Assembly: GCF_008710745.1 (NCBI RefSeq)
Contig: NZ_VYSA01000001.1
Location: 806,001 to 870,000, forward strand
From: Microbacterium rhizomatis
GTDB taxonomy: Bacteria; Actinomycetota; Actinomycetes; Actinomycetales; Microbacteriaceae
Direction: 5' to 3'
Length of the DNA: 64,000 nt
Shown: positions 1 to 64,000 of the stretch, piece by piece
Layout: each line of letters begins with the position of its first letter
Position numbering within the stretch: position 1 is the stretch's first letter
Notes under the pieces: model-generated
What the model was told of the DNA's origin: nothing
The model's input: only the letters and a program-made list of their open reading frames with translations
The model's database searches: none
Made by a program: the position numbers and the translations under genes

Positions 1-506
1 TCGTCGAAGGCGGGGTCGAGGGGGTCGCGGGCGATGTGCGCGACCTGCGTGGGGACGGTCGCCTCGGCGGTTCCTCTCCCGCCCGGTGCGCCATCCGCAG
101 TCGGAATGAGCCGGTCGATCGCGAGTGAGCCGAAAGTCCGCTGATCGGCGAACACGAGCGCCAGTTCTCCGTGACGGGGATGCTCCAGGTCCAGGCGTAC
201 GCGTTCGTGGCGCTGGGCGGGGGCTCCTGCTTCACGCAGCAGCATCTGACCGCTCATTCCCAGGTGGGCGATGACGGCTTCGCCCTCGCCGGCGGATCGG
301 GTCGCCAGCGGGAGCCAGAGGAACTTTCCGCGGCGGGCGGCACCGACGAAGGATCGTCCGGCCAGAGCGGCCTCGAAGTGGGAGGCACCACCGGAGTGCC
401 GGGTCAGCGCACGCTCGTCGACCGCGCTCACACCCGTGATGATCGCACCCGTCACCGCCGGCTCGAGGCCCGCACGAACAACCTCGACCTCAGGGAGCTC
501 AGGCAC
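1..506 (-). CDS. mutM: Formamidopyrimidine-DNA glycosylase (partial, N-terminal 168 codons)
   Basis: Bifunctional base-excision glycosylase/AP lyase that removes 8-oxoguanine and formamidopyrimidines. The protein starts VPELPEVEVV, the Fpg/Nei N-terminus in which Pro2 is the catalytic nucleophile and Glu3 the general acid. The visible part covers the N-terminal beta-sandwich (a region reading AHLGMSGQM is typical of Fpg). The C-terminal H2TH and zinc-finger part lies beyond the window edge. The GTG start at 504-506 overlaps the end of rnc by 8 bases, so the two genes are probably translationally coupled. The rnc-mutM order is standard in actinobacteria. The family call is sure; completeness of the gene cannot be judged here. 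Confidence 0.95.
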   Translation of the reverse strand, partial: MPELPEVEVVRAGLEPAVTGAIITGVSAVDERALTRHSGGASHFEAALAGRSFVGAARRGKFLWLPLATRSAGEGEAVIAHLGMSGQMLLREAGAPAQRHERVRLDLEHPRHGELALVFADQRTFGSLAIDRLIPTADGAPGGRGTAEATVPTQVAHIARDPLDPAFD

Positions 507-1191
507 GGTCTGCGAGCTCGTGCCACGCCCGCAGGGCCGCCGCCATCTCGGCGTGCTTCTTGCTCGTGCCCGTGCCGTTCATCGACACATCGCCGACCGT
601 CACCGTCGCGATGAACGTGCGGTCGTGATCCGGGCCGGAAGACTCGACGCCGTACGACGGCGGCGCGAACCCCCGGCGGGCGGCGAGTTCCTGAAGACTC
701 GTCTTGGGATCCATCGCGGCGCCGTAGCGCTCCGGATCGGCCAGGAGGGGCTCGACGAGACGGAGGACGAGGGACGTCGCGGCGTCCGGACCGGCGGAGA
801 GGAACGTGGCCCCGATGATCGCTTCCATCGTGTCGGCGAGGATCGAGTCCTTGTCGCGGCCACCGGTCTGGTTCTCGCCGCGGCCGAGCAGAATGTAGGC
901 GCCGAGTCCGATGCGTCTCGCGACCTCTGCCAGAGCGACCGTCGAGACGACGCTCGCGCGACGCTTGGCGAGCTCGCCCTCGTCGAGGTCCGGATGTCCG
1001 GTGAACAGACGCACCGTGACCGCTTGCCCGAGAACGGAATCGCCGAGGAACTCGAGCCGCTCATTATGCGGCATCTGACCGTGCTCGTACGCGAAGGATC
1101 GATGGGTGAGGGCAAGCGACAGAAGCTCGGGATCGATGATGACCCCGAGCTTGTCGGTGAGCGTATGCCGCTCGAGTGTGACGTCAGTCAA
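499..1191 (-). CDS. rnc: Ribonuclease III
   Basis: Double-strand-specific endoribonuclease for rRNA and mRNA processing. The RNase III signature NERLEFLGDS lies near residues 43-52, a second acidic cluster follows in ADTMEAIIGA, and a C-terminal double-stranded RNA-binding domain ends in the usual GTSKKHAEMAAA helix. The frame stays open upstream through the end of rpmF, but homology begins at LTDVTLERHTLTDKLGV. I therefore place the start at the TTG at 1189-1191, giving about 230 residues, normal for the family. The start codon is the least certain part. It sits 17 bases after rpmF and overlaps mutM. Confidence 0.93.
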   Translation of the reverse strand: MTDVTLERHTLTDKLGVIIDPELLSLALTHRSFAYEHGQMPHNERLEFLGDSVLGQAVTVRLFTGHPDLDEGELAKRRASVVSTVALAEVARRIGLGAYILLGRGENQTGGRDKDSILADTMEAIIGATFLSAGPDAATSLVLRLVEPLLADPERYGAAMDPKTSLQELAARRGFAPPSYGVESSGPDHDRTFIATVTVGDVSMNGTGTSKKHAEMAAALRAWHELADRA

Positions 1192-1208
1192 GATTCGCCG
1201 GAAGGCGA

Positions 1209-1418
1209 TCAGACGTCGGCGACCTTGCGGCCCTTGTACTCGAGAAACAGCTCGGTGCCCTGCGAGTCGGTGACGACCTTCGCCTGGTGCGGACGGCTGT
1301 AGACCGTCTTGCCGTTCTCGACCGTGGCGGTCAGCGTGATGGGCGCCGCCTTCCACTGCGCGCGACGGGACCGGGTGTTCGAGCGGGAGACCTTCCGCTT
1401 CGGGGGGTTACCTGCCAT
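1209..1418 (-). CDS. rpmF: 50S ribosomal protein L32
   Basis: Small 69-residue protein of the large ribosomal subunit. It begins MAGNPPKRKVSRSNTRSRRA, the conserved basic L32 N-terminus. The rest is a single beta-rich region ending KGRKVADV, without the zinc-binding cysteines seen in some L32 forms, so this is the Cys-free type. A purine-rich AGAGAG segment upstream serves as ribosome binding site. It lies between the YceD/DUF177 gene and rnc on the same strand, the classic yceD-rpmF-rnc-mutM order. Confidence 0.97.
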   Translation of the reverse strand: MAGNPPKRKVSRSNTRSRRAQWKAAPITLTATVENGKTVYSRPHQAKVVTDSQGTELFLEYKGRKVADV

Positions 1419-1468
1419 GGCTTGCTCTCTTCTGTGCTGTCTTCGTTGTGTACGGCGGCGATCAGGCG

Positions 1469-2014
1469 CTACGCGCGGCGCGGCGCTTCGTCGTCGTGGT
1501 CTGGGGTGTATTCCTGGAGCGCGGCCCAGCGTGGATCGGAGGGCGTGCGCTGCTGTTCGCCGGGGGTGTCGGCCAGCCGCTCACCCGTGATCGCGTCGAG
1601 ACCGGGGCAATCCGGCTGGCACACCGGCTGAAACGGGAGCGACAGAACGATCGCGTCCCTGACGAGAGTTTCAAGATCCACGTGGTCGTCTTGAACCTCG
1701 AAGTCAGTTGCTTCTTCTCCAGGATACGCGAAAAGCTCCTGAAACTCGACTTGGAGGGGCTCGGCGATGTCGGTGAGGCAGCGTCCGCAGATGCCGGTGT
1801 ACTCGGTTTCGACGCTGCCGGAGATCAAAATGCCCTCGTGCACCGACTCGGCACGCACGTCGAGCTCGAGGGGCTCACCCCCGGCGACGGCGACGAGCCC
1901 CTCTCCCCACTTCTCCGGGGCAGGCGTGTCGATCGTGAACTCGCGCATCTCTCCCGCGCGGTGGACGATGTCGCGCACTTGAAGGGCGAACGGTCCGGGG
2001 CGATGTCTTCTCAC
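1469..2014 (-). CDS. YceD family (DUF177) protein
   Basis: Member of the YceD/DUF177 family, found almost always just upstream of rpmF and linked to 23S rRNA accumulation in E. coli and plants. The 181-residue product carries the diagnostic Cys pairs CGRCL and CQPDC, which probably bind zinc. The start is the GTG at 2012-2014 (reading VRRHRPGPFALQVRDIVH), preceded by a TACGAT hexamer about 8 nt upstream, which suggests a nearly leaderless transcript. It heads the rpmF-rnc-mutM operon. Longer in-frame extensions upstream run into coaD and have no homology. Confidence 0.88.
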   Translation of the reverse strand: MRRHRPGPFALQVRDIVHRAGEMREFTIDTPAPEKWGEGLVAVAGGEPLELDVRAESVHEGILISGSVETEYTGICGRCLTDIAEPLQVEFQELFAYPGEEATDFEVQDDHVDLETLVRDAIVLSLPFQPVCQPDCPGLDAITGERLADTPGEQQRTPSDPRWAALQEYTPDHDDEAPRRA

Positions 2015-2066
2015 AGGGGTCCATCGTACCGGCGCGTGGAGACGAGGGCGCCGTACCGCTCGGGCT

Positions 2067-2564
2067 TCACGCGCGCTGGGCACCCGTGTCGAGGAAACGC
2101 GCGACGGCGGGCGGCACGAACGGCGACACATCGCCGCCCAGAGCGGAGACCTGGCGGACGAGAGAGCTCGAGACGAGGGCGTGCGCGGGGTCGGGCAGAA
2201 GGAAGACAGTCTCCACGTGCGCGAGATGGCGGTTGACGATCGCCATCGGGGTCTCGTAGGCGACGTCGACCTGCGAGCGGATGCCTTTCACGAGGACGCC
2301 GGCCCCGACATCGGTCGCGTAATCCACCAGAAGTCCCATGCTCCATGCGGCGATGACCACGTCGCCTTCGATGTCACTCTCGGCGATCGACCGCTCCAGG
2401 AGCGTGAGTCGCTGAGCGATCGGGAGCATGGCTTCTTTACCGGGGTTGTGCACGACGAGCACGTGCAGCTGGTCGTAGAGCGACGCCGCGCGACGGATCA
2501 CGTCGAGGTGACCCAGGGTCGGCGGATCGAACGACCCGGGGACGACGGCGATCCGGCTGCTCAT
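2067..2564 (-). CDS. coaD: Phosphopantetheine adenylyltransferase
   Basis: Transfers AMP from ATP to 4'-phosphopantetheine, the penultimate step of coenzyme A synthesis. The 165-residue length is typical. The nucleotidyltransferase motif [11 protein letters not shown] spans residues 9-19 (T16xGH19), and the SSSLVR signature lies at 132-137. A -10-like TAGGCT (2571-2576) sits exactly 6 nt before the ATG, predicting a leaderless mRNA. The gene abuts recG (stop at 2591) but probably has its own promoter. Confidence 0.96.
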
Positions 2565-2590
2565 GCGACAAGCCTATCGAGGGGATGCCG

Positions 2591-4756
2591 CTAGTTCTTC
2601 GCGAGCGCCGCGCGCTCCTGCATCCCCACGCGCCGTTCGATCGTCGCGGCCAGACCCGGATGCCGCAGGAGCGCGGGATCGTCGATGAGCACGCGCTCCG
2701 CCTCGGCGCGCGCCTCGGCGATCAGGTCGGCGTCCTTCACCACCCGCAGCAGGCGGAGGGAGGACCGCGCACCCGACTGTGCTCCGCCGAGGACATCGCC
2801 CTCCCCGCGCAGCTCGAGATCGACCTCTGCCAGAGCGAACCCGTCGGTCGTCGCGGCGACCGCGTCCACTCGCGCACGGGCCGGCGTGCCGATCGGTGCT
2901 TCGGTCACGAGCAGGCAGAGCCCAGGAACACCGCCTCGCCCCACGCGGCCGCGCAGCTGGTGCAGCTGCGAGACACCGAACCGATCGGCTTCGAGGATCG
3001 CCATGGTCGAGGCATTCGGCACATCGACACCGACCTCGACGACGGTGGTCGCCACGAGTACATCGAGTTCACCCCGAGCGAATCGCTGCATGACGGCATC
3101 CTTCTCGTCCGACGGCATCTTGCCGTGCAGGATCGCGACGCGTACGTTCTCGAACGCGGGATGCCGTGACAGCAGGTCGGCCGCCTGCACGACGCCCCAC
3201 CGGATCCGCGCCGCCTCGCCCTCCACGACCTCGACGGGTTCGTCGGCCGTGTCGTCTTTCGTGGACGCCTCCGCATCGATCGCCGGGCAGACCACGAACG
3301 CCTGGCGCCCGAGGGCGACCTCCTCGGCGATGCGGTCCCACACCCGCCCGAACCACGCCGGTCGCTCGGCGAGCGGCGTGACGAACGTCTGGATGCCGGC
3401 ACGGCCCGCGGGCAGCGTGCGGATCGTGGAGACGTCGAGATCGCCGAACACCGTCATGGCCACGGTGCGCGGGATCGGCGTCGCGGTGAGCACGAGGGCG
3501 TGCGGAGACAGCCCCTTGGCCCGCAGCGTCTCGCGCTGATCCACGCCGAACCGGTGCTGCTCGTCGACGACGACGAGCCCCAGCTCGGCGAACGTCGTCG
3601 TCTCGCTGAGCAGGGCATGCGTCCCGATGACGATCAGTGCCTGACCGGAGGCCACGCGCAGCGCCGCCTTGCGACGCTCCGCCGCGGTCATCTGACCGGT
3701 GAGGAGGGTCGGCATGAGCTCGGGGGCGAGCTCGGGCCCGAGCATCCGCGCGATGGAGCGCACGTGCTGACCGGCCAGCACTTCGGTGGGCGCGATGAGT
3801 GCGGACTGCCCCCCGCTCTCGGCGACCTGCAGCATGGCGCGCAGAGCGACGAGAGTCTTTCCCGATCCCACCTCGCCCTGCACGAGCCGGTTCATCGGCC
3901 AGTCGCCGACGAGATCGACCGCGATCTGATCGCCGACCGCGACCTGATCGGCGGTGCGCGCGAACGGGAGAAGCGCGTCGAAGCGCTCGAGCAGGCCGCG
4001 GGGAGAAGCAGGGCGTGCGGTCGCCGAGAGCGCGCGGACGAACTGCCGTTGCTGGAGGAGCGCCGCCTGCAGCACGAAGGCCTCGTGCATGCGCAGCGTC
4101 GCCCTCGCCTGCTCGATCTGGCTCTCGAAGTCGGGTCTGTGGATGCGCAGGAGCGCGGTGCGCGCGTCGAGGAGCTCATGCGCCTCGCGGAAGGGCTCGG
4201 GAAGCGGGTCTTCGACCGCACCGAGCCCGTCGAGGACGAGGGCTGCGATCTTCTGGAACTGCCAGCTCGCGATCGTGCTGGTGGCCGGATAGATCGGGAT
4301 CGGGAGGTTCGCATACGCTTCGGCCGTCAGACGCGCCTCGGCTTCGTCGTCGAACAGCTCGTAATCGGGATGGGCGAGCTGCTTCGCACCGCGGTACTCA
4401 CCCACCTTCCCCGAGAAGATGCCACGACGACCGGCGTGCAGATCCTTGATGCGCCACGACTGGTTGAAGAAGGTGAGCGAGAGCTCGCCCTGGCCGTCGC
4501 TGATCACGACCTCGAGGAGGGACCCCTTGCGGTTCTGCATGCGGCGCTCGTTCGCGCGTCGGATCTCGGCGACGATCGTGACCGGTTCGCCGAGTGGGAG
4601 CGACGAGATCGGAGTGAGCTCACCCCGGCGTGCGTAGCGGCGCGGATAGTGGGCGAGCAGATCGCCCACCGTCTTCATCCCGAAGGCGCGCTGCAGAGCG
4701 GTCGCCGTCTTCCCGCCGACGGCGCCGTCGAGCCGCGAATCGAGCGTGAACGACAT
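2591..4756 (-). CDS. recG: ATP-dependent DNA helicase RecG
   Basis: Branch-migrating helicase that remodels stalled replication forks and Holliday junctions. The 721-residue protein has the N-terminal wedge/OB domain (about 50-150), Walker A GEVGSGKT at 294-301, a DEQH-type Walker B followed by the RecG-typical HRFGVDQR, and motif VI in the QLRGRVGRGG region. It is complete and of normal length. TAGACT on the minus strand at 4763-4768 lies 6 nt from the ATG, so the mRNA is probably leaderless. The promoter faces that of the acyltransferase at 4827. Confidence 0.96.
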   Translation of the reverse strand: MSFTLDSRLDGAVGGKTATALQRAFGMKTVGDLLAHYPRRYARRGELTPISSLPLGEPVTIVAEIRRANERRMQNRKGSLLEVVISDGQGELSLTFFNQSWRIKDLHAGRRGIFSGKVGEYRGAKQLAHPDYELFDDEAEARLTAEAYANLPIPIYPATSTIASWQFQKIAALVLDGLGAVEDPLPEPFREAHELLDARTALLRIHRPDFESQIEQARATLRMHEAFVLQAALLQQRQFVRALSATARPASPRGLLERFDALLPFARTADQVAVGDQIAVDLVGDWPMNRLVQGEVGSGKTLVALRAMLQVAESGGQSALIAPTEVLAGQHVRSIARMLGPELAPELMPTLLTGQMTAAERRKAALRVASGQALIVIGTHALLSETTTFAELGLVVVDEQHRFGVDQRETLRAKGLSPHALVLTATPIPRTVAMTVFGDLDVSTIRTLPAGRAGIQTFVTPLAERPAWFGRVWDRIAEEVALGRQAFVVCPAIDAEASTKDDTADEPVEVVEGEAARIRWGVVQAADLLSRHPAFENVRVAILHGKMPSDEKDAVMQRFARGELDVLVATTVVEVGVDVPNASTMAILEADRFGVSQLHQLRGRVGRGGVPGLCLLVTEAPIGTPARARVDAVAATTDGFALAEVDLELRGEGDVLGGAQSGARSSLRLLRVVKDADLIAEARAEAERVLIDDPALLRHPGLAATIERRVGMQERAALAKN

Positions 4757-4826
4757 GTCCCGAGTCTAGGCAGGGGCGGCGACGTGCCGCTGGGCACTCC
4801 ATCGCGGCATCGCATATTGTGGCGGC
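4757..4826. promoter_or_regulatory. Divergent leaderless promoters of recG and the acyltransferase gene
   Basis: This 70-base spacer has two back-to-back start-proximal -10 hexamers. On the minus strand TAGACT (4763-4768) is followed by 6 nt and the recG ATG. On the plus strand TATTGT (4815-4820) is followed by 6 nt and the ATG at 4827. Neither gene has room for a Shine-Dalgarno site if transcription starts about 7 nt after the hexamer. No good -35 element is obvious. Confidence 0.6.
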
Positions 4827-5426
4827 ATGATCCGACGCTTCGTGTCGCGCCTGTACTGGGCGTGCAGCCGCTGGACCCTCGCCCCCCAACTCGCACCCAC
4901 CCGGCCGACGGTCTTCCTGGGGGCACCGCACACCTCCAACTGGGACTTCGTCTTCATGCTGGCCGTCGCCTGGCGACGCGGCGTGCGAATGCGCTGGCTC
5001 GGCAAGGCCAGCCTGTTCCGCGGCTGGCGCGGCCCGCTCATGCGCGCCATCGGCGGCATCCCCGTCGATCGCGCGGATGCATCGCGCGTCGTCGGCGACG
5101 TGGTCGAACGCATCCGCAGAGGCGAGGTCTTCGGGCTCGTGATCACCCCCGAGGGTACGCGCGGGGGTGCCGAGTACTGGAAGTCGGGGTTCTATCGCAT
5201 CGCCCGCGAGACGGGTCTCGGCGTGACCCTCTGCTTCGTCGATCGCACCACGATGACCACGGGGCTGGGGCCGACGATCGATCTCACGGGCGATGTTCGG
5301 GCCGACATGGACCGCATCAGGGCCTTCTACGCCGACAAGGCGGGCTTCCGCCCCGAACTGCGCATCGAGCCGCGGCTGCGCGACGAGCGCACGGCCGACG
5401 AAGACACGGCCTCGGCGCCCGCATGA
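4827..5426 (+). CDS. Lysophospholipid acyltransferase-like protein (PlsC superfamily)
   Basis: Probable membrane-associated acyltransferase of glycerolipid metabolism. The 199-residue protein has the HX4D catalytic motif at 35-40 (HTSNWD) and the PEGT substrate-binding motif at 108-111, with the expected spacing between. The acyl acceptor cannot be read from sequence. The rsmD start codon follows 4 bases after its stop, so the two are co-transcribed. The Ala/Asp/Glu-rich C-terminal tail looks disordered. Confidence 0.82.
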   Translation: MIRRFVSRLYWACSRWTLAPQLAPTRPTVFLGAPHTSNWDFVFMLAVAWRRGVRMRWLGKASLFRGWRGPLMRAIGGIPVDRADASRVVGDVVERIRRGEVFGLVITPEGTRGGAEYWKSGFYRIARETGLGVTLCFVDRTTMTTGLGPTIDLTGDVRADMDRIRAFYADKAGFRPELRIEPRLRDERTADEDTASAPA

Positions 5427-5430
5427 TCTC

Positions 5431-6015
5431 GTGACGCGCATCATCGCCGGACGCGCCGGCTCCGTCACCCTCGAGGTCCCCGACGCGGGAACCCGCCCCA
5501 CGAGCGACCGCGTCAGGGAATCGCTGTTCGGCGCGCTCGAATCGATCGACGCTCTCCGCGGCGCCGAGGTGCTCGATCTCTACGCAGGATCGGGGGCGCT
5601 CGCGCTCGAGGCGATGAGCCGGGGCGCGGCATCCGCGGATCTCGTGGAGAAGACGCCCAAGGCCGCGGCGGCCGCAGAGCGCAACGCCGCTCGCGTCGCG
5701 AAATCGCTCGGATCCGCCGCCGGCCCGATGAGAGTGCACCGGGCGAGCGTCGAGCTGTTCCTGCGCGCCGCCCGCGGCCCCTACAGCCTGGTCTTCATCG
5801 ACCCGCCTTACGATCTTGCGGAATCCGAGCTCACGGGCGCCCTCATCGCTCTGGGCCCCTCGCTGCACGCGGACGCCATCGTGATCGTCGAGCGCGCGCG
5901 CCGCTCCCCCGCGCCGGACTGGAACGCGGCAGACCTGCACGCCCTCCGCGACCGCCGCTACGGCGACACCACGCTGTGGTGGGGTCAGCCCCGTCCGGTG
6001 TCCCAGTCGCGATAA
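5431..6015 (+). CDS. rsmD: 16S rRNA (guanine(966)-N2)-methyltransferase
   Basis: Methylates G966 of 16S rRNA using S-adenosylmethionine. Motif I DLYAGSGALALE (49-60) binds the cofactor, and the catalytic DPPYDL motif of N2-guanine/N6-adenine methylases is at 124-129. The GTG start at 5431 (VTRIIAGRAGSV) is chosen by homology and its position 4 bases after the preceding gene. The product has 194 residues. Its 3' end overlaps the convergent thiL by 31 bases. Confidence 0.93.
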   Translation: MTRIIAGRAGSVTLEVPDAGTRPTSDRVRESLFGALESIDALRGAEVLDLYAGSGALALEAMSRGAASADLVEKTPKAAAAAERNAARVAKSLGSAAGPMRVHRASVELFLRAARGPYSLVFIDPPYDLAESELTGALIALGPSLHADAIVIVERARRSPAPDWNAADLHALRDRRYGDTTLWWGQPRPVSQSR

Positions 6016-6992
6016 GGATCCCAGCCGCCCCGCCCCTGGAAGGGGTCACCGTCGACGAGCAGGGGCGCGTGCGTGCGATCGTGCACGGATCCGATACGCG
6101 TGAACCCTTCAGGCAGCTCCCCACCCGCGGGAAACGTCGCCAGAAGCGCGTGGTCCTCGCCGCCGGACAGCGCGCGCGCGGCGTCGGGCCCGAGACACCG
6201 CACATCGATGTCGATCGTGACCCCCGAGGCATCCGCCATACGCGTGGCATCCAGAGCGAGTCCGTCCGAGACGTCCATCATCGCCGTGGCTCCGCGCTCA
6301 GATGCGAGGGGCCCCATTCCGATGGGCGGTCGCGGCCGCAGCTGGCGCGTCACCGCGGTGGCGTCGCCCGTCTCCACGAGACGCTCGGCGAAAGCCTCGC
6401 TGGTGAGCGCGTTCGGTGTCCCGTCGGAGTCGGCGAACCGCGTGAACAGCAGCTCGAGACCGCGGGCCGCCACTCCCATTTCACCCGCGATGGCCACCAC
6501 ATCGCCCGGATGCGCTCCGGAACGCAGCACCGGCTCGCGTCCGTCGAGAACGCCGAGTGCGGTCACGGCGACGGTCAGCGTGTCGGAGACGGTCAGATCG
6601 CCGCCCTCGACCACGCAACCGGGCGCGAGCTCATCGCACGCGGCACGGAGCCCATCGGCCAGGCCCGCGACGAAGGAGATGCGGGTGTCGTCCGGCATCG
6701 CCAGGGCCACCAGGAGCGCCGTGGGCCGGGCGCCCATCGCCGCGACATCGGCGAGATTGACCGCCGCGGCCTTCCAGCCGATGTCGAACGCGCTCGACCA
6801 CGCGAGACGGAAGTCGGGTCCGTGCACGAGGGTGTCGGTCGTCGCGACCACCCGCCCGTCCGGCACGGCGAGCACCGCTGCGTCGTCACCGGGGCCGACG
6901 ACCGCCGCCGACGGCCCGACACGGTCGAGGATGCGGCGCAGGATCGTTCCCTCGCTGAGCTCGCCCACGGTGGGGTCATCACGCGATGTCAT
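5985..6992 (-). CDS. thiL: Thiamine-monophosphate kinase
   Basis: ATP-dependent phosphorylation of thiamine monophosphate to thiamine diphosphate. The 335-residue protein shows the ThiL/PurM fold features: N-terminal GPGDDAAVL, the Mg2+-binding TTDTLVHGPDF region, the GGDLTVSDTL segment, and the C-terminal MMDVSDGLALD motif. The ATG at 6990-6992 is preceded at 6 nt by TACGTT (6999-7004), predicting a leaderless message. No TPP riboswitch fits upstream: the divergent DUF3515 gene starts 59 bases away. Confidence 0.93.
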   Translation of the reverse strand: MTSRDDPTVGELSEGTILRRILDRVGPSAAVVGPGDDAAVLAVPDGRVVATTDTLVHGPDFRLAWSSAFDIGWKAAAVNLADVAAMGARPTALLVALAMPDDTRISFVAGLADGLRAACDELAPGCVVEGGDLTVSDTLTVAVTALGVLDGREPVLRSGAHPGDVVAIAGEMGVAARGLELLFTRFADSDGTPNALTSEAFAERLVETGDATAVTRQLRPRPPIGMGPLASERGATAMMDVSDGLALDATRMADASGVTIDIDVRCLGPDAARALSGGEDHALLATFPAGGELPEGFTRIGSVHDRTHAPLLVDGDPFQGRGGWDPYRDWDTGRG

Positions 6993-7051
6993 CCTGAAAA
7001 CGTACCGGCTCTTCGTCCGCGCCCCGCGATCCCCCGGGTTAGCCTGGAGGT

Positions 7052-7552
7052 GTGCTCCGCCCCCGCCGCCTCTCCGCCGTCGCCGGAGCCGCCGCCGTCG
7101 GCCTCGCACTCATGGCCGCGCTCTCCGGGTGCACGTCAGCCGTCTCGCTCCAGCCCGCCGCCGCAGCCAACGACCCCGCGTGCGCAGACATCACCGTGCA
7201 CCTTCCGGCGTCGGTCAGCGGCCAGGATCGCCGCTGGACCGATGCGCAGGCGACGGGCGCGTGGGGAGACCCCGCCTCGGTCATCCTCACGTGCGGCATC
7301 ACACCCCCCGGCCCCACCACCCTGCCCTGCACGCCGGTCGCGGGTGTGGACTGGATCATCGACGACACGGATGCTCCGCGGTACCGGGTGACCACGTTCG
7401 GCCGTGTTCCGGCCGTCCAGATCTACCTGGACAACGACGTCGTCAGCAGTGCCGACGTCCTCGACACGCTCTCGCGCATCGTGGCGACGCTCCCCACCGA
7501 CGGATCGGCGTGCACCGATACCGCCAGCGCTACCGCATCTGCGACCCCTTAG
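7052..7552 (+). CDS. DUF3515 family lipoprotein
   Basis: A 166-residue probable lipoprotein of unknown function. The signal peptide ends in a lipobox (LSGC, Cys27), followed by an Ala-rich linker and a small exported domain with several cysteines, one in the DPACADI segment and others near the C-terminus, that could form disulphides. DUF3515 proteins sit next to ddl/thiL in many actinobacteria, hinting at a cell-envelope role, but none is established. The GTG at 7052 follows TAGCCT (7040-7045) by 6 nt, GGAGGT, which resembles a Shine-Dalgarno but would lie outside a leaderless transcript. The last four bases overlap the convergent ddl. Confidence 0.8.
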   Translation: MLRPRRLSAVAGAAAVGLALMAALSGCTSAVSLQPAAAANDPACADITVHLPASVSGQDRRWTDAQATGAWGDPASVILTCGITPPGPTTLPCTPVAGVDWIIDDTDAPRYRVTTFGRVPAVQIYLDNDVVSSADVLDTLSRIVATLPTDGSACTDTASATASATP

Positions 7553-8643
7553 CCCGCAACGCGCTCCAGCGCGGTATCGATGAGCTCCGAGATCAGGTCG
7601 GAGTACGACAGCCCGGACGCGATCCAGCACTTCGGGAACATGGAGATCGGCGTGAATCCCGGCATCGTGTTCAGCTCGTTGACGACGGGCCCACTGTCGG
7701 TCACGAAGAAGTCGACCCGCGCCAGCCCACGCCCGTCCACGGCGGCGAAGGCGCGCAGCGCCATCGCCTGGACCGCGTCGCGCTCTTGATCGCTCAGGTC
7801 GGCGGGGCAGACCACCTCGACCCCGTCGCCGCCGAGGTACTTGCCCTCGAAGTCGTAGAACTCGCGCGTCGTGAGGACGATCTCACCGGGAAGGGATGCT
7901 CGCGACCCGGCCCCGTCGCGCCCCTCGAGCACGCCCACCTCGATCTCCCGGCCCGTGAGCCCCTCTTCCACGAGCACCTTGTCGTCCTCGGCGAACGCCA
8001 CCTCCAGTGCCGCGGCGAGCTCATCGGTCCCATGCACCTTCGACACCCCGACGCTCGAGCCCGCCCTGGCGGGCTTGACGAACCACGGCAGCGCGAGATG
8101 GGCGGCGCGGGCGGCGACAGCATCCGCATCTCCGCGCCATTCGGACTGCCGCACCGTGATCCAGGGGGCGACGGGGACCCCCGCGTGCTGAAGGGCCACC
8201 TTCATGAAGTGCTTGTCCATGCACAGCGCGGAATCGAGCACGCCACCGCCCGCGTACGGCAGCTCGATCGTGTCGAAGAAGCCCTGAATGGTGCCGTCCT
8301 CGCCGTGCGGTCCGTGCAGGATCGGCAGCACGACATCGACGCTGCCAAGGTCGTCGATCGTTCCGTCGGTGCGCCGAACGGCGAAACCGTGCGCCCCCGC
8401 CGCCTCCGGCCACACGATGCGCGTGCCGTTGTCAAGGACGGCGGGCATCGCGGAAGGATCGAGCGCGAACTTGTCCGGATCGTCGTCTTCGAGCACGAAC
8501 GCGCCGTCCCGCGTGATCCCGACCGGGATCACGCGGTAGCGATCACGATTGATCGCGCGGAGCACGCCTCCCGCCGTTGCGGAACTGATCGAGTGTTCGC
8601 TGGAGCGACCTCCAAAGAGCACCACCACCGCCGGCTTGTCCAT
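7549..8643 (-). CDS. ddl: D-alanine--D-alanine ligase
   Basis: Makes D-Ala-D-Ala for peptidoglycan. The 364-residue ATP-grasp protein starts MDKPAVVVLFGGRSSEH, the conserved N-terminal glycine loop, and contains HGPHGEDGTIQG, KPARAGSSVGVSKV (ATP loop) and the C-terminal DFFVTDSGPVVNELNTMPGFT metal-binding region. It lies downstream of gpsA on the same strand. Its first 101 bases are also read in another frame as the tail of gpsA, so the genes may be translationally coupled. Confidence 0.96.
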   Translation of the reverse strand: MDKPAVVVLFGGRSSEHSISSATAGGVLRAINRDRYRVIPVGITRDGAFVLEDDDPDKFALDPSAMPAVLDNGTRIVWPEAAGAHGFAVRRTDGTIDDLGSVDVVLPILHGPHGEDGTIQGFFDTIELPYAGGGVLDSALCMDKHFMKVALQHAGVPVAPWITVRQSEWRGDADAVAARAAHLALPWFVKPARAGSSVGVSKVHGTDELAAALEVAFAEDDKVLVEEGLTGREIEVGVLEGRDGAGSRASLPGEIVLTTREFYDFEGKYLGGDGVEVVCPADLSDQERDAVQAMALRAFAAVDGRGLARVDFFVTDSGPVVNELNTMPGFTPISMFPKCWIASGLSYSDLISELIDTALERVAG

Positions 8644-9679
8644 TCTGCGTCCTCTCGCCTTGCGGCTCGTCGTCGTCGGTCGTGAGGTGGGGCGCGATCT
8701 CGCGCGGATCCATCGTGCCGTCGAGCACCCGTTTGACCTGCTCGACGATCGGCATCGCAACCCCCGCCTCGCGCGCGAGCTGGAGGATCGGCGCCACCGA
8801 CGCCAGACCCTCCGCGGTCTGATTCATCTGCTTGACGACATCGGCCAGGCTGAGACCCTGACCCAGCAGGCGCCCCGCGGTGTTGTTGCGGCTCAACGGC
8901 GACTGGCAGGTCGCGATCAGATCGCCCAGGCCGGCGAGGCCCTGCAACGTCTCCGGCTCGGCACCCTGCGCGACCGCGAAATCGGTCATCTCGACGAGAC
9001 CCCGTGTGATGATCGACGCCTTCGTGTTCTCGCCGTAGCCGACGCCGTCGACGATCCCGATCGCCACGGCGATGAGGTTCTTGAGCACCCCGCCGAACTC
9101 GGTGCCGATCACGTCGGTGTTGACGAACGTGCGGAAGTAGCGGTTGCGAGCGCGCCGGGCGACCGCCTCGGCGGTCTCCTGGCTCGTCGAGGAGATCACC
9201 GCCGCGGTGGGCTGCTCCCGCGCGATCTCCAGCGCGAGGTTGGGCCCCGAGGCCACCGCGATCCGCATCGGGTCGCACGCGAGCTCCTGCTCGATGACCT
9301 GGCTCATCCGCAGCCCGGTGCGTCTCTCGACACCCTTCATGAGCGAAACGATCGGCACGTCGCTCATCGAGACGAGAGCGCGCACCGCCTTGAGGTTCTC
9401 ACGGACGGCCTGGCTCGGGATGGAGAGGTAGATCTGCTCGGCACCCTCGAGGGCTTCGGACAGGTGGTGGCTCGCGCTCATCGTGCGTGGGAGATTGACA
9501 CCGGGCAGGTAGCCGCTGTTGCGCTTGGCCTCGTTGATCTCGGTCGCGAGCTCGGGCCGGCGCGCCCACATCGTCACGTGGGCCCCGCCATCGGCGAGCA
9601 CCTTGCCGAAGGTCGTGCCCCAACTGCCCGCACCGACGACGGCGACCCGGGGCAGGGCGGCATCCTGCTTACGGCTCAA
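8543..9679 (-). CDS. gpsA: Glycerol-3-phosphate dehydrogenase [NAD(P)+]
   Basis: Reduces dihydroxyacetone phosphate to sn-glycerol-3-phosphate for phospholipid synthesis. The N-terminal dinucleotide-binding loop GAGSWGT is at 16-22. The conserved regions MKGVE, SGPNLALEIA and GLGDLIATC are all present. The family domain ends near DPREIAPHL. A further 45 or so residues, rich in Gln, Arg and Gly, extend into ddl in a different frame, giving 378 residues against the usual 330-350. The tail probably has no conserved function. The downstream acyltransferase-gpsA-ddl order is a conserved actinobacterial operon. Confidence 0.94.
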   Translation of the reverse strand: MSRKQDAALPRVAVVGAGSWGTTFGKVLADGGAHVTMWARRPELATEINEAKRNSGYLPGVNLPRTMSASHHLSEALEGAEQIYLSIPSQAVRENLKAVRALVSMSDVPIVSLMKGVERRTGLRMSQVIEQELACDPMRIAVASGPNLALEIAREQPTAAVISSTSQETAEAVARRARNRYFRTFVNTDVIGTEFGGVLKNLIAVAIGIVDGVGYGENTKASIITRGLVEMTDFAVAQGAEPETLQGLAGLGDLIATCQSPLSRNNTAGRLLGQGLSLADVVKQMNQTAEGLASVAPILQLAREAGVAMPIVEQVKRVLDGTMDPREIAPHLTTDDDEPQGERTQNGQAGGGGALWRSLQRTLDQFRNGGRRAPRDQS

Positions 9680-10442
9680 GGCGGCCCGTTTCCTTCTGCC
9701 CGTGCGACGCAGGATTCCACCGCTCGGCGGGAGCCTTCTCGTTCCGGAGGTCTTCGAGGAGCACGGTGATGGCCGACATGAGCCGATCCGTGGCCTCGGC
9801 GAGTGCCGCGGGCTGGGTGTGGCGTCCGACGAGGTCGGAGATGTCGACGGGTGCGCCCACCGCCACGGTCACGAGCTTGCGCGGCGGCCAGAGGCTGATC
9901 TTCTTCCCGTAGCGCGCCATGATCTCCTGCGCACCCCAGTGGGCCATCGGGATGAGCGGGATGCCGGACTCCAGCGCGAGCCGCACGGCGCCGGTCTTGC
10001 CGCGCATCGGCCACATCCCGGGCTCGCGGGTCAGCGTTCCCTCGGGGTAGACGATCACACCGCGCCCGTGCTCGACGAGAGCCTCGGATGCCGCAATGGT
10101 CTGGCGCGCCGATGCGCTGGAGCTCGATCGCGCGACGGGAACCATCCCCGTGGCACGCAGCGCGGCGCCGAGCACCGGGACCTTGAAAAGGCTCTCTTTG
10201 GCCATGAAACGAGGCGGGCGGCCCAGACGCCAGACGGCGACGGCGACCACGATCGGGTCTATCTCGGTGTAGTGGTTCGGCGCCAGGATGTACGCGCCGT
10301 TGCGCGGAAGAGAATCACCCTTCCGGATCCGGACCTTCGCGAGCAGGCCGAACAACGGCACGACGATGGTCGCCAGCATCCAGAACACGAACGGCCGCGG
10401 CTCACGCGCGTCTGACCCGGTGGAGGGCGAAGTCTCTGCCAC
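9669..10442 (-). CDS. plsC: 1-acyl-sn-glycerol-3-phosphate acyltransferase
   Basis: Acylates lysophosphatidic acid to phosphatidic acid at the inner membrane face. The 257-residue protein has a hydrophobic N-terminal segment (about 18-36), the HX4D box at 57-62 (HYTEID), and PEGT at 133-136. The GTG start at 10440-10442 lies just after murA (stop 10448). It overlaps gpsA by 11 bases, so glycerol-3-phosphate and phosphatidate synthesis are coupled here. More typical of PlsC than the shorter homologue at 4827. Confidence 0.9.
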   Translation of the reverse strand: MAETSPSTGSDAREPRPFVFWMLATIVVPLFGLLAKVRIRKGDSLPRNGAYILAPNHYTEIDPIVVAVAVWRLGRPPRFMAKESLFKVPVLGAALRATGMVPVARSSSSASARQTIAASEALVEHGRGVIVYPEGTLTREPGMWPMRGKTGAVRLALESGIPLIPMAHWGAQEIMARYGKKISLWPPRKLVTVAVGAPVDISDLVGRHTQPAALAEATDRLMSAITVLLEDLRNEKAPAERWNPASHGQKETGRLEP

Positions 10443-10447
10443 GCGCG

Positions 10448-11818
10448 TCAGCCGATGACGTCGAAGTCGGCGCCGAGCGCCTGGAGCTTGGCGAAGAACT
10501 TCTCGTAGCCGCGGCGGATGATCCCGACGTTGCTGACCACAGACCTTCCTTCGGCCGCGAGGGCGGCGATGACGTAGCTGTACCCGCCACGCAGGTCGGG
10601 CACCTCGACCTCGGCGCCGTGCAGCGGAGTGGGTCCGTTGATGACGGCAGCCTGCTCGAGGGCGCGCCGCGGCACGCGCCGCCCGGGGGCGTCGATGCCC
10701 TGCTTGTGCACGACGATGTCCGCACCCATCTGCACGAGCGCCTCGGTGAAGCCGAGCCGGTTCTCGTAGACGGTCTCATGCACGACCGACTCGCCTTGGG
10801 CCTGCGTGAGCGCCACGATGAGCGGCTGCTGCCAGTCGGTCATGAACCCGGGGTGTACGTCGGTTTCGACGACGACAGGCTTGAGCTCGCCGCCGCGGCG
10901 GAACCGGATCCCGTCCTCGCGGACGTCGAAGTCGCCTCCCACCTTGCGGAAGACGTTCAGGAAGGTCAGCATCTCCTGCTGCTTGGCCCCCCCGACGAAG
11001 ATGTCGCCGTCGGTCGCCAGCGCCGCGCACGCCCACGAGGCGGCCTCGTTGCGGTCGAAGATCGCCCGGTGATCGTACCCGCGGAGCGAATCGACGCCCT
11101 CGATGAGGATCACCCGGTTGGGCTCGTACGAGATGATCGCGCCCATCTTCTGCAGCACGGCGATCAGATCCATGATCTCCGGCTCGATCGCCGCGTTGCG
11201 CAGCTCTGTGGTCCCCTTGGCGCGGACCGCCGTCAGCAGCACCTGCTCGGTGGCGCCCACACTCGGGTAGGGCAGCTCGATGTCGGCGCCGTGCAGGCCG
11301 TGGGGAGCGGTGATCCTGATGCCCTCGTAGCTCTTGTCGACGACCGCCCCGAATGCGCGCAGCGCGTCCATGTGGAAGTTGATCGGCCGGTCGCCGATGC
11401 GGCACCCGCCGAGGTCGGGGATGAGCGCCTCTCCCAGGAGGTGCAGAAGAGGCCCGCAGAACAGGATCGGGATCCGGGATGCCCCCGCGTGCGCATCGAT
11501 CTCTTCGAAGTGCGCCGAGACCGCGCCGGCCGGATCGAGGTGCAGCGTGCCCTCTTCCTCTCCGTCCACGACGCGGACGCCGTGCACCTCGAGGAGGGAG
11601 CGCACCACCTGCACGTCGCTGATATCGGGGACATCGCGCAGAACACTGGGGGTCTCGCCCAGGAGGGCAGCGACCATCGCCTTCGTGACGAGGTTCTTCG
11701 CACCCTTGACCTCGACACGTCCGGTGAGCGGACGTCCACCGCGAATGGAGAGCACCTCTCCGGACAAGCCCTTCTCCCCCGCCTTCGAATCGGCTGCGTC
11801 GCTGAGAAGAGTCTTCAT
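10448..11818 (-). CDS. murA: UDP-N-acetylglucosamine 1-carboxyvinyltransferase
   Basis: First committed step of peptidoglycan synthesis: transfer of enolpyruvate from PEP to UDP-GlcNAc. The 456-residue protein has the KGAKN motif (38-42) and the active-site loop with Cys139 in GGCRIGDRP. This Cys is the fosfomycin target, while some actinobacteria carry Asp there. The ATG at 11816-11818 is preceded by a GCGAGG ribosome-binding segment. TTGACA about 40 bases upstream could be a -35 element. It starts the murA-plsC-gpsA-ddl envelope gene run. Confidence 0.95.
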   Translation of the reverse strand: MKTLLSDAADSKAGEKGLSGEVLSIRGGRPLTGRVEVKGAKNLVTKAMVAALLGETPSVLRDVPDISDVQVVRSLLEVHGVRVVDGEEEGTLHLDPAGAVSAHFEEIDAHAGASRIPILFCGPLLHLLGEALIPDLGGCRIGDRPINFHMDALRAFGAVVDKSYEGIRITAPHGLHGADIELPYPSVGATEQVLLTAVRAKGTTELRNAAIEPEIMDLIAVLQKMGAIISYEPNRVILIEGVDSLRGYDHRAIFDRNEAASWACAALATDGDIFVGGAKQQEMLTFLNVFRKVGGDFDVREDGIRFRRGGELKPVVVETDVHPGFMTDWQQPLIVALTQAQGESVVHETVYENRLGFTEALVQMGADIVVHKQGIDAPGRRVPRRALEQAAVINGPTPLHGAEVEVPDLRGGYSYVIAALAAEGRSVVSNVGIIRRGYEKFFAKLQALGADFDVIG

Positions 11819-11904
11819 CCGGTGGAACCTCGCTTGTGTGGGCCTTGGGTGTGTCAAGGGGTACGGCTGTCGGTCGGAACGCCCTCGTAAGGCGCCCTCC
11901 CGCA

Positions 11905-12501
11905 TCAGGGGACGGGTATCGTCCGCGGCCGCCACGCCTCCCGGCGGGCCTCGAACTGCGCGATCTTGTCTTCGCTGCGCAGCGTGAGCCCGATGTCGTC
12001 GAGCCCTTCGAGAAGCCGCCACCTAGTGTAATCGTCGATGTCGAAAGCGACCGTGAGGTCACCGATCGTCGCGCGCCGCGCTTCGAGGTCGACCGTCATC
12101 GTGGTGCCCGGTTCGGCGTCGATGCGCGCCCAGATGCGCTCGAGGTCGTCCTCGGTTATGAGGCCGGTCACGAGACCCTGCTTGCCCGAGTTGCCGCGGA
12201 AGATGTCTCCGAACCGAGGGCTCAGGACGACGGCGAACCCGAAGTCGCGCAGTGCCCATACCGCGTGCTCGCGGCTCGAGCCGGTGCCGAAGTCCGCACC
12301 TGCGACCAGGATGCTCGCGCCCTGGAAGGCGGGCTGGTTCAGCACGAACTCGGGGTCCTGCCGCCAGGCGGCGAACAGGGCGTCGTCGAAGCCCGTCTTC
12401 GTCACGCGCTTGAGGTAGACCGCGGGGATGATCTGGTCGGTGTCGACATTCGACCGCTTCAGCGGCGCGGCGATACCGGTGTGCGTCGTGAACTTGTCCA
12501 T
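11905..12501 (-). CDS. leuD: 3-isopropylmalate dehydratase small subunit
   Basis: Swivel-domain subunit of isopropylmalate isomerase in leucine synthesis. The 198-residue protein has the conserved [10 protein letters not shown] segment near the N-terminus and the substrate-binding GTGSSREHA motif. Its ATG is 1 base downstream of the leuC stop codon, so leuCD is translated as a tightly coupled pair. Confidence 0.97.
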
Positions 12502-12502
12502 G

Positions 12503-13957
12503 TCAGGCCTCGACCTTCTGCAGGGCGGGGAGATCGCTGGGACTGGAGAGCGTCCCGCGCACGGCCGTGGCCGCCGCGACGAGGGGTGACACCAGATGGG
12601 TGCGGCCGCCCTTGCCCTGGCGTCCTTCGAAGTTGCGATTGGATGTCGACGCGCACCGCTCACCGGGCGCGAGCTGATCCGGGTTCATGCCCAGGCACAT
12701 CGAGCACCCGGCGAAGCGCCATTCGGCGCCGAACGCCTCGACGATCTTGTCGATCCCCTCGGCCTCGGCCTCGAGTCGCACGCGGGCCGATCCCGGCACC
12801 ACCATGACGCGCACACCGGGGGCCTTGGTGCGGCCTTCGATGATCGACGCGAAGGCACGGAGGTCTTCGATGCGGCTGTTAGTGCACGAGCCCATGAACA
12901 CAGCATCCACCGACACGTCCTTCATGGGCGTCCCCGCAGCGAGATCCATGTATTCCAGAGCGCGTTCCGCAGCGGCCCGTTCGTTGGGATCGGCGATGTC
13001 GGCAGGCGTCGGCACGACGTCCGAGAGCGAGACACCCTGCCCGGGGTTCGTGCCCCACGTCACGAACGGCTCGAGCTCATTCGCATCGAGGAAGACCTCG
13101 GCGTCGAAGACGGCGCCCTCGTCGGTGGGGAGGGTCTGCCAGTAGGCGACCGCCGCGTCCCAGTCGGCGCCCTGCGGCGCGTGCGGCTTGTCTTTCACAT
13201 ATGCGAAGGTCTTCTCGTCGGGGGCGACCATGCCTGCTCGCGCGCCCGCCTCGATCGACATGTTGCAGATCGTCATGCGCCCCTCCATCGAGAGGGCGCG
13301 GATCGCACTGCCGCGGTACTCGAGCACGTAGCCCTGCCCACCGCCCGTACCGATCTTCGCGATGACGGCGAGGATGATGTCCTTCGCGGTCACACCAGGC
13401 TGGAGTTCGCCCTCGACGGTGATCGCCATCGTCTTGAACGGCTTCAGCGGCAGGGTCTGCGTCGCCATGACGTGCTCGACCTCGCTCGTGCCGATGCCGA
13501 AGGCCATCGCGCCGAAGGCGCCATGGGTCGAGGTGTGGGAGTCGCCGCACACGACAGTGATTCCCGGCATCGTGAGCCCGAGCTGGGGGCCGACGACGTG
13601 CACGATCCCCTGCTCTTTGTCGCCGAGCGAGTGGATGCGCACACCGAATTCCTCGGCGTTCCGGCGGAGCGTCTCGATCTGCGTCCGGCTCGTGAGGTCG
13701 GCGATGGGCTTGTCGATCGCGAGCGTCGGGGTGTTGTGGTCCTCTGTCGCGATCGTGAGATCGACCCGGCGAAGGGGCCGCCCCTCGGCGCGGAGGCCGT
13801 CGAACGCCTGCGGACTCGTCACCTCGTGCACGAGATGCAGGTCGATGTAGATGAGGTCGGGTTCGCCGTTCTCGCCCTTCACGACGAGATGGTCGTCCCA
13901 CACCTTCTCGGCGAGGGTGCGAGGGCGGTCGGGAATCGTGGAAATGGGGGTGCTCAT
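12503..13957 (-). CDS. leuC: 3-isopropylmalate dehydratase large subunit
   Basis: Catalytic [4Fe-4S] subunit of isopropylmalate isomerase, converting 2-isopropylmalate to 3-isopropylmalate. The 484-residue protein carries the three cluster ligands Cys358 (GSCTN), Cys418 and Cys421 (CSMC). The start ATG has an AGGAG-type site about 9 bases upstream. A leader peptide gene and a strong stem-loop lie 45-115 bases upstream, suggesting leucine-dependent attenuation. leuA and leuB are not in this window. Confidence 0.97.
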
Positions 13958-14003
13958 TGCTCCGTCGTTCTCCTGAAGAAGAGGATCAAGCCCGCAGTGA
14001 ACT

Positions 14004-14042
14004 CCGCGACGAGGGAGGCCTGGGAATTAGGACTCGTCGCGG
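14004..14042 (-). promoter_or_regulatory. Stem-loop of the leuCD leader (putative attenuator)
   Basis: On the minus-strand RNA the perfect 10-bp arms CCGCGACGAG (14033-14042) and CTCGTCGCGG (14004-14013) enclose a 19-nt loop. The first arm overlaps the Ser-Arg-Asp-Glu codons of the leader peptide and the loop contains its stop codon. Ribosome position on the leader should therefore decide whether the stem forms. There is no clear U-run, so premature termination, Rho action or masking of the leuC ribosome site are all possible. Confidence 0.6.
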
Positions 14043-14071
14043 CTGCTAAGGAGAAGGCGAGCGATCCGCAC
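14027..14071 (-). CDS. leuL: Leucine-rich leader peptide of leuCD
   Basis: A 14-codon reading frame, VRIARLLLSSRDES, starting with GTG and ending TAA. It has three consecutive Leu codons (CTT CTC CTT). CTT is rare in this GC-rich genome, as expected for a sensor of charged tRNA-Leu. TAGTCT (14078-14083) lies exactly 6 nt upstream of the GTG, so the leader would be translated from the very 5' end of the mRNA. It lies about 70 bases upstream of leuC on the same strand. Leu leader peptides before leu genes are known in actinobacteria; that this one is functional is inferred. Confidence 0.62.
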   Translation of the reverse strand: MRIARLLLSSRDES

Positions 14072-14077
14072 CTGAGC

Positions 14078-14083
14078 AGACTA
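14078..14083 (-). promoter_or_regulatory. -10 element of the leuCD transcript
   Basis: TAGTCT matches the actinobacterial TANNNT -10 consensus and is 6 nt from the leader GTG. No convincing -35 hexamer is present. It would produce an mRNA with about a 115-nt leader before leuC. Confidence 0.5.
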
Positions 14084-14222
14084 CCACCGGCGCACCGGGG
14101 CCCGTCCTGAGCCCAGCGTGTCGGCCGTCCCGGTCGCGTCGTAACACTGCTTCTCATTCGATCGGGATTTCGCGGGGTCCGTGCCACTCTGGGTTGTCCA
14201 CGCACGACCCGGGAAGGCCACG

Positions 14223-15575
14223 ATGACACAGTCCGCCGACGAGGGCTTCACGACTCGTCAAGTCCACGCAGGATCGGATGCCCGTGCCGCGCGCCCGCGC
14301 GCACTGCCCATCTATATGACGGCAGGGTTCCCGTTCGACGGCTTCGACGACGCGGCCGCGCATTTCGACCAGGGCGATGGATTCGGCTACACCCGCACGG
14401 GTAACCCGACCGTCGACGCGGTCGAACGCAAGATCGCCTCGCTGGAGGGCGGCGCGCAGGCGCTCCTGGTCGCGAGCGGTCAGGCTGCCGTGACTGTCGT
14501 CCTTCTCGGACTGGTGTCGGCCGGCGAGCACATCGTGTGCGCCACCCACATCTACGAGGGCACACGCGGACTCATCCTCGACAACCTCGCCCGCCTGAAC
14601 ATCGAGGTCGACTTCGTGGACGACGTGAACGACGTCGCCGAGTGGGAGTCGAAGATCCGGCCCACGACGCGCGTCCTGTTCGCGGAGTCGATCGCCAATG
14701 CCCGCAACGATCTGCTCGACATCGCGTCGATCGCGCGCGTCGCCGACGGTCACGGCATACCCCTCGTCGTCGACAACACCTTCGCGACGCCGTATCTGCT
14801 GCGCCCGATCGAGCACGGCGCAGCGATCGTCGTGCACTCGGCCAGCAAGTTCCTGGCGGGGCAGGGCTCGGTGCTCGGCGGCGTCATCATCGACGACGGG
14901 CGCTTCGACGCGGTCCGCTCCGGAGCGCTCTACCCCCATTTGACCGGGACGGGGCGCCTGGGCGGCTCGAGCCTGGCAGAGCGGCACGGCGGCCTCGCCC
15001 GCATCGCGTATCTGCGCGAGACGGTCGCCCCTCGGCTCGGGCCGACACCCTCGCCGCTCAACGCGTTCCTCGTCGGCCAGGGTCTCGAGACCCTGAGCCT
15101 GCGCGTCCAGCGGCAGTCCGAGAACGCGCTGATCGTCGCCGAGTGGCTCAGCACGCGACCCGAGGTGGCCTCTGTCGACTACGTCGGCCTGCCGTCCCAC
15201 CCCCATCACGCCCTCGCCGGACGCTATCTGGCACGTGGCAACGGTTCGGTGTTCACCTTCACCCTCCGAGGCGGCATCGACGAGGCACGCTCCTTCGTCG
15301 AGGCGCTGCGGGTGATCACGCACATGACCCACCTCGGCGACGTCCGGTCTCTCATCCTCCACCCGGGGACGACGAGCCATGTCCGGCGCACTCCCGAGGA
15401 GCGCGAGGCCCATGGCGTTCTGCCCGGCACCCTGCGCCTGTCGATCGGGATCGAGGACTCCGCCGACCTGATCGCGGATCTCTCGCGCGGATTGGATGCC
15501 TCGCACCCCCCTCTCGAGACCGTCGAGGCGGTGCGCGAAGAGTCCGGCGCGCTCGACGTCGTGGTCGCCGCGTGA
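14223..15575 (+). CDS. O-acetylhomoserine sulfhydrylase-type PLP enzyme
   Basis: Cys/Met-metabolism PLP-dependent enzyme that most likely condenses O-acetylhomoserine with sulfide (or another thiol). The 450-residue length and the [12 protein letters not shown] segment fit the O-acetylhomoserine aminocarboxypropyltransferase branch better than the shorter cystathionine gamma-synthases. The PLP lysine is Lys209 in SASKFLAG, with Asp184 (VVDNTFATP) contacting the pyridine nitrogen. A GGGAAGG site precedes the ATG. The next gene, a flavin monooxygenase, starts within its stop codon (GTGA), linking the two in sulfur assimilation. Substrate is inferred. Confidence 0.85.
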
Positions 15576-16885
15576 GCCGGCCCCAGCACTTCGGCTGGTT
15601 TCTCGCCCGGGGATTCGGTCCGCACGGGTGGGGGCATCCCTACCTCGACTGGAACTACCGCTGGACAGAGCCCGCGCTGTACCAGGACTCCGTGCGCGCG
15701 CTCGAGCAGGCCGGATTCGACCTGCTGATCATCGAAGACGCGCCCTCTCTCGGCTCGCCCCGCACGATCGACCTCCGGATCCGTCACGCCTTCGGCGGCC
15801 CCAAGCACGACCCGCTCCTGCTCGCGCCCTACCTGTTCGCCGCGACCAGCCACCTCGGGGTCGTGCCGACCGTGAATCCCGCCGCCTCCCTGCCGTACAC
15901 CGCGGCCCGGCAGTTCGCGACGCTTCAGCACCTGAGCGGTCATCGACTGGGAATCAATGTGGTCACCGACACGGGCAGCGCACGACACTTCGGCATCGCA
16001 CCGCAGCTCGACCACGACGGCGCGTACGACCGTGCGGAGGAGTGGCTCGCCGGCATCCGGGCACTCTGGAACAGCTGGGGCGACGGTGCGCTCATCGCCG
16101 ACCCGGCGCACGGCCGGTACGCGGACGGAGCGCTGCTGGCACCGGTACAGCACCGCGGCGAGTACTTCTCGTTCGACGGACCGCTGAACGCCATCCCGTT
16201 CACCGACGGCGAGCCGGCGATCGTCTCACCGGGCGGGTCCGGACGTGGACTCGCGTTCGCGGGGGCGAACTCCGCCGTCCAGCTCGCGCTCGCCCCGCTC
16301 GATGAGAAGAGCATCACGGAGTATCGCGCGAAGATCCACGCCTCGGCCGTCGCGCACGGACGCTCACCGGACGACATCAAGATCCTGTTCGCGATCCAGC
16401 CCGTGATCGTCTCGTCGCCCGAAGAAGCGGATCGGCTGGTCGCAGCATCCCGCCACCCGGATGAGGCGGCGATCCGGTACATCGCCGAACGGCAGTCCAG
16501 CGACCTCGAGACCGACCTCACCGCCCTCGACCTCGACGCTCCGCTCGATCTCTCGGTCTTCGGCGAACACGTGTCGCACGGCAGCATCCGGCGCCTGGTC
16601 GGGGCCCACGACGCGGATACACCGCTGCGGACGATCCTCGCCGCCCACGCAAAGCTGGGACGGATCTCGGACCGTTCGGGTTTTGTGGGCACCGCGAACG
16701 AGTTCGCCGACCTCATCGAGGAACTGGGCTCATGGGGCAACGACGGCGTGCTGCTGTGGGGCGACCTGCACCCGGTCACGGTGCACCGGGTCCTCGACGA
16801 CCTCGTGCCGATCCTGCGGCGACGCGGCGTTCTGCGGACGGAGTACGCCGCGGGCGGACTGCAGGCGAACCTCCGGGCCTTCTAG
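15572..16885 (+). CDS. LLM-class FMN-dependent monooxygenase (NtaA/SnaA/DszA type)
   Basis: Two-component flavin-dependent monooxygenase of the luciferase-like superfamily. The 437-residue protein resembles the NtaA/SnaA/DszA/ScmK group: an N-terminal FGWFLARGFGPHGWG segment, GINVVTDTGSARHFG in the flavin barrel, and a C-terminal SGFVGTANEFADLIEEL helix. Members of this group oxidise organosulfur compounds or chelators, and need a separate flavin reductase that is not seen here. GTG start overlaps the sulfhydrylase stop, so a role in releasing sulfur from organic compounds is likely but unproven. Confidence 0.8.
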   Translation: MSRPQHFGWFLARGFGPHGWGHPYLDWNYRWTEPALYQDSVRALEQAGFDLLIIEDAPSLGSPRTIDLRIRHAFGGPKHDPLLLAPYLFAATSHLGVVPTVNPAASLPYTAARQFATLQHLSGHRLGINVVTDTGSARHFGIAPQLDHDGAYDRAEEWLAGIRALWNSWGDGALIADPAHGRYADGALLAPVQHRGEYFSFDGPLNAIPFTDGEPAIVSPGGSGRGLAFAGANSAVQLALAPLDEKSITEYRAKIHASAVAHGRSPDDIKILFAIQPVIVSSPEEADRLVAASRHPDEAAIRYIAERQSSDLETDLTALDLDAPLDLSVFGEHVSHGSIRRLVGAHDADTPLRTILAAHAKLGRISDRSGFVGTANEFADLIEELGSWGNDGVLLWGDLHPVTVHRVLDDLVPILRRRGVLRTEYAAGGLQANLRAF

Positions 16886-17886
16886 CTGCTGAGCTCGGCC
16901 TTCTTCTTATCGCGCGCCGAGGCGATGAGGCTCGCGATCGTCGCGACCGCCATCGAGGCGATGATCACGCCCAGCGACATCCAGGTCGAGATCTCGGGGG
17001 CCCACTCGATGTGCTCGCCGTTGTTGATGAAGGGGAGCTCGTTCACGTGCATCGCGTGGAAGACGAGCTTGAGCCCGATGAACGCCAGGATGAACGCGAT
17101 GCCGTAGTGCAGGTAGCGCAGTCGATCGAGCAGGTCGCCGAGCAGGAAGTAGAGCTGACGCAGACCCATCAGCGCGAAGATGTTCGCGGTGAAGACGATG
17201 AACGGGCTCTGCGTGATGCCGAAGATGGCGGGAATCGAGTCGATCGCGAACAGCAGATCGGTGACACCGATCGCTGCGAAGACGATGATCATCGGCGTGA
17301 AGATCTTCTTGCCGTTCACAACGGTCCTCAGCTTCGCGCCGTCGTAGTCGTCGCTGATGTCGACCGTGCGCCGGAGGAGCCGCACGACGAAGTTCTCCCT
17401 CTGCACGTCGTCATCGTGCGCGCCACCGTGGGGAAACGCCTGCCGGTACGCCGTCCACACCAGGAACGCGCCGAACACGTAGAAGATCGGGCTGAAATTC
17501 TCGATCACGGTGGCCCCGACCAGGATGAACGCCCCGCGCAGGACCAGGGCGATGATGATGCCCACCATCAGGACTTCCTGCTGGTAGCGCCGCGGGACGG
17601 CGAACTGAGCCATGATCAGCACGAAGACGAACAGGTTGTCGATCGAGAGGCTGTACTCGGTCAGCCATCCCGCGACGAACTGCCCCGCGTACTCTCCGCC
17701 GGCGAAGATCCACATGAGGCCCGCGAAGATGAGCGCCAGGCAGATGTAGAACACCACCCAGAGAGTGGATTCCCTCGTCGACGGGATGTGCGGGCGCTTG
17801 AGGATGAGGAGCAGGTCGGCGGCGAGGATGAGCGTCAGCACGACGAGCGAGCCGATCTCGAACCAGAGCGGGAGGGCGAGGTCCAT
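16882..17886 (-). CDS. TerC family membrane protein
   Basis: Integral membrane protein of the TerC/Alx family, now linked mainly to Mn2+ export. The 334-residue protein has about nine hydrophobic segments and the two acidic TerC motifs, SLSIDNLFVFVLI near residue 80 and FAIDSIPAIFGIT in the second half. The acidic Asp residues in these probably bind metal. The start ATG is at 17884-17886. Its 140-base leader looks like a yybP-ykoY riboswitch, consistent with a manganese role. The 3' end overlaps the convergent monooxygenase gene by 4 bases. Confidence 0.88.
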   Translation of the reverse strand: MDLALPLWFEIGSLVVLTLILAADLLLILKRPHIPSTRESTLWVVFYICLALIFAGLMWIFAGGEYAGQFVAGWLTEYSLSIDNLFVFVLIMAQFAVPRRYQQEVLMVGIIIALVLRGAFILVGATVIENFSPIFYVFGAFLVWTAYRQAFPHGGAHDDDVQRENFVVRLLRRTVDISDDYDGAKLRTVVNGKKIFTPMIIVFAAIGVTDLLFAIDSIPAIFGITQSPFIVFTANIFALMGLRQLYFLLGDLLDRLRYLHYGIAFILAFIGLKLVFHAMHVNELPFINNGEHIEWAPEISTWMSLGVIIASMAVATIASLIASARDKKKAELSS

Positions 17887-17894
17887 TGCGGGCC

Positions 17895-18027
17895 TTTCAC
17901 GGGAGGGGGCGACGAATCGTCGAAAGTCTCTCCCCCGCGGTGCCGGAGACCGGCTGCGCGGTGCGTGCCCGGGTCGCTCGCAAGCTCCCGTGATGACGGA
18001 CACGCGATGACGGGATACTCCCTCTCG
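17895..18027 (-). ncRNA. Putative yybP-ykoY (Mn2+) riboswitch upstream of terC
   Basis: The minus-strand RNA begins with GAGGGAGTATCCCGTCATC, continues through a GC-rich helical region, then GGGGGAGAGACTTTCG. The GGGAGUA loop near the 5' end and the GAGACUUUCG-like 3' element recall the yybP-ykoY family, whose commonest regulated gene is terC. A palindromic CGACGATTCGTCG nested between GGGGG and CCCCC just upstream of the start could form the expression platform. The TATCCT hexamer at 18035-18040 is a plausible -10. The assignment is by eye, without a covariance search. Confidence 0.55.
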
Positions 18028-18113
18028 CCCTACCAGGATACAGGGCGGATCCGGTGCCTCCGAACCGGGGCGCCCGCCCGTGAGACGATCCGGTTCCTTC
18101 CGACACTTACCGG

Positions 18114-18710
18114 GTGAGAGACAATGAAGCACCGATCGGGTGGGACAGGGGCGAACCAGTGGTGACGGACGACGCGGAACTCGTGGCGTTGGCCGCCGGC
18201 GGCAGCGAACACGCGTTCCGCACGCTCTACCGGGGCTACGTGCGGCCGGTCTACTGGCTCGCGCATGATCTGGTGGGCAACTCCGCGGACGCGGAGGACG
18301 TGACGCAGGAGACCTTCCTGGTCGCGTGGCGGAAGCTCCCAGGCCTGCAGCTGGCCGGGGACTCGCTCCTGCCCTGGCTCGTGACGATTTGCCGGTTCCA
18401 GGCCGCCAACCGCATTCGCCGGCAGCAGCGCGAGCGCACACACACCACGGACGCGCCCGATGACTCGGTGCCCGACACGGTCGACGTCGCCCAGCAGGTG
18501 ATCGACGATCAGATGGCCGCGTCGATCCTCGCCGAAGTGGGCCGGCTGAGCCCGACCGATCGCGAGATCTTCCGGCTGTGCGCCGTCGAGGGCTATGCCT
18601 ACCAGGCGGCCGCCGACGAGCTCGGCGTCGCGCACGGCACCGTCCGCAATCGTCTCTCCCGCATTCGCGGCCGCCTTCGGACGGTCGTCACCGAAACGGA
18701 GAGCACATGA
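18114..18710 (+). CDS. RNA polymerase ECF-type sigma factor
   Basis: Extracytoplasmic-function sigma factor. Region 2 reads AFRTLYRGYVRPVYWLAHDL then NSADAEDVTQETFLVAWRKL. Region 4 has LSPTDREIFRLCAVEGYAYQAAADELGV and HGTVRNRLSRIRGRL, a helix-turn-helix for -35 recognition. The GTG at 18114 gives 198 residues; an internal GTG at 18162 (VTDDAELVALAAGG) fits homology about equally well and has an AGGGG-like site upstream. The following DUF4349 membrane gene overlaps its stop (ATGA), the usual arrangement for a sigma/anti-sigma pair. No autoregulatory promoter motif was recognised. Confidence 0.9.
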   Translation: MRDNEAPIGWDRGEPVVTDDAELVALAAGGSEHAFRTLYRGYVRPVYWLAHDLVGNSADAEDVTQETFLVAWRKLPGLQLAGDSLLPWLVTICRFQAANRIRRQQRERTHTTDAPDDSVPDTVDVAQQVIDDQMAASILAEVGRLSPTDREIFRLCAVEGYAYQAAADELGVAHGTVRNRLSRIRGRLRTVVTETEST

Positions 18711-19831
18711 ACACCGCATCCATCCCCCCGGTTCCGGATGCCGCGCCAGCGCGGCTGCCGGAGCTCAGCGACGTCCGCATCGATGCCATGGAGGACGCTC
18801 TGTTCGCCGACATCGCCCGCGAGCGCGGCCGATCGGCGACGCGCCGGCGCCGTGTGTGGCTCGGGGCAGGCGCGGCAGCCGCCGTGATCGTCGTCGCGGC
18901 CGTGATCGCCCCGACGGTCGTGGGGCTGGTCTCGCCCTCGAGTTCGACGTCGTCGACCATCGCGTCCGCGCCGGTGCCGTTGAGCGACTCAGCGGCCCAG
19001 AGCGAGATCGCCAAGGACGCCGCGGGCGTGGCGGGATCATCCGCGCTGCCCGGCGCCAATACCGCCGTCGATCCGCAGGTCATCACGACCGCCTCCGCGA
19101 CGATCGCCGTCGAGGACGTGGCCACCGGGGCTCAGCGCGTCGGAGCGGCGGCGACGGCGCTCGGGGGGTCGGTCGAATCGACGACGATCGGGCAGTCGGG
19201 GGTGGTCTTCCCGATGGGCGGCGCGGCCGACAGCATCCCCGTCGCCCCTTCTCCTGACGGCGGGTGGGTGACGGTACGGGTGCCGTCCGATCAGCTGAGC
19301 GCCCTCATCGCCCAGCTTCCGGGCATCGGCGAGGTGACGGCATCCTCGATCACGCGTCAGGACGTCACCGATCAGACGATCGACCTCCAAGCCCGAATCG
19401 ACGCGAGCCAGGTCTCGATCGATCGCCTCACGCAGCTCATGGCGCAGGCCACGAGCACCGCGGACCTCATCGCCGCCGAGTCAGCGCTCGCCGAGCGGCA
19501 GGCCACCCTCGAGTCGTATCAGCAGCAGCTGAGCTACCTCTCCGGGCAGGTCGAGATGTCGACCCTGACCGTGAACCTGACAGCGAAGAACACGGCCGTC
19601 ACCGCCGACCCCGCGGGATTCGGCGACGGCGTCGCGGCGGGCTGGAACGGACTTGTCGCGACCCTCAACGGCATCGTCATCGCGGTCGGCTTCCTGATCC
19701 CGTGGATCGCGGTCATCGCCGTGATCGCGGCGGTCGTCTGGGCGATCGTCAGCATCGTCCGACGGGTGCGGTCGCGTCGCAACACACGGCCGTCCGCTGA
19801 GGAGCCCGCGCGCGGGCAGCCCGGGGACTGA
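18707..19831 (+). CDS. DUF4349 membrane protein, candidate anti-sigma factor
   Basis: A 374-residue protein with a 50-residue acidic-then-basic cytoplasmic N-terminus, a transmembrane segment at about 51-75, and an exported domain. The DUF4349 part includes a coiled-coil stretch rich in Gln, Leu and Ala (about 225-285). A second transmembrane helix lies near 320-350, followed by a basic tail. DUF4349 function is unknown. Coupling to the sigma gene by ATGA, plus the short cytoplasmic N-terminus ahead of a membrane anchor, suggests it holds the sigma factor and senses the envelope. The N-terminus shows no obvious zinc-binding anti-sigma (HxxxCxxC) motif. Confidence 0.75.
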   Translation: MNTASIPPVPDAAPARLPELSDVRIDAMEDALFADIARERGRSATRRRRVWLGAGAAAAVIVVAAVIAPTVVGLVSPSSSTSSTIASAPVPLSDSAAQSEIAKDAAGVAGSSALPGANTAVDPQVITTASATIAVEDVATGAQRVGAAATALGGSVESTTIGQSGVVFPMGGAADSIPVAPSPDGGWVTVRVPSDQLSALIAQLPGIGEVTASSITRQDVTDQTIDLQARIDASQVSIDRLTQLMAQATSTADLIAAESALAERQATLESYQQQLSYLSGQVEMSTLTVNLTAKNTAVTADPAGFGDGVAAGWNGLVATLNGIVIAVGFLIPWIAVIAVIAAVVWAIVSIVRRVRSRRNTRPSAEEPARGQPGD

Positions 19832-19837
19832 GTCCGC

Positions 19838-20473
19838 TCAGGCACGCACCGCGAACACGATCAGGTTGTCGGTGTAGTGACCGATCGCCGTGTCGAACGA
19901 CCCGGCGCACGTGATGAGCCGCAGTTCGGGTGCAGGCACGTTGCTGTACACCTCCGCGGTCGGGAACTCCGACTTCGCCGACTGCGCGGTGCCGGTCACG
20001 CGGAACGTGAGGTCGGACCCGTCGGACATCGAGATGACGACGTCCGCCCCCACCGCGAGTTCGCCGATGCGGGCGAAGACCGCGGGGGCGGTCGGCGAAT
20101 CCACGTGACCGGCGATGATCGCCGGTCCGATCTGTCCGGGGCTCACTCCCCCGGCGAACCACCCGGCCGAGTCGTAGTCGACCGGCGCGTTCAGCCTGCC
20201 TCCTTCGCCGATGGCCAGGTCTTCCACGCCCGTGTCCACGCCGATCGAAGGGATCCGAACGCGGGTGGGAGTGGGGACGGATGCCGAGGCATCGGCCGAG
20301 GCCTGCCCTCGCGGGTCCTGCAGACCCCCCGCGGCGAAGGGGTTCGACGACGGTGTCGCCGAAGACGCGACGCCCGGACCCGGAGAGCCCGTGACGCTCA
20401 TGCAGCCGCTGAGCATGATCGCCGCGACGGAGGTCGCCGCGAGGCCCGCGACGACGCGTCGCGGGATGCGCAT
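19838..20473 (-). CDS. Class F sortase
   Basis: Probable surface transpeptidase. The 211-residue protein has an N-terminal lipobox-like signal (LSGC, Cys24), a Pro/Ser/Ala-rich linker, and the sortase beta-barrel with His123 (IIAGHVDS) and catalytic Cys189 (LITCAG). The catalytic Arg usually found after the Cys is not obvious: that segment reads FDTAIGHYTDNLIVF. The start overlaps the DUF4397 stop codon (ATGA), making that secreted protein a likely partner or substrate. The 3' end faces the sigma/DUF4349 pair across 6 bases. Confidence 0.85.
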   Translation of the reverse strand: MRIPRRVVAGLAATSVAAIMLSGCMSVTGSPGPGVASSATPSSNPFAAGGLQDPRGQASADASASVPTPTRVRIPSIGVDTGVEDLAIGEGGRLNAPVDYDSAGWFAGGVSPGQIGPAIIAGHVDSPTAPAVFARIGELAVGADVVISMSDGSDLTFRVTGTAQSAKSEFPTAEVYSNVPAPELRLITCAGSFDTAIGHYTDNLIVFAVRA

Positions 20474-21330
20474 CAGCCGGCCACCGCCGCTCCGGTGACG
20501 ACCGCCGAGCCACCGGGCCGGAGGGCATGGGTGGCGGACGGGTGGGCGGCAAGCCAGCCTCCGCCGGTCTGAACTCCACCGATCGGCACGACGGGCGCAG
20601 CCGCACTGTCGAGGACGGGAAGGATCGTGAGACCTCCGCGGGCGTTGTCGAGCACGAAGAGCGACGTGACGCTGCCGGCGGCGACGGCGACGTCGGCCGT
20701 GTCACTGACTCCGGTGCCGGTCAGCTGAAGCTTCCAGGTCCCCGCGCGGACCTCGGCATAGGACGATGCCGATCCGGCGCGGGCAGCCGTGGCGATGGCG
20801 GTCCCCGTCGAGGTCCGCACATCGACGGTGGGAGTGATCGTCGAGGCCTGGATCACGCGGATCCGCGCATTCCCGCTCGCGGGGCTCGTGAGATCGTCGG
20901 TGAAGGGCTTGATCTGCAGCGAGCTGCTCGGACCGTAGGCCGCCATCGTCGTCGCCGTTGCGGCGCCCACCGTCACCGTGCCGGAGATCGCGAGCTTGCT
21001 CCAGTCGCCGGTGCCCGCGGCGATCATGCTCACCGTGTAGTCGCCCGGCTGCAGCGCTTTGTACGGCGACACGTCGCCGTATCCGATGCCGTCGAGCTCG
21101 AACACGACGGAACCGCCGCGCAGCGCGGACACCCGGATGTCGACCGCCTTCGTGTCGGGAGAGAAGTGCCCGAGCCGGAGCCAGCCGGTAGCGCCGGCCG
21201 CCGCAGGGACCGAGAGCGCGGCCTCGCGGGGAGCGGCGACAGCGGCCGCGGGTGCCGCGAGCGCGGCACCGAGCACCATCGCACCGAGGACCGCGAGCAC
21301 GCGTGCCCGTGGGGAGACGTGAAGATTCAT
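20473..21330 (-). CDS. Secreted DUF4397 domain protein
   Basis: A 285-residue exported protein: signal peptide at 1-33 (Ala-rich, cleavage near AVAAP), then two DUF4397 beta-sandwich repeats (LRLGHFSPDTKAVDI and IRVIQASTITPTVDV mark their starts). The C-terminus has no LPXTG, membrane helix or basic tail, but contains PIGGVQTGGG about 27 residues from the end, a possible sorting-like motif. GGAAGG precedes the ATG. It is translationally coupled to the class F sortase downstream and lies 26 bases after the membrane protein gene. Confidence 0.8.
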   Translation of the reverse strand: MNLHVSPRARVLAVLGAMVLGAALAAPAAAVAAPREAALSVPAAAGATGWLRLGHFSPDTKAVDIRVSALRGGSVVFELDGIGYGDVSPYKALQPGDYTVSMIAAGTGDWSKLAISGTVTVGAATATTMAAYGPSSSLQIKPFTDDLTSPASGNARIRVIQASTITPTVDVRTSTGTAIATAARAGSASSYAEVRAGTWKLQLTGTGVSDTADVAVAAGSVTSLFVLDNARGGLTILPVLDSAAAPVVPIGGVQTGGGWLAAHPSATHALRPGGSAVVTGAAVAG

Positions 21331-21356
21331 GGCGTCATTCCTTCCGTTCGTTCTGC

Positions 21357-22700
21357 TCAGCCGACGGCCGGCATGACGGCGTAGCGGAGCACGACGCTCG
21401 CTCCGTCGATCGTGATGTCCTGAGGGGCGTACGTACCGCGAAGACCGCTGAGGAGCGCGGACGCATCGGGCGTGACGGCTCCGTCCTTCACGAGGGCGAC
21501 ATCGCCGACCTCGCTGATGGCGACCTGCCGGAACGGCTGATCCTCTTCGCCGGCGATCACCGGGAACGACGTCACGGCGACGTCGCTCGCTGCCGCGAGC
21601 GTTCCGAGCACGGCCACGATGCGCGTGTCGACCCTTCCGGCGGCCAGTTGCGACCGGTCGGCGACCGAGAGGCGCACCGACGCGTTCTCTGCCAGCTGGG
21701 CGCCGAACTCCGCTCGGGTCTGCGCGTCGCGGCGGCTCGCGAACGAGGCGAGGGATGCTCCTTCTGGTGTGACCTTGCGCACCTGGACGACGTCGGTGCC
21801 TGAGCCGAACGAGGCGACGAGCGTGGAATTGTCCACGGCTTGGCCCACTTGTCCCGAGGCGATCACGGTGCTCGCGGCCGCGGGAGTGGTCACCACGAAC
21901 GCCGCGTCGCGCCAGTTCGTCGGCTGCTCGACGGATGCCGCGCCCTGCGCGCTGTCGTAGACGAACAGGTCGTCCGCGGACCATCCCGCTGTCAGGAGAT
22001 CGCCGGACATCGGTGCATCCACGATCAACGCCTGGTTCGGAGCGGAGTTGGCGATGAGCCAGGACGCCGCGGCGTCCTGCGCAGCCGTTCGTCCTGTACC
22101 TGCGACCGGTGGTTCAGTGCCGTTCCCCGCGGTGGCGGCGACCGTGGCAGAAACGCTCAGGAGCCCGACCAGCAGGTAGACCGGGATGAGGCTCAGGAGC
22201 GCTCCGCGGTACGTCGCCAGCCACCCGCGCCTTCCCGCGGGGGCCGCCACGACAGGCTTCTGCACCACCGGCTTCTGCACCACCGGCTTCTGCACCACCG
22301 GCTTCTGCGCAACAGGCTTTTGCACCACCGGCTTCTGCGCGACGGTCCTTTCTGCGGCCGTCGACGGAGTTGAGGATGCTGCAGCGGATGCGGGGATGGC
22401 GGGCTTCGGCGGAGGAACGACCGCAGGCGGTGCCGGGCTCTTGGCGACGGTCGGCTGCACGGACGCGGCGGCGCTCGCGGAGGTGGCCGGCTTCCTCGGC
22501 GCGGACTGCTTCGTGGGCACGGCCGGCTTTTTGGGCACGGCCGGCTTCTTCGCAGGCGCTTTCGCGCTCGGGGCCTTGCGCGAAGGGACCGCGGGCTTCG
22601 CCGCCCCGGTCTTCTTCGCGCTGGACGCCGCGGGAGCGCCGGTACGCGGCGTCGACGACTTCGGAGCGGACCCGGAGGGGGGCATCGGGTGGGAGGGCAT
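21357..22700 (-). CDS. Membrane-anchored protein with Lys/Ala/Pro-rich cytoplasmic region
   Basis: A 447-residue protein I cannot assign to a named family. Residues 1-155 are almost only Ala, Lys, Pro, Ser, Val and Gln, ending in six copies of a KPVVQ-type pentapeptide. A transmembrane helix follows (about 167-190), then a 250-residue exported domain starting AAQDAAASWLIANSAPNQALIVDAP, which resembles the solute domains appended to some membrane glycosyltransferases. The start ATG has GGAG about 11 bases upstream. Position at the head of the DUF4397-sortase operon suggests a cell-surface role. Confidence 0.7.
   Translation of the reverse strand: MPSHPMPPSGSAPKSSTPRTGAPAASSAKKTGAAKPAVPSRKAPSAKAPAKKPAVPKKPAVPTKQSAPRKPATSASAAASVQPTVAKSPAPPAVVPPPKPAIPASAAASSTPSTAAERTVAQKPVVQKPVAQKPVVQKPVVQKPVVQKPVVAAPAGRRGWLATYRGALLSLIPVYLLVGLLSVSATVAATAGNGTEPPVAGTGRTAAQDAAASWLIANSAPNQALIVDAPMSGDLLTAGWSADDLFVYDSAQGAASVEQPTNWRDAAFVVTTPAAASTVIASGQVGQAVDNSTLVASFGSGTDVVQVRKVTPEGASLASFASRRDAQTRAEFGAQLAENASVRLSVADRSQLAAGRVDTRIVAVLGTLAAASDVAVTSFPVIAGEEDQPFRQVAISEVGDVALVKDGAVTPDASALLSGLRGTYAPQDITIDGASVVLRYAVMPAVG
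22255..22344. repeat. Six-copy 15-bp tandem repeat (in-frame, KPVVQ)
   Basis: Units of 15 bp, consensus GGCTTCTGCACCACC on the plus strand, repeated six times with the last three diverged. It is coding, read on the minus strand as KPVVQ/KPVAQ. Copy number should be prone to change by slippage. Confidence 0.85.
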
Positions 22701-22822
22701 GAGCGTACGACTCCAGACATTCGGCACCCGTCGCGCGAGCGACGTCGGGTGGTGACGGTGATGTTCTAGAGGTGATTCGGCACGGACGTCGAATCGGATG
22801 GGAGCCTTCCGCGGACCCTGCG

Positions 22823-23776
22823 TCAGGCGCTGGCCGGGCTCCACTCCGACACGCTGTTCAGCGCGGCGATCTCTTCGGGCGTGAGCGTCACGCGGGCTCC
22901 ATCGAGCAGGTCGGCTACCTGAGCGACGCGGGAGGCGCTGGCGATCGGCGCAGCCACGGTGGGCTGTGCGCGCAGCCAGGCGAGCGCGGTCGCGGCGACG
23001 GACACACCGTGAGCCCTGCCGACCCCCTCCAGCGCGTCGATGATCGCGAGACCCTGCGGCGTGGCGTACTTCGACGCACCGGCGGCACGCGGCGAGCCTT
23101 GAGCCCCGGCATCCGTCGACCGGTATTTGCCGGTGAGGAACCCGCTCGCGAGCGCATAGTAGGGCACGAGACTCATGCCGTACTCTTCGGCGAGGGGGAT
23201 GATGCTCTCCTCGACGTCGCCCCGGTGAACCAGGTTGTAGTGCGGCTGGATCGCGATGGGGAGGGCGCTGCCCGCGGCCTCGGCGATGGTCATCCATTCG
23301 CGGATGCGCTCGGCGCTGTAGTTCGATACCGCCGTGTAGCGCACGAGACCGTCGGCGACGAGCTCGCCGAATGCTCCCACGGTCTCTTCCAGAGGCACTG
23401 TCGCATCGTCGAAGTGGGCGTAGTACAGGTCGAGGACGTCCACGCCGAGACGCTGGAGGGAGGCCTCCGCCGCCGCGCGGATGTTCCCCGCCGAAAGACC
23501 CTTGAAATCGGGATGCTGGCTGACCTTGGTCGCCACGACGACACCGCCCGGCCGGCGCGAGGCCAGCCATTCGCCGATGATCCGCTCGCTGTCGCCGCCG
23601 GTGTTGCCCGGCACCCATGCGCTGTAGGCATCCGCGGTATCGATGAAATCGCCGCCGCCCGCCGCGAACGCATCGAGGATCGCGAACGACTCGTCGCGAT
23701 CGGCTGTCCACCCGAAGACGTTGCCGCCGAGCGAGAGGGGAAGGATGTCGAGGGTGCTGGTTCCGATGCGCGTCAT
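22823..23776 (-). CDS. Aldo/keto reductase
   Basis: NADPH-dependent oxidoreductase of the AKR superfamily. The 317-residue protein has FIDTADAYSAW with the catalytic Asp and Tyr, VATKVSQHP (Lys) and LDLYYAHFDD, where the usual catalytic His lies in the YYAH segment. The C-terminal IASASRVAQVADLL is the NADPH-binding signature. Substrate unknown. A bias to Gly-Gly-Asp in GGGDFIDTA is typical of the YajO/Tas-like AKRs. It is apparently a single gene, upstream of an rRNA/tRNA methylase on the same strand. Confidence 0.88.
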   Translation of the reverse strand: MTRIGTSTLDILPLSLGGNVFGWTADRDESFAILDAFAAGGGDFIDTADAYSAWVPGNTGGDSERIIGEWLASRRPGGVVVATKVSQHPDFKGLSAGNIRAAAEASLQRLGVDVLDLYYAHFDDATVPLEETVGAFGELVADGLVRYTAVSNYSAERIREWMTIAEAAGSALPIAIQPHYNLVHRGDVEESIIPLAEEYGMSLVPYYALASGFLTGKYRSTDAGAQGSPRAAGASKYATPQGLAIIDALEGVGRAHGVSVAATALAWLRAQPTVAAPIASASRVAQVADLLDGARVTLTPEEIAALNSVSEWSPASA

Positions 23777-23809
23777 AGTGACGTCAACGACCGCAGTCCG
23801 GAGGTATTC

Positions 23810-24625
23810 CTACGGGATCGGGCGCTCGCGCAATGCCCACAGCGCGACGGCGCTGGCAGCGGCGACGTTCAGCGAATCCACTCCGCCCGTCATCGGAATC
23901 GTCACCACCGAATCGGCCGCCTCCAGCGCGCGCCTGCTCAGCCCGTCGCCCTCGGCACCGAGCAGGAGCGCGACCCGGTCGGGAGGGTCCGCGGCGAACG
24001 CGTCCAGGGGAAGCGCACCGTCCGCGAGCGCGAGCGCGGCGACGTGGAACCCGGCATCGTGCAGCTGACCGCGAGCCTCGCGCCACTCCGGAAGCCGCGT
24101 CCACGGCACTTGGAAGACCGTTCCCATACTCACGCGCACGCTTCGCCGGTAGAGCGGGTCTGCGCAGCGCGGCGAGACGAGCACCGCGTCCGCCCCGATC
24201 CCGGCAGCGCTGCGGAAGGCGGCGCCCACATTGGTGTGGTCCATGATGTCTTCGAGCACGAGCACGCGGCGCGCACCGTGAAGCACCTCGGCGACGGTCG
24301 GCAGAACGGGCCGGTGCATCGCCGCCAGGATCCCGCGATGCACTGCGTACCCGGTCACCCGCTCGGCCACCTCCGCGGCCACCACGTACACCGGCACCTC
24401 GTCGGCGATACCGTCCAGCGCCTCCACGTCGGCAAGCCACTTCTCCTGGACCAGGATCGACCGGGGTCTGTGGCCGGCAGCGAGAGCCCTGGTGAGAACC
24501 TTCACGGATTCGGCGATGTAGAGCCCGCCGTCGGGCTCGAGAAGACGGCGCAGCGCAACGTCCGTCAGCGACCGATAGTCGGCCAGACGCGAATCGTCCT
24601 CGGACGAGATGTGCACGATCGGCAT
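23810..24625 (-). CDS. TrmH/SpoU family RNA 2'-O-methyltransferase
   Basis: SPOUT-class methylase of ribose 2'-OH in rRNA or tRNA. The 271-residue protein has an N-terminal substrate-binding domain and the three knot motifs: motif 1 LEDIMDHTNVGAAFRSAAG, motif 2 LLLGAEGDGLS and motif 3 TIPMTGGVDSLNVAAASAVAL. A GGGAGG site precedes the ATG at 24623-24625. The RNA target cannot be told from sequence. Confidence 0.9.
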   Translation of the reverse strand: MPIVHISSEDDSRLADYRSLTDVALRRLLEPDGGLYIAESVKVLTRALAAGHRPRSILVQEKWLADVEALDGIADEVPVYVVAAEVAERVTGYAVHRGILAAMHRPVLPTVAEVLHGARRVLVLEDIMDHTNVGAAFRSAAGIGADAVLVSPRCADPLYRRSVRVSMGTVFQVPWTRLPEWREARGQLHDAGFHVAALALADGALPLDAFAADPPDRVALLLGAEGDGLSRRALEAADSVVTIPMTGGVDSLNVAAASAVALWALRERPIP

Positions 24626-24723
24626 GGCGTACCTCCCGCATGAGTCTCGCAGGCCCGCCGGGGCCGCCTGAAACATCCCGGAAAACCGAGCCGCCTACAC
24701 TCGAAGCTCGGGGAGGTGATCGC

Positions 24724-25575
24724 ATGACGACTCTGACGGAGCTCGACACGCAGGCGGCGGCCATGCTCGACCGCGCGATCGACGCCTTGGCCGGGCGCCG
24801 GGTGGCGATCCTCACCGGCGCCGGGGTCTCGACGGATTCCGGCATCCCCGACTATCGCGGCAAGGGCGCGCCCACGCGGACCCCGATGACCGCTGAGCAG
24901 TTTCTGGGGAGCGCCTCCGCCCGCCAGCGCTACTGGGTGGGCAGCCACCTCGGCTGGCGGTCGTTCGCCGCTGCGGGACCGAATCCGGGGCATGAGGCCA
25001 TCGCCTCGCTCGAGACCTCCGGGATCGCAACCGGCGTGATCACCCAGAACGTGGACGGCCTGCACGTGCGCGCCGGCAGCCGCCGCGTCGTGGAGTTGCA
25101 CGGCACGATGCGGCGCGTGTTCTGCACGCACTGCGGCCAGGTGTTCGATCGTCGGGATCTCGCGGCTCGCGTCGAGAACGACAATCCCTGGATCACGGTC
25201 GATGAGAACGTCGTGCTCGGCCCGGACGGCGACGTGCGGCCTGAGACCGCCGTCGACTTCCTGGTGCCCGACTGCACGGTGTGCGGCGGCATGCTCAAGC
25301 CCGACGTCGTGTTCTTCGGCGAGTACATCCCCGCCGAGAAGTTCCGCGAGGCCGAGCAGCTCGTCCAGGCCAGCGAAGCCCTCGTAGTGGCCGGGTCCTC
25401 GCTCGTCGTCAACTCAGGCATCCGACTCGTCGAGCGAGCCCGGCGGCGGCGCCTGCCCGTCGTGATCGTGAACCGCGGTGGGACCAGGGCGGACGGTCGC
25501 GCCACCGTGAAGATCGACGCGGGCACGAGTGAAGTGCTGAGCGCGCTCGCGACCGCCCTGCCCGCCGCCCGCTGA
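24724..25575 (+). CDS. Sir2 family NAD-dependent protein deacylase
   Basis: Sirtuin that removes acyl groups from lysine using NAD+. The 283-residue protein has TGAGVSTDSGIPDYRG (31-46), the TQNVDGLH motif, the catalytic His in ELHG, and two Cys pairs (CTHC and CTVC) for the structural zinc. The long insert between them is characteristic of a bacterial class II sirtuin. The ATG has a strong GGGGAGGTGATC site, so this is a leadered gene, with TACACT as a candidate -10 about 25 nt upstream. The next gene follows after 16 bases. Confidence 0.92.
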   Translation: MTTLTELDTQAAAMLDRAIDALAGRRVAILTGAGVSTDSGIPDYRGKGAPTRTPMTAEQFLGSASARQRYWVGSHLGWRSFAAAGPNPGHEAIASLETSGIATGVITQNVDGLHVRAGSRRVVELHGTMRRVFCTHCGQVFDRRDLAARVENDNPWITVDENVVLGPDGDVRPETAVDFLVPDCTVCGGMLKPDVVFFGEYIPAEKFREAEQLVQASEALVVAGSSLVVNSGIRLVERARRRRLPVVIVNRGGTRADGRATVKIDAGTSEVLSALATALPAAR

Positions 25576-25591
25576 GTCCGGAGAAGGCATC

Positions 25592-26191
25592 GTGACCATC
25601 CTGACGCTCGTGCGCCACGGCGAAACCGATTGGAATCGCGATCGGCGCATTCAGGGCACCACCGACATTCCGCTGAACGACACGGGACGCCAGCAGGCAC
25701 GGGATGCGGCGACCGCACTCGCCGCCGAGCTCGACGGCCCCGTGGTGATCGTCAGCAGCGACCTGGCGAGGGCCCGAGAGACCGCGCAGATCATCGCCGC
25801 GCAGCTCGAACTGCCCGAACCCCGCCAGTTCGCCGAGCTTCGCGAGCGCGCCTACGGGGTGGCGGAGGGCATCAGTTCGGACGAGTTCTTCAGCCGCTGG
25901 GGCGACTGGCACACCGCCGAGGTGCCCGGCGCCGAGACGCGGCCGCACCTGCGCGCCCGTGCCCTCGGGGCACTGCGCCGGGTGAGCGCGCAGGCTCGGC
26001 GCGACACCGCTCCCGTCGCCGCGTCTCTGGTGGTCGTGACCCACGGCGCGCTCATCCGGGAGGTCATCCGGCACGCCACGCGCGAGGAGTTCCCCGCAGA
26101 CGGCGAGCGGCTGGCGAACGGATCGGCGACGACGTTCCTGCTCGAGCGCGAGCGACTCCGGCTCCTGTCCTACAGCGGGGTCGTGGCCTAA
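25592..26191 (+). CDS. Histidine phosphatase family protein (phosphoglycerate mutase-like)
   Basis: Cofactor-independent-type phosphatase of the branch-1 histidine phosphatase superfamily. The 199-residue protein starts LVRHGETDWNRDRRIQG, with the phosphoaccepting His9 in the RHG motif, and has the second catalytic His in VVTHGALIREV. Substrate unknown. The GTG start has GGAGAAGG upstream and follows the sirtuin gene by 16 bases. It overlaps the convergent citE gene by 4 bases. Confidence 0.88.
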   Translation: MTILTLVRHGETDWNRDRRIQGTTDIPLNDTGRQQARDAATALAAELDGPVVIVSSDLARARETAQIIAAQLELPEPRQFAELRERAYGVAEGISSDEFFSRWGDWHTAEVPGAETRPHLRARALGALRRVSAQARRDTAPVAASLVVVTHGALIREVIRHATREEFPADGERLANGSATTFLLERERLRLLSYSGVVA

Positions 26192-27009
26192 CGGTCGACG
26201 CGGCTCAGCACCAGTCGGGCATGTCGCAGCACCGGCTCGTCGACCATGCGCCCGGCGTAGGTGAACACTCCGCGCTGCGTGCGAGAGGCCTCCAGCACGC
26301 CGCGGGCCCAACTCGTCGTCGCCGCATCGGGCCGGTACGCGTCACGAATCACATCGGCCTGGCTCGGATGGATGCACGCGGTGGCGGCGAATCCGGATGC
26401 CGCGGCATCCGCCGCCTCGGCAGCGAGGCGCTTCGTGTCCGAGATGTCGAGGTGCACGGCATCGATCGCCGCCTTGCCGTTCGCACCCGCGGCCAGCAGC
26501 ACGCGGGAACGGGCGTAGCGCGCGATGTCGCGATAGGCGCCCTTCGGCTTGCGACTGGACGTGCCGCCGAGGCTCGCGACGAGGTCCTCCGCGCCCCACA
26601 TCAGCGCGACGACCTGATCGTGTGCGGCGAGCTTCTCCGCCGCCGCGATCCCCTTGGCCGTCTCGCAGAGGGTGATGAGCGAGAACCGCCGGTCAAGAGC
26701 CTTCAGCGACTTCGCGCTCTCGGCCTTCGCGATCATGACGGTGCGGTAGTCGGTCTGGGAGAGCGTGGCGATGTCGGAGACGAACGCGTCCGTTCCCGGG
26801 GGGTTGACCCGCACGATCACCCTGTCGGGGTCGAGCTCCGACTCGATCACCGCGCCGCGGGCGGCCGATTTGGCATCGGGCGCGACCGCGTCCTCCAGAT
26901 CGAGGATGACGGCGTCGGCACGGTCCAGTGCCTTCGCGAACCGCTCGGGCCGGTCTGCGGGGCAGAAGAGCAGGGCGGGGCCCATCCCGAACGTGACAGC
27001 CTCGCTCAC
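26188..27009 (-). CDS. citE: CitE-like beta-hydroxyacyl-CoA lyase
   Basis: HpcH/HpaI-family TIM-barrel lyase. The 273-residue protein has LFCPADRPERFAKAL at the N-terminus, DLEDAVAP (metal-binding Asp/Glu), RVNPPGT and the C-terminal CIHPSQADVI. It is about the length of mycobacterial CitE (Rv2498c), an (R)-HMG-CoA/citramalyl-CoA lyase. Its place as the last gene of an accD1-accA1-fadE-maoC-citE operon suggests the same lyase step in leucine breakdown. GTG start overlaps the maoC stop (GTGA). The exact acyl-CoA substrate is inferred from context. Confidence 0.85.
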   Translation of the reverse strand: MSEAVTFGMGPALLFCPADRPERFAKALDRADAVILDLEDAVAPDAKSAARGAVIESELDPDRVIVRVNPPGTDAFVSDIATLSQTDYRTVMIAKAESAKSLKALDRRFSLITLCETAKGIAAAEKLAAHDQVVALMWGAEDLVASLGGTSSRKPKGAYRDIARYARSRVLLAAGANGKAAIDAVHLDISDTKRLAAEAADAAASGFAATACIHPSQADVIRDAYRPDAATTSWARGVLEASRTQRGVFTYAGRMVDEPVLRHARLVLSRVDR

Positions 27010-27539
27010 GCCGAGGCCTCCGCCCCCGTCGCGGGCGCGGCATCCCGGAACCACATCAACGCGACCCTCGTCGCCGTCGCGACGATCTCGCCGTGCTGAT
27101 TGCGACCCGTATGGGCCATCGTCACGACACCCTGACCCGGGCGAGAGGCCGATGCCCGCTTGGCGATGATCTCCGTCTGAGCGGTGAGGGTGTCGCCGGC
27201 GAACAGCGGCGCAGGAAACGCGATGTCGGTCAGGCCCAGCTGCGCGACGAGCGTCCCCTGCGTGAGCTGGGTCACGGACAGGCCCACAACCGTCGACAGC
27301 GTCCACATCGAGTTCATCAGGCGCTGGCCGAACGGCTGGGTCGCCGCGTACGCGGCATCCAGATGCAACGCCTGCGCGTTCATCGTGAGCGAGGAGAACA
27401 GCACATTGTCGGCCTCGGTGGCGGTGCGCCCTGGACGATGGGAGTACCGGGCGCCCACCTCGATCTCATCGAAATACAGCCCGCGCTGCACGATCTCGCG
27501 GGCGGGAGCGGGTGCGTCGTGTTCCGTCACGCTGTTCAC
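27006..27539 (-). CDS. MaoC family (R)-specific enoyl-CoA hydratase
   Basis: Hot-dog fold hydratase of 177 residues. It has the MaoC substrate-binding region FDEIEVGARYSHRPGRTATEADNVLF and a central FGQRLMNSMWT. Between acyl-CoA dehydrogenase and CitE it is placed to hydrate 3-methylglutaconyl-CoA to the (R)-HMG-CoA that CitE would cleave. The GTG start at 27537-27539 is 13 bases after the dehydrogenase stop. The canonical crotonase-type methylglutaconyl-CoA hydratase is not in the window. Confidence 0.82.
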   Translation of the reverse strand: MNSVTEHDAPAPAREIVQRGLYFDEIEVGARYSHRPGRTATEADNVLFSSLTMNAQALHLDAAYAATQPFGQRLMNSMWTLSTVVGLSVTQLTQGTLVAQLGLTDIAFPAPLFAGDTLTAQTEIIAKRASASRPGQGVVTMAHTGRNQHGEIVATATRVALMWFRDAAPATGAEASA

Positions 27540-27552
27540 GCTACCCGCCGAT

Positions 27553-28710
27553 TCACTGGAGGCCGAGTGCGCGCGAGATGACGAGCAGCTGCACCTCGGT
27601 CGTGCCCTCGCCGATCTCGAGGATCTTCGAATCGCGGTAGTGGCGCGCGACCGGGTACTCGTTCATGAACCCGTTGCCGCCGAAGATCTGTGTCGCGTCG
27701 CGCGCGTTGTCCATCGCCGCGTCGCTCGCCGTCAGCTTCGCGACGGCCGCCGCGGTCTTGAACGGCTTCCCGGCGTCGCGCAGCCGCGCGGCGTGATGCC
27801 AGGCCAGGCGGGCGTTGTGGACCCGAAGGTGCATCCGGGCGATCGTGAACTGGACGTTCTGACGGGTGGAGAGGGCCTCGCCGAACACGGTGCGCTTCTT
27901 GGCGTAATCGATCGATGCCTCCAGGCATCCCTCCGCCGCACCCGTCGAGAGAGCCGCGATGGCGATCCGCCCTTCGTCGAGGATGTGCAGGAAGTTCGCG
28001 AAACCGCGACCGCGCTCCCCCAGCAGATTCGCCGCGGGAACCCGAGCATTGACGAAGGAGAGAGGGTGCGTGTCGGATGCGTGCCATCCCACTTTGTCGT
28101 AGGCCGGCTCGACCGTGAACCCGGGTGTGCCGTTCGGCACGACGATCGTCGAGATCTCCTTGCGCCCGTCGCGCTCGCCGGTCACGGCGGTCACCGTGAC
28201 GAATCGGGTGATATCCGTTCCGGAGTTCGTGATGAACTGCTTTGCGCCGTTGATCACCCACTCCGAAGCGTCGTCGTCGAGCCTCGCCGTCGTGCGGGTG
28301 GCTCCCGCATCGGACCCCGCTTCCGGTTCGGTGAGCCCGAAACCGGCGAGCGCGCGACCGGCGAGGAGATCGGGCAGCAGCTCGCGCTTCTGCGCCTCGG
28401 TGCCGAAACGGAACACCGGCATCGCGCCGAGGCTCACCCCTGCCTCCAGTGTGATCGCGATCGACTGGTCGACGCGACCCAGGGCCTCTATCGCGAGGCA
28501 GAGCGCGAAGGAGTCGCCGCCCTGTCCGCCGTACTCCTCGGGGAACGGGAGTCCGAACAGCCCGAGCTCGCCCATCTGCGCGACGACGTCGAGCGGGAGA
28601 GTGTGAGTGCGATCCGCCTCGTACGCGCGGGGAGCGACGACCTCCTCGGCGAATTCGCGCACCGTCGCGGCCAGCTCGCGCTCGTCCTCGGTCAGATCCG
28701 GGTGGTCCAT
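27553..28710 (-). CDS. Acyl-CoA dehydrogenase (isovaleryl-CoA dehydrogenase-like)
   Basis: FAD-dependent alpha,beta-dehydrogenation of a short-branched acyl-CoA. The 385-residue protein is complete: GLTEPEAGSDAG and YDKVGWHASDTHPLSF around the flavin, and the C-terminal QIFGGNGFMNEYPVAR and EIGEGTTEVQ motifs of the ACAD family. Neighbouring methylcrotonyl-CoA carboxylase genes point to isovaleryl-CoA as substrate, parallel to mycobacterial FadE19. It lies 8 bases downstream of accA1 in the same operon. Confidence 0.9.
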   Translation of the reverse strand: MDHPDLTEDERELAATVREFAEEVVAPRAYEADRTHTLPLDVVAQMGELGLFGLPFPEEYGGQGGDSFALCLAIEALGRVDQSIAITLEAGVSLGAMPVFRFGTEAQKRELLPDLLAGRALAGFGLTEPEAGSDAGATRTTARLDDDASEWVINGAKQFITNSGTDITRFVTVTAVTGERDGRKEISTIVVPNGTPGFTVEPAYDKVGWHASDTHPLSFVNARVPAANLLGERGRGFANFLHILDEGRIAIAALSTGAAEGCLEASIDYAKKRTVFGEALSTRQNVQFTIARMHLRVHNARLAWHHAARLRDAGKPFKTAAAVAKLTASDAAMDNARDATQIFGGNGFMNEYPVARHYRDSKILEIGEGTTEVQLLVISRALGLQ

Positions 28711-28717
28711 GTCTCTC

Positions 28718-30628
28718 CTATTCGCCGTTCGCGCTGACGTGCGCGAGCACCTGGTCGCGCCGCACCTGGTCACCCACCGCGGCATCGAGCCGCACGACGC
28801 CATCGTGCGCTGCGATCAGCGGGTGCTCCATCTTCATGGCCTCGATCGTGAGGATGCGCTCCCCCGCGGCGACCGACGCGCCGTCGGCGACGTGAACCGC
28901 GACGACCGCGCCGGGCATGGGTGCGCGGAGCTCCGGATCGGTCGCGTGTGCGGTGCGTTCGCGCCGTGCGCGCCGCAGATCGGCCGCCTCGCGGCGCGAC
29001 AGGGGGCGCAAGACGTAGGCCGTGCCCGCGTCGTGCACCCACACGCGCCCGTCGCCGTCCGGCCCGGCCACGACGGCATCGCCCGGATCGCCGGTTGTCG
29101 CGGTGACGATCTGGCCGCTCGCGGTCTCGAACCGTTGGGCCACGACCGACGGCGCCGCGCCGGCGCGCCACCCTCCGCCGGAAGCCCAGAGCGCGCTGAC
29201 GGCACGCCTCGGCTCTAGCGAGGGGTGCGCGACGGCGAGCTGGGTCGCGACGGCGGTCAGCGCAGCCATCGTCGGCTCGGGATCCGTGTGCGGGGGCATC
29301 CGGTCGATCAGACCGGTATCGAGATCACCGGCCCGCACCGCGGGGGCCCCCAGCAGAGTGCGCAGGAATCCGATGTTCGCGTCGACCCCGAGCAGGACGG
29401 TGCGGGCGAGGGCATCGTCGAGCCGCTCGAGGGCGGATGCCCGATCCTCGCCCCATGCGATGACCTTGGCGATCATCGGGTCGTAGTCGGCCGAGACGAT
29501 GCTGCCGGTCTCCACCGCGGCATCCGTTCGGACCCCCGCCGGCTCACGCCACATCAGCACCTCGCCCGTCGCCGGGAGGAAGCCGCGTGCGGGAGCCTCC
29601 GCGTACACGCGGGCCTCGATCGCGTGGCCGTGCAGACGCACGTCGTCCTGCGCGATCGGCAGGTGTTCGCCGGCGGCGACGCGAAGCTGCAGTTCGACCA
29701 GGTCGAGCCCCGTCACGAGTTCGGTGACCGGATGCTCGACCTGCAGGCGCGTGTTCATCTCGATGAAGAAGAACTCGTCCGGACGGTCGGCGGCGACCAG
29801 GAACTCGACGGTGCCCGCCCCTCGGTAGTCCACGCTCTCCGCCGCCGCGCGGGCGGCAGCACCCAGTCGTGCGCGGGTTCGTTCGTCGACGACGGGCGAT
29901 GGCGCCTCTTCGATCACCTTCTGGTGACGCCGCTGCAGCGTGCACTCGCGTTCGCCGAGGTGGATGACGGCCCCGTGGGCATCGGCCAGGACCTGCACCT
30001 CGATGTGACGAGGCCCATCGATGAGGCGCTCGAGGAGCAGGGTGTCGTCGCCGAAGGCGGCAGCCGAGACGCGTCGGGCGGCGGCGAGGGCATCGCGGAG
30101 TTCGGACGCCTCGCGCACGACCTGCATGCCCTTCCCTCCGCCCCCGGCGGACGGCTTGATCAGGAGCGGCAGTCCGATGCGCTGGGCCTCGGCGAGGATG
30201 TCATCATCGTCCATCCCCCGCGCACTGAATCCCGGCACGACGGGGACTCCGTGTCGTGCGACGTGCGCTTTGGCGCGGATCTTGTCGGCCATCACCTCGA
30301 GCGCACGCTCATCCGGCCCGATGAAGACGATGCCGGCCGCCGCGCACGCCTGCGCGAAGCCGGCGTTCTCGGAGAGGAAGCCGTAGCCCGGGTGGATCGC
30401 CTGCGCACCGGTCTGGAGCGCTGCGCCGATGACCGCCTCGACGTCCAAGTACGACAGGGATGCTGCGGCGGGCCCGATACGCACGGCCGCGTCCGCCTCA
30501 TGAACGTGCGGCGCATCCGCATCGGCGTCGCTGTAGACCGCGACCGATCGGATGCCGAGGCGTCGCAGCGTGCGGATGACTCGTCGGGCGATCTCGCCGC
30601 GATTGGCGACCAGGACGGTATCGAACAT
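28718..30628 (-). CDS. accA1: Biotin carboxylase/biotin carrier fusion (acyl-CoA carboxylase alpha)
   Basis: Biotin-dependent carboxylase subunit of 636 residues. The ATP-grasp biotin carboxylase domain ([18 protein letters not shown] start, [10 protein letters not shown] loop, [14 protein letters not shown]) is followed by a variable linker and a C-terminal biotinyl domain with EAMKMEH. With the partner AccD1 it probably carboxylates 3-methylcrotonyl-CoA. I use the ATG at 30626-30628. A GTG 9 bases earlier overlaps the accD1 stop (GTGA) and could be an alternative start. Confidence 0.93.
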
Positions 30629-30633
30629 GCCGC

Positions 30634-32238
30634 TCACATCCGGAACACGCCGAAGCGCGCCTCGGGAAGGGGGGTGCGCGCGACGACGTCGAGCGTGAGA
30701 CCGAGCAGGTCGCGCGTATCCATCGGATCGATCACACCGTCGTCCCAGAGCCGGGCCGTGGCGTAGTACGGGCTGCCCTGCTCGTCGTAGCGTGCGCGGA
30801 TCGGCTTCTCGAATGCGGCCTGGGCGTCGGCCGACCACTCTTCTCCGCGCGCTTCGAGCTGGTCGCGCTTCACGGTGGCGAGCACCGACGCTGCCTGCGG
30901 TCCGCCCATCACCGAGATGCGGCTCGCGGGCCAGGTCCACAGGAACCGCGGCGAGTACGCCCGCCCGCACATCGAATAGTTGCCCGCACCGAACGAGCCG
31001 CCGATCACGACCGTCAGCTTGGGCACTCGCGTGGTCGCCACGGCGGTCACCATCTTGGCGCCGTCCTTCGCGATGCCCCCGGCCTCCGCATCCCGTCCGA
31101 CCATGAAGCCGGAGATGTTCTGCAGGAAGAGCAGCGGGATGCCCCGCTGGTCGCACAGCTCGATGAAGTGCGCGCCCTTCTGCGCCGATTCGGAGAAGAG
31201 CACGCCGTTGTTCGCGACGATGCCGACCGGGTGACCGTGGATGTGCGCGAAACCCGTCACCAGCGTTGTGCCGTACTCGCGCTTGAATTCGTGCAGCTCA
31301 CTGCCGTCGACGAGGCGCGCGATCACCTCGCGGACGTCGTACGGCTGATTGACGTCGACCGGTACGACGCCGTACAGCGTGGCCGGGTCGACGACGGGAG
31401 CACGGGTCGCTTCGACCTCCCACGCGGGCATCGGTGGCGACGGAAGGGTCGCGACGATGTCGCGCACGATCTCGAGTGCGTGCTCGTCGTCATCTGCCAG
31501 GTGGTCGACGACGCCCGAACGCCGCGCGTGCAGCTCTCCCCCGCCGAGTTCCTCGGGGGTCACGATCTCGCCGATGGCGGCCCTCACGAGAGGCGGACCG
31601 CCGAGGAAGATCGTGCCCTGGCCCCGAACGATCACGGTCTCATCGCTCATCGCCGGCACATAGGCTCCGCCCGCGGTGCACGATCCGAGCACCGCCGCGA
31701 TCTGCGGGATCCGCTCGGCCGACATGCGCGCCTGGTTGAAGAAGATGCGCCCGAAGTGGTCGCGATCGGGGAACACCTCGTCCTGCATGGGGAGGAATGC
31801 TCCGCCCGAGTCGACGAGGTAGATGCAGGGCAGACGGTTCTCCAGCGCGATCTCCTGTGCACGAAGATGCTTCTTGACCGTCATCGGAAAATACGTTCCG
31901 CCCTTGACCGTCGCGTCGTTGCAGACGACCATCACGTGGCGGCCGTGCACGAGACCGATGCCGGCGATGACCCCCGCGGCCGGCGCCTCATCGTCGTAGA
32001 GGCCCGTGGCGGCGAGCGCGGCGATCTCGACGAACGGACTTCCCTCGTCCAGCAGCCGGTCGACACGCTCGCGGGGCAGCAGCTTTCCGCGCGCGACATG
32101 CCGTTCGCGTGACGAGGCGGGCCCGCCGAGGGATGCTCTGGCCAGCCGCTCCCGGAGGTCCCGAGCAAGAGCGGACTGGGCGTCGGCATTGCGCGTGAAC
32201 ATCTCACCGCGATGGGCGGCGGTCGGCAGCACGGCCAT
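30634..32238 (-). CDS. accD1: Carboxyltransferase subunit (methylcrotonyl-CoA carboxylase beta)
   Basis: 534-residue carboxyltransferase of the crotonase fold. It resembles MccB more than propionyl-CoA carboxylase beta: long N-terminus, [31 protein letters not shown], and the C-terminal [25 protein letters not shown] motif characteristic of methylcrotonyl-CoA carboxylase. It starts the operon running to citE. A GGAGATGAC site precedes the ATG. It faces the TetR gene across 104 bases with two inverted repeats. Confidence 0.94.
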
Positions 32239-32295
32239 GTCATCTCCGTCGACGTCACGATCGGATCACACCCGTTGTCCGGCGCGATCGCATTG

Positions 32296-32311
32296 GTTAG
32301 TGTTCACTAAC
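32296..32311. promoter_or_regulatory. TetR-type operator, strong copy
   Basis: GTTAGTGTTCACTAAC is a perfect inverted repeat with 7-bp arms and a 2-bp centre, midway between accD1 and the TetR gene. The length and spacing fit a TetR dimer site. Confidence 0.7.
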
Positions 32312-32322
32312 TGTAAATCTAG

Positions 32323-32338
32323 GTTAGCGGGGGTTAAC
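32323..32338. promoter_or_regulatory. TetR-type operator, weak copy
   Basis: GTTAGCGGGGGTTAAC is again 16 bp with GTTA...TAAC ends, matching the strong copy at 10 of 16 positions. It starts 27 bp downstream of the first and lies just before the TetR start codon, so it could add autorepression. Confidence 0.5.
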
Positions 32339-32342
32339 TGAA

Positions 32343-32939
32343 ATGGCAAGTGGGCTGACCGAACGCGATCGCGCGAAGGCCGACCGGCAGTCGGCGCTTC
32401 TGCGCGAAGCGGCAAGGCTGTTCGCCGATCGCGGTTTCGCGGGGGTGAGCCTGGAGGATCTCGGCGCCGCCGTCGGCGTCAGCGGTCCTGCCGTCTACCG
32501 CCACTTCGCCAACAAGCAGGCACTCCTCGGCGCGATCCTCGTGCGGGTCAGCGAGAGGCTGCTCACCGGAGGGCGGAGCGTGGTCGCCGCGCTCGACGAT
32601 GCGGATGCTCAGCTCGAGGCGCTGGTGAGGTTCCATGTCGACTTCGCCCTCGCCGACGCGGATGTCATTCGCGTGCAGGACAGGGAGCTCGAGAGCCTGA
32701 GCGACGACGATCGCCACCGCGTGCGCCGCCTGCAGCGCGAGTACGTCGGGATCTGGATGGCCGTCCTCGCGCGCCTTCACCCCGGCCGCTCCGAGAGCGA
32801 TCTGCGCGTGCGGGCGCACGCCTGCTTCGGACTCATCAACTCCACGCCCCACAGCGTCCGCGGGCAGCGCGGCGTGCCCTCCGACAGCGCCGTGCGCAGC
32901 ATCCTCGAATCGATGGCCAGGACCGCTCTCACGGTCTGA
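32343..32939 (+). CDS. TetR family transcriptional regulator
   Basis: Repressor of 198 residues with an N-terminal helix-turn-helix (LREAARLFADRGFAGVSLEDLGAAVGVSGPAVYRHFANKQ, about residues 19-58) and a variable C-terminal ligand domain. It is transcribed divergently from the leucine-catabolic operon and sits beside two matching inverted repeats, so it most likely represses that operon and itself. The mycobacterial regulator BkaR (Rv2506) plays the equivalent role. The ligand is likely an acyl-CoA but cannot be read from sequence. Confidence 0.9.
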   Translation: MASGLTERDRAKADRQSALLREAARLFADRGFAGVSLEDLGAAVGVSGPAVYRHFANKQALLGAILVRVSERLLTGGRSVVAALDDADAQLEALVRFHVDFALADADVIRVQDRELESLSDDDRHRVRRLQREYVGIWMAVLARLHPGRSESDLRVRAHACFGLINSTPHSVRGQRGVPSDSAVRSILESMARTALTV

Positions 32940-33006
32940 CCGGATTCTCGCGAAGACAGGACCTGAGTCGGCTCCCCGGACTCGGGCGGTGCGCCAGAGT
33001 GAGAGC

Positions 33007-34617
33007 ATGACGTTCTCACTTCGAAGCGCGCCGCTGGCGGGATTCGCCGCACTGGCCGCGATCGCCTTGGTCATCACCGGCTGCACCGCCGAGCCGCCGA
33101 CCCCCGTTCCCACGGCCAGCGACGCATCGGCGCTGCCCCCCGAGATCCTCGCGATCATGGACGACCCGAACTACGAGGGCGGACGCTGGGGACTCAGCCT
33201 CATCGACCTCGAGACGGGGAAGACCGTCCTGGCGATGAACCCGGACGAGAAGTTCCGAATGGGCTCGACGGCGAAGATCCTCTCCGTGACCGCGGCGCTC
33301 GACAAGCTGGGAGCCGACCACCGCATCGACACGCCCGTCATCGCGACGGGGCCGATCTCCGGAGGCACGCTGACCGGAGACCTCGTGCTGCGCGGAATGG
33401 GTGACCTGACGCTCGGCGCAGGGGTCAAGGCCGACGGCACGATCGATGTGCAGACGTTCGATCACTACGACGCCAACGTGCTGCCCGGACTGGCGACCCT
33501 CCCCGCGGAGGATCCGCTGTCGGGACTGGATTCGCTGGCCGCTCAGGTGAAGGCCGCGGGAGTGAACCGCGTGGCCGGCGATGTGCTCGTCGACGACCGG
33601 CTGTGGGACCCGGTCGTCCTGGACAAGATCCCGATCACCCCGATCGTGGTCAACGACAACCTCATCGACTTCGTCGTGACACCCGGCGCTGCCGCCGGCG
33701 ATCCCGCCACCGTCACCTGGCGGCCCCAGACGGCCGCATACCAGCCGGCCTTCGCCGTGACCACCGGGGCGACCGGGAGTCCCATCGATCTCGACGTCAC
33801 TCCGGGGGACGGCGGCGCGCTCGCGCTCGCCGGCAGCGTCCCCGCCGGTGCCGCGCCCGTCGTGCACACCTACCAGGTGCCCGACCCCGCCACGTGGGCG
33901 CGGACCCTGTTCATGGAGGCACTGGTGAGGGCCGGCGTAGAGGTCACGTCGGATCCGCTGACGGCGAATCCCGTCGCGTCCCTGCCCGCGGCGGCAGAGC
34001 TCGACGCGTCGGCACCGATCGCGGTCTACACATCGCCGCCGTTCGCCGAGACGGCGCGCCTGATCAATAAGGTGAGCCACAACCTCGGAGCGAATCAGCT
34101 CCCCCTCCTCCTTGCGGCGCAGGAGGGGAAGCGCACTCTCGATGACGGTCTCGCGATCGAGATGTCGGTGTTGGAGAACGGCGGTCTCACCACCGACGAG
34201 GTGACGGTGACCGATGGCCAGGGGCTTCCGGACAACGTGATCACCCCGGCCGGGCTGACCGACTACCTGAAGTACCTCACCACGACCGCGACCTTCGACA
34301 CCTTCTACGACTCCACTCCGATCCTCGGCGTGGACGGCTCCCTCGCCTCCGTGCTTCCCGCCGGTGACCCGGCGATCGGGAAAGCGCACGCGAAGACCGG
34401 AACCCTCGTGGGCGCGGACGACGCGACCGGAGGGTTCGTGCTCGAGACGAAAGCGCTCGCGGGCTACCTGGACGCGAAGAGCGGCAAGAAGTACGGGTTC
34501 GCCATCTACGTCAACGACGTTCCGCTGGGGAAGGATCCGACGGCCGTGCAGGGCAAGGTCATCCAGGCGAACGCCGACATCGGCAAGATCACCTCTCTGC
34601 TGTACGGCCTCTACTAG
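33007..34617 (+). CDS. dacB: D-alanyl-D-alanine carboxypeptidase/endopeptidase (PBP4 family lipoprotein)
   Basis: Penicillin-binding protein 4-type peptidase of peptidoglycan maturation. The 536-residue protein has a lipobox (ITGC, Cys26), so it is probably membrane-anchored. The active-site motifs are SxxK at 87-90 (STAK), SHN in the second half, and KTGT near the C-terminus. A long insert between SxxK and SxN is typical of PBP4. The DGQGLPDN stretch replaces the common DGSGLS. Its ATG is preceded by the sequence CAGAGT, 6 nt away. It ends at a strong shared terminator. Confidence 0.9.
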   Translation: MTFSLRSAPLAGFAALAAIALVITGCTAEPPTPVPTASDASALPPEILAIMDDPNYEGGRWGLSLIDLETGKTVLAMNPDEKFRMGSTAKILSVTAALDKLGADHRIDTPVIATGPISGGTLTGDLVLRGMGDLTLGAGVKADGTIDVQTFDHYDANVLPGLATLPAEDPLSGLDSLAAQVKAAGVNRVAGDVLVDDRLWDPVVLDKIPITPIVVNDNLIDFVVTPGAAAGDPATVTWRPQTAAYQPAFAVTTGATGSPIDLDVTPGDGGALALAGSVPAGAAPVVHTYQVPDPATWARTLFMEALVRAGVEVTSDPLTANPVASLPAAAELDASAPIAVYTSPPFAETARLINKVSHNLGANQLPLLLAAQEGKRTLDDGLAIEMSVLENGGLTTDEVTVTDGQGLPDNVITPAGLTDYLKYLTTTATFDTFYDSTPILGVDGSLASVLPAGDPAIGKAHAKTGTLVGADDATGGFVLETKALAGYLDAKSGKKYGFAIYVNDVPLGKDPTAVQGKVIQANADIGKITSLLYGLY

Positions 34618-34672
34618 GCCACCAGCGCACATTCCTGAGCACACACGTTCGTGAACACACGTTCCCGAACAA

Positions 34673-34708
34673 AGAGAGACCCGGGTTCCGAAGAACCCGG
34701 GTCTCTCT
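34673..34708. terminator. Bidirectional intrinsic terminator between dacB and the helicase
   Basis: A perfect 16-bp stem (AGAGAGACCCGGGTTC and its complement) with a CGAA tetraloop, between two convergent genes (dacB ends 34617, helicase ends 34733). There is no long T-run on either side, as is common in GC-rich actinobacteria. Confidence 0.85.
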
Positions 34709-34732
34709 GCATGACTTCAGCGGCTGCGCGGT

Positions 34733-36265
34733 TCAGCCTTGTGCGCGACGGTTGGTGCGCTGCGGGGAGCGGGAGCCTCGCCCGACCGTGTCGCCGACGC
34801 GCATCCCGCCGGAACGACCCTGGCCCGTACCCTGAGCCGGGCGTCCCTGAGCGGGCCGGCCCTGCCCGGAGCCCTGAGCCGGCCGGCCCTGCCCGGAGCC
34901 GCCCGATCGCTGGGAGGATGCCCCCGCGCTGCTGCTGGCGGCGCCGTCGCGCGCGGCGCGCTTGCGCTGGGCGTTCGCGCCCTGCGAGCGACCGGCGCCC
35001 GACTGCCCACCGCCGGAGCGACCGGCGCCGGAGCGCCCACCGCCCGAGCCGTGCTGCTCCTGGCGGGGCTGCGGCTTCACGTACTCCGCCGCGGGACCGA
35101 CGAGCTCGGTCACCCGGGGCGAATCGTGACGCACGGCGACCGGCGTGACCGCGATGGCGGCCTTGCGCAGCAGGGCCTCGGTGTCTTTGCGCTGAGCGGG
35201 AAGCATGACGGTCACGACGTCACCGGCGCTGCCGGCGCGCGCGGTGCGACCCGAGCGGTGCAGGTACGCCTTGTGCTCCGTGGGCGGGTCGACGTGCACC
35301 ACGAGCTCGACGTCGTCGACGTGCACGCCACGGGCCGCGACATCGGTGGCCACGAGGACCCGCACCGATCCGTCGCCGAACGCGGCGAGGTTGCGGTCAC
35401 GCTGCGGCTGAGACAGGTTGCCGTGCAGGTCGACCGCGGGGATCCCCTGGTCGGTCAGCTGCTTGGCGAGCTTCTTGGCGTGGTGCTTGGTGCGCATGAA
35501 GAGGATGCGGCGACCCTTGCCGCGAGCGAGGGCGTGCACGAGATCGCGCTTGGTGTCGGCATCCACCGTCTCGAAGACGTGGTGGGTCATCGCGGCAACG
35601 GGCGAGTTGGCCTCATCGACAGAGTGGAGCACCTCGTTCTGCAGGAAGCGGCGCACGAGCTTGTCGACGCCGTTGTCGAGCGTCGCGGAGAACAGCAGCC
35701 GCTGACCACCCTGCGGGGTCTTGTCGAGGATGCGCGTGACCACCGGCAGGAACCCGAGGTCGGCCATGTGGTCGGCTTCGTCGAGCACCGTGATCTCGAC
35801 CGCGTCGAGCGTGACGAATCGCTGCTGCATGAGGTCTTCGAGCCGGCCGGGGCAAGCGACGATGATGTCGACGCCGGCCTTGAGTGCGTCGACCTGGCGC
35901 TTCTGGTTGACGCCGCCGTAGATCGTGGTGGTCTTGAGGCCGTACGCGGCGGCGAGCGGTGCGAGCACCGCGTCGATCTGCGTGGCGAGCTCACGGGTCG
36001 GAGCCAGGACCATTCCGAGCGGGCGGCCGGCGCGGCGGTTGCCGCCGGCGAGCTTTCCGCCGAGGCGCGCGACCATCGGGAGCGCGAACGCGAGCGTCTT
36101 GCCCGAGCCGGTCTTTCCACGGCCGAGCACGTCGCGGCCGCCGAGGGTGTCGGGAAGGGTGTCGACCTGGATGGGGAAGGGTTCGTTCTTGCCCTGTTCG
36201 GCGAGCACGCGCACGAGCGGTGCCGGAACGCCGAGCGAGGCGAAAGAGGGAGTGTCGGTGGACAT
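34733..36265 (-). CDS. DEAD-box RNA helicase with Gly/Arg-rich tail
   Basis: ATP-dependent RNA helicase (510 residues), likely in ribosome assembly and mRNA turnover, especially in the cold. It has the Q motif near FPIQVDTLP, Walker A GKTGSGKT, the DEAD box (DEADHM), a SAT-type motif (FSATLD) and motif VI HRSGRTARAG. About 110 C-terminal residues are Gly, Ser, Arg, Gln and Ala-rich with RSGG/QGRPAQG repeats, a disordered RNA-binding tail. It is preceded by a 210-nt untranslated leader, which may regulate it. Confidence 0.93.
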   Translation of the reverse strand: MSTDTPSFASLGVPAPLVRVLAEQGKNEPFPIQVDTLPDTLGGRDVLGRGKTGSGKTLAFALPMVARLGGKLAGGNRRAGRPLGMVLAPTRELATQIDAVLAPLAAAYGLKTTTIYGGVNQKRQVDALKAGVDIIVACPGRLEDLMQQRFVTLDAVEITVLDEADHMADLGFLPVVTRILDKTPQGGQRLLFSATLDNGVDKLVRRFLQNEVLHSVDEANSPVAAMTHHVFETVDADTKRDLVHALARGKGRRILFMRTKHHAKKLAKQLTDQGIPAVDLHGNLSQPQRDRNLAAFGDGSVRVLVATDVAARGVHVDDVELVVHVDPPTEHKAYLHRSGRTARAGSAGDVVTVMLPAQRKDTEALLRKAAIAVTPVAVRHDSPRVTELVGPAAEYVKPQPRQEQHGSGGGRSGAGRSGGGQSGAGRSQGANAQRKRAARDGAASSSAGASSQRSGGSGQGRPAQGSGQGRPAQGRPAQGTGQGRSGGMRVGDTVGRGSRSPQRTNRRAQG

Positions 36266-36474
36266 GGGTGTGCCTTTCGGGCGGGCTGCTCCGTCCGCCG
36301 CTCAGGCGGGGAGGAGCCGGTGCAGCAATCGTGGTGCACCGAGGAGTGGCGAAGGCGTCGGGCGACGCATCCGTTCGCCGTGAGAAGCTTCAGCATGTTT
36401 GCGGGGCTCGAGGCCTGCCGCAGCATGAAGGGGTCGTTCTGACGACGCAGGGAACCCGGATCGGGTTCGCAAGT
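36266..36474 (-). promoter_or_regulatory. Long 5' leader of the helicase gene
   Basis: TAGACT (36481-36486 on the minus strand) is a plausible -10, placing the start of transcription near 36474 and leaving about 210 untranslated nucleotides. Long leaders are common for DEAD-box helicases, where they control cold induction or autoregulation. I see no open frame in it that looks real and no known riboswitch. Confidence 0.5.
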
Positions 36475-36496
36475 GACTTCAGTCTAGCGGACGCGG

Positions 36497-36530
36497 AAGA
36501 GCGCGAAGCGCATGCGCGCTCCGCGCTCTT
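36497..36530 (-). terminator. Stem-loop after bkdC
   Basis: Arms AAGAGCGCG and CGCGCTCTT (9 bp) with an inner region that can pair further, 20 bases after the bkdC stop codon. Likely terminator of the bkdABC operon; it lacks a U-run. Confidence 0.6.
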
Positions 36531-36550
36531 GACCGCGACCCCGCATCGAG

Positions 36551-37930
36551 TCAGCGCAGCAGCATCGCCCTGCCGGGTTCGCGGAGCACATCGGCCACGG
36601 CGACGAGGAACCGAGCACCCTGCTCGCCGTCCACCAGCCGGTGGTCGAACGACAGGGCGAGCGTCATGACATCGCGGAGAGCGACCTCTCCACGGTGCTC
36701 CCACGGCTGCCGTCGAACGGCGCCCAGCGCGAGGATGCCCGCCTCGCCCGGGTTCAGGATCGGTGTGCCCGCATCGATGCCGAAGACGCCGACGTTCGTG
36801 ATCGAGAACGTCCCGCCGGTCATGCCGGAGGGCGCAGTCTTGCCTGCGCGAGCCGTTGCGGCGAGCTCACCGATCGCATCGGCGAGCTCGACCAGACTCA
36901 TCTGCTCGGCGTCCGGAATGTTCGGGACGACGAGCCCGCGGCCGGTCGCCGCCGCGATACCCAGATTGACGTAGTGGTGCGCGACGATCTCGCCGGCCTC
37001 GGCGTCCCACCGAGAGTTGAGAGCCGGATGCCGGGGCAGCGCGAGGCAGACGGCTTTGGCCGCGACCGCCATGATCCCGATGCGGTGGCCCTCCAGCATC
37101 CGATCGTCCCGGAGTGACGCGACCAGCTCGGTCGTGGCGGTGACGTCCACGGTGAGGAAGGTCGTCACATGCGGCGCGGTGAAGGCGCTGCGCACCATCG
37201 CATCGGCGGTCATCCGGCGCACCCCGCGAATGGGCGTGCGGGTCGTGCGCGGCGCGGCTCCGGCGACAGCCGCGGTCGGAGCGGGGGCCGGCACCTCCCT
37301 CCGGCGGGCGAAGTCCTCGACGTCGGATCGGGTGATCACGGGGCCCGCTCCGGATGCCTCGACCAGCGCCAGATCGATGCCGAGGTCCTTCGCGAGCTTG
37401 CGCACGGGAGGCGTCGACCGAGGACGCTCGCGGACGCGCTCGTCGGCACGGTCCGCGACCTGCATGATCGCGTCGTGCGGCGCAGCCACCAGGACGGCCG
37501 CGTCTGCGCTGGCAGGTGCTGTCACCCCACCGCGCACGCTGCGGGCACGCCGCTGCGGGCGCACGGTGCTCCGGGGAGCGGCGCCGTACCCGACGAGATT
37601 GGGCTGCGCCTTCTCTTCGACCTCGGTGGTCTCTTCGACCTCCGCTCCCCCTTCGACGCGGGGGGCTTCTCCAACCCCGCCGCCCAGGTCGAACGAGACC
37701 AGGACCGATCCGACCGGAACGATGTCGCCCGCTGCGGCATGGAGCGCACGGATCACCCCGGCGTGCGGAGAAGGAAGCTCCACGACCGCCTTGGCGGTCT
37801 CCACCTCGGCGATGACCTGATTGAGGGTCACCGTATCGCCCTCCGCGACCAGCCACTGAACGAGTTCAGCCTCGGGCAGGCCTTCACCCAGGTCGGGGAG
37901 ACGGAAGTCCACGATCGCGGAGTCGGTCAC
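36551..37930 (-). CDS. bkdC: Dihydrolipoamide acyltransferase (E2) of branched-chain keto acid dehydrogenase
   Basis: E2 core subunit of a 2-oxoacid dehydrogenase complex, transferring acyl groups from lipoate to CoA. The 459-residue protein has one lipoyl domain with the lipoylated Lys47 (VETAKAVVELP), a Ser/Ala/Glu linker, an E1/E3-binding domain (PPVRKLAKDLGID), and the catalytic domain with the HRLVDG motif. GTG start overlaps the bkdB stop (GTGA). Branched-chain keto acids rather than pyruvate are suggested by the neighbouring leucine-catabolic operon and the mycobacterial parallel. Confidence 0.9.
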   Translation of the reverse strand: MTDSAIVDFRLPDLGEGLPEAELVQWLVAEGDTVTLNQVIAEVETAKAVVELPSPHAGVIRALHAAAGDIVPVGSVLVSFDLGGGVGEAPRVEGGAEVEETTEVEEKAQPNLVGYGAAPRSTVRPQRRARSVRGGVTAPASADAAVLVAAPHDAIMQVADRADERVRERPRSTPPVRKLAKDLGIDLALVEASGAGPVITRSDVEDFARRREVPAPAPTAAVAGAAPRTTRTPIRGVRRMTADAMVRSAFTAPHVTTFLTVDVTATTELVASLRDDRMLEGHRIGIMAVAAKAVCLALPRHPALNSRWDAEAGEIVAHHYVNLGIAAATGRGLVVPNIPDAEQMSLVELADAIGELAATARAGKTAPSGMTGGTFSITNVGVFGIDAGTPILNPGEAGILALGAVRRQPWEHRGEVALRDVMTLALSFDHRLVDGEQGARFLVAVADVLREPGRAMLLR

Positions 37931-38937
37931 AGCGATACCCCCGTCATGCTGTTCGGCCGATCCAGCACACGGTCGACGGCATCCAGGATCCGGTCGAGAT
38001 CGGGGAGATGGTGCTTCTCGAGCTTCGCGGGAGGGTAGGGGATGTCGTGTCCCGTCACCCGGACGGGGGCGGACTCGAGGTATTCGAAGCACCGCTCTGT
38101 CACGCTCGCGACGATCTCAGCCCCGACGCCCGCTTCCCTCGCCGCCTCGTGGGTGACCACGACGCGGCCGGTCTTGCGCACGGACGATGTCACCGTGCGG
38201 TAATCGACGGGTGACAGCGAACGCAGATCGATGACCTCGATCGAGACGCCGTCGTCTTCCGCGGCGATCGCCGCATCCAGCGCCGTCGTCACCTGAGCGC
38301 CGTACGTGATGAGCGTCACGTCCGAGCCTTCTCTCGCGACACGGGCGAGCCCCATCGGCGGCGCATCGGCGATGTCGACACCCATGTCGACCTCGCCCTT
38401 GGCGTGGTACAGCCGCTTCGGCTCGAAGAAGACGACCGGGTCATCCGAGGCGATCGCCTGGCGCAGCATGACGTGCGCGTCTTGAGGGTTCGAGACGGCG
38501 ACGACGCGGAGCCCGGAGGTGTGGACGAAGTACGCCTCGGGCGATTCGCTGTGATGCTCGGCCGCCCCGATGCCGCCCGCCCACGGGATGCGGACGGTGA
38601 TCGGCATGTTCACATTGCCGTGCGAGCGATAGTGCAGCTTCGCGACCTGGCAGACGATCTGGTCGAACGCCGGGTAGACGAAGCCATCGAACTGGATCTC
38701 GACGACGGGCCGGTAGCCGCGGAAGGCGAGCCCGACCGCGGTTCCCATGATCCCCGCCTCAGCGAGCGGAGTATCGATCACACGCATCGCTCCGAATTCG
38801 GCCTGGAGGCCGTCCGTGATGCGGAAGACCCCGCCCAGGCGCCCGATGTCCTCCCCCAAGAGGAGCACTTTCGGGTCGTCGGCCAGTGCGCGCCGCAGAC
38901 CTTCGTTGAGCGCCTTCGCCATCGTGAGAGTGGTCAT
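37927..38937 (-). CDS. bkdB: 2-oxoacid dehydrogenase E1 beta subunit
   Basis: Transketolase-like beta chain of the thiamine-diphosphate E1 component. The 336-residue protein opens with MTTLTMAKALNEGLRRAL and contains LLGEDIG, DTPLAEAGIMGTAVGLA, and HHSESPEAYFVHTSGLRVV, conserved for E1 beta. The ATG overlaps the E1 alpha stop codon (ATGA), and the 3' end overlaps bkdC, so the three subunits are translated as a set. Confidence 0.93.
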   Translation of the reverse strand: MTTLTMAKALNEGLRRALADDPKVLLLGEDIGRLGGVFRITDGLQAEFGAMRVIDTPLAEAGIMGTAVGLAFRGYRPVVEIQFDGFVYPAFDQIVCQVAKLHYRSHGNVNMPITVRIPWAGGIGAAEHHSESPEAYFVHTSGLRVVAVSNPQDAHVMLRQAIASDDPVVFFEPKRLYHAKGEVDMGVDIADAPPMGLARVAREGSDVTLITYGAQVTTALDAAIAAEDDGVSIEVIDLRSLSPVDYRTVTSSVRKTGRVVVTHEAAREAGVGAEIVASVTERCFEYLESAPVRVTGHDIPYPPAKLEKHHLPDLDRILDAVDRVLDRPNSMTGVSL

Positions 38938-40061
38938 CGACTCGTTCCCTCCGCGCCGGCGAACCCGTCGAGGTACGCCGCGAAGTGCTCGCGCTGTTCG
39001 TCGAGCCCCGCGTGCGGTTCGGCGTAGACGTGATCGAAGACGCCGATCGGCGCGCGCGAGACCGCGCCGAGGCATGCGGCGCGCACCTCCGAGCCCAACC
39101 GGTCGGCGTCGGCGGCGACGTCGGCGGCGAACTCGTCGTCGAACGCGTCCAGGGACCGCAGCAGCCTCTCGACGCGCAGAAGCGGGTCGCGGCGACGCCA
39201 CCGCTCGAGCTCCTCCGGGTCGCGATACCGGGTCGGGTCGTCGGATGTCGTGTGCGGCCCCATCCGGTAGGTCACCGCCTCGATGAACGCGGGCCCCTCA
39301 CCGCGACGCGCATGACCGAGCGCCCAGCGCATCGCCGCCATCGAGGCGAGCACATCGTTCCCGTCGATGCGCATGCTGGGGATGCCGAAGCCGGGCGCCC
39401 TCCCGGCGATCGGGTACTTCGCCTGTACGGTCACCGGCTCGGAGATCGCCCACTGGTTGTTCGTGCACACGAACACCACCGGGGCACGGAACGATGAGGC
39501 GAACACCATCGCTTCGTTCACGTCGCCCTGACTCGTGGCACCGTCGCCGAAGTAGGCGGCTGCCACCTGGTCGGTGCCGTCGCGCTGGATCCCCATCGCG
39601 TACCCGACGGCGTGCAGAGCCTGTGCGCCGATGATGATCTGGAGCGGCGCCGTATTGATCGCCGCCGGGTCGTAGGTCGAGTGCTCCTCGCCGCGCCACG
39701 TCAGCACCAGATCGGCGGGGCTCGCGCCGCGCACGTGGATGACCCCGGTCTCACGGTAGCTGGGGAAGACGAAGTCGTCCGACCGGAGCGCCCGCGCGGT
39801 GCCGATCTGCGTCGCCTCCTGACCGAGGCACGGCGCCCAGAGGCCCAGCTGACCCTGACGCTGGAGGGCGACGCCCTCGGTGTCGACCCGACGGACGAGC
39901 ACCATGTCGCGGTACAGGGATTGGAGTGCTGTCGTATCTACGTCGGCCACCCAGGGGTCGAGCTCCCGATCGGCGACGCGCTCGCCGTCCTCGGTCAGCA
40001 GCCGCGCGACGTCCTCGACGTCGACGGCCGGGTCTGCGGTGGGGGTCAGGGTGTGCGCCAT
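38934..40061 (-). CDS. bkdA: 2-oxoacid dehydrogenase E1 alpha subunit
   Basis: Alpha chain that binds thiamine diphosphate and starts oxidative decarboxylation. The 375-residue protein has the ThDP motif GDGATSQGDVNEAM followed by NNQWAIS, and a phosphorylation-loop-like YRMGPHTTSDDPTRY. I choose the second of two close ATGs (40061), because AGAGG lies at correct spacing for it; the first (40067) would be too near. The promoter is 80-100 bases upstream and carries an Lrp-type palindrome. Confidence 0.92.
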   Translation of the reverse strand: MAHTLTPTADPAVDVEDVARLLTEDGERVADRELDPWVADVDTTALQSLYRDMVLVRRVDTEGVALQRQGQLGLWAPCLGQEATQIGTARALRSDDFVFPSYRETGVIHVRGASPADLVLTWRGEEHSTYDPAAINTAPLQIIIGAQALHAVGYAMGIQRDGTDQVAAAYFGDGATSQGDVNEAMVFASSFRAPVVFVCTNNQWAISEPVTVQAKYPIAGRAPGFGIPSMRIDGNDVLASMAAMRWALGHARRGEGPAFIEAVTYRMGPHTTSDDPTRYRDPEELERWRRRDPLLRVERLLRSLDAFDDEFAADVAADADRLGSEVRAACLGAVSRAPIGVFDHVYAEPHAGLDEQREHFAAYLDGFAGAEGTSR

Positions 40062-40137
40062 CGTCATACCTCTCGGTGAGATCCGCCCTCGTGAGGCCGA
40101 TCTGCTAGAGCACCGGCGTCTTCGCCGATCACCGTCG

Positions 40138-40166
40138 ACGTTACGTCCGCGGTACACCTAGCTCAA
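40138..40166 (-). promoter_or_regulatory. bkdA promoter
   Basis: On the minus strand TTGAGC (40161-40166) and TAACGT (40138-40143) are separated by exactly 17 bp, a good sigma-70-type promoter. This predicts a 5' leader of about 70 nt. The -35 hexamer overlaps the left arm of the palindrome at 40162-40186. Confidence 0.65.
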
Positions 40167-40186
40167 GCATCCGACGATTGCTTGAG
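40162..40186. promoter_or_regulatory. Probable Lrp/AsnC operator between bkdA and lrp
   Basis: CTCAAGCA (40162-40169) and TGCTTGAG (40179-40186) form perfect 8-bp arms around a 9-bp spacer. The site covers the bkdA -35 element and lies about 45 bases before the Lrp start codon, so one regulator could control both directions. Confidence 0.65.
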
Positions 40187-40232
40187 CATGTTGCCAATCA
40201 ACAGGCCGGAGCGACTGATATTGTTTCGCACT

Positions 40233-40706
40233 ATGGGAAACCTCGATCGCGTCGACCTTGAGCTTCTGGCCGCTCTTGCGGGCGACCCGCGTGCCACCGT
40301 CGTCGCCCTTGCCGATCGCCTCGGGCTATCGCGCAATACAGTGCAGGCCAGAATGGCAAAGCTCGAACGTTCGGGCGTGTTCCTCTCGTACGAGCGCGCC
40401 CTGTCGCCGAATGCGCTCGGGTTCCCCATCAAGGCCTTCATCAGCGTCATGGTGCGACAGGCCGACCTCCCCCGCATCACCGCCGAACTGCAACGAGTGC
40501 CCGAGGTGGTCCAGGCGCATGGGCTCAGCGGGCAGGTGGACCTCCTGGTGAAGGTCGCGTGCCGAGACACCCAGCATCTCTTCGACACGGATGCTCGCAT
40601 CCTCGCCATCGAGGGCGTCGAGCGCACCGAGACCTCGCTCGTCATGGGCGAGGTGATCGGCTACCGCGTCGCGCCACTCATGGAGCTGGCACGGCGGGAA
40701 GCGTAG
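40233..40706 (+). CDS. Lrp/AsnC family transcriptional regulator
   Basis: Feast/famine regulator of about 157 residues: N-terminal helix-turn-helix (LAALAGDPRATVVALADRLGLSRNTVQARMAKLERSGV) and C-terminal RAM ligand-binding domain. The start is set at the ATG 40233 (MGNLDRVDLELL); an upstream ATG at 40188 has no homology. A TATTGT hexamer lies 8 nt before it, suggesting a short or absent leader. Divergent from bkdABC with a palindromic site between, it is a likely regulator of branched-chain keto acid oxidation (BkdR-like). Its end overlaps the convergent EamA gene by 29 bases. Confidence 0.9.
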   Translation: MGNLDRVDLELLAALAGDPRATVVALADRLGLSRNTVQARMAKLERSGVFLSYERALSPNALGFPIKAFISVMVRQADLPRITAELQRVPEVVQAHGLSGQVDLLVKVACRDTQHLFDTDARILAIEGVERTETSLVMGEVIGYRVAPLMELARREA

Positions 40707-41676
40707 CGACCTCCGTCGTCGGATTCACCGACGATCCCGCGTCGGCGCGCACGAGCACGACCCCGACCAGGATCAACGCTCCACCCGCGAACTGCACGGG
40801 TGCGGGCACCTCGGCAAGGAGCAGCCACGCGAAGCCGAGGGCGAACAGCACCTCCGACAGGCCCACGAACGATGCGACCCGAGACCCGATCCGGGGTACC
40901 GCCTTCACCCCCAGTGCGTAGCCGAGCGTCGTGCCCACAGCACCTACCCAGAGGAGGGGCACGAACCACGGCACCTCCACCCCGGCAAGCACGACCGAGA
41001 CCGGGGGCGCGATGAACGGCATGACGCCCGACCCGCAGAGGACGGCCATGATCACCGCGCCCGTGATCAGGCCGCCCGAGGCCAGTGCGAGCGGAGGCAG
41101 GTCATCGCTCACGTGCTCGGCGATGAGGAAGTAGGCGCACACGCAGACCGCCGCGCAGAGCGCGAGAATCGTTCCGAGCAGGTCGAACGCGGCTCCCGAG
41201 ATGTCGACGACGAGAACGAGACCGACGATCGCGACGACAGACCCCCAGAGCACAAGCGCGGAAGGCCGTCGACGTGTTCGCACCCACGCCAGGACCACCA
41301 GCATGACGGGGGCGAGGTACTGGATCAGAAGTGCGACAGCCACTGGCATCCGCTGCATGGCGGAGAAGAAGAAGAGCTGGCAGCCGAGCACGGGCATGAG
41401 TCCGAACGCGAGGATGATCCATCCGTGTCTGCGGACGAACCCGGGCTGCCTGCGGACGGTGCGGATCAGGGCGGGCGAGAGGATGAGGGCAGCAACGCCC
41501 ATGCGGACCAGCAGTGCGGCGCCCAGCGACCAGCCCGCCTCGAGGAGCGGCTTGACGAGCGGGCCGCTCGACGAGAAGGCCAGGGCGGACGCGACGGCCA
41601 TCACGAGACCGGACGTGCTCATGCGGCGTGCGGCGGGGGCACCGACGATCCGAAGCGAGGCGGTGGAGGCGACCAT
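40678..41676 (-). CDS. EamA/DMT family transporter
   Basis: Inner-membrane exporter of the drug/metabolite transporter superfamily. The 332-residue protein has ten hydrophobic helices in two EamA repeats, each of about 130 residues (first starts MAVASALAFSSSGPLVKPLLEAG). Substrates of this family range from amino acids to metabolites; none can be assigned. It is divergent from a CGNR-type regulator that shares its promoter region, hinting at control by that protein. Confidence 0.85.
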   Translation of the reverse strand: MVASTASLRIVGAPAARRMSTSGLVMAVASALAFSSSGPLVKPLLEAGWSLGAALLVRMGVAALILSPALIRTVRRQPGFVRRHGWIILAFGLMPVLGCQLFFFSAMQRMPVAVALLIQYLAPVMLVVLAWVRTRRRPSALVLWGSVVAIVGLVLVVDISGAAFDLLGTILALCAAVCVCAYFLIAEHVSDDLPPLALASGGLITGAVIMAVLCGSGVMPFIAPPVSVVLAGVEVPWFVPLLWVGAVGTTLGYALGVKAVPRIGSRVASFVGLSEVLFALGFAWLLLAEVPAPVQFAGGALILVGVVLVRADAGSSVNPTTEVATLPAVPAP

Positions 41677-41687
41677 AGTGTCTCACT

Positions 41688-41746
41688 GTCAGGAGTAAAC
41701 GGGGGTACGCTAGTGACTCTAAGGGAGCCGGGCGTCAGGAGTCAAC
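41688..41746. repeat. Direct repeat in the EamA/CGNR intergenic region
   Basis: GTCAGGAGTAAAC (41688-41700) and GTCAGGAGTCAAC (41734-41746) differ by one base and are 46 bp apart start to start. The second holds the CGNR gene's ribosome-binding GGAG. They could be regulator half-sites, or chance. Confidence 0.45.
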
Positions 41747-42301
41747 ATGGTCTTCATTCATGACACGAAGCAAGCGCTCGACGCTGCGGTCTCGCTCGTC
41801 AACACCCTGCCCGGCTACGACGGAACAGACACGCTGCAGACTCGCGCCGACCTCGAGTCGTACCTCGTCGTCAACCCGTACACGGGCGTCAGGCATCTCG
41901 ATGACGCTGAGGTGGCGGCGGTCCGTACAATCCGCGCGCGCCTGCGCGAACTGTGGGACGTCGATCGCGAGGGAGCTGTCCCGCTGGTCAACCAGATGCT
42001 TCAGGACGGGCATGCCCTCCCCCGCCTGGTGATCCACGACGGATACGACTGGCACATCCACGCTACGGCCGACGATGCAGAGCTGGCGACGCGAATCCTC
42101 GTCGAAGCGGCGATGGCCTTCGTCGACGTCATCCGGTCTGACGAGTACGACCGCGTGCGCATCTGCGCTGCGGACGACTGCGATTCCGTCTACATCGACT
42201 ATTCGAAGAACGGGTCGAAGCGCTACTGCGACACCGGCAACTGCGGAAACCGGATGAACGTCATCGCGTATCGCCAGCGGAAGGCGCAAGAAACCGCCTG
42301 A
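41747..42301 (+). CDS. CGNR zinc-finger (ABATE) domain regulator
   Basis: A 184-residue putative DNA-binding regulator with the ABATE-type N-terminal domain and the C-terminal CGNR zinc finger: CAADDC then YCDTGNCGNRMNV, four cysteines followed by the family tetrad. CAGGAG lies before the ATG, so this is a leadered gene. Divergence from an EamA transporter is a common pairing and suggests it controls that exporter. Its last 41 bases overlap the convergent hydrolase gene. Confidence 0.87.
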   Translation: MVFIHDTKQALDAAVSLVNTLPGYDGTDTLQTRADLESYLVVNPYTGVRHLDDAEVAAVRTIRARLRELWDVDREGAVPLVNQMLQDGHALPRLVIHDGYDWHIHATADDAELATRILVEAAMAFVDVIRSDEYDRVRICAADDCDSVYIDYSKNGSKRYCDTGNCGNRMNVIAYRQRKAQETA

Positions 42302-43157
42302 TCGCGGATGCCGCGGGCCCCGGCGTCTCGTAGTGGATGAGGTGGCCGACATCAGGAATCTCGACCAGTTCGGCGTGCGGGAAGAGGGTCGCGAGGCGGC
42401 GCTCCGCCTCGATGGGGGTGATGTCGTCCTTCTGCGCCGCGACGAGGAGCGTCGGCACCTCGATGGCCGGCGCGAACTCGCTGACGTCGTGCGAGACGCT
42501 CGTCACGAACGCGTCGTGCAGCACGTCGCGATCCGCGAAGCGCGAGAAGTACGTGTCGTGCTGGTCGTGCACGAAGCGGCGCAGCTCTTTATCGGTGGTC
42601 TTGGCCATCGTGACGCTCATGACCCGTACGACCAGCCCGTTGCGAAGGATCGCCGTGCCCAGTCGCTCCGGCAGGCGAGCCCCAGCCCAGTAATAGAAGA
42701 TCGCGAGGCGCGTCATGATGCCGCGCGGACCCTCGAGCGCGGGGGCGCCGATGGGATTGACCAGGATCAGCCCGGGGGTCGCGAGGCCGCCCGCGACCGC
42801 AGCTGACGCCACGATCGAGCCGAACGAGTGCCCCACGATGACGGCACCCGGCGCGACCGCACTGACGAACGCGCGCAACCAGTCGGTGTATGCCGCGAGG
42901 TCATGGGTCCGCCCCGGCAGCGGGAAGGTCTCGCCGAAACCCGGCAGATCGGGAGAGATGATCCGCATCTCCGGGAGCAGCGCAACAACCGCCTCGAGCC
43001 CGTGGTGCTCGCCGCGGAAGCCGTGAACCGCAACGATCGTCTTCTCCGCGTCCGCCGGACCGTATTCCCAATAGGCAGTGGCCCCTCCGACGAGCTCCAC
43101 ATCGTGCCGTGTCGGGCGGAGCGACCCGAGCGGAGCGGTCGGATGGGGAACGGGCAC
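42261..43157 (-). CDS. Alpha/beta hydrolase
   Basis: Serine hydrolase of 298 residues. It has the oxyanion region AVHGFRGEHHG, the nucleophile elbow GHSFGS and a C-terminal catalytic His in DVGHLIHYE. Substrate not predictable; the family includes esterases and lipases. A GTG start at 43155-43157 has TACGAT (43164-43169) exactly 6 nt upstream, so the mRNA is probably leaderless. The upstream side borders the Rhs-associated repeat. Confidence 0.85.
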   Translation of the reverse strand: MPVPHPTAPLGSLRPTRHDVELVGGATAYWEYGPADAEKTIVAVHGFRGEHHGLEAVVALLPEMRIISPDLPGFGETFPLPGRTHDLAAYTDWLRAFVSAVAPGAVIVGHSFGSIVASAAVAGGLATPGLILVNPIGAPALEGPRGIMTRLAIFYYWAGARLPERLGTAILRNGLVVRVMSVTMAKTTDKELRRFVHDQHDTYFSRFADRDVLHDAFVTSVSHDVSEFAPAIEVPTLLVAAQKDDITPIEAERRLATLFPHAELVEIPDVGHLIHYETPGPAASAIRRFLAPSAGDTR

Positions 43158-43263
43158 GGATCGATCGTAATCGACATGACCCGCACACCTGCCCGGCGGC
43201 AGCCGTCACCGACACAGCGCCGACGTGGGCGTACGCTGAGCGCGACATGCGCGACGAATCGGG

Positions 43264-43322
43264 GGTGAGCGAGCTGCCCGACCCACCGTCGAAGCCCGTG
43301 AAGCGCTGGGTGAACTTCTCGA
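43264..43322 (-). pseudogene. Fragment of rpmE (L31) 3' end
   Basis: These 59 bases match 48979-49037 (the last codons of rpmE and seven bases beyond its stop) at 53 of 59 positions. Read on the minus strand the fragment gives EKFTQRFTGFDGG, against [13 protein letters not shown] of the intact L31, but the stop codon is changed. Similarity ends abruptly at both sides, so this is a partial copy, not a gene. It lies next to the Rhs gene end. A plus-strand frame from 43247 (MRDESGVSELPDPP) crosses the same bases and has a TACGCT hexamer 9 nt upstream, but I do not recognise it. Confidence 0.75.
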
Positions 43323-43329
43323 TCACCGC

Positions 43330-43370
43330 GGATGCCGGGACCACGAAGATCGTCGTCTCGGCATCCGCGG
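43330..43370 (-). terminator. Large stem-loop at the end of the Rhs gene
   Basis: Arms of 19 bases around an AGA loop pair at 17 positions, plus one G-U wobble and one C-C mismatch. The outer ten pairs, GCGGATGCCG with CGGCATCCGC, are perfect. It starts 7 bases after the Rhs stop codon, so it is a likely terminator. No U-run follows. Confidence 0.65.
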
Positions 43371-43377
43371 GGGCCCG

Positions 43378-46300
43378 TCATTGGAATTTCGACAGAAATG
43401 TCGCCGCTGTCCACGAGGTGCTTGTCTGAGGTGCGGTGACCAGGCGCGTGGACTCGCTGGCGGTCGTGGCAGTGGAGCCGGCGTTGATGGAACCGGTCGT
43501 TCCTGCGCGGCCCGTTTGGGTGGCTGCCCCGGCTCTCACGATCGATGCACTCTCTCGGGCTTCGCGGATAATGAGCGTCGGCTGCGCGGTCATCACCTTG
43601 AGCAAGGCGGAGGCAGCGGCTCCTACCGCCAGGGCGACTACCTGCGAAATCCAGGCGAACGAGGAGTTGAAGAACGCGGTGGCATTTGCGTCGAGATCGG
43701 GTGCCAGCGTCGTGACGATGAGTCCCGCGGACAGTGCGGCGCTGTACAAGTTCGCGCCAATGCCGACAATTGCAGCGACCACGGGCGACATGCCCACCGC
43801 GGCTAGTCCTCCTTCCATGGTGAGGACCGCCAGCAGTCCGGTTACCGTTGCCGTCGCCGATACGATTGCGCCCACGAGCGCGAGCGCGCCCAACACGACG
43901 ACGCCGATCGCATCGCCGAGGGCAATATGGCCGGTGGGGTCGGTTTTCGTGACGGGGTTGAGGTCGGCGTAGTTGTACGTGTTGTGCAGCTCCGCGGTGT
44001 CTTGCGTGGTGAACCGCATGGTGGCCGGGTCGAACATGCGCGCCTGCAGGTACTGCTCGCCTGCGGGGGTGGTGTGTTCGCCGGCGTATTGGAACGGCTG
44101 GTAGGACAGCTCTCCTATCCACGCTGCACCCGTGTCGGCGCCCCCGCCGGTCCGGGTCGTTGTTCCGTAATCGGCGTAGGTGTACCGGGTCGTGGGGGTG
44201 CCGTCTGCTGCCGTGAGAGCGGTCGTATTGCCGTGCCGGTCCTGCGTGTAGTAGACCGTGTCCGCTCCGACCGCCGCTCTCGATTCCGGCCCCGTCGTGG
44301 TTCGGGACTGCCGGGCGGTACCGATCAGGTAAGACGCCGTCCCGGTCGAGTTCTCACCTTCGCTGTGCGTGTCGTTGATCAGTGTGCTGTCGTCCCAGTA
44401 AAAGCTCGCCCGAGCGGATTCGTCGCCAGGGCCGGCGGCAATGAGGTGTGCGCGCTGCCCGGTCGCCCAATACCCTGTCGATACGGTCTCCCCGGAGGAG
44501 CTCGTCTCGGTCACGGGCCGGTTGACGGCGTTGTACGAGTAGGCGGTCCCGTCGACAGCAGTGGTGAGATTGCCGGCCGCGTCGTAGGTCGGGGCGGCGT
44601 GGGAGCGCGTGCCGTCCGCTGCGGTCGTCGTGATGCCCGCGATCTCTCCGGTCGGGGTGTAGGTGAACTCCCGCACGGTCGTGGCATCGACCCCGGTGCC
44701 GGGGTTCGGGGCGGTGACGGTCTCGCGAGAGATGTCACCCGACACGGTCATCACGTAGGTCGTCTCCTTGACCATCGATCCATCCACGGTGTCACCTCGA
44801 TGAACGGTGGAGTGGGTGAGACGGTCTTGCTCGTCATACTCATACGTCGTGGTGGTGGTCGTCGGATCGCCCCCGTCCGCGAGATCGGAGGTGGTATCGA
44901 TGCGTCTCGTGAGGTTTCCACGACCGTCGTACGTGTACGAGCGGGCGTCTTGGATGCTCCCATCCGACCCGGTCGTCGTCTCGGTCGCGATCTCGTCGAG
45001 CGAGGTGAACGTGTACCGCGTGGTGACGCCGTTGCCGCGGGACAGCTCTCTCGTACGCCCGTACTCGTCGTACGTGTATGCGACCCGGCCGATTTCGGTG
45101 CCGTCGGGGCTGACCTGCACCGCGGCAGTGAGCAGCCCCGCCGGATCATGGGCATAGGAGGTGGTGTTCCCGGCGGTGTCGGTCGTGGAGGTCTTGCGAC
45201 CGTTGTCGTCGTAGGTGTGGGTGATCTGCTTCCCGTCCGGGTATGTGGTGCTCGTGGTGTTCTTGAACCCGTCGTACGTGTAGGAGACCTGCGTACCGGC
45301 CCGGTCGGCCGGATCGAAAACGGCAAGGAGGTTTCCCGTGACGGGGTCGTACTCGTATCCGGAACGGACATCGTCCCCGATCGGGGAGGTCGTGACCGTT
45401 TCGGTCAGTTTTCGGGTCAGCGGGTCGTACGTGTTGACAGTCGATCGGCCGTAGCCGGTCAGTGCTTTCGCGACATGCCCGTCGGGGGTGTGGGTGTAGG
45501 TCGTGGTCGACCCGACCTGGTCGGTCTCGGACAGCACCCGACCAAGGATGTCCAGAGTGCGGGTACCCCCGGAGCGAGACTCGGCGCCCGCGCTCAAGGT
45601 CTTCTCCACGCTCGTCCCGAACTGGTCGAACCGGCGCTCCGCGACGATCGGCACTCCGTCGGAGTCGTGGCGCGCGAGAGTGGTGCTGGTCGGGTTGCCG
45701 AACACATCCAGCTTCGTGCTAGCGACCGTGGTCTCGTCCGATGTGGATGTCTCACGCCCGAATCCGTTGAACACTGAAGCAGTCGTGGGGACGGGTTTCT
45801 GATCCGCTCGAACGCCGCTGGACCGGGTGACCTGCCCGACCTCGTCCAGAACGCTCGTCCTGACGTATTCCGCGTCCGAGATGTTCCCCGTAGGGGTCAA
45901 CCCTGTCGTCACAGTGTGGGCGATGTCGTCGTACTGGGTGATCTTGGCGAGCCCATTCGACGCGACGGTTTCGCGCTCCCGGCCGAACACATCCTGCTTC
46001 GTGACCGTCACCGCACCCCACGCGTCCGTGACCTCCACGGTCCCCGGGTCCGGGTAGATCCGCGACTCCACCACCCGCACATGCCCATCGACAGGCGCAC
46101 CGTCCTTCAGGTTGTCGGTGACCTTCACGACCCGACCCAGCACGTCCGTCTCGGTCGTGGTGACCACCCCGTCCGGCGCGGTCACCACGGTCGCGTTCAC
46201 CCCATCCGCCTGAACGGTGAGGTAACGGGTGCGGGTGAGGTTACCCGCAGTGTCTGTCCGCGCGGTCACACGCCCCGATGGGTCATACGAACTCGTCGTC

Positions 46301-48084
46301 GTATTTCCCAGTGCGTCGGTCTCGGAGATGGTCTGCTCGGTCAGGAGATCGGAGACGTGGCTGGTGGTGACGGCGAGATCCGTCCCCGCGGCGGCCGTGT
46401 CCGTGATCTTCTGAGTGCTCGCTGCCAGATCCACGTCCCTGGCATGCGTGGTGACGACGGGGGTACCGGTGCCTCCCTGTCCGAACACGCGTTCCTCGGA
46501 GACGAACCCATCGGTCCGCACAGCCCGCTCCGTCCTGCCGGTTCGGGTCAGGACTTCTCCTGCCTTTCCGGCTAAGGACTCCTCGACGACCGGCGCCGTC
46601 CGGGTCGGGTTCAGTTCGTAGCGGGTCTGTGAGACCAGCCCGTCCGTCGTGCGCACAGTCTCCGAGAGGGGCAGGCCCACGGGCAGGACGCCACCCGCGA
46701 GCACGGTCTCGTCATACACGGTCTCGGTCACAGTCCCATCCGGCGAGGTGTGGGAGACCATGTGCCCGTGGGGGTCGAACTCGTACGCGTCGGAAGTGGT
46801 CCGTTCACGGCCCGCATCATCTCGGTAAGTCACCTCGGCGGCGGTGGGGCGGTTGAACTGCGCCGGCAGGTCCCACGGGTCAGGGACAGTCCCGCCATCC
46901 GTCCCGGGATACCGGAACGCCTGCTCCTGAATGACGACCGGCCCTGATTCGGTGGTCACCTCGACGGAGCGGCCGATGAGCAAGTGGGTGGAGTTGTACT
47001 CCGAAATCACCCGGGTCGCACCGTCGGAGAGTGCCGTTCGGTACCGGAAGGCACCGTCACCGGACGAGAACACGTCTCCCTCCCCCGCGTACATCGGCCA
47101 CCCCGATGCGACCCCAGACTCGGCATCCCACTCCCGCACAGACAGCACCGCCCCCGTGAGTCCATCGATGACCCGGACGCGGTCCACGCCGGCCGATCCG
47201 TCGACGAGGGGCTGCCAGGACACATCGGTGACCGCGCCCGACACCCCGGTGATCCGCGCGATCAGCCCGGACGAGTCGTAGTCGACCGACACCCGACCCC
47301 CGACGGCATCGACCACGCCGGCGACCCGGCCTCCGTCCAGCTCCACCTCTCCCCCGACCGACGCAGCGCCAGGGGGCGTTGCGGTGGCCCGAGTGACGTG
47401 GACAGCGGACGGGTTCGACCAGTCGACCCCGGTCACGACACCCACGGGGTCGACGACCCGCATGAGGCGGTGCGAGCCATCGGACGCCGGGACCCAATCC
47501 GTCCGGTTCTCCGAGTCCTTTATCTGCGTCAACGGCTCACCGTCCGCGTTGAAATACGTCGTCGTCCCGCCGGTCTGCGACAGTTCGAACGCGTACTCCC
47601 GCTCGGCGACCATCCCATCCGTCCGGGCGGGGACCACCCCACCGGTCTGGGAGAACACGGCGTCGCCGAGCACGTACCCGGCCATTCCGGACGGGGCGCT
47701 CGCGTCCGCGTCGTAGTCGCCCCCGGATACGGGGAACACTTTCACCCCACCGTCCACACCCACATATGGCACACCCGACAGGATCCATCCCGCACCCAAA
47801 CCCACCATGTCCAGGCCGAGCGCCCTGGAATCCCAACGCAACTCCAACCCCGCCCGCGGAAGAACGAACGACAACGAACCCACCCGCTCGTCGATCTGAC
47901 CATCCACCCCGTAGCCGAGGTCGAAACTGCCCACCACCGGCGTCGCCAAAGCCGAGTCGGCGAGCTGACCTGTCGCTGCAGTGGCTGAGACCGCACCCGA
48001 CCCCAGCACCACGCACCCCACCACCAGGACGCCGACGCCCACACCCCACACACCTCGGCCGATTCCGAAGACAGACGACGACAC
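43378..48084 (-). CDS. Secreted YD-repeat/Rhs protein with hydrophobic C-terminus
   Basis: A 1568-residue protein with an N-terminal signal peptide (basic stretch then VLVVGCVVLGSGAVSATA), many YD/RHS repeats (for example TYDGFKNTT, TYDDNGRKT, YDAAGNLTT) and the RHS core region YLQARMFDPATMRFTTQD followed by NYADLNPVTKTDPTGH near residue 1385. Instead of a recognisable nuclease, the 183-residue tip has about four hydrophobic stretches, then a Thr/Ser/Ala-rich end. It resembles WapA-type toxins of Gram-positives. GTG start at 48082-48084 has GGGAGGG upstream. No immunity gene is apparent downstream. Whether the tip is a toxin or a remnant is open. Confidence 0.85.
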   Translation of the reverse strand: MSSSVFGIGRGVWGVGVGVLVVGCVVLGSGAVSATAATGQLADSALATPVVGSFDLGYGVDGQIDERVGSLSFVLPRAGLELRWDSRALGLDMVGLGAGWILSGVPYVGVDGGVKVFPVSGGDYDADASAPSGMAGYVLGDAVFSQTGGVVPARTDGMVAEREYAFELSQTGGTTTYFNADGEPLTQIKDSENRTDWVPASDGSHRLMRVVDPVGVVTGVDWSNPSAVHVTRATATPPGAASVGGEVELDGGRVAGVVDAVGGRVSVDYDSSGLIARITGVSGAVTDVSWQPLVDGSAGVDRVRVIDGLTGAVLSVREWDAESGVASGWPMYAGEGDVFSSGDGAFRYRTALSDGATRVISEYNSTHLLIGRSVEVTTESGPVVIQEQAFRYPGTDGGTVPDPWDLPAQFNRPTAAEVTYRDDAGRERTTSDAYEFDPHGHMVSHTSPDGTVTETVYDETVLAGGVLPVGLPLSETVRTTDGLVSQTRYELNPTRTAPVVEESLAGKAGEVLTRTGRTERAVRTDGFVSEERVFGQGGTGTPVVTTHARDVDLAASTQKITDTAAAGTDLAVTTSHVSDLLTEQTISETDALGNTTTSSYDPSGRVTARTDTAGNLTRTRYLTVQADGVNATVVTAPDGVVTTTETDVLGRVVKVTDNLKDGAPVDGHVRVVESRIYPDPGTVEVTDAWGAVTVTKQDVFGRERETVASNGLAKITQYDDIAHTVTTGLTPTGNISDAEYVRTSVLDEVGQVTRSSGVRADQKPVPTTASVFNGFGRETSTSDETTVASTKLDVFGNPTSTTLARHDSDGVPIVAERRFDQFGTSVEKTLSAGAESRSGGTRTLDILGRVLSETDQVGSTTTYTHTPDGHVAKALTGYGRSTVNTYDPLTRKLTETVTTSPIGDDVRSGYEYDPVTGNLLAVFDPADRAGTQVSYTYDGFKNTTSTTYPDGKQITHTYDDNGRKTSTTDTAGNTTSYAHDPAGLLTAAVQVSPDGTEIGRVAYTYDEYGRTRELSRGNGVTTRYTFTSLDEIATETTTGSDGSIQDARSYTYDGRGNLTRRIDTTSDLADGGDPTTTTTTYEYDEQDRLTHSTVHRGDTVDGSMVKETTYVMTVSGDISRETVTAPNPGTGVDATTVREFTYTPTGEIAGITTTAADGTRSHAAPTYDAAGNLTTAVDGTAYSYNAVNRPVTETSSSGETVSTGYWATGQRAHLIAAGPGDESARASFYWDDSTLINDTHSEGENSTGTASYLIGTARQSRTTTGPESRAAVGADTVYYTQDRHGNTTALTAADGTPTTRYTYADYGTTTRTGGGADTGAAWIGELSYQPFQYAGEHTTPAGEQYLQARMFDPATMRFTTQDTAELHNTYNYADLNPVTKTDPTGHIALGDAIGVVVLGALALVGAIVSATATVTGLLAVLTMEGGLAAVGMSPVVAAIVGIGANLYSAALSAGLIVTTLAPDLDANATAFFNSSFAWISQVVALAVGAAASALLKVMTAQPTLIIREARESASIVRAGAATQTGRAGTTGSINAGSTATTASESTRLVTAPQTSTSWTAATFLSKFQ

Positions 48085-48177
48085 AGTACCCTCCCAGAAC
48101 GATTTGATATGCGAAACACTAATATATATCAGCGGGACTCGTGACCGGTGTCGGAGGGGATGCATACCGTAGTCGAC
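48085..48177. promoter_or_regulatory. AT-rich divergent promoter region of Rhs and exonuclease genes
   Basis: The only clearly AT-rich patch nearby (GATTTGATATGCG...AATATATATC) lies between the two genes and probably holds the Rhs promoter. On the plus strand TACCGT (48165-48170) lies 7 nt before the exonuclease ATG, with GTGACC 18 bp further up as a -35. Confidence 0.5.
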
Positions 48178-48918
48178 ATGGACCCGAACCTGCACGCCCC
48201 CCTGGCGGCGGATGCCCACGACTCGACGCCGGCGTGGGCACGAGTCATCGGGGTGTTCGACCTCGAGACGACCGGTATCGACGTCACGACAGACAGGATC
48301 GTGACGGCCCACGTCGGGCTCCTCGACGCGAGCGGTGCCGTCATCCTCTCGCGCGATTGGATCGCCGATCCGGGCATCGACATCCCCGAGTCGGCGGCGG
48401 CGATCCACGGCGTCACCACGGCGGACGCGCGTGCGGTCGGGTCGCCTGCGGGCGACGTCGTCGAGCAGATCGTCGACGTGCTCCGCTCACTGCTCGATGC
48501 CGGCATCCCCGTCGTCGCCTACAACGCGGCGTACGATTTCTCGCTGCTCGCGCACGAGGCCCACAGGCACGGCGTCTCCCCCTTGCGGGATCCGGCTCCC
48601 GTGATCGATCCGCTCATCATCGACAAGACGTATGACCGGTACCGTCGCGGCAAGCGCACGCTCGCGGCCGTGGCCGAGCACTACGCGGTGGGGCTGGACG
48701 ATGCACATCACGCCTCCGCAGACGCCGTTGCGGCTGGGCGTCTCGCGCAAGCGCTCGCGGAGCGATTCGCCCCGCTTCTCCCGCCGAGGCTTGAAGAGCT
48801 TCACACTCGGCAGATCGCGTGGGCGCGGGCTCAGGCGGCCAGCCTGACCGAGTACTTCATCCGGATCGGGCGTCTCGACCCCGACGAGCGCCTCGACGGC
48901 GGTTGGCCGGTGCGATAA
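48178..48918 (+). CDS. DnaQ-like 3'-5' exonuclease
   Basis: DEDDh exonuclease, like the proofreading epsilon subunit or RNase T. The 246-residue protein has ExoI FDLETTGID, ExoII in YNAAYDFSLL and ExoIII HHASADAVAA, with all acidic residues and the His present. I choose the ATG 48178 because the -10 hexamer TACCGT is 7 nt upstream; GTG 48148 and ATG 48160 lie in or above the promoter. It ends at a strong terminator before rpmE. Confidence 0.87.
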   Translation: MDPNLHAPLAADAHDSTPAWARVIGVFDLETTGIDVTTDRIVTAHVGLLDASGAVILSRDWIADPGIDIPESAAAIHGVTTADARAVGSPAGDVVEQIVDVLRSLLDAGIPVVAYNAAYDFSLLAHEAHRHGVSPLRDPAPVIDPLIIDKTYDRYRRGKRTLAAVAEHYAVGLDDAHHASADAVAAGRLAQALAERFAPLLPPRLEELHTRQIAWARAQAASLTEYFIRIGRLDPDERLDGGWPVR

Positions 48919-48935
48919 CGCCCCCGATGCACGAA

Positions 48936-48963
48936 GAAACGCCCCGCCGAAGCGGGGCGTTTC
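48936..48963. terminator. Bidirectional terminator between exonuclease and rpmE
   Basis: Perfect 12-bp stem GAAACGCCCCGC/GCGGGGCGTTTC with a CGAA loop, and T-rich ends on both strands, between two convergent genes. Confidence 0.9.
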
Positions 48964-48984
48964 TATCGAGCGAAGCGAGGTGAG

Positions 48985-49245
48985 CTAGTTGCTCGACCCA
49001 CCGCCGAAGCCCTTGAAGCGCTGGTTGAACTTCTCGACGCGACCGGCCGAGTCCATGATGCGCTGCTTGCCCGTGTAGAACGGGTGCGACGCCGACGAGA
49101 TCTCGACATCGATGACGGGGTACTCCACACCGTCGAGCTCGATCGTCTTGCTGCTGGTGACCGTCGAACGGGTCAGGAAGGTCTCGCCCGAACCGAGGTC
49201 GCGGAACACGACGTCCTGGTAGTTGGGGTGGATGTCAGTCTTCAT
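48985..49245 (-). CDS. rpmE2: 50S ribosomal protein L31, type B
   Basis: 86-residue ribosomal protein. It begins [20 protein letters not shown] and ends [17 protein letters not shown]. The zinc ligand Cys residues of type A L31 are absent, so this is the zinc-independent form. GAGGATCACC precedes the ATG; TAGAAT (49320-49325, minus strand) is a likely -10, giving a leader of about 70 nt. Its 3' end has a diverged copy 5.7 kb away at 43264-43322, next to the Rhs gene. Confidence 0.95.
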
Positions 49246-49386
49246 GGTGATCCTCTAGGGAGTGGAGCTCTGGATTGTGCCAGGGCAGAAAGTCTGTGGT
49301 GCGAGCGCACCAAGGAACGATTCTATCAGGGATGCCGCACGATGCGGAATCATGCGCCCTCCGCCCGCCCCTGCGGTGCGGAGGCG
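49246..49386 (-). promoter_or_regulatory. rpmE leader and promoter
   Basis: The 141-base gap between rpmE and the ABC ATPase gene holds the rpmE promoter (minus-strand -10 TAGAAT at 49320-49325). Upstream of it, CCGCACGATGCGG can form a small stem. No Zur box was recognised by eye. Confidence 0.45.
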
Positions 49387-50175
49387 TCAGGATCTGCGCG
49401 CGATGGCGGCGTACCGGCCGTCATGCTCGCTGAGCTCGATCGACAGCCCGAAGGCCCGGGACAGAGTCTCAGAGGTGAGCGCCTCCGCAATCGGACCAGC
49501 GGAGACCGCAGCGCCGTCTCGCAGAAGCAGCACGTGAGTGAAGCCCACCGGAATCTCTTCGACGTGGTGCGTCACCATCACCATCCCGGGCGTGGACGGC
49601 GCCTGCGCATAGCCCGTCAAGAGCGCCAGAAGCTCCTCTCGCGCGCCGAGGTCAAGGCTCGCCGTCGGCTCGTCGAGCAGCAGGAGCTCCGGATCCGTCA
49701 TGACGGCGCGCGCGATCTGCACGCGCTTCTGTTCACCGTCCGACAGTGTGCCGAACGTGCGGTCGGCCAGGTGATCCAGCTTCCACTCGGCGAGCACCCG
49801 GAGCGCCCGGCGCTCGTCGATGTCTTCGTAGTCCTCGTTCCAGCGTCCGAGCACCGAGAAGGCGGCGGTGAGTACGACGTTCAGCACGGTCTCGTCACCC
49901 GGAATCCGCCTTGCCATCGCCGATGACGCGAAGCCGATCCTCGGACGCAGTTCGAACACGTCGCTGCGTCCGAGCACCTCGCCGAGGATCGTCACCCGAC
50001 CCGAAGTGGGGTGCATGAGCGTGTCGGCCAGCTGGAGCAGGGTCGTCTTTCCCGCTCCGTTGGGGCCGAGAATCACCCACCGCTGATCGTCCTGCACCGT
50101 CCAGTCGAGATGATCGACGATGTTCCGGGTGCTTCGGCGGACGACGACGTCGGAGAACTCGAGCACCTGCGGCAT
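49387..50175 (-). CDS. ABC transporter ATP-binding protein
   Basis: Stand-alone ATPase of 262 residues with Walker A GPNGAGKTTLLQ, signature LSDGEQKRVQIAR (an S-D-G variant of LSGGQ), Walker B LLLDEPT and switch His in VMVTHHVEE. No permease is adjacent; partners or a ModF/MlaF-like cytoplasmic role are possible. ATG at 50173-50175 is preceded at 6 nt by TAGGCT (50182-50187), so probably leaderless. It is 9 bases downstream of glgA on the same strand. Confidence 0.85.
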   Translation of the reverse strand: MPQVLEFSDVVVRRSTRNIVDHLDWTVQDDQRWVILGPNGAGKTTLLQLADTLMHPTSGRVTILGEVLGRSDVFELRPRIGFASSAMARRIPGDETVLNVVLTAAFSVLGRWNEDYEDIDERRALRVLAEWKLDHLADRTFGTLSDGEQKRVQIARAVMTDPELLLLDEPTASLDLGAREELLALLTGYAQAPSTPGMVMVTHHVEEIPVGFTHVLLLRDGAAVSAGPIAEALTSETLSRAFGLSIELSEHDGRYAAIARRS

Positions 50176-50184
50176 GAGCCCAGC

Positions 50185-51378
50185 CTATCGGCCGCGACCG
50201 GCGACCTCGGCGTAGAGCGCCGCCGTGGCCTCGGCGATCGCACCCCAGCTGAAAGCCGCGGCCGCGCGCGCGCGGCCCGCTTCGCCGTAGGTCCGGGCAC
50301 GCTCGCGGTCGGTCACGACCTCGGTCAGGACACGGGCGAGATCTGCGACGAACCGCTCCGGGTCGACCGGGGTGCCCGTTCCGTCCTGCACCTGCTCGAT
50401 CGGGACCAGTCGCCCCGTGACGCCGTCCACGACGACCTCGGGAATGCCGCCGGTCGCTGTGCCCACGACAGCTGCCCCGCACGCCATCGCCTCGAGATTG
50501 ACGATCCCCAGCGGCTCATACACCGACGGACACACGAACGTGGTCGCAGACGACAGGATGGCGCACAGCTCGTGCCGCGGCAGAAGCTTGTCGATCCAGA
50601 CGACACCGTCACGGGTGGTCTGCAGATCGCGTACGAGACCCTCGACCTCGGTCAGGATCTGGGGCGTGTCCGGGGCGCCGGCGCAGAGGATCACCTGGAC
50701 ATCTGCAGGGAGCTCCGCCACGGCCCGCAGCAGGTAGGGCAGGCCCTTCTGCCGGGTGATGCGACCGACGAAGACGACGGAGGGACGATCGGGGTCGATC
50801 CCGTACTCGGCGAGCACCGCAGCATCCTCGACGGGGTGCCATTCCTCCACATCGATGCCGTTGTAGATCACGCGCACGTCGGCGGGATCGAGCGACGGGT
50901 AGCTCCGCAGGATGTCTTGCCGCATGCCCTCGCTCACGGCGATGATCGCCGCCGCACCCTCATATGCCGTCTTCTCGATATAGCTCGACACCGCGTAGCC
51001 GCCGCCGAGCTGTTCCGCCTTCCACGGGCGGAGCGGTTCGAGGCTGTGGGCCGTGACGATGTGGGGGATGCCGTGCAGCAACGACGACAGATGCCCCGCG
51101 AAGTTCGCGTACCAGGTGTGGCTGTGCACGACGTCCGCGCCGGCGACATCCGTGACGATCTCGAGATCGGTTCCGAGGGTCTGCACCGCTCCGTTCGCGC
51201 CGGCAAGCTCGACCGGAACCGCGTAAGAGGTCGTCCCCGTCTCGTCGCGGGCACCCCCGAACGCGCGCACCTGCACGTCCAGCCGCTCGCGCAGTGCCTT
51301 CACGAGTTCCGTGACATGCACTCCCGCGCCGCCATAGATCTCCGGCGGATACTCCTTCGTGATGATGTCGACTCGCAT
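50185..51378 (-). CDS. glgA: Glycogen synthase (GT4, GlgA/GlgM type)
   Basis: Glycosyltransferase family 4 enzyme using ADP-glucose to make alpha-glucan or maltose-1-phosphate. The 397-residue protein starts MRVDIITKEYPPEIYGGAGVHV and has the GT-B nucleotide site VFVGRITRQKG and the C-terminal EX7E region (VYEPLGIVNLEAM). It is the short actinobacterial form rather than the 480-residue GT5 enzyme. Divergent from glgC. TAGCGT at 51385-51390 lies 6 nt from the ATG. Confidence 0.92.
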   Translation of the reverse strand: MRVDIITKEYPPEIYGGAGVHVTELVKALRERLDVQVRAFGGARDETGTTSYAVPVELAGANGAVQTLGTDLEIVTDVAGADVVHSHTWYANFAGHLSSLLHGIPHIVTAHSLEPLRPWKAEQLGGGYAVSSYIEKTAYEGAAAIIAVSEGMRQDILRSYPSLDPADVRVIYNGIDVEEWHPVEDAAVLAEYGIDPDRPSVVFVGRITRQKGLPYLLRAVAELPADVQVILCAGAPDTPQILTEVEGLVRDLQTTRDGVVWIDKLLPRHELCAILSSATTFVCPSVYEPLGIVNLEAMACGAAVVGTATGGIPEVVVDGVTGRLVPIEQVQDGTGTPVDPERFVADLARVLTEVVTDRERARTYGEAGRARAAAAFSWGAIAEATAALYAEVAGRGR

Positions 51379-51423
51379 GTCAATACGCTAGTCCCCGGCC
51401 CTGGCGCGGCCTAGTGTGGTGCC
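51379..51423. promoter_or_regulatory. Divergent leaderless promoters of glgA and glgC
   Basis: TAGCGT (minus, 51385-51390) and TAGTGT (plus, 51412-51417) each lie exactly 6 nt from their start codon, so both mRNAs should begin at or next to the ATG within 45 bases. Confidence 0.6.
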
Positions 51424-52665
51424 ATGCCAGCAGCGCCGAAGGTGTTCGGAATCATCCTCGCGGGCGGGGAGGGCAAGCGCCTCATGCCCCTCACCGCCGA
51501 CCGAGCCAAGCCCGCCGTCCCGTTCGGCGGCCAGTACCGTCTCATCGATTTCGCGATCTCGAATCTGATCAACTCGGGGCTGAGACAGCTCGTCGTACTG
51601 ACGCAGTACAAGTCGCACAGCCTCGACCGGCATATATCCCAGACCTGGCGGATGTCGCCGCTCCTCGACTCGTATGTTGCATCCGTCCCGGCGCAGCAGC
51701 GGCTCGGCAAGCGCTGGTTCTCCGGATCGGCTGACGCGATCCTGCAGAGCCTCAACCTGATCAACGACGAGAAGCCCGACATCGTCGTGGTGATCGGCGC
51801 CGATCACGTGTACCGCATGGACTTCCGTCAGATGCTCGCTGCGCACATCGAATCCGGCGCCCGGGCGACCGTAGCCGGCATCCGCCAGCCCATCGGACTC
51901 GCCAACCAGTTCGGCATCATCGATGTCGATGCGAAGGACCCGTCGAAGATCAAGCAGTTCCTCGAGAAGCCGCAGAACCCGACCGGCCTGGCCGACTCCC
52001 CCGGTGAGGTCCTCGCCTCGATGGGCAACTACATCTTCGACGCGGAGGCACTCATCGAGGCCGTCGAGACGGACGGCGAACTCCCGACCTCCAACCACGA
52101 CATGGGCGGCGACATCGTGCCCTATTTCGTCGGACGAGGCGAAGCCGGCGTCTACGACATGAAGCGCAACGAGGTGCCCGGCTCCACCGACCGCGACAGG
52201 TCGTACTGGCGGGACGTGGGCACGATCGAGTCGTTCTTCGACGCGCACATGGATCTGATCTCGACCCTGCCGATCTTCAACCTCTACAACATGGACTGGC
52301 CCATCCACTCGCAGACGGTCAACTCGCCACCGGCGAAGTTCGTCCGCGACTCGGTCGGCCGCATCGGCAACTCGATCGACTCGATCGTCTCGCTCGGCTC
52401 GGTGCTCTCGGGGACTCACCTCGAACGCAGCGTGATCGGTCCGTGGGCCCTCGCCGCCGGCGGGTCGACGATCACCGACTCGGTCATCTTCGACCATGTC
52501 CGCGTCGGGCAGGGCGCCCGCATCCATCGCGCCATCCTCGACAAGAACGTGGTCCTGGGCGACGGAGCCACCGTCGGCGTCGACCGCGATCACGATCTGG
52601 CCAGGGGCTTCACCGTCACCGAGACCGGCATCACGGTCGTCGGCAAGGGTATGCGGGTCGACTGA
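51424..52665 (+). CDS. glgC: Glucose-1-phosphate adenylyltransferase
   Basis: Makes ADP-glucose from ATP and glucose-1-phosphate, the substrate of the divergent GlgA. The 413-residue protein has the [11 protein letters not shown] nucleotidyltransferase loop, [18 protein letters not shown], and a C-terminal left-handed beta-helix with the allosteric sites. It is a leaderless candidate. A short stem-loop follows the stop. Confidence 0.96.
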
Positions 52666-52671
52666 CCTCTG

Positions 52672-52688
52672 CGCGGGGGCTCCCCGCG
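52672..52688 (+). terminator. Short stem-loop after glgC
   Basis: CGCGGGG and CCCCGCG with a GCT loop, 6 bases after the glgC stop. Without a U-run it is a weak terminator candidate, before the serB promoter. Confidence 0.5.
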
Positions 52689-52708
52689 GATCCCGCTAAC
52701 GTGTGAGG

Positions 52709-53350
52709 GTGCCCGACGCCCCCACCCGCCTTCTCGTCGTCCTCGACGCGGATTCGACCCTTATCCGCAACGAAGTGATCGAGTTGATCGCCGACGAAGC
52801 GGGTCGCGGCCCCGAGATCGCGGCGGCGACCGAGGCCGCCATGCGCGGCGAGGTGGATTTCGCGGAGAGCCTGCGGTCGCGCGTCCGAGCCCTGGAGGGG
52901 GTGCCGCTGTCGTCGTTCGCGCGCGTTCGCGCGCGCATCGAACCCACCCCCGGCGTCCGAGAGCTCATCGACGCCGTGCACGAACGACACGGCGTCGTGG
53001 GAGTCGTCTCAGGCGGCTTCCACGAGATCCTCGACACGGTCGCTCCCCAGCTAGGGGTCGACCGGTGGCGGGCGAATCGACTCGCCTCGAAGGACGAGGT
53101 GCTCACCGGAGTCATCGACGGCGAGATCGTGGATGCTGCGGCCAAGGCCGCGTCGCTTCGTGAATGGGCCGATGAACTCGGCGTGTCGGCCGCGCGCACG
53201 ATCGCGATCGGCGACGGCGCGAACGACCTGCTGATGATGGCCGCTGCAGGCCTCGGGCTCGCCTTCAACGCCAAACCCGCGGTGCGCGCGCACGCGGACC
53301 TGGTGATCGGGCCGGTGGATCTGCGCGAAGTGATTCCGCTGCTGCCCTGA
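52709..53350 (+). CDS. serB: Phosphoserine phosphatase
   Basis: HAD-family phosphatase, last step of serine synthesis. The 213-residue protein has the DADSTLI nucleophile motif (a DXDST form), SGGFHEI (motif II), and GDGANDLLMM (motif IV). It lacks the extra ACT domain of longer actinobacterial SerB. TAACGT (52697-52702) lies 6 nt before the GTG at 52709, which I prefer over the GTG at 52703. Confidence 0.88.
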   Translation: MPDAPTRLLVVLDADSTLIRNEVIELIADEAGRGPEIAAATEAAMRGEVDFAESLRSRVRALEGVPLSSFARVRARIEPTPGVRELIDAVHERHGVVGVVSGGFHEILDTVAPQLGVDRWRANRLASKDEVLTGVIDGEIVDAAAKAASLREWADELGVSAARTIAIGDGANDLLMMAAAGLGLAFNAKPAVRAHADLVIGPVDLREVIPLLP

Positions 53351-53388
53351 GCAGCGCCCCGAAGGTGGCCGGGGGCGATGCGCGCCCG

Positions 53389-54099
53389 TCAGTGCCCCAT
53401 GCCGAGGCCGCCGTCCACCGGAATCACGGCACCCGAGATGTAGGACGCGTCATCCGACGCGAGCCACGTCACGACCCCGGCGACCTCGTCTGTCGTGGCG
53501 AAGCGCCCCGCCGGGATGTTCTTCTTGTACTCCGCCTGGGTCGCCTCGGGCAGGACTGCGGTGAGGTCGGTCTCGATGAAGCCGGGGGCGACGACGTTCG
53601 CCGTGATGCCCCGTCCGCCGAGCTCTCGCGTGAGTGAACGCGCGAAGCCCACCAGGGCGCTCTTGGAGGCCGAGTAGTTGACCTGACCGGCTCCGCCGTA
53701 GAGGCCGACGACACTCGAGATGAGGATCACGCGCCCCCAGCGCGCGCGGAGCATTCCCTTGGATGCGCGCTTGACGACGCGGAAGGTTCCGCCGAGATTG
53801 GTCGCGATCACGCTGTCGAAATCGTCCTCCGTCATCCTGAGCAGGAGTGTGTCGCGCGTGATGCCCGCGTTCGCGACGACGATCTCGACGGGCCCCAGTT
53901 GCTGCTCCACCTCGGTGAACGCGGCATCGAGGGCTGCGGCATCCGTCACGTCCGCGCGCACCGTCAGCGTGCCCTCGGGTCCTTCGCCGGATCGGGCTGT
54001 CACTGCGACCCGGTACCCCTCCGCGACGAAGCGCTCGGCGATGGCACGGCCGATGCCGCGGTTTCCCCCGGTGACGAGGACGACGCGATCGCTGGGCAT
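53389..54099 (-). CDS. fabG: 3-oxoacyl-ACP reductase (FabG family)
   Basis: NADPH-dependent short-chain dehydrogenase of fatty acid synthesis. The 236-residue protein has TGGNRGIG cofactor loop, NAG, the catalytic Ser in ISSVVG, YSASK, and the C-terminal IPVDGGLGMGH of FabG. The length is a little short of the usual 240-250. GGAGG precedes the ATG. Other SDR roles cannot be excluded. Confidence 0.88.
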   Translation of the reverse strand: MPSDRVVLVTGGNRGIGRAIAERFVAEGYRVAVTARSGEGPEGTLTVRADVTDAAALDAAFTEVEQQLGPVEIVVANAGITRDTLLLRMTEDDFDSVIATNLGGTFRVVKRASKGMLRARWGRVILISSVVGLYGGAGQVNYSASKSALVGFARSLTRELGGRGITANVVAPGFIETDLTAVLPEATQAEYKKNIPAGRFATTDEVAGVVTWLASDDASYISGAVIPVDGGLGMGH

Positions 54100-54212
54100 G
54101 TAGGCCTCCTGGAGCTCGGCGGATGATCCGCACCAGCCTACCGGCGCGGGTTTGACACCCGGGTTGCGGCGCTGGGACGCTGAAGGCCAGCATCCGTGAC
54201 GAAAGGCGCATC

Positions 54213-54731
54213 GTGAGCGACACCTCCCCCGGCCAGAATCCTCAGGTCCCCGCCGTGCCGGCGCCGCCCGCTCCCCCCGCCTATGGCTCGCCCGCGCAGC
54301 CGAGCGCCTATCCGCCTCCGAGCGCGTACCCACCCCCGGCTCCGTACGGAGCGCCCGCTCAGCCTGCCCCCTACGGCGCTCCTCCGCAGCCGGTCTACGG
54401 CCAGCCCGGTGCCTACCCGCAGTACGCGCAGGCTCCGTACGGCGCGTATCCGCAGCCGGTCAAGACCAACACGCTCGCAGTGATCTCGATGATCGCCTCG
54501 ATCGTCGGATTCCTCTGGTTCCTGCCGTTCATCGGTTCACTCGCCGGCGTGATCATGGGGCACATCTCGCTGCGTCAGATCTCCCAGACGCAAGAGGGCG
54601 GACGCGGGCTGGCGCTGGCGGGAGTCATCGTCGGGTACGTCGGCCTCGGGCTGTTCATCCTCGGCGTGATCGCCTTCTTCGCATTCATCGGGTTCGCCGC
54701 CACGCAGGGTGCGCGTTATAACAACATCTGA
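54213..54731 (+). CDS. DUF4190 membrane protein with Pro/Tyr-rich N-terminus
   Basis: 172-residue protein. Residues 1-80 are Pro, Ala, Tyr, Gln-rich (repeats of the APYGAP and SAYPPP type), like other actinobacterial membrane proteins with disordered cytoplasmic regions. The C-terminal half has two transmembrane helices of the DUF4190 type. GTG start with AAAGG upstream. A 8-bp inverted repeat (54742-54749/54771-54778) may terminate it. Function unknown. Confidence 0.85.
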   Translation: MSDTSPGQNPQVPAVPAPPAPPAYGSPAQPSAYPPPSAYPPPAPYGAPAQPAPYGAPPQPVYGQPGAYPQYAQAPYGAYPQPVKTNTLAVISMIASIVGFLWFLPFIGSLAGVIMGHISLRQISQTQEGGRGLALAGVIVGYVGLGLFILGVIAFFAFIGFAATQGARYNNI

Positions 54732-54792
54732 GTCCGATCGCACGCCGCGGACGGGGCCGAGAGGCTCGCACGCGGCGTAGTCTGTGATCATC

Positions 54793-55188
54793 GTGAAGAG
54801 TCAGGCGAATGCGCAGTCGGCGACGTCCCTTCCGCGGGCGCCGCGCGACGAAGCGAGCCGTCGGTACACGAGGTACCTCGTGATGATGGGCATCCGCATC
54901 GTGTGCTTCGTGCTGATGGTGCTGGTCACTCCGTACGGCTGGTACACGTGGGTCTTCGGTGCCGGGGCGATCTTCCTGCCCTATATCGCCGTCGTCATCG
55001 CCAACGTCGGCGACGATGTGCATGAAGTGGATGCCGAGAGCCCGGAGCGTGCTCTGCCGCAAGCGCCGAGCACACCGGTCGTACGTGAGGCGGAGGCGTC
55101 CGCGCCTCCGGTGATCCTCATCCACGAGAGCCGCCCGATCGACGGGGCCGGCCAGGGCGACGGTCCGGCCTCCGGGCCCGGCGCATGA
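54793..55188 (+). CDS. DUF3099 membrane protein
   Basis: Small actinobacterial protein of 131 residues: basic N-terminus, two transmembrane helices (MGIRIVCFVLMVLVTPYGW and WVFGAGAIFLPYIAVVIANV), then an acidic tail. TAGTCT (54778-54783) lies 9 nt before the GTG 54793; GTG 54784 is right at the -10, so I take the later one. The following gene overlaps its stop (ATGA). Function unknown. Confidence 0.82.
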   Translation: MKSQANAQSATSLPRAPRDEASRRYTRYLVMMGIRIVCFVLMVLVTPYGWYTWVFGAGAIFLPYIAVVIANVGDDVHEVDAESPERALPQAPSTPVVREAEASAPPVILIHESRPIDGAGQGDGPASGPGA

Positions 55189-55427
55189 GCCCACGGCACG
55201 ACGCTGACTCGGATCCGGGCGCGTCGACCGCGGAGTGCTCGAGAGCGGGATGCCGCGAGCACGCCTCCTGGCGGATCACCTGGCGCAATCCCCGTATCCA
55301 CACCGGTGACCGCCGCAAGATCTGGGTGGCGTGCGATGACCACGTCGAGTACCTGCGCGCGTTTCTCGCCGCGCGCGAGTTCCCCGTGTCGGTGAGCGCG
55401 CTCACATCCGCCGGAGGCGTGTTGTGA
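55185..55427 (+). CDS. Small Cys/His-rich protein, possible zinc ribbon
   Basis: 80-residue protein with Cys18, Cys23 and Cys50, and His25 and His53 (the CDDHVEY segment), which could form a single zinc site. It is related by context to proteins often annotated as acetone carboxylase, a name I do not support. It is ATGA-coupled to DUF3099 and overlaps the SURF1 start, suggesting a link with respiratory biogenesis. No known function. Confidence 0.72.
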   Translation: MSPRHDADSDPGASTAECSRAGCREHASWRITWRNPRIHTGDRRKIWVACDDHVEYLRAFLAAREFPVSVSALTSAGGVL

Positions 55428-56293
55428 GCCGCGCCACCGCTCCCGCCGCGGTGCGCTGGACGATCTACATCGCCGTCGCGATCGTGTTCGCGATCGCGTG
55501 CGGGTTCCTCTCGAATTGGCAGTTCTCCCGGAACGCGGAGCGATCCGAGCAGCTCGCGCTGGTCGCCGCGAACTACGACCGCGAACCCGTGTCGCTCGAC
55601 TCGGCGATCCCCCTGGGCACGACGCTGGCACCGCAGGACGAGTGGCTCCCCGTCGAGCTGACGGGGAGATACCTGGACGGTGAACAGATCCTGGTGCGCA
55701 ATCGACCGCACGGCGGGACGGCAGCCTTCGAGGTGCTCGTACCCTTCCAGCTGGACGATGGCCGCGTCCTCCTCGTTGATCGAGGGTGGGTTCCGCCCGG
55801 AAACCACCAGCCGGACCCGGATGTCATTCCTGCCGCACCGACGGGCGACGTGTCGGTGATCGTCCGGCTGCGGCCGGGTGAGGCCCTCCCCACCTCCGGC
55901 CGGTCGGCACCCGACGGTCAGGTGCCGACGATCAACCTCCCGCTGGTCGCGGATATGCTCGACCCGGCGTCAGCGGCCAAGCTCGAGCAGTCGGCTTACG
56001 GTCTCATGATGTCCGAGACCCCGGCCCCCGACACACGGCCGCAGGCCGTCGACCCGCCGTCGGACGACCCAGGACCCTACCTGTCGTACGCGATCCAGTG
56101 GATCCTGTTCGCGATCATGGGCTTCGTCTTCATCTGGTACGTGATCCGCAGCGAACGACGGGCCCGGCGAGAGGATGCCGAAGACCGTGCCGCGGCCGCC
56201 GCCGGCGTCGAGCTTCCGACCCGCACGCCGGCCAGGCGTCGACGCGACCGCGACGCCGAAGACGAGGATGCGCTGCTCGACCGCACCCGCTGA
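55424..56293 (+). CDS. SURF1 family protein (cytochrome c oxidase assembly)
   Basis: Membrane protein of 289 residues for aa3-type oxidase maturation. It has an N-terminal helix (IYIAVAIVFAIACGFLSNWQFSR), the SURF1 ELTGRY, RNRPH and VLLVDRGWVPPG motifs, and a C-terminal helix (YAIQWILFAIMGFVFIWYVI). The last 60 residues are charged and disordered. GTG start is within the stop of the preceding gene. Confidence 0.9.
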   Translation: MSRATAPAAVRWTIYIAVAIVFAIACGFLSNWQFSRNAERSEQLALVAANYDREPVSLDSAIPLGTTLAPQDEWLPVELTGRYLDGEQILVRNRPHGGTAAFEVLVPFQLDDGRVLLVDRGWVPPGNHQPDPDVIPAAPTGDVSVIVRLRPGEALPTSGRSAPDGQVPTINLPLVADMLDPASAAKLEQSAYGLMMSETPAPDTRPQAVDPPSDDPGPYLSYAIQWILFAIMGFVFIWYVIRSERRARREDAEDRAAAAAGVELPTRTPARRRRDRDAEDEDALLDRTR

Positions 56294-56316
56294 CCCGCCT
56301 CCGCAGCGACGGAAGA

Positions 56317-57915
56317 TCACGCGAGCGTGATCAGCTCCTGGTACTCGCGGTTCCAGATGTCTTCGACGCCGTCGGGAAGGATGAGGACACGCTCGGGGTT
56401 GAGCGCCATCACCGCGCCCTCGTCATGCGAGACGAGCACCACGGCGCCCTCGTAGTGCGAGAGCGCGCCGAGGATCTCTTCGCGCGACGCGGGATCGAGG
56501 TTGTTCGTGGGCTCGTCCAGCAGGAGCATGTTCGCCGACGAGACGACGAGAGTCGCCAGCGACAGGCGCGTCTTCTCGCCGCCGGAGAGTACGCCGGCGG
56601 GCTTGAGCACATCGTCGCCCGTGAACAGGAACGAACCCAGCACCTTACGCGCCTCGGTGGCGGTGATGTCGGGCGCCGCCGACATCATGTTCTCGAGCAC
56701 CGACCGATTGACGTCGAGGTTCTCGTGCTCCTGGGCGTAGTAGCCGACCTTCAGTCCGTGGCCGGGTTCGAGCTCACCCGTGTCGGGCTTGTCGACCCCC
56801 GCGAGGATCCGCAGGAGCGTCGTCTTGCCCGCGCCGTTGAACCCGAGCACGACGACCTTCGACCCGCGGTCGATCGCGAGATCCACATCTGTGAAGATCT
56901 CCAGCGAGCCGTACGACTTCGACAGACCCGTCGCCATGAGCGGCGTCTTTCCGCACGGCGCGGGCTTGGGGAAGCGGAGCTTCGCGACACGCTCCTCCTG
57001 ACGCACCTCGTCGAGGCCGGACAACATCTTCTCCGCACGTGCGACCATCTGGTGGGCGGCGGCGGCCTTCGATGCCTTGGCGCCGAACCGGGCGGCCTGC
57101 AGCTGCAGTGCTGTCGCCTTCTTCTCGACGTTGACGCGCTCCTTCTTCCGGCGCTCTTCGTCGGCGACCCGCTGGCGCAGGTAGTTCTTCCAGTTCATGT
57201 TGTAGACGTCGATGACCTGACGGTTCGCGTCGAGGTAGAAGACCCGGTTGACGGTCTCGCCCACGAGTTCGACGTCGTGGCTGATCACAATGAGGCCACC
57301 GCGGTAGTTCTTCAGGAACTCACGCAGCCACACCACGCTGTCAGCGTCGAGGTGGTTGGTCGGCTCGTCGAGGATCATCGAATCTGCATCCGAGAACAGG
57401 ATGCGGGCGAGCTCGATCCGGCGTCGCTGGCCGCCCGACAGCGTGCTCAGCGGCTGATCGAGAAGTCGATCCGGGAGCGAGAGGTTGTGCGAGATCGTCG
57501 CCGCCTCTGCCTCGGCCGTGTAGCCGCCCAGAGCTTCGAAACGCTCCGTGAGCTGGCCGTACCGCTTCATCGCCTTCGCGGCGACGGCCTGATCGTCAGC
57601 ACCCATGGCCAGAGCAGCCTCGTGCATCTCGATCGCCAAGGAGCCGAGGCCGCGTGCATCGAGGATGCGCGTGCGGGCGAGCATCGATGGATCACCCGAG
57701 CGGGGATCCTGCGGCAGGTAACCGAGTTCGCCCGATCGCTCGACGCGGCCGTCGGCCGGAAGCAGATCGCCCGCGAGGACCTTCGTGAGCGTGGTCTTGC
57801 CGGCGCCGTTGCGGCCCACGAGCCCCACTTTGTCACCGGGTGACACGCGGAAGGAGACATCCGACATGAGGATGCGGGCTCCCACGCGGATCTCGAGGTC
57901 GTGAACGGCGAGCAC
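56317..57915 (-). CDS. ABC-F family ATPase
   Basis: Soluble protein with two ABC domains and no transmembrane part, of the class acting on ribosomes. The 532 residues show Walker A GRNGAGKTT and GFNGAGKTT, signatures LSGGQRRRIELAR and LSGGEKTRLSLA, both Walker B DEPTN motifs, and a basic linker of the P-site interacting type (DEERRKKERVNVEKK). GTG at 57913-57915 (VLAVHDLEIRVG) starts homology. The translation of the final residues contains an 8-bp inverted repeat (56315-56332). Confidence 0.92.
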   Translation of the reverse strand: MLAVHDLEIRVGARILMSDVSFRVSPGDKVGLVGRNGAGKTTLTKVLAGDLLPADGRVERSGELGYLPQDPRSGDPSMLARTRILDARGLGSLAIEMHEAALAMGADDQAVAAKAMKRYGQLTERFEALGGYTAEAEAATISHNLSLPDRLLDQPLSTLSGGQRRRIELARILFSDADSMILDEPTNHLDADSVVWLREFLKNYRGGLIVISHDVELVGETVNRVFYLDANRQVIDVYNMNWKNYLRQRVADEERRKKERVNVEKKATALQLQAARFGAKASKAAAAHQMVARAEKMLSGLDEVRQEERVAKLRFPKPAPCGKTPLMATGLSKSYGSLEIFTDVDLAIDRGSKVVVLGFNGAGKTTLLRILAGVDKPDTGELEPGHGLKVGYYAQEHENLDVNRSVLENMMSAAPDITATEARKVLGSFLFTGDDVLKPAGVLSGGEKTRLSLATLVVSSANMLLLDEPTNNLDPASREEILGALSHYEGAVVLVSHDEGAVMALNPERVLILPDGVEDIWNREYQELITLA

Positions 57916-58019
57916 AGCAGACGTCCGTTTCTTGAAGTCGGGGATCGAGGGCGGCGAAGTGCCAGCCCCCAAGTATAAGTCGGCACGCGCCCCGACCCTT
58001 CCCGGGGGCGGCACACGAC

Positions 58020-58050
58020 GGATGCCCCGGCTACGACGGCCGGGGCATCC
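58020..58050 (-). terminator. Terminator of the siderophore uptake operon
   Basis: Perfect 12-bp arms GGATGCCCCGGC and GCCGGGGCATCC around a 7-base loop, 17 bases after the binding-protein stop codon on the minus strand. Confidence 0.8.
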
Positions 58051-58066
58051 ATCGGGTAGAGCGCTC

Positions 58067-59101
58067 TCAGCTCTTGGCTGTCGCGACTGCCGCGGCGAGC
58101 TTGTCCGTCATCGTCGGGAGCAGCCACGGGAGGCTGAGCGCCGTGGGCGAGACGGCACCGACGTTCTCCGCACCGACGATCGCGGCCACGGCGCCCTTCT
58201 TGACAGCCGGGATCAGCAGCCCGCGGTCCGAGCTCAGGAATTCATCGAGCGCGCTCTGCTCTTCCGCCTGTGTGAAGATCACCTGCGCGTCGATCCTGTC
58301 GAGGCTCTCATAGCTCACGGTCGTGTAGAACGTCCCCTCTTTGTTGTCGAGCGCTGTCACGCTCGACGGGGTGACGAATCCGAGGTCTTCGAGGATCTCG
58401 ACGCGCGGATCGGCGGGCAGATACATGTAGAACGTGTCCACGTCGTCGTCGATGTACGCGATCGAGGTTCCGGCGAACTCGGGATGCGAGGCGGCCGCGT
58501 CGCTCACGAGGGTGTCGAGGTCACCGAGCAGCTGGGCCGCCTGATCCTTCATCCCGAGTGCCTCGCCGGTGATCGTGATGACGTCGCGCCACGGCGTCGT
58601 CCAGGCCGCTTCGGGGTACGCGATGACGGGGACGCCGGCTGCGGTCACCGCGTCGAACTCCTTCTGCGTCAGCCCGGAATAAGGCGCCAGGAGCACGTCG
58701 GGGTCGGTCGCGAGGAGCTCCTCGACCGAGATCTCGCTGGCGGACGAATCGAGGATCGTCGGGGCATCGCCCCCGAGCTGCTCGATGGCGTCCGAGATCC
58801 ACGGCGACATCTTGTCGTCGCCGCCGGAGTAGTTGTCGGCGGGGATGGCCACGGGCACGATCCCGAGCGCGAGGACCGCGTCGGTGGCACCCCATCCCCA
58901 CGTCGCGATACGGGTGGGCGCGGCCTCGATCGTGGTCGAGCCGAGGGCCGAGTCGATCGTGACGGGGAAGCCGATCTGCGCGACGGCTCCTGCGCTCGCG
59001 GTGGGCGACGTCGAGGCCGTGCCGGCGCATCCGGCGAGAGCGAAGGCGGCCGCGGCGGTCGCGGCGATGGCGAGGGCCAGCCTGGTACGTGGACGGGTCA
59101 T
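58067..59101 (-). CDS. Iron-siderophore ABC transporter substrate-binding lipoprotein
   Basis: 344-residue extracellular binding protein of the FecB/FepB type. Lipobox LAGC (Cys25) tethers it to the membrane. The body has the two-lobed class III fold, with the ATWGWGATDAVLALG and DPDVLLAPYSG segments. Last gene of the uptake operon. The bound siderophore is unknown. Confidence 0.9.
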   Translation of the reverse strand: MTRPRTRLALAIAATAAAAFALAGCAGTASTSPTASAGAVAQIGFPVTIDSALGSTTIEAAPTRIATWGWGATDAVLALGIVPVAIPADNYSGGDDKMSPWISDAIEQLGGDAPTILDSSASEISVEELLATDPDVLLAPYSGLTQKEFDAVTAAGVPVIAYPEAAWTTPWRDVITITGEALGMKDQAAQLLGDLDTLVSDAAASHPEFAGTSIAYIDDDVDTFYMYLPADPRVEILEDLGFVTPSSVTALDNKEGTFYTTVSYESLDRIDAQVIFTQAEEQSALDEFLSSDRGLLIPAVKKGAVAAIVGAENVGAVSPTALSLPWLLPTMTDKLAAAVATAKS

Positions 59102-59130
59102 GTGTCGTGCCTTTCTGTGGTGGGCTGTGG

Positions 59131-59961
59131 TCAGTGCTCGTCGGCGCGCGCGTGCGCGCCTCCGGGTACCGGGATGACGAGCGGAGTCTGCGTGAGCGGG
59201 TCGGGGATCACGAGGGCGTCCAGGGCGAAAGCCCGCGCCACCACTTCGCGGGTGAGCACGTCGGACGGCCGGCCGTGTGCGACGACCCGGCCCTCCGACA
59301 TGACGATGAGATCGTCGGCGTAGCGCGCCGCGAGGTTCAGCTCGTGAAGGACGACGACGATCGTGGTGCCCTGGGTGCGATTGAGCTCGCGCAGCAGATC
59401 GAGCACCTCGAGCTGATGGCTGAGGTCGAGGAACGTCGTCGGTTCATCCAGCAGCAGGATCTTGGGGTCCTGCGCCAGAGCCATCGCGATCCAGACCCGC
59501 TGTCTCTGCCCGCCGGACAGATCACCCACCGGGCGGTCGGCGAGCTCGCTGACGCCCGTGCGGGCCATCGCGTCGTCGACGTGCGCGGAATCCGCCGCGC
59601 TCCACCGGCGGAAGACCCCGCGATGGGGGTGGCGGCCGCGAGAGACGAGCTCGGCGACGCTGAGCCCGTCGGGAGCGATCGGATGCTGGGGCAGCAGCCC
59701 GACCGTGCGCGCGAAGCGCGACCGCGCAATCGTGTTCACATCGACGTCATCCAGTTCGACGCTCCCGGCGAGCGGAGCGCGGAGGCGAGCGAGCACCCCG
59801 AGCAGCGTGGACTTTCCGCACGCGTTGGCGCCGATGATCATCGTGATCCGCCCGGGGGCGATCTGCAGATCCAGACCCTCGATGACCCTGCGGCCGGGGT
59901 AGCCGGCATCGAGGCCACGCGCGACGAGGCGCGGAGCATCCGTGGCATTCGGGGAGGTCAC
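59131..59961 (-). CDS. Iron-siderophore ABC transporter ATP-binding protein
   Basis: FepC/FecE-type ATPase of 276 residues: Walker A GANACGKSTLL, Q-loop LLPQHP, signature LSGGQRQRVWIAMALAQ, Walker B LLLDEPTTFLDLSHQ, H-loop VLHELN. GTG start overlaps the permease stop (GTGA). Confidence 0.93.
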   Translation of the reverse strand: MTSPNATDAPRLVARGLDAGYPGRRVIEGLDLQIAPGRITMIIGANACGKSTLLGVLARLRAPLAGSVELDDVDVNTIARSRFARTVGLLPQHPIAPDGLSVAELVSRGRHPHRGVFRRWSAADSAHVDDAMARTGVSELADRPVGDLSGGQRQRVWIAMALAQDPKILLLDEPTTFLDLSHQLEVLDLLRELNRTQGTTIVVVLHELNLAARYADDLIVMSEGRVVAHGRPSDVLTREVVARAFALDALVIPDPLTQTPLVIPVPGGAHARADEH

Positions 59962-61007
59962 AAGTGGCGTCCTTTCGAAGTGGCGAGCAGACAGAGCAGG
60001 AAGACGGCGCCGAGAGCGCCGGTGACGACGCCCACGGGCACCTGGAGTCCCGGGATCCCGAACTGTGCGATCAGGTCGGCGACGGCGAGCAGCGCACCCC
60101 CGATCAGGGCGCTCGTACCGATGCCGATGGCGCCGTGGCCGAGCAGCGGGCGTGCGATCGCCGGAGCACACAGCGCGACGAACGAGATCGGCCCGAGGAA
60201 GGCGCACGTGACCGACGTCAGGAGCACGGCGACGGTCACCGTCGTCACACGGACGACACCCGGGCGCACCCCGAGCCCCGACGCGGTGGACGGCCCCAGC
60301 TGCACGATCGGCAGCCAGCGCGCGCAGAGGACGACGGCCGGGATGCTCGCGAGCACCACTGCTGCCACCGTGACCACCTGCCACCACGGTGTGGACGACA
60401 GGCTGCCGGTCAGCCAGAGCAGGGCCAGCTGCGTCTGCTCGACCTTGGCGCGCACCATCAGGAAGTTGATGACCGCCGCGCACAGGAATGACACTCCGAT
60501 CCCCGCGAGGATCAGCCGGTAACCGCCGTCGAGCTGAGCCCGACCGGCGAGCAGGAGGAGTCCGGCGACGGCGATGCCTCCCCCGAACGCGCCAAGCGCG
60601 AGAAGCGGCCCAGTGGTGCCGAGCACCAGCAGGACGAACACCGCGGTGACACCGCTGCCGCCGGAGATGCCCAGGAGGTCGGGGCTGGCGAGGGGATTGC
60701 CGAGCAAGGACTGCAGGAGGGCGCCGGCGAGCCCCAGCGCGCCGCCGGCGACCAGCGCCATCGCGACGCGCGGAGCCCGCACCTGGAAGAGGACGTAGGA
60801 CTCGATCCGTTCACCGCCACCCCACAGGGTGCGCCAGAGCGCCTCCGGTGAGAGGGCGTAGTCGCCGATCGAGAGCGCGACGGCCGTCACCGCGACGACG
60901 ATCGCCGCGACGATCCAGAGGACGAGGGTCGCGCGCCGACGCGCGCCGCGCCGCACGCCCAGGACGACGCTCGCCCGCGGGAAGACGGGTTCCTCGAGCG
61001 TCGTCAC
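59958..61007 (-). CDS. FecCD family siderophore permease
   Basis: Integral membrane subunit of the siderophore importer, 349 residues with about ten helices. It has the FecCD motifs RAPRVAMALVAGGALGLAGALLQ and NPLASPDLLGISGG, and the EAA-like LGPISFVALCAPAIAR. GTG start overlaps the stop of the next permease upstream. Confidence 0.92.
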   Translation of the reverse strand: MTTLEEPVFPRASVVLGVRRGARRRATLVLWIVAAIVVAVTAVALSIGDYALSPEALWRTLWGGGERIESYVLFQVRAPRVAMALVAGGALGLAGALLQSLLGNPLASPDLLGISGGSGVTAVFVLLVLGTTGPLLALGAFGGGIAVAGLLLLAGRAQLDGGYRLILAGIGVSFLCAAVINFLMVRAKVEQTQLALLWLTGSLSSTPWWQVVTVAAVVLASIPAVVLCARWLPIVQLGPSTASGLGVRPGVVRVTTVTVAVLLTSVTCAFLGPISFVALCAPAIARPLLGHGAIGIGTSALIGGALLAVADLIAQFGIPGLQVPVGVVTGALGAVFLLCLLATSKGRHL

Positions 61008-62017
61008 AGCGACACCTCCGTTCTGCGCAGCACAAGGGAGATGAGGACGGGTGCTCCGATGAACGCCACGACGATGCCCGCCTGCACTTCGCCCGGCAGC
61101 GCGATGACCCGGCCGGCGACGTCGGCGAGGAGCAGCACGCTCGCTCCCGCCGGGATGCCGACCACGAGCAGGCGCCCGTACTCGCCGCCGACCACCGCGC
61201 GAAGCGCGTGCGGCACGAGAAGTCCGAGGAAGACGATGGGGCCCGCGATCGCTGTCGCGCCGCCGCACAGGAGCACGGTGGCGAGGATGCCGACGACCCT
61301 CGTTCGTGCGACATTGTGGCCGAGACCCGTTGCGGTGTCCTCGCCGAGCGCGACCAGATCCAGCCCGCGCGCCGAGGTGAGCGAGAGCACGAGCCCGATG
61401 AGGATCGGAATCAGGACGATCGCGACAGCATCCAGTCCGCGTGCGGTGAGGCCGCCCACCGACCAGTAGCGGTAGACGTCCAGAGCGACGGTGTTCGTCG
61501 TCAGGATGAGCATGGTGACAGCCCCGAGCCCTGCCGTGACGGCGGCTCCGGTGAGGGCGAGTCTCGCAGGATTGCTCCCGTCCGGTCCGCGTCCCCCGAT
61601 CGCGGCGACGACGACTGCTGCGATCGCCGCGCCGCCGAAAGCGAACCAGACGAAGCCGCTCGGGGTGGTGATGCCGAGGAGCGTGATCGCGGCGAGCACG
61701 GCGACGGATGCTCCGGCATTGACTCCGAGCAGCCCGGGGTCGGCGAGGGGGTTGCGCGTCAGCCCCTGCATCACGGTGCCGGCAACGGCGAGTGCAGCGC
61801 CGGCCACGATCGCGATCACTGTGCGAGGGAGACGCTGCGTGAGCACCACCGTGTGGTCGGGGTCCGAGCGGTCGGGCGACAGCAGCGCTTCGAGGACGGT
61901 GGCGGGGGCGATCGGACGCGCGCCGACACCGAGGCTCAGCACGACGGCGACGACGAACACGACGATCATCCCCGCGAGCACCAGCCCGGTCCGCCGCCTT
62001 CGGGCGGTGGCGATCAT
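61004..62017 (-). CDS. FecCD family siderophore permease
   Basis: Second permease subunit, 337 residues, homologous to the previous one: RLPRTVIAIVAGAALAVAGTVMQGLTRNPLADPGLLGVNAGAS and the GPIVFLGLLVPHALR loop. The two form a heterodimer. The ATG overlaps the stop of the siderophore-interacting protein (ATGA). Confidence 0.92.
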   Translation of the reverse strand: MIATARRRRTGLVLAGMIVVFVVAVVLSLGVGARPIAPATVLEALLSPDRSDPDHTVVLTQRLPRTVIAIVAGAALAVAGTVMQGLTRNPLADPGLLGVNAGASVAVLAAITLLGITTPSGFVWFAFGGAAIAAVVVAAIGGRGPDGSNPARLALTGAAVTAGLGAVTMLILTTNTVALDVYRYWSVGGLTARGLDAVAIVLIPILIGLVLSLTSARGLDLVALGEDTATGLGHNVARTRVVGILATVLLCGGATAIAGPIVFLGLLVPHALRAVVGGEYGRLLVVGIPAGASVLLLADVAGRVIALPGEVQAGIVVAFIGAPVLISLVLRRTEVSL

Positions 62018-62943
62018 TCGACGCGTTCGGCCTGACCGAGACGCCAGTAGCCCATGAAGGCGACGCGCTTGCGGTCCACGCCCCGGTCGGATACCAGCAT
62101 CCGGCGCAGTTGCTTGACGGTGGCGGCTTCGCCTGCGATCCAGGCGTAGAACTCCCCCTCGGCGCCCTCGGGGCTGTCCCAGAGCAGCTCACGATCCACG
62201 TCGATGTCGTCGAGCTCCTGCGTGCGCGGCGCGGCCGCGCGCTCGAGGACATCGGTCGATCGGCTCGCCCAGGCGCTCACCGCCTCGATGAGCGCAGCGC
62301 CGTGCGCTCGCTCGTGGCGCGCGATCCAGTGCACGCGGAACCCGCTGGCGCATGCGGGCGGCACGACGTCCTCTGCCGTGGCCACCTCGATGAAGGCGTC
62401 GACCTCGTGCGAGTCGTCGAGAGACTCGAGGATCGCGCCGATCGCGGGGGCGGCCGTCTCATCGCCGGCGAGCAGCAGCCGCGTGGCGTTTCCCGGGTGC
62501 CAGTCCAAACCGGTCGCGGAGTGCGGGCTCCGCTCGTCGGGCCCGACGATGATGAGCTCCTGGCCGGGCGCCGCCGTCTCGGCCCATGTGCCCGCCGGGC
62601 CGGCCCCGGGATGCACGACGAAGTCGACGTCGAGCTCGCGCGCATCCGGATCGATCCGGCGCACCGTGTACGTGCGAAACGGGTTGCGCTCCGACTCGGG
62701 GAGCGCCCTCCACCGGTCGTACCAGTCCCCCGCGGCATCATGCTGACCGAAATCGCCGTACTCGCCGTCCGCTCGCGGAAGAACGACCTTGATCCGCTGA
62801 TCCAGGCCGGCCGTACCGAAGTAGGCCAGATCGTGATCGTGGAACGTCACACGCACGAAGTGCGGCGAGAGACGTCGAACACGTGAGACGGTCGCTCGAT
62901 AGGGGCGGTAGGCGGGCCGGGAGATGATCTCGGTCGAGGACAT
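62014..62943 (-). CDS. Siderophore-interacting protein (SIP family)
   Basis: FAD-containing ferric-siderophore reductase, 309 residues. It releases iron from imported siderophores in the cytoplasm. It has the RTYTVRRI FAD-binding motif and the C-terminal KRVAFMGYWRLG typical of SIP. First gene of the operon; the IdeR-type box lies 6 bases before its ATG. No clear Shine-Dalgarno is seen. Confidence 0.92.
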   Translation of the reverse strand: MSSTEIISRPAYRPYRATVSRVRRLSPHFVRVTFHDHDLAYFGTAGLDQRIKVVLPRADGEYGDFGQHDAAGDWYDRWRALPESERNPFRTYTVRRIDPDARELDVDFVVHPGAGPAGTWAETAAPGQELIIVGPDERSPHSATGLDWHPGNATRLLLAGDETAAPAIGAILESLDDSHEVDAFIEVATAEDVVPPACASGFRVHWIARHERAHGAALIEAVSAWASRSTDVLERAAAPRTQELDDIDVDRELLWDSPEGAEGEFYAWIAGEAATVKQLRRMLVSDRGVDRKRVAFMGYWRLGQAERVE

Positions 62944-62948
62944 GTTTC

Positions 62949-62967
62949 TTAGGTTAGCCTCACCTAC
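62949..62967. promoter_or_regulatory. IdeR/DtxR-type iron box
   Basis: TTAGGTTAGCCTCACCTAC matches the DtxR/IdeR consensus (TTAGGTTAGSCTAACCTAA) at 17 of 19 positions. It lies 6 bases before the siderophore-interacting protein start, so iron-loaded repressor would block the whole operon. Confidence 0.85.
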
Positions 62968-62976
62968 TCCTTAACC

Positions 62977-64000
62977 TCAATTCGATGCGGTGACACCGCC
63001 CGCAAGAGCCCCTACACGCGTCACGGCCTCACGGAGGAGATCGGGGTGGCACGCGAAGTTGATCCGCACGTGCCCCACGCCCTCGTCGCCGAACAGCGGC
63101 CCGTGATGCAGGGCCACTCGCGCTTCGCGGCGGATCTTCGTCGCGGGGTTGTCGCCCCACCCGTAGTCCGAGACATCCACCCATGCGAGGAACCCCGCAT
63201 CGGGTATGCGGTACCGCGCCTCGGGCAGGTGATCGGCGAGCAGGTCCGCCAGGAGCGCCCTGTTGGCGGTCAGGGCCGCCATGAGGCTGTCATGCCACTC
63301 ATCGCTCTCGGGCGAGTAGGCAGCCACGTTCGCGAGCGCCCCGAACAGTCCCGTCCGCCATTCGACCTCCCAGGGCAGCGTCTGCAGAGCGTGGGCCTGA
63401 GGGGTCGCGCCCGCGATCATCACCGCGCACTTCAGCCCCGCCAGGTTGAAGGTCTTACTCGCACTCGTCACCGCGTAGCCGACCCGGGCGGCCGCGTCCG
63501 ATGCGGCGAGGAACGGCGTGAAGGCACGGGGATCGTACGCGAGAGGGCCGTGGATCTCGTCGCTGATGACGGTGGCGCCCGCGCGCTCGGCGATGTCCGC
63601 GAGAGCGGCGAGCGTCTCGCGCGTGTGAACGGTGCCGGTCGGATTGTGCGGATTGCACAGAAGAATGGCGCGCGCTCCCCCGGCCAGGGCGGCCTCGATG
63701 CCGTCGAGGTCGAGATGAAAGCCCGTCTCTGTACGGACGAGCGGTACTCGCTCGACGATGCCGCCCGCCTCCTCGACCGTGTCGAAGAAGGGCGGATACA
63801 CCGGCGTGGTCACGACGACGCGGTCCCCAGGCGAGATCACGAGGCGCAGGATCTCGACGACCCCCATCATCACGTCGCCGGTCCAGAACACGTGCGAGGG
63901 GTCCACCGACCATCCGAGGCGGCGCTGCGCGAATCCGACGAACGCGTCCCGGATGCCGGGGTCGGGCGGGGTATAGCCGGTGTCGCCGAGCTCGACCGCC
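62977..64000 (-). CDS. MalY/PatB-type PLP aminotransferase (partial)
   Basis: Class I/II aminotransferase fold, with MalY/PatB cystathionine beta-lyase features: FWTGDVMMGVVEILRLVI, LLCNPHNPTGTVHTRETL, SDEIHGPLAYDPR and the PLP Lys in SASKTFNLAGLKCA. The reaction is probably beta-elimination from cysteine conjugates or cystathionine. The 5' end lies beyond the window, as the frame is open to 64000. It lies beside, but is probably separate from, the iron operon. Confidence 0.9.
   Translation of the reverse strand, partial: AVELGDTGYTPPDPGIRDAFVGFAQRRLGWSVDPSHVFWTGDVMMGVVEILRLVISPGDRVVVTTPVYPPFFDTVEEAGGIVERVPLVRTETGFHLDLDGIEAALAGGARAILLCNPHNPTGTVHTRETLAALADIAERAGATVISDEIHGPLAYDPRAFTPFLAASDAAARVGYAVTSASKTFNLAGLKCAVMIAGATPQAHALQTLPWEVEWRTGLFGALANVAAYSPESDEWHDSLMAALTANRALLADLLADHLPEARYRIPDAGFLAWVDVSDYGWGDNPATKIRREARVALHHGPLFGDEGVGHVRINFACHPDLLREAVTRVGALAGGVTASN

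Follow-up and report, generated by a model that had tools for sequence, protein, structure and literature searches.

A LEU-type leucine leader and folded RNA element upstream of leuCD in Microbacterium rhizomatis and other Microbacteriaceae

The leuCD genes of Microbacterium rhizomatis are preceded by a leucine leader and a folded RNA, and our comparison with other actinobacterial genomes confirmed that this observation is real. The region lies in a stretch of 64,000 nucleotides that was analysed as a whole (the window). Judged by its sequence, the element upstream of leuCD is a LEU element, homologous to the copy that stands before leuA. It probably controls the translation of leuCD by translational attenuation, with a leaderless leader that would sense charged tRNA-Leu.

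The leuCD leader and its counterparts in other genomes

The element sits on the minus strand between leuCD and a divergent gene for a PLP enzyme (Table 1). The original prediction, made from the window alone, had listed a TAGTCT hexamer, a 6-nt gap, a 14-codon GTG frame with three Leu codons (two of them CTT), a 10-bp stem and leuCD downstream, and every one of these was found in its place. The 6-nt spacer separates the end of the -10 box at 14078 from the leader GTG at 14071. Within the Leu codons, TTCTCCT (14049-14055) is a full complement of the leuC Shine-Dalgarno (SD) sequence, which itself lies at a long spacing of 12 nt from the leuC ATG. The leuD start follows 1 nt past the leuC stop, and the encoded LeuC is up to 91% identical to LeuC of Microbacterium. 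Between 13900 and 14260, neither an intrinsic terminator nor a consensus sigma-70 promoter with a -35 box was found. Rfam 15 gave no family at the gathering threshold in the window and just two chance-level matches in 13930-14120 (E 7.4 and 7.6), and the window sequence folded singly had an unexceptional energy (z -1.07).

Table 1. Features of the leuCD leader region, in window coordinates.
Feature	Position	Strand	Basis
Extended -10 promoter element TGGTAGTCT (predicted); TAGTCT at 14083-14078, preceded by TGG	14086-14078	minus	sequence
Leader ORF, 14 codons, GTG start, VRIARLLLSSRDES, TAA stop (14029-14027)	14071-14027	minus	sequence; predicted leaderless
Leu codons CTT CTC CTT	14056-14048	minus	sequence
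Hairpin P1, 5' arm CCGCGACGAG, within the leader ORF	14042-14033	minus	sequence, covariation
Hairpin P1, 3' arm CTCGTCGCGG	14013-14004	minus	sequence, covariation; perfect 10-bp stem
P1 loop strand CAGGCCT of the proposed pseudoknot	14022-14016	minus	complementarity
Downstream strand GGGCTTG of the proposed pseudoknot	13993-13987	minus	complementarity
leuC SD, AGGAGAA, partner of the Leu codons	13974-13968	minus	sequence, fold
leuC, 3-isopropylmalate dehydratase large subunit	12503-13957 (ATG 13957)	minus	TIGR00170 and NF004016 above cut-off; PF00330
leuD, 3-isopropylmalate dehydratase small subunit	11905-12501	minus	TIGR00171 above cut-off (11905-12510); start from sequence
Divergent gene adjoining leuC, O-acetylhomoserine sulfhydrylase-like PLP enzyme	14223-15575		below NCBIfam cut-offs of the families shown

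Independent support for the element comes from its conservation in leuC leaders. A scan of genome contigs for LeuC gave 597 candidate stretches, of which the best 80 were retained, and a covariance model (R1) was trained on the window together with 17 other leuC leaders. Of the 26 named Microbacteriaceae loci among these best 80, 18 had an element upstream of leuC by R1, as did none of the 54 other loci, one of which is from an unclassified MAG; 17 of the 18 positive loci were in the training set, so that the count shows location rather than significance. R1 recovered the window copy from its own genome at E 1.3e-17, the window row being part of the training set. Across 199 genomes of the family, R1 matched 192 (two or three copies in 127, one in 65 and none in the remaining 7). 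It matched 30 of 296 genomes in a phylum sample, a run that says little on true absence given its single-family training and strict filters.

A second model, R2, trained on 81 elements of which some came from the family genomes later counted, found an element upstream of leuC (above 30 bits, on the right strand) at 110 of 150 among the family LeuC matches listed (51/60, 32/60 and 27/30 in successive batches); these matches were ordered by likeness to the window LeuC, and distant or unlisted ones may carry the element less often. A LeuC match was present in 192 of the 199 family genomes. When leuC leaders were aligned, the Leu codons and a covarying stem proved to be conserved across many Microbacteriaceae, in line with the original prediction: a Leu run of 2-5 codons was present in all 49 leuC leaders, and was at least three codons long in 44. 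The gap between the leader stop and leuC was 56-87 nt in 44 of the 49 copies, with the automatic choice of gene start off in some loci (for example four with an apparent gap of 27-32 nt).

The same element recurs before other leucine genes. In the genome of the window, a second copy was found upstream of leuA (blastn E 1.1e-5, 78%), with a model match at 397514-397585 of contig C1 and a LeuA match from 397641. The genes downstream of 134 model matches were LeuA in 81 cases, LeuC in 49 and LeuB in 3, in a set of loci that was picked rather than random, 18 of them for holding leuC; the one remaining match (L179, E 9e-4) had no recognised leu gene downstream and is probably a chance hit. Fifty further loci gave 37 LeuA, 5 LeuC and 7 LeuB, along with one unassigned locus in whose available stretch no leu gene was recognised (L249). 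All LeuB copies were outside Microbacteriaceae.

In each of the 23 family genomes with at least two copies that were examined, one copy preceded leuA and one preceded leuC. Eleven genomes had three copies; the third, examined in eight of them, preceded a second LeuA paralogue (55-58% identity) in all eight. Identity between leuA and leuC copies was 0.730 within the same genome versus 0.699 between genomes (23 genomes), and 0 of 5000 permutations were as high. Concerted evolution of the two copies was considered and rejected, as a genome's own leuA copy was the closest of the 23 in five genomes only.

Some copies outside the leuC position have features of their own. Eleven LEU copies before a second leuA, from several families, have in common a motif resembling ACTTGTCTGAGGAGT that adjoins the -10 box just upstream of the leader and is a candidate operator. 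In family f9, six LEU copies before leuB have TAGTTGGACGTCC upstream, shortly before the leader, and mixed Val, Ile and Leu codons replace the pure Leu run in their leaders. A very short similar frame (..RQALQESMD..) sits in the gap between element and gene at two leuB loci (L181 and L182).

Elements of this kind have a published history. The LEU element that Seliverstov described before leuA in 2005 (PMC1262725) comprises a leader with a Leu run, a hairpin with a pseudoknot, and Leu codons complementary to the SD. The window copy has in common with it the Leu-run leader ORF, the pseudoknot hairpin and the base stem between Leu codons and SD, and the same covariance models detect homologous leuA copies across the order, as well as in part of the phylum. 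The published element stands before leuA, whereas the window copy stands before leuC(D); we take position to be descriptive and not defining, and the name is applied in that paper also to a copy inside a transposase gene. The available text of PMC1262725 contains none of leuC, leuCD and leuB as a whole word. The kind of element is therefore known, while no report of a LEU element before leuC or leuB was found in the actinobacterial literature searched (Neshat 2014, Wolf 2017, Craster 1999 and Lopatovskaya 2010 may hold one).

The closest leaderless precedent is also a leuA leader. LeuL1 of Streptomyces lividans, MRFGLLLLSCRGEGL, was found to be leaderless from RNA-seq and is described as lacking a typical Rho-independent terminator in the parts of the source available (PMC8079986). 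In both respects it resembles what is predicted for the window leader, and it has an LLLL run, but it precedes leuA. Eight leuA matches, all in family f10, encode MRFGLLLLSCRGEGL, identical to the published leader, and carry TAnnnT 9-10 nt before the start, compared with 5-7 nt in the leuC leaders. With these two precedents, the window element is not an isolated oddity.

Classical leu attenuators such as that of the E. coli leu operon instead depend on a terminator, a hairpin that carries a run of U. Attenuators of this class (E. coli leu, C. glutamicum ilvBNC) share with the window the use of codons for the end product, but their terminator was not found here. Canestrari and colleagues reportedly described leaderless polycysteine uORF attenuators in mycobacteria in 2020. 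The mycobacterial uORFs are leaderless sensor ORFs, as is predicted for the window leader, but belong to cysteine genes, and the M. smegmatis case has been termed translation attenuation (PMC13236596).

Promoter, RNA structure and codon choice

A TAnnnT box was present 5-7 nt before the in-frame leader start in all 49 leuC leaders (6 nt in 37, 7 nt in 10 and 5 nt in 2), against a background of 8 in 6961 positions further upstream, and the TG extension of the -10 element was present in 43 of the 49. Leader starts had been chosen with a preference for the TAnnnT box, and hence an independent test was based on TGnTAnnnT. Where this motif occurred in the 70 nt upstream, an ATG or GTG followed 5-7 nt on in every case (43 leuC and 44 leuA leaders). 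That start shared the reading frame of the Leu codons in 42 of the 43 leuC leaders and in all 44 leuA leaders. The sole exception (L193) was attributed by reading to an overlapping out-of-frame ATG. Among 30 distant leuA leaders, eight contained TGnTAnnnT and six of the eight had such a start.

Alignment of leaders with 6-nt spacing on their start codons (36 leuC, 43 leuA) left TGnTAnnnT plus its neighbours as the conserved upstream block; from -60 to -19 of the same leaders, nothing exceeded 0.40 bits and no -35 conservation was seen. TGnTAnnnT is conserved at a fixed distance, and no other conserved block lies upstream; transcripts are predicted to come from a promoter of the extended -10 type and to begin at or beside the start codon. 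A leaderless leucine leader before leuCD, as proposed, would fit this spacing, and 14071 is the predicted transcript start.

Hairpin P1 was paired in 99.8% of cells across 47 distinct leuC elements. Two-sided compensatory changes occupied 18 cells, a number reached by 0 of 500 shuffles, and fell at 3 of the 10 pairs, which 7 of 500 shuffles reached; the number of pair types was not above that of shuffles in the leuC elements (310/500). In 81 mixed elements, P1 was paired in 99.1% of cells, with 62 two-sided changes at 5 pairs (reached by 0 and 1 of 500 shuffles, respectively). These alignments were fitted to the P1 model and so lean towards P1; slid controls scored far lower. A second CGTCG motif is visible downstream of P1 in several leaders.

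The window loop strand CAGGCCT can pair with GGGCTTG, two G-U pairs included, and the corresponding strands co-vary between lineages (GACCGGC/GCCGGTC, GGCCGAC/GTCGGCC and CTAAGCC/GGCTTAG). In a swap test of this pseudoknot, permutations as good as the native pairing numbered 160/1000 for leuC (not significant), 1/1000 for leuA and 0/1000 for all elements, while the same test of the base stem between Leu codons and SD gave 46/1000, 0/1000 and 0/1000; relatedness inflates both. The leuC tests covered 44 rows for the base stem and 48 for the pseudoknot, with starts too near P1 excluded and identical rows merged. For the leuC copies taken alone, the pseudoknot is therefore proposed from complementarity.

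Codon choice provided a cleaner test of the base stem. Native Leu runs of the leuC leaders (47 of 49) paired with the SD at -8.07 kcal/mol on average, versus -6.76 kcal/mol after synonymous recoding that followed the codon usage of leuC. None of 200 recoded sets reached the native value, and the native run beat its own recodings in 35 of the 47 leaders. A leuA set, defined by LeuA identity above 73% and including a few genomes outside the family, behaved alike (50 of 51 leaders): -8.80 kcal/mol native versus -7.21 kcal/mol recoded, 0/200 sets, and a better native run in 37 of 50. The first three Leu codons of the leuA set vary at third positions only.

CTT made up 94 of the 159 Leu-run codons in leuC leaders, as opposed to 3.6% of 1815 Leu codons in leuC genes. 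The original prediction had pointed to CTT as rare, but SD pairing accounts for its use in the leaders better than rarity does. Sensing through rare codons is the less likely cause, given that TTG, CTA and TTA are absent from the leuC runs.

Folding predictions varied between leaders. The minimum-energy fold of the window contains the Leu:SD pairing, which has a low probability of 0.14 in the nested ensemble; this probability exceeded 0.3 in 31 of 49 leuC leaders, 38 of 51 leuA leaders (identity above 73%) and 8 of 30 more distant leuA leaders. SD openness was calculated by nested folding with a ribosome-sized mask, the pseudoknot being outside the calculation. In leuC leaders its mean was 0.30 for the free RNA, 0.47 with the mask on the last Leu codon (up in 42/49), 0.49 with the mask on the first, and 0.35 with the mask at the stop codon (up in 30/49). 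The corresponding values for the window were 0.32 free, 0.45 on the last Leu codon and 0.32 on the first, and in this model the window is not among the clear cases of SD opening.

A proposed mechanism and its alternatives

Sequence comparison shows the parts and their conservation, homology with the leuA element, covariation of P1 and a codon choice that favours SD pairing. From these comparisons we infer where the transcript starts, that leuCD responds to leucine, in which direction, and that the ribosome is the sensor. Transcription would begin at or next to the GTG at 14071, and the 14-codon leader would be read leaderless. With plenty of charged tRNA-Leu, ribosomes would clear the leader, allowing P1 and the pseudoknot to form; together these would put the CUUCUCCUU Leu codons on the leuC SD (TTCTCCT:AGGAGAA) and close it. 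With charged tRNA-Leu in short supply, a ribosome would wait on the Leu codons, covering them and the 5' arm of P1, so that the SD would be free and LeuCD would be made. The Leu codons would serve as sensor and anti-SD in one.

We favour translational attenuation because the Leu codons have the SD as their conserved partner and no intrinsic terminator was found between 13900 and 14260. Classical attenuation by a terminator was rejected on the latter count. Of the original prediction, the Leu leader peptide is supported; the attenuator is probably not of the terminator type.

A different reading has been argued for leuA. According to the available text of PMC1262725, S. coelicolor mutants in the leuA Leu codons had some effect at odds with classical attenuation (its Background) or no influence on regulation (its Conclusion), and from these mutants and the co-occurrence of ML1624 orthologues the paper argues for a protein ligand. 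The folded element would then be the site of a leucine-responsive RNA-binding protein of the helicase-like ML1624 family, with the leader ORF lightly involved, and the strong conservation of the P1 stem and its surrounding sequence would suit such a site. We consider this unlikely for leuCD, as a protein site needs neither the fixed distance from -10 box to start, nor a start in the frame of the Leu codons, nor third-position-only variation of the first three Leu codons in the leuA set.

Transcripts could also be ended between the leader and leuC, by Rho or by RNA polymerase pausing, whenever no ribosome waits. The gap of 56-87 nt leaves room for this, Rho has been suggested for terminator-less cys leaders (PMC1262725), and a leuA leader transcript has been described in C. 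glutamicum (PMC4046766). We nevertheless regard such control as improbable, since no intrinsic terminator was found and a purely transcriptional switch would need neither pairing between Leu codons and SD nor a codon choice that favours it.

That the leader simply raises basal translation of leuCD, as a loading platform or through reinitiation and without sensing leucine, seems very unlikely. Korolev et al. (PMC4833913) proposed in 2016 an antenna role for short leader genes near their gene, but in the parts of that paper available the role is argued for short distances (a peak at 10-11 bp in Actinobacteria), whereas the gap seen here, 56-87 nt in 44 of 49 leuC copies, is long for reinitiation. 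Such a role would also leave the Leu run and the stem unexplained. Short frames are common in GC-rich intergenic DNA, and the window fold energy is ordinary; a chance coincidence of frame and stem is nonetheless refuted by the element's presence at most of the family leuC regions listed, by covariation and by leuA homology, and we give it next to no weight.

NdgR and the control of leuC in Microbacteriaceae

In S. coelicolor, the binding targets of the IclR-type regulator NdgR are the intergenic region between ndgR and leuC and further leucine genes (PMC4340878). Among the best 80 of 597 stretches, an NdgR-like gene lay divergently beside leuC in 52 of the 54 loci outside the named Microbacteriaceae, the exceptions being the unclassified MAG (L040, with 1659 nt of upstream sequence) and a Streptomyces locus (L050). 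It was found beside leuC in none of the 26 Microbacteriaceae loci of the same 80, one of which (L013) had 606 nt upstream. Pfam found IclR domains in two NdgR queries.

Genome-wide searches at E 1e-40 or better found NdgR in 0 of 199 family genomes. A search of an order sample served as the positive control for this empty result, and detected NdgR in 222 of 248 genomes (222 of the 230 non-family genomes and 0 of the 18 family members). In the genome of the window, distant IclR proteins only were found (best 33% identity, E 1.1e-12). With NdgR detected at this threshold in 0 of 199 family genomes, against 222 of the 230 others in the order sample, Microbacteriaceae appear to have lost it, and the RNA element may have replaced it at leuC.

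Eight of the 26 named Microbacteriaceae loci in the best 80 had neither a LEU element nor NdgR at leuC; they include Curtobacterium, Frigoribacterium, Salinibacterium, Agrococcus and Rhodoluna. NdgR is retained in family f9, where LEU copies precede leuB. We are evenly divided on a replacement of protein by RNA in which NdgR/LtbR was lost and control of leuCD went to a LEU element that was presumably copied from leuA. LEU would then be a movable module that families have placed before leuA, a second leuA, leuB or leuC, and would make up an RNA-based leucine regulon whose sensor codons are the anti-SD.

Descriptions of LEU elements before leuA date back to 2005, with their mechanism left open in the available text of PMC1262725. 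The leuC copies, with SDs, codons and loops of their own, offer a natural replicate for studying this mechanism, and they extend the set of candidate leaderless regulatory ORFs. Leu codons that pair with the SD also offer a reason for the confusing Streptomyces leuA mutants, in which sensor and lock would have been removed together. For the Microbacteriaceae, the apparent family-wide loss of NdgR, along with an RNA element at leuC in many of the genomes listed, makes a clear case for studying how an operon may change from control by a DNA-binding protein to control by an RNA.
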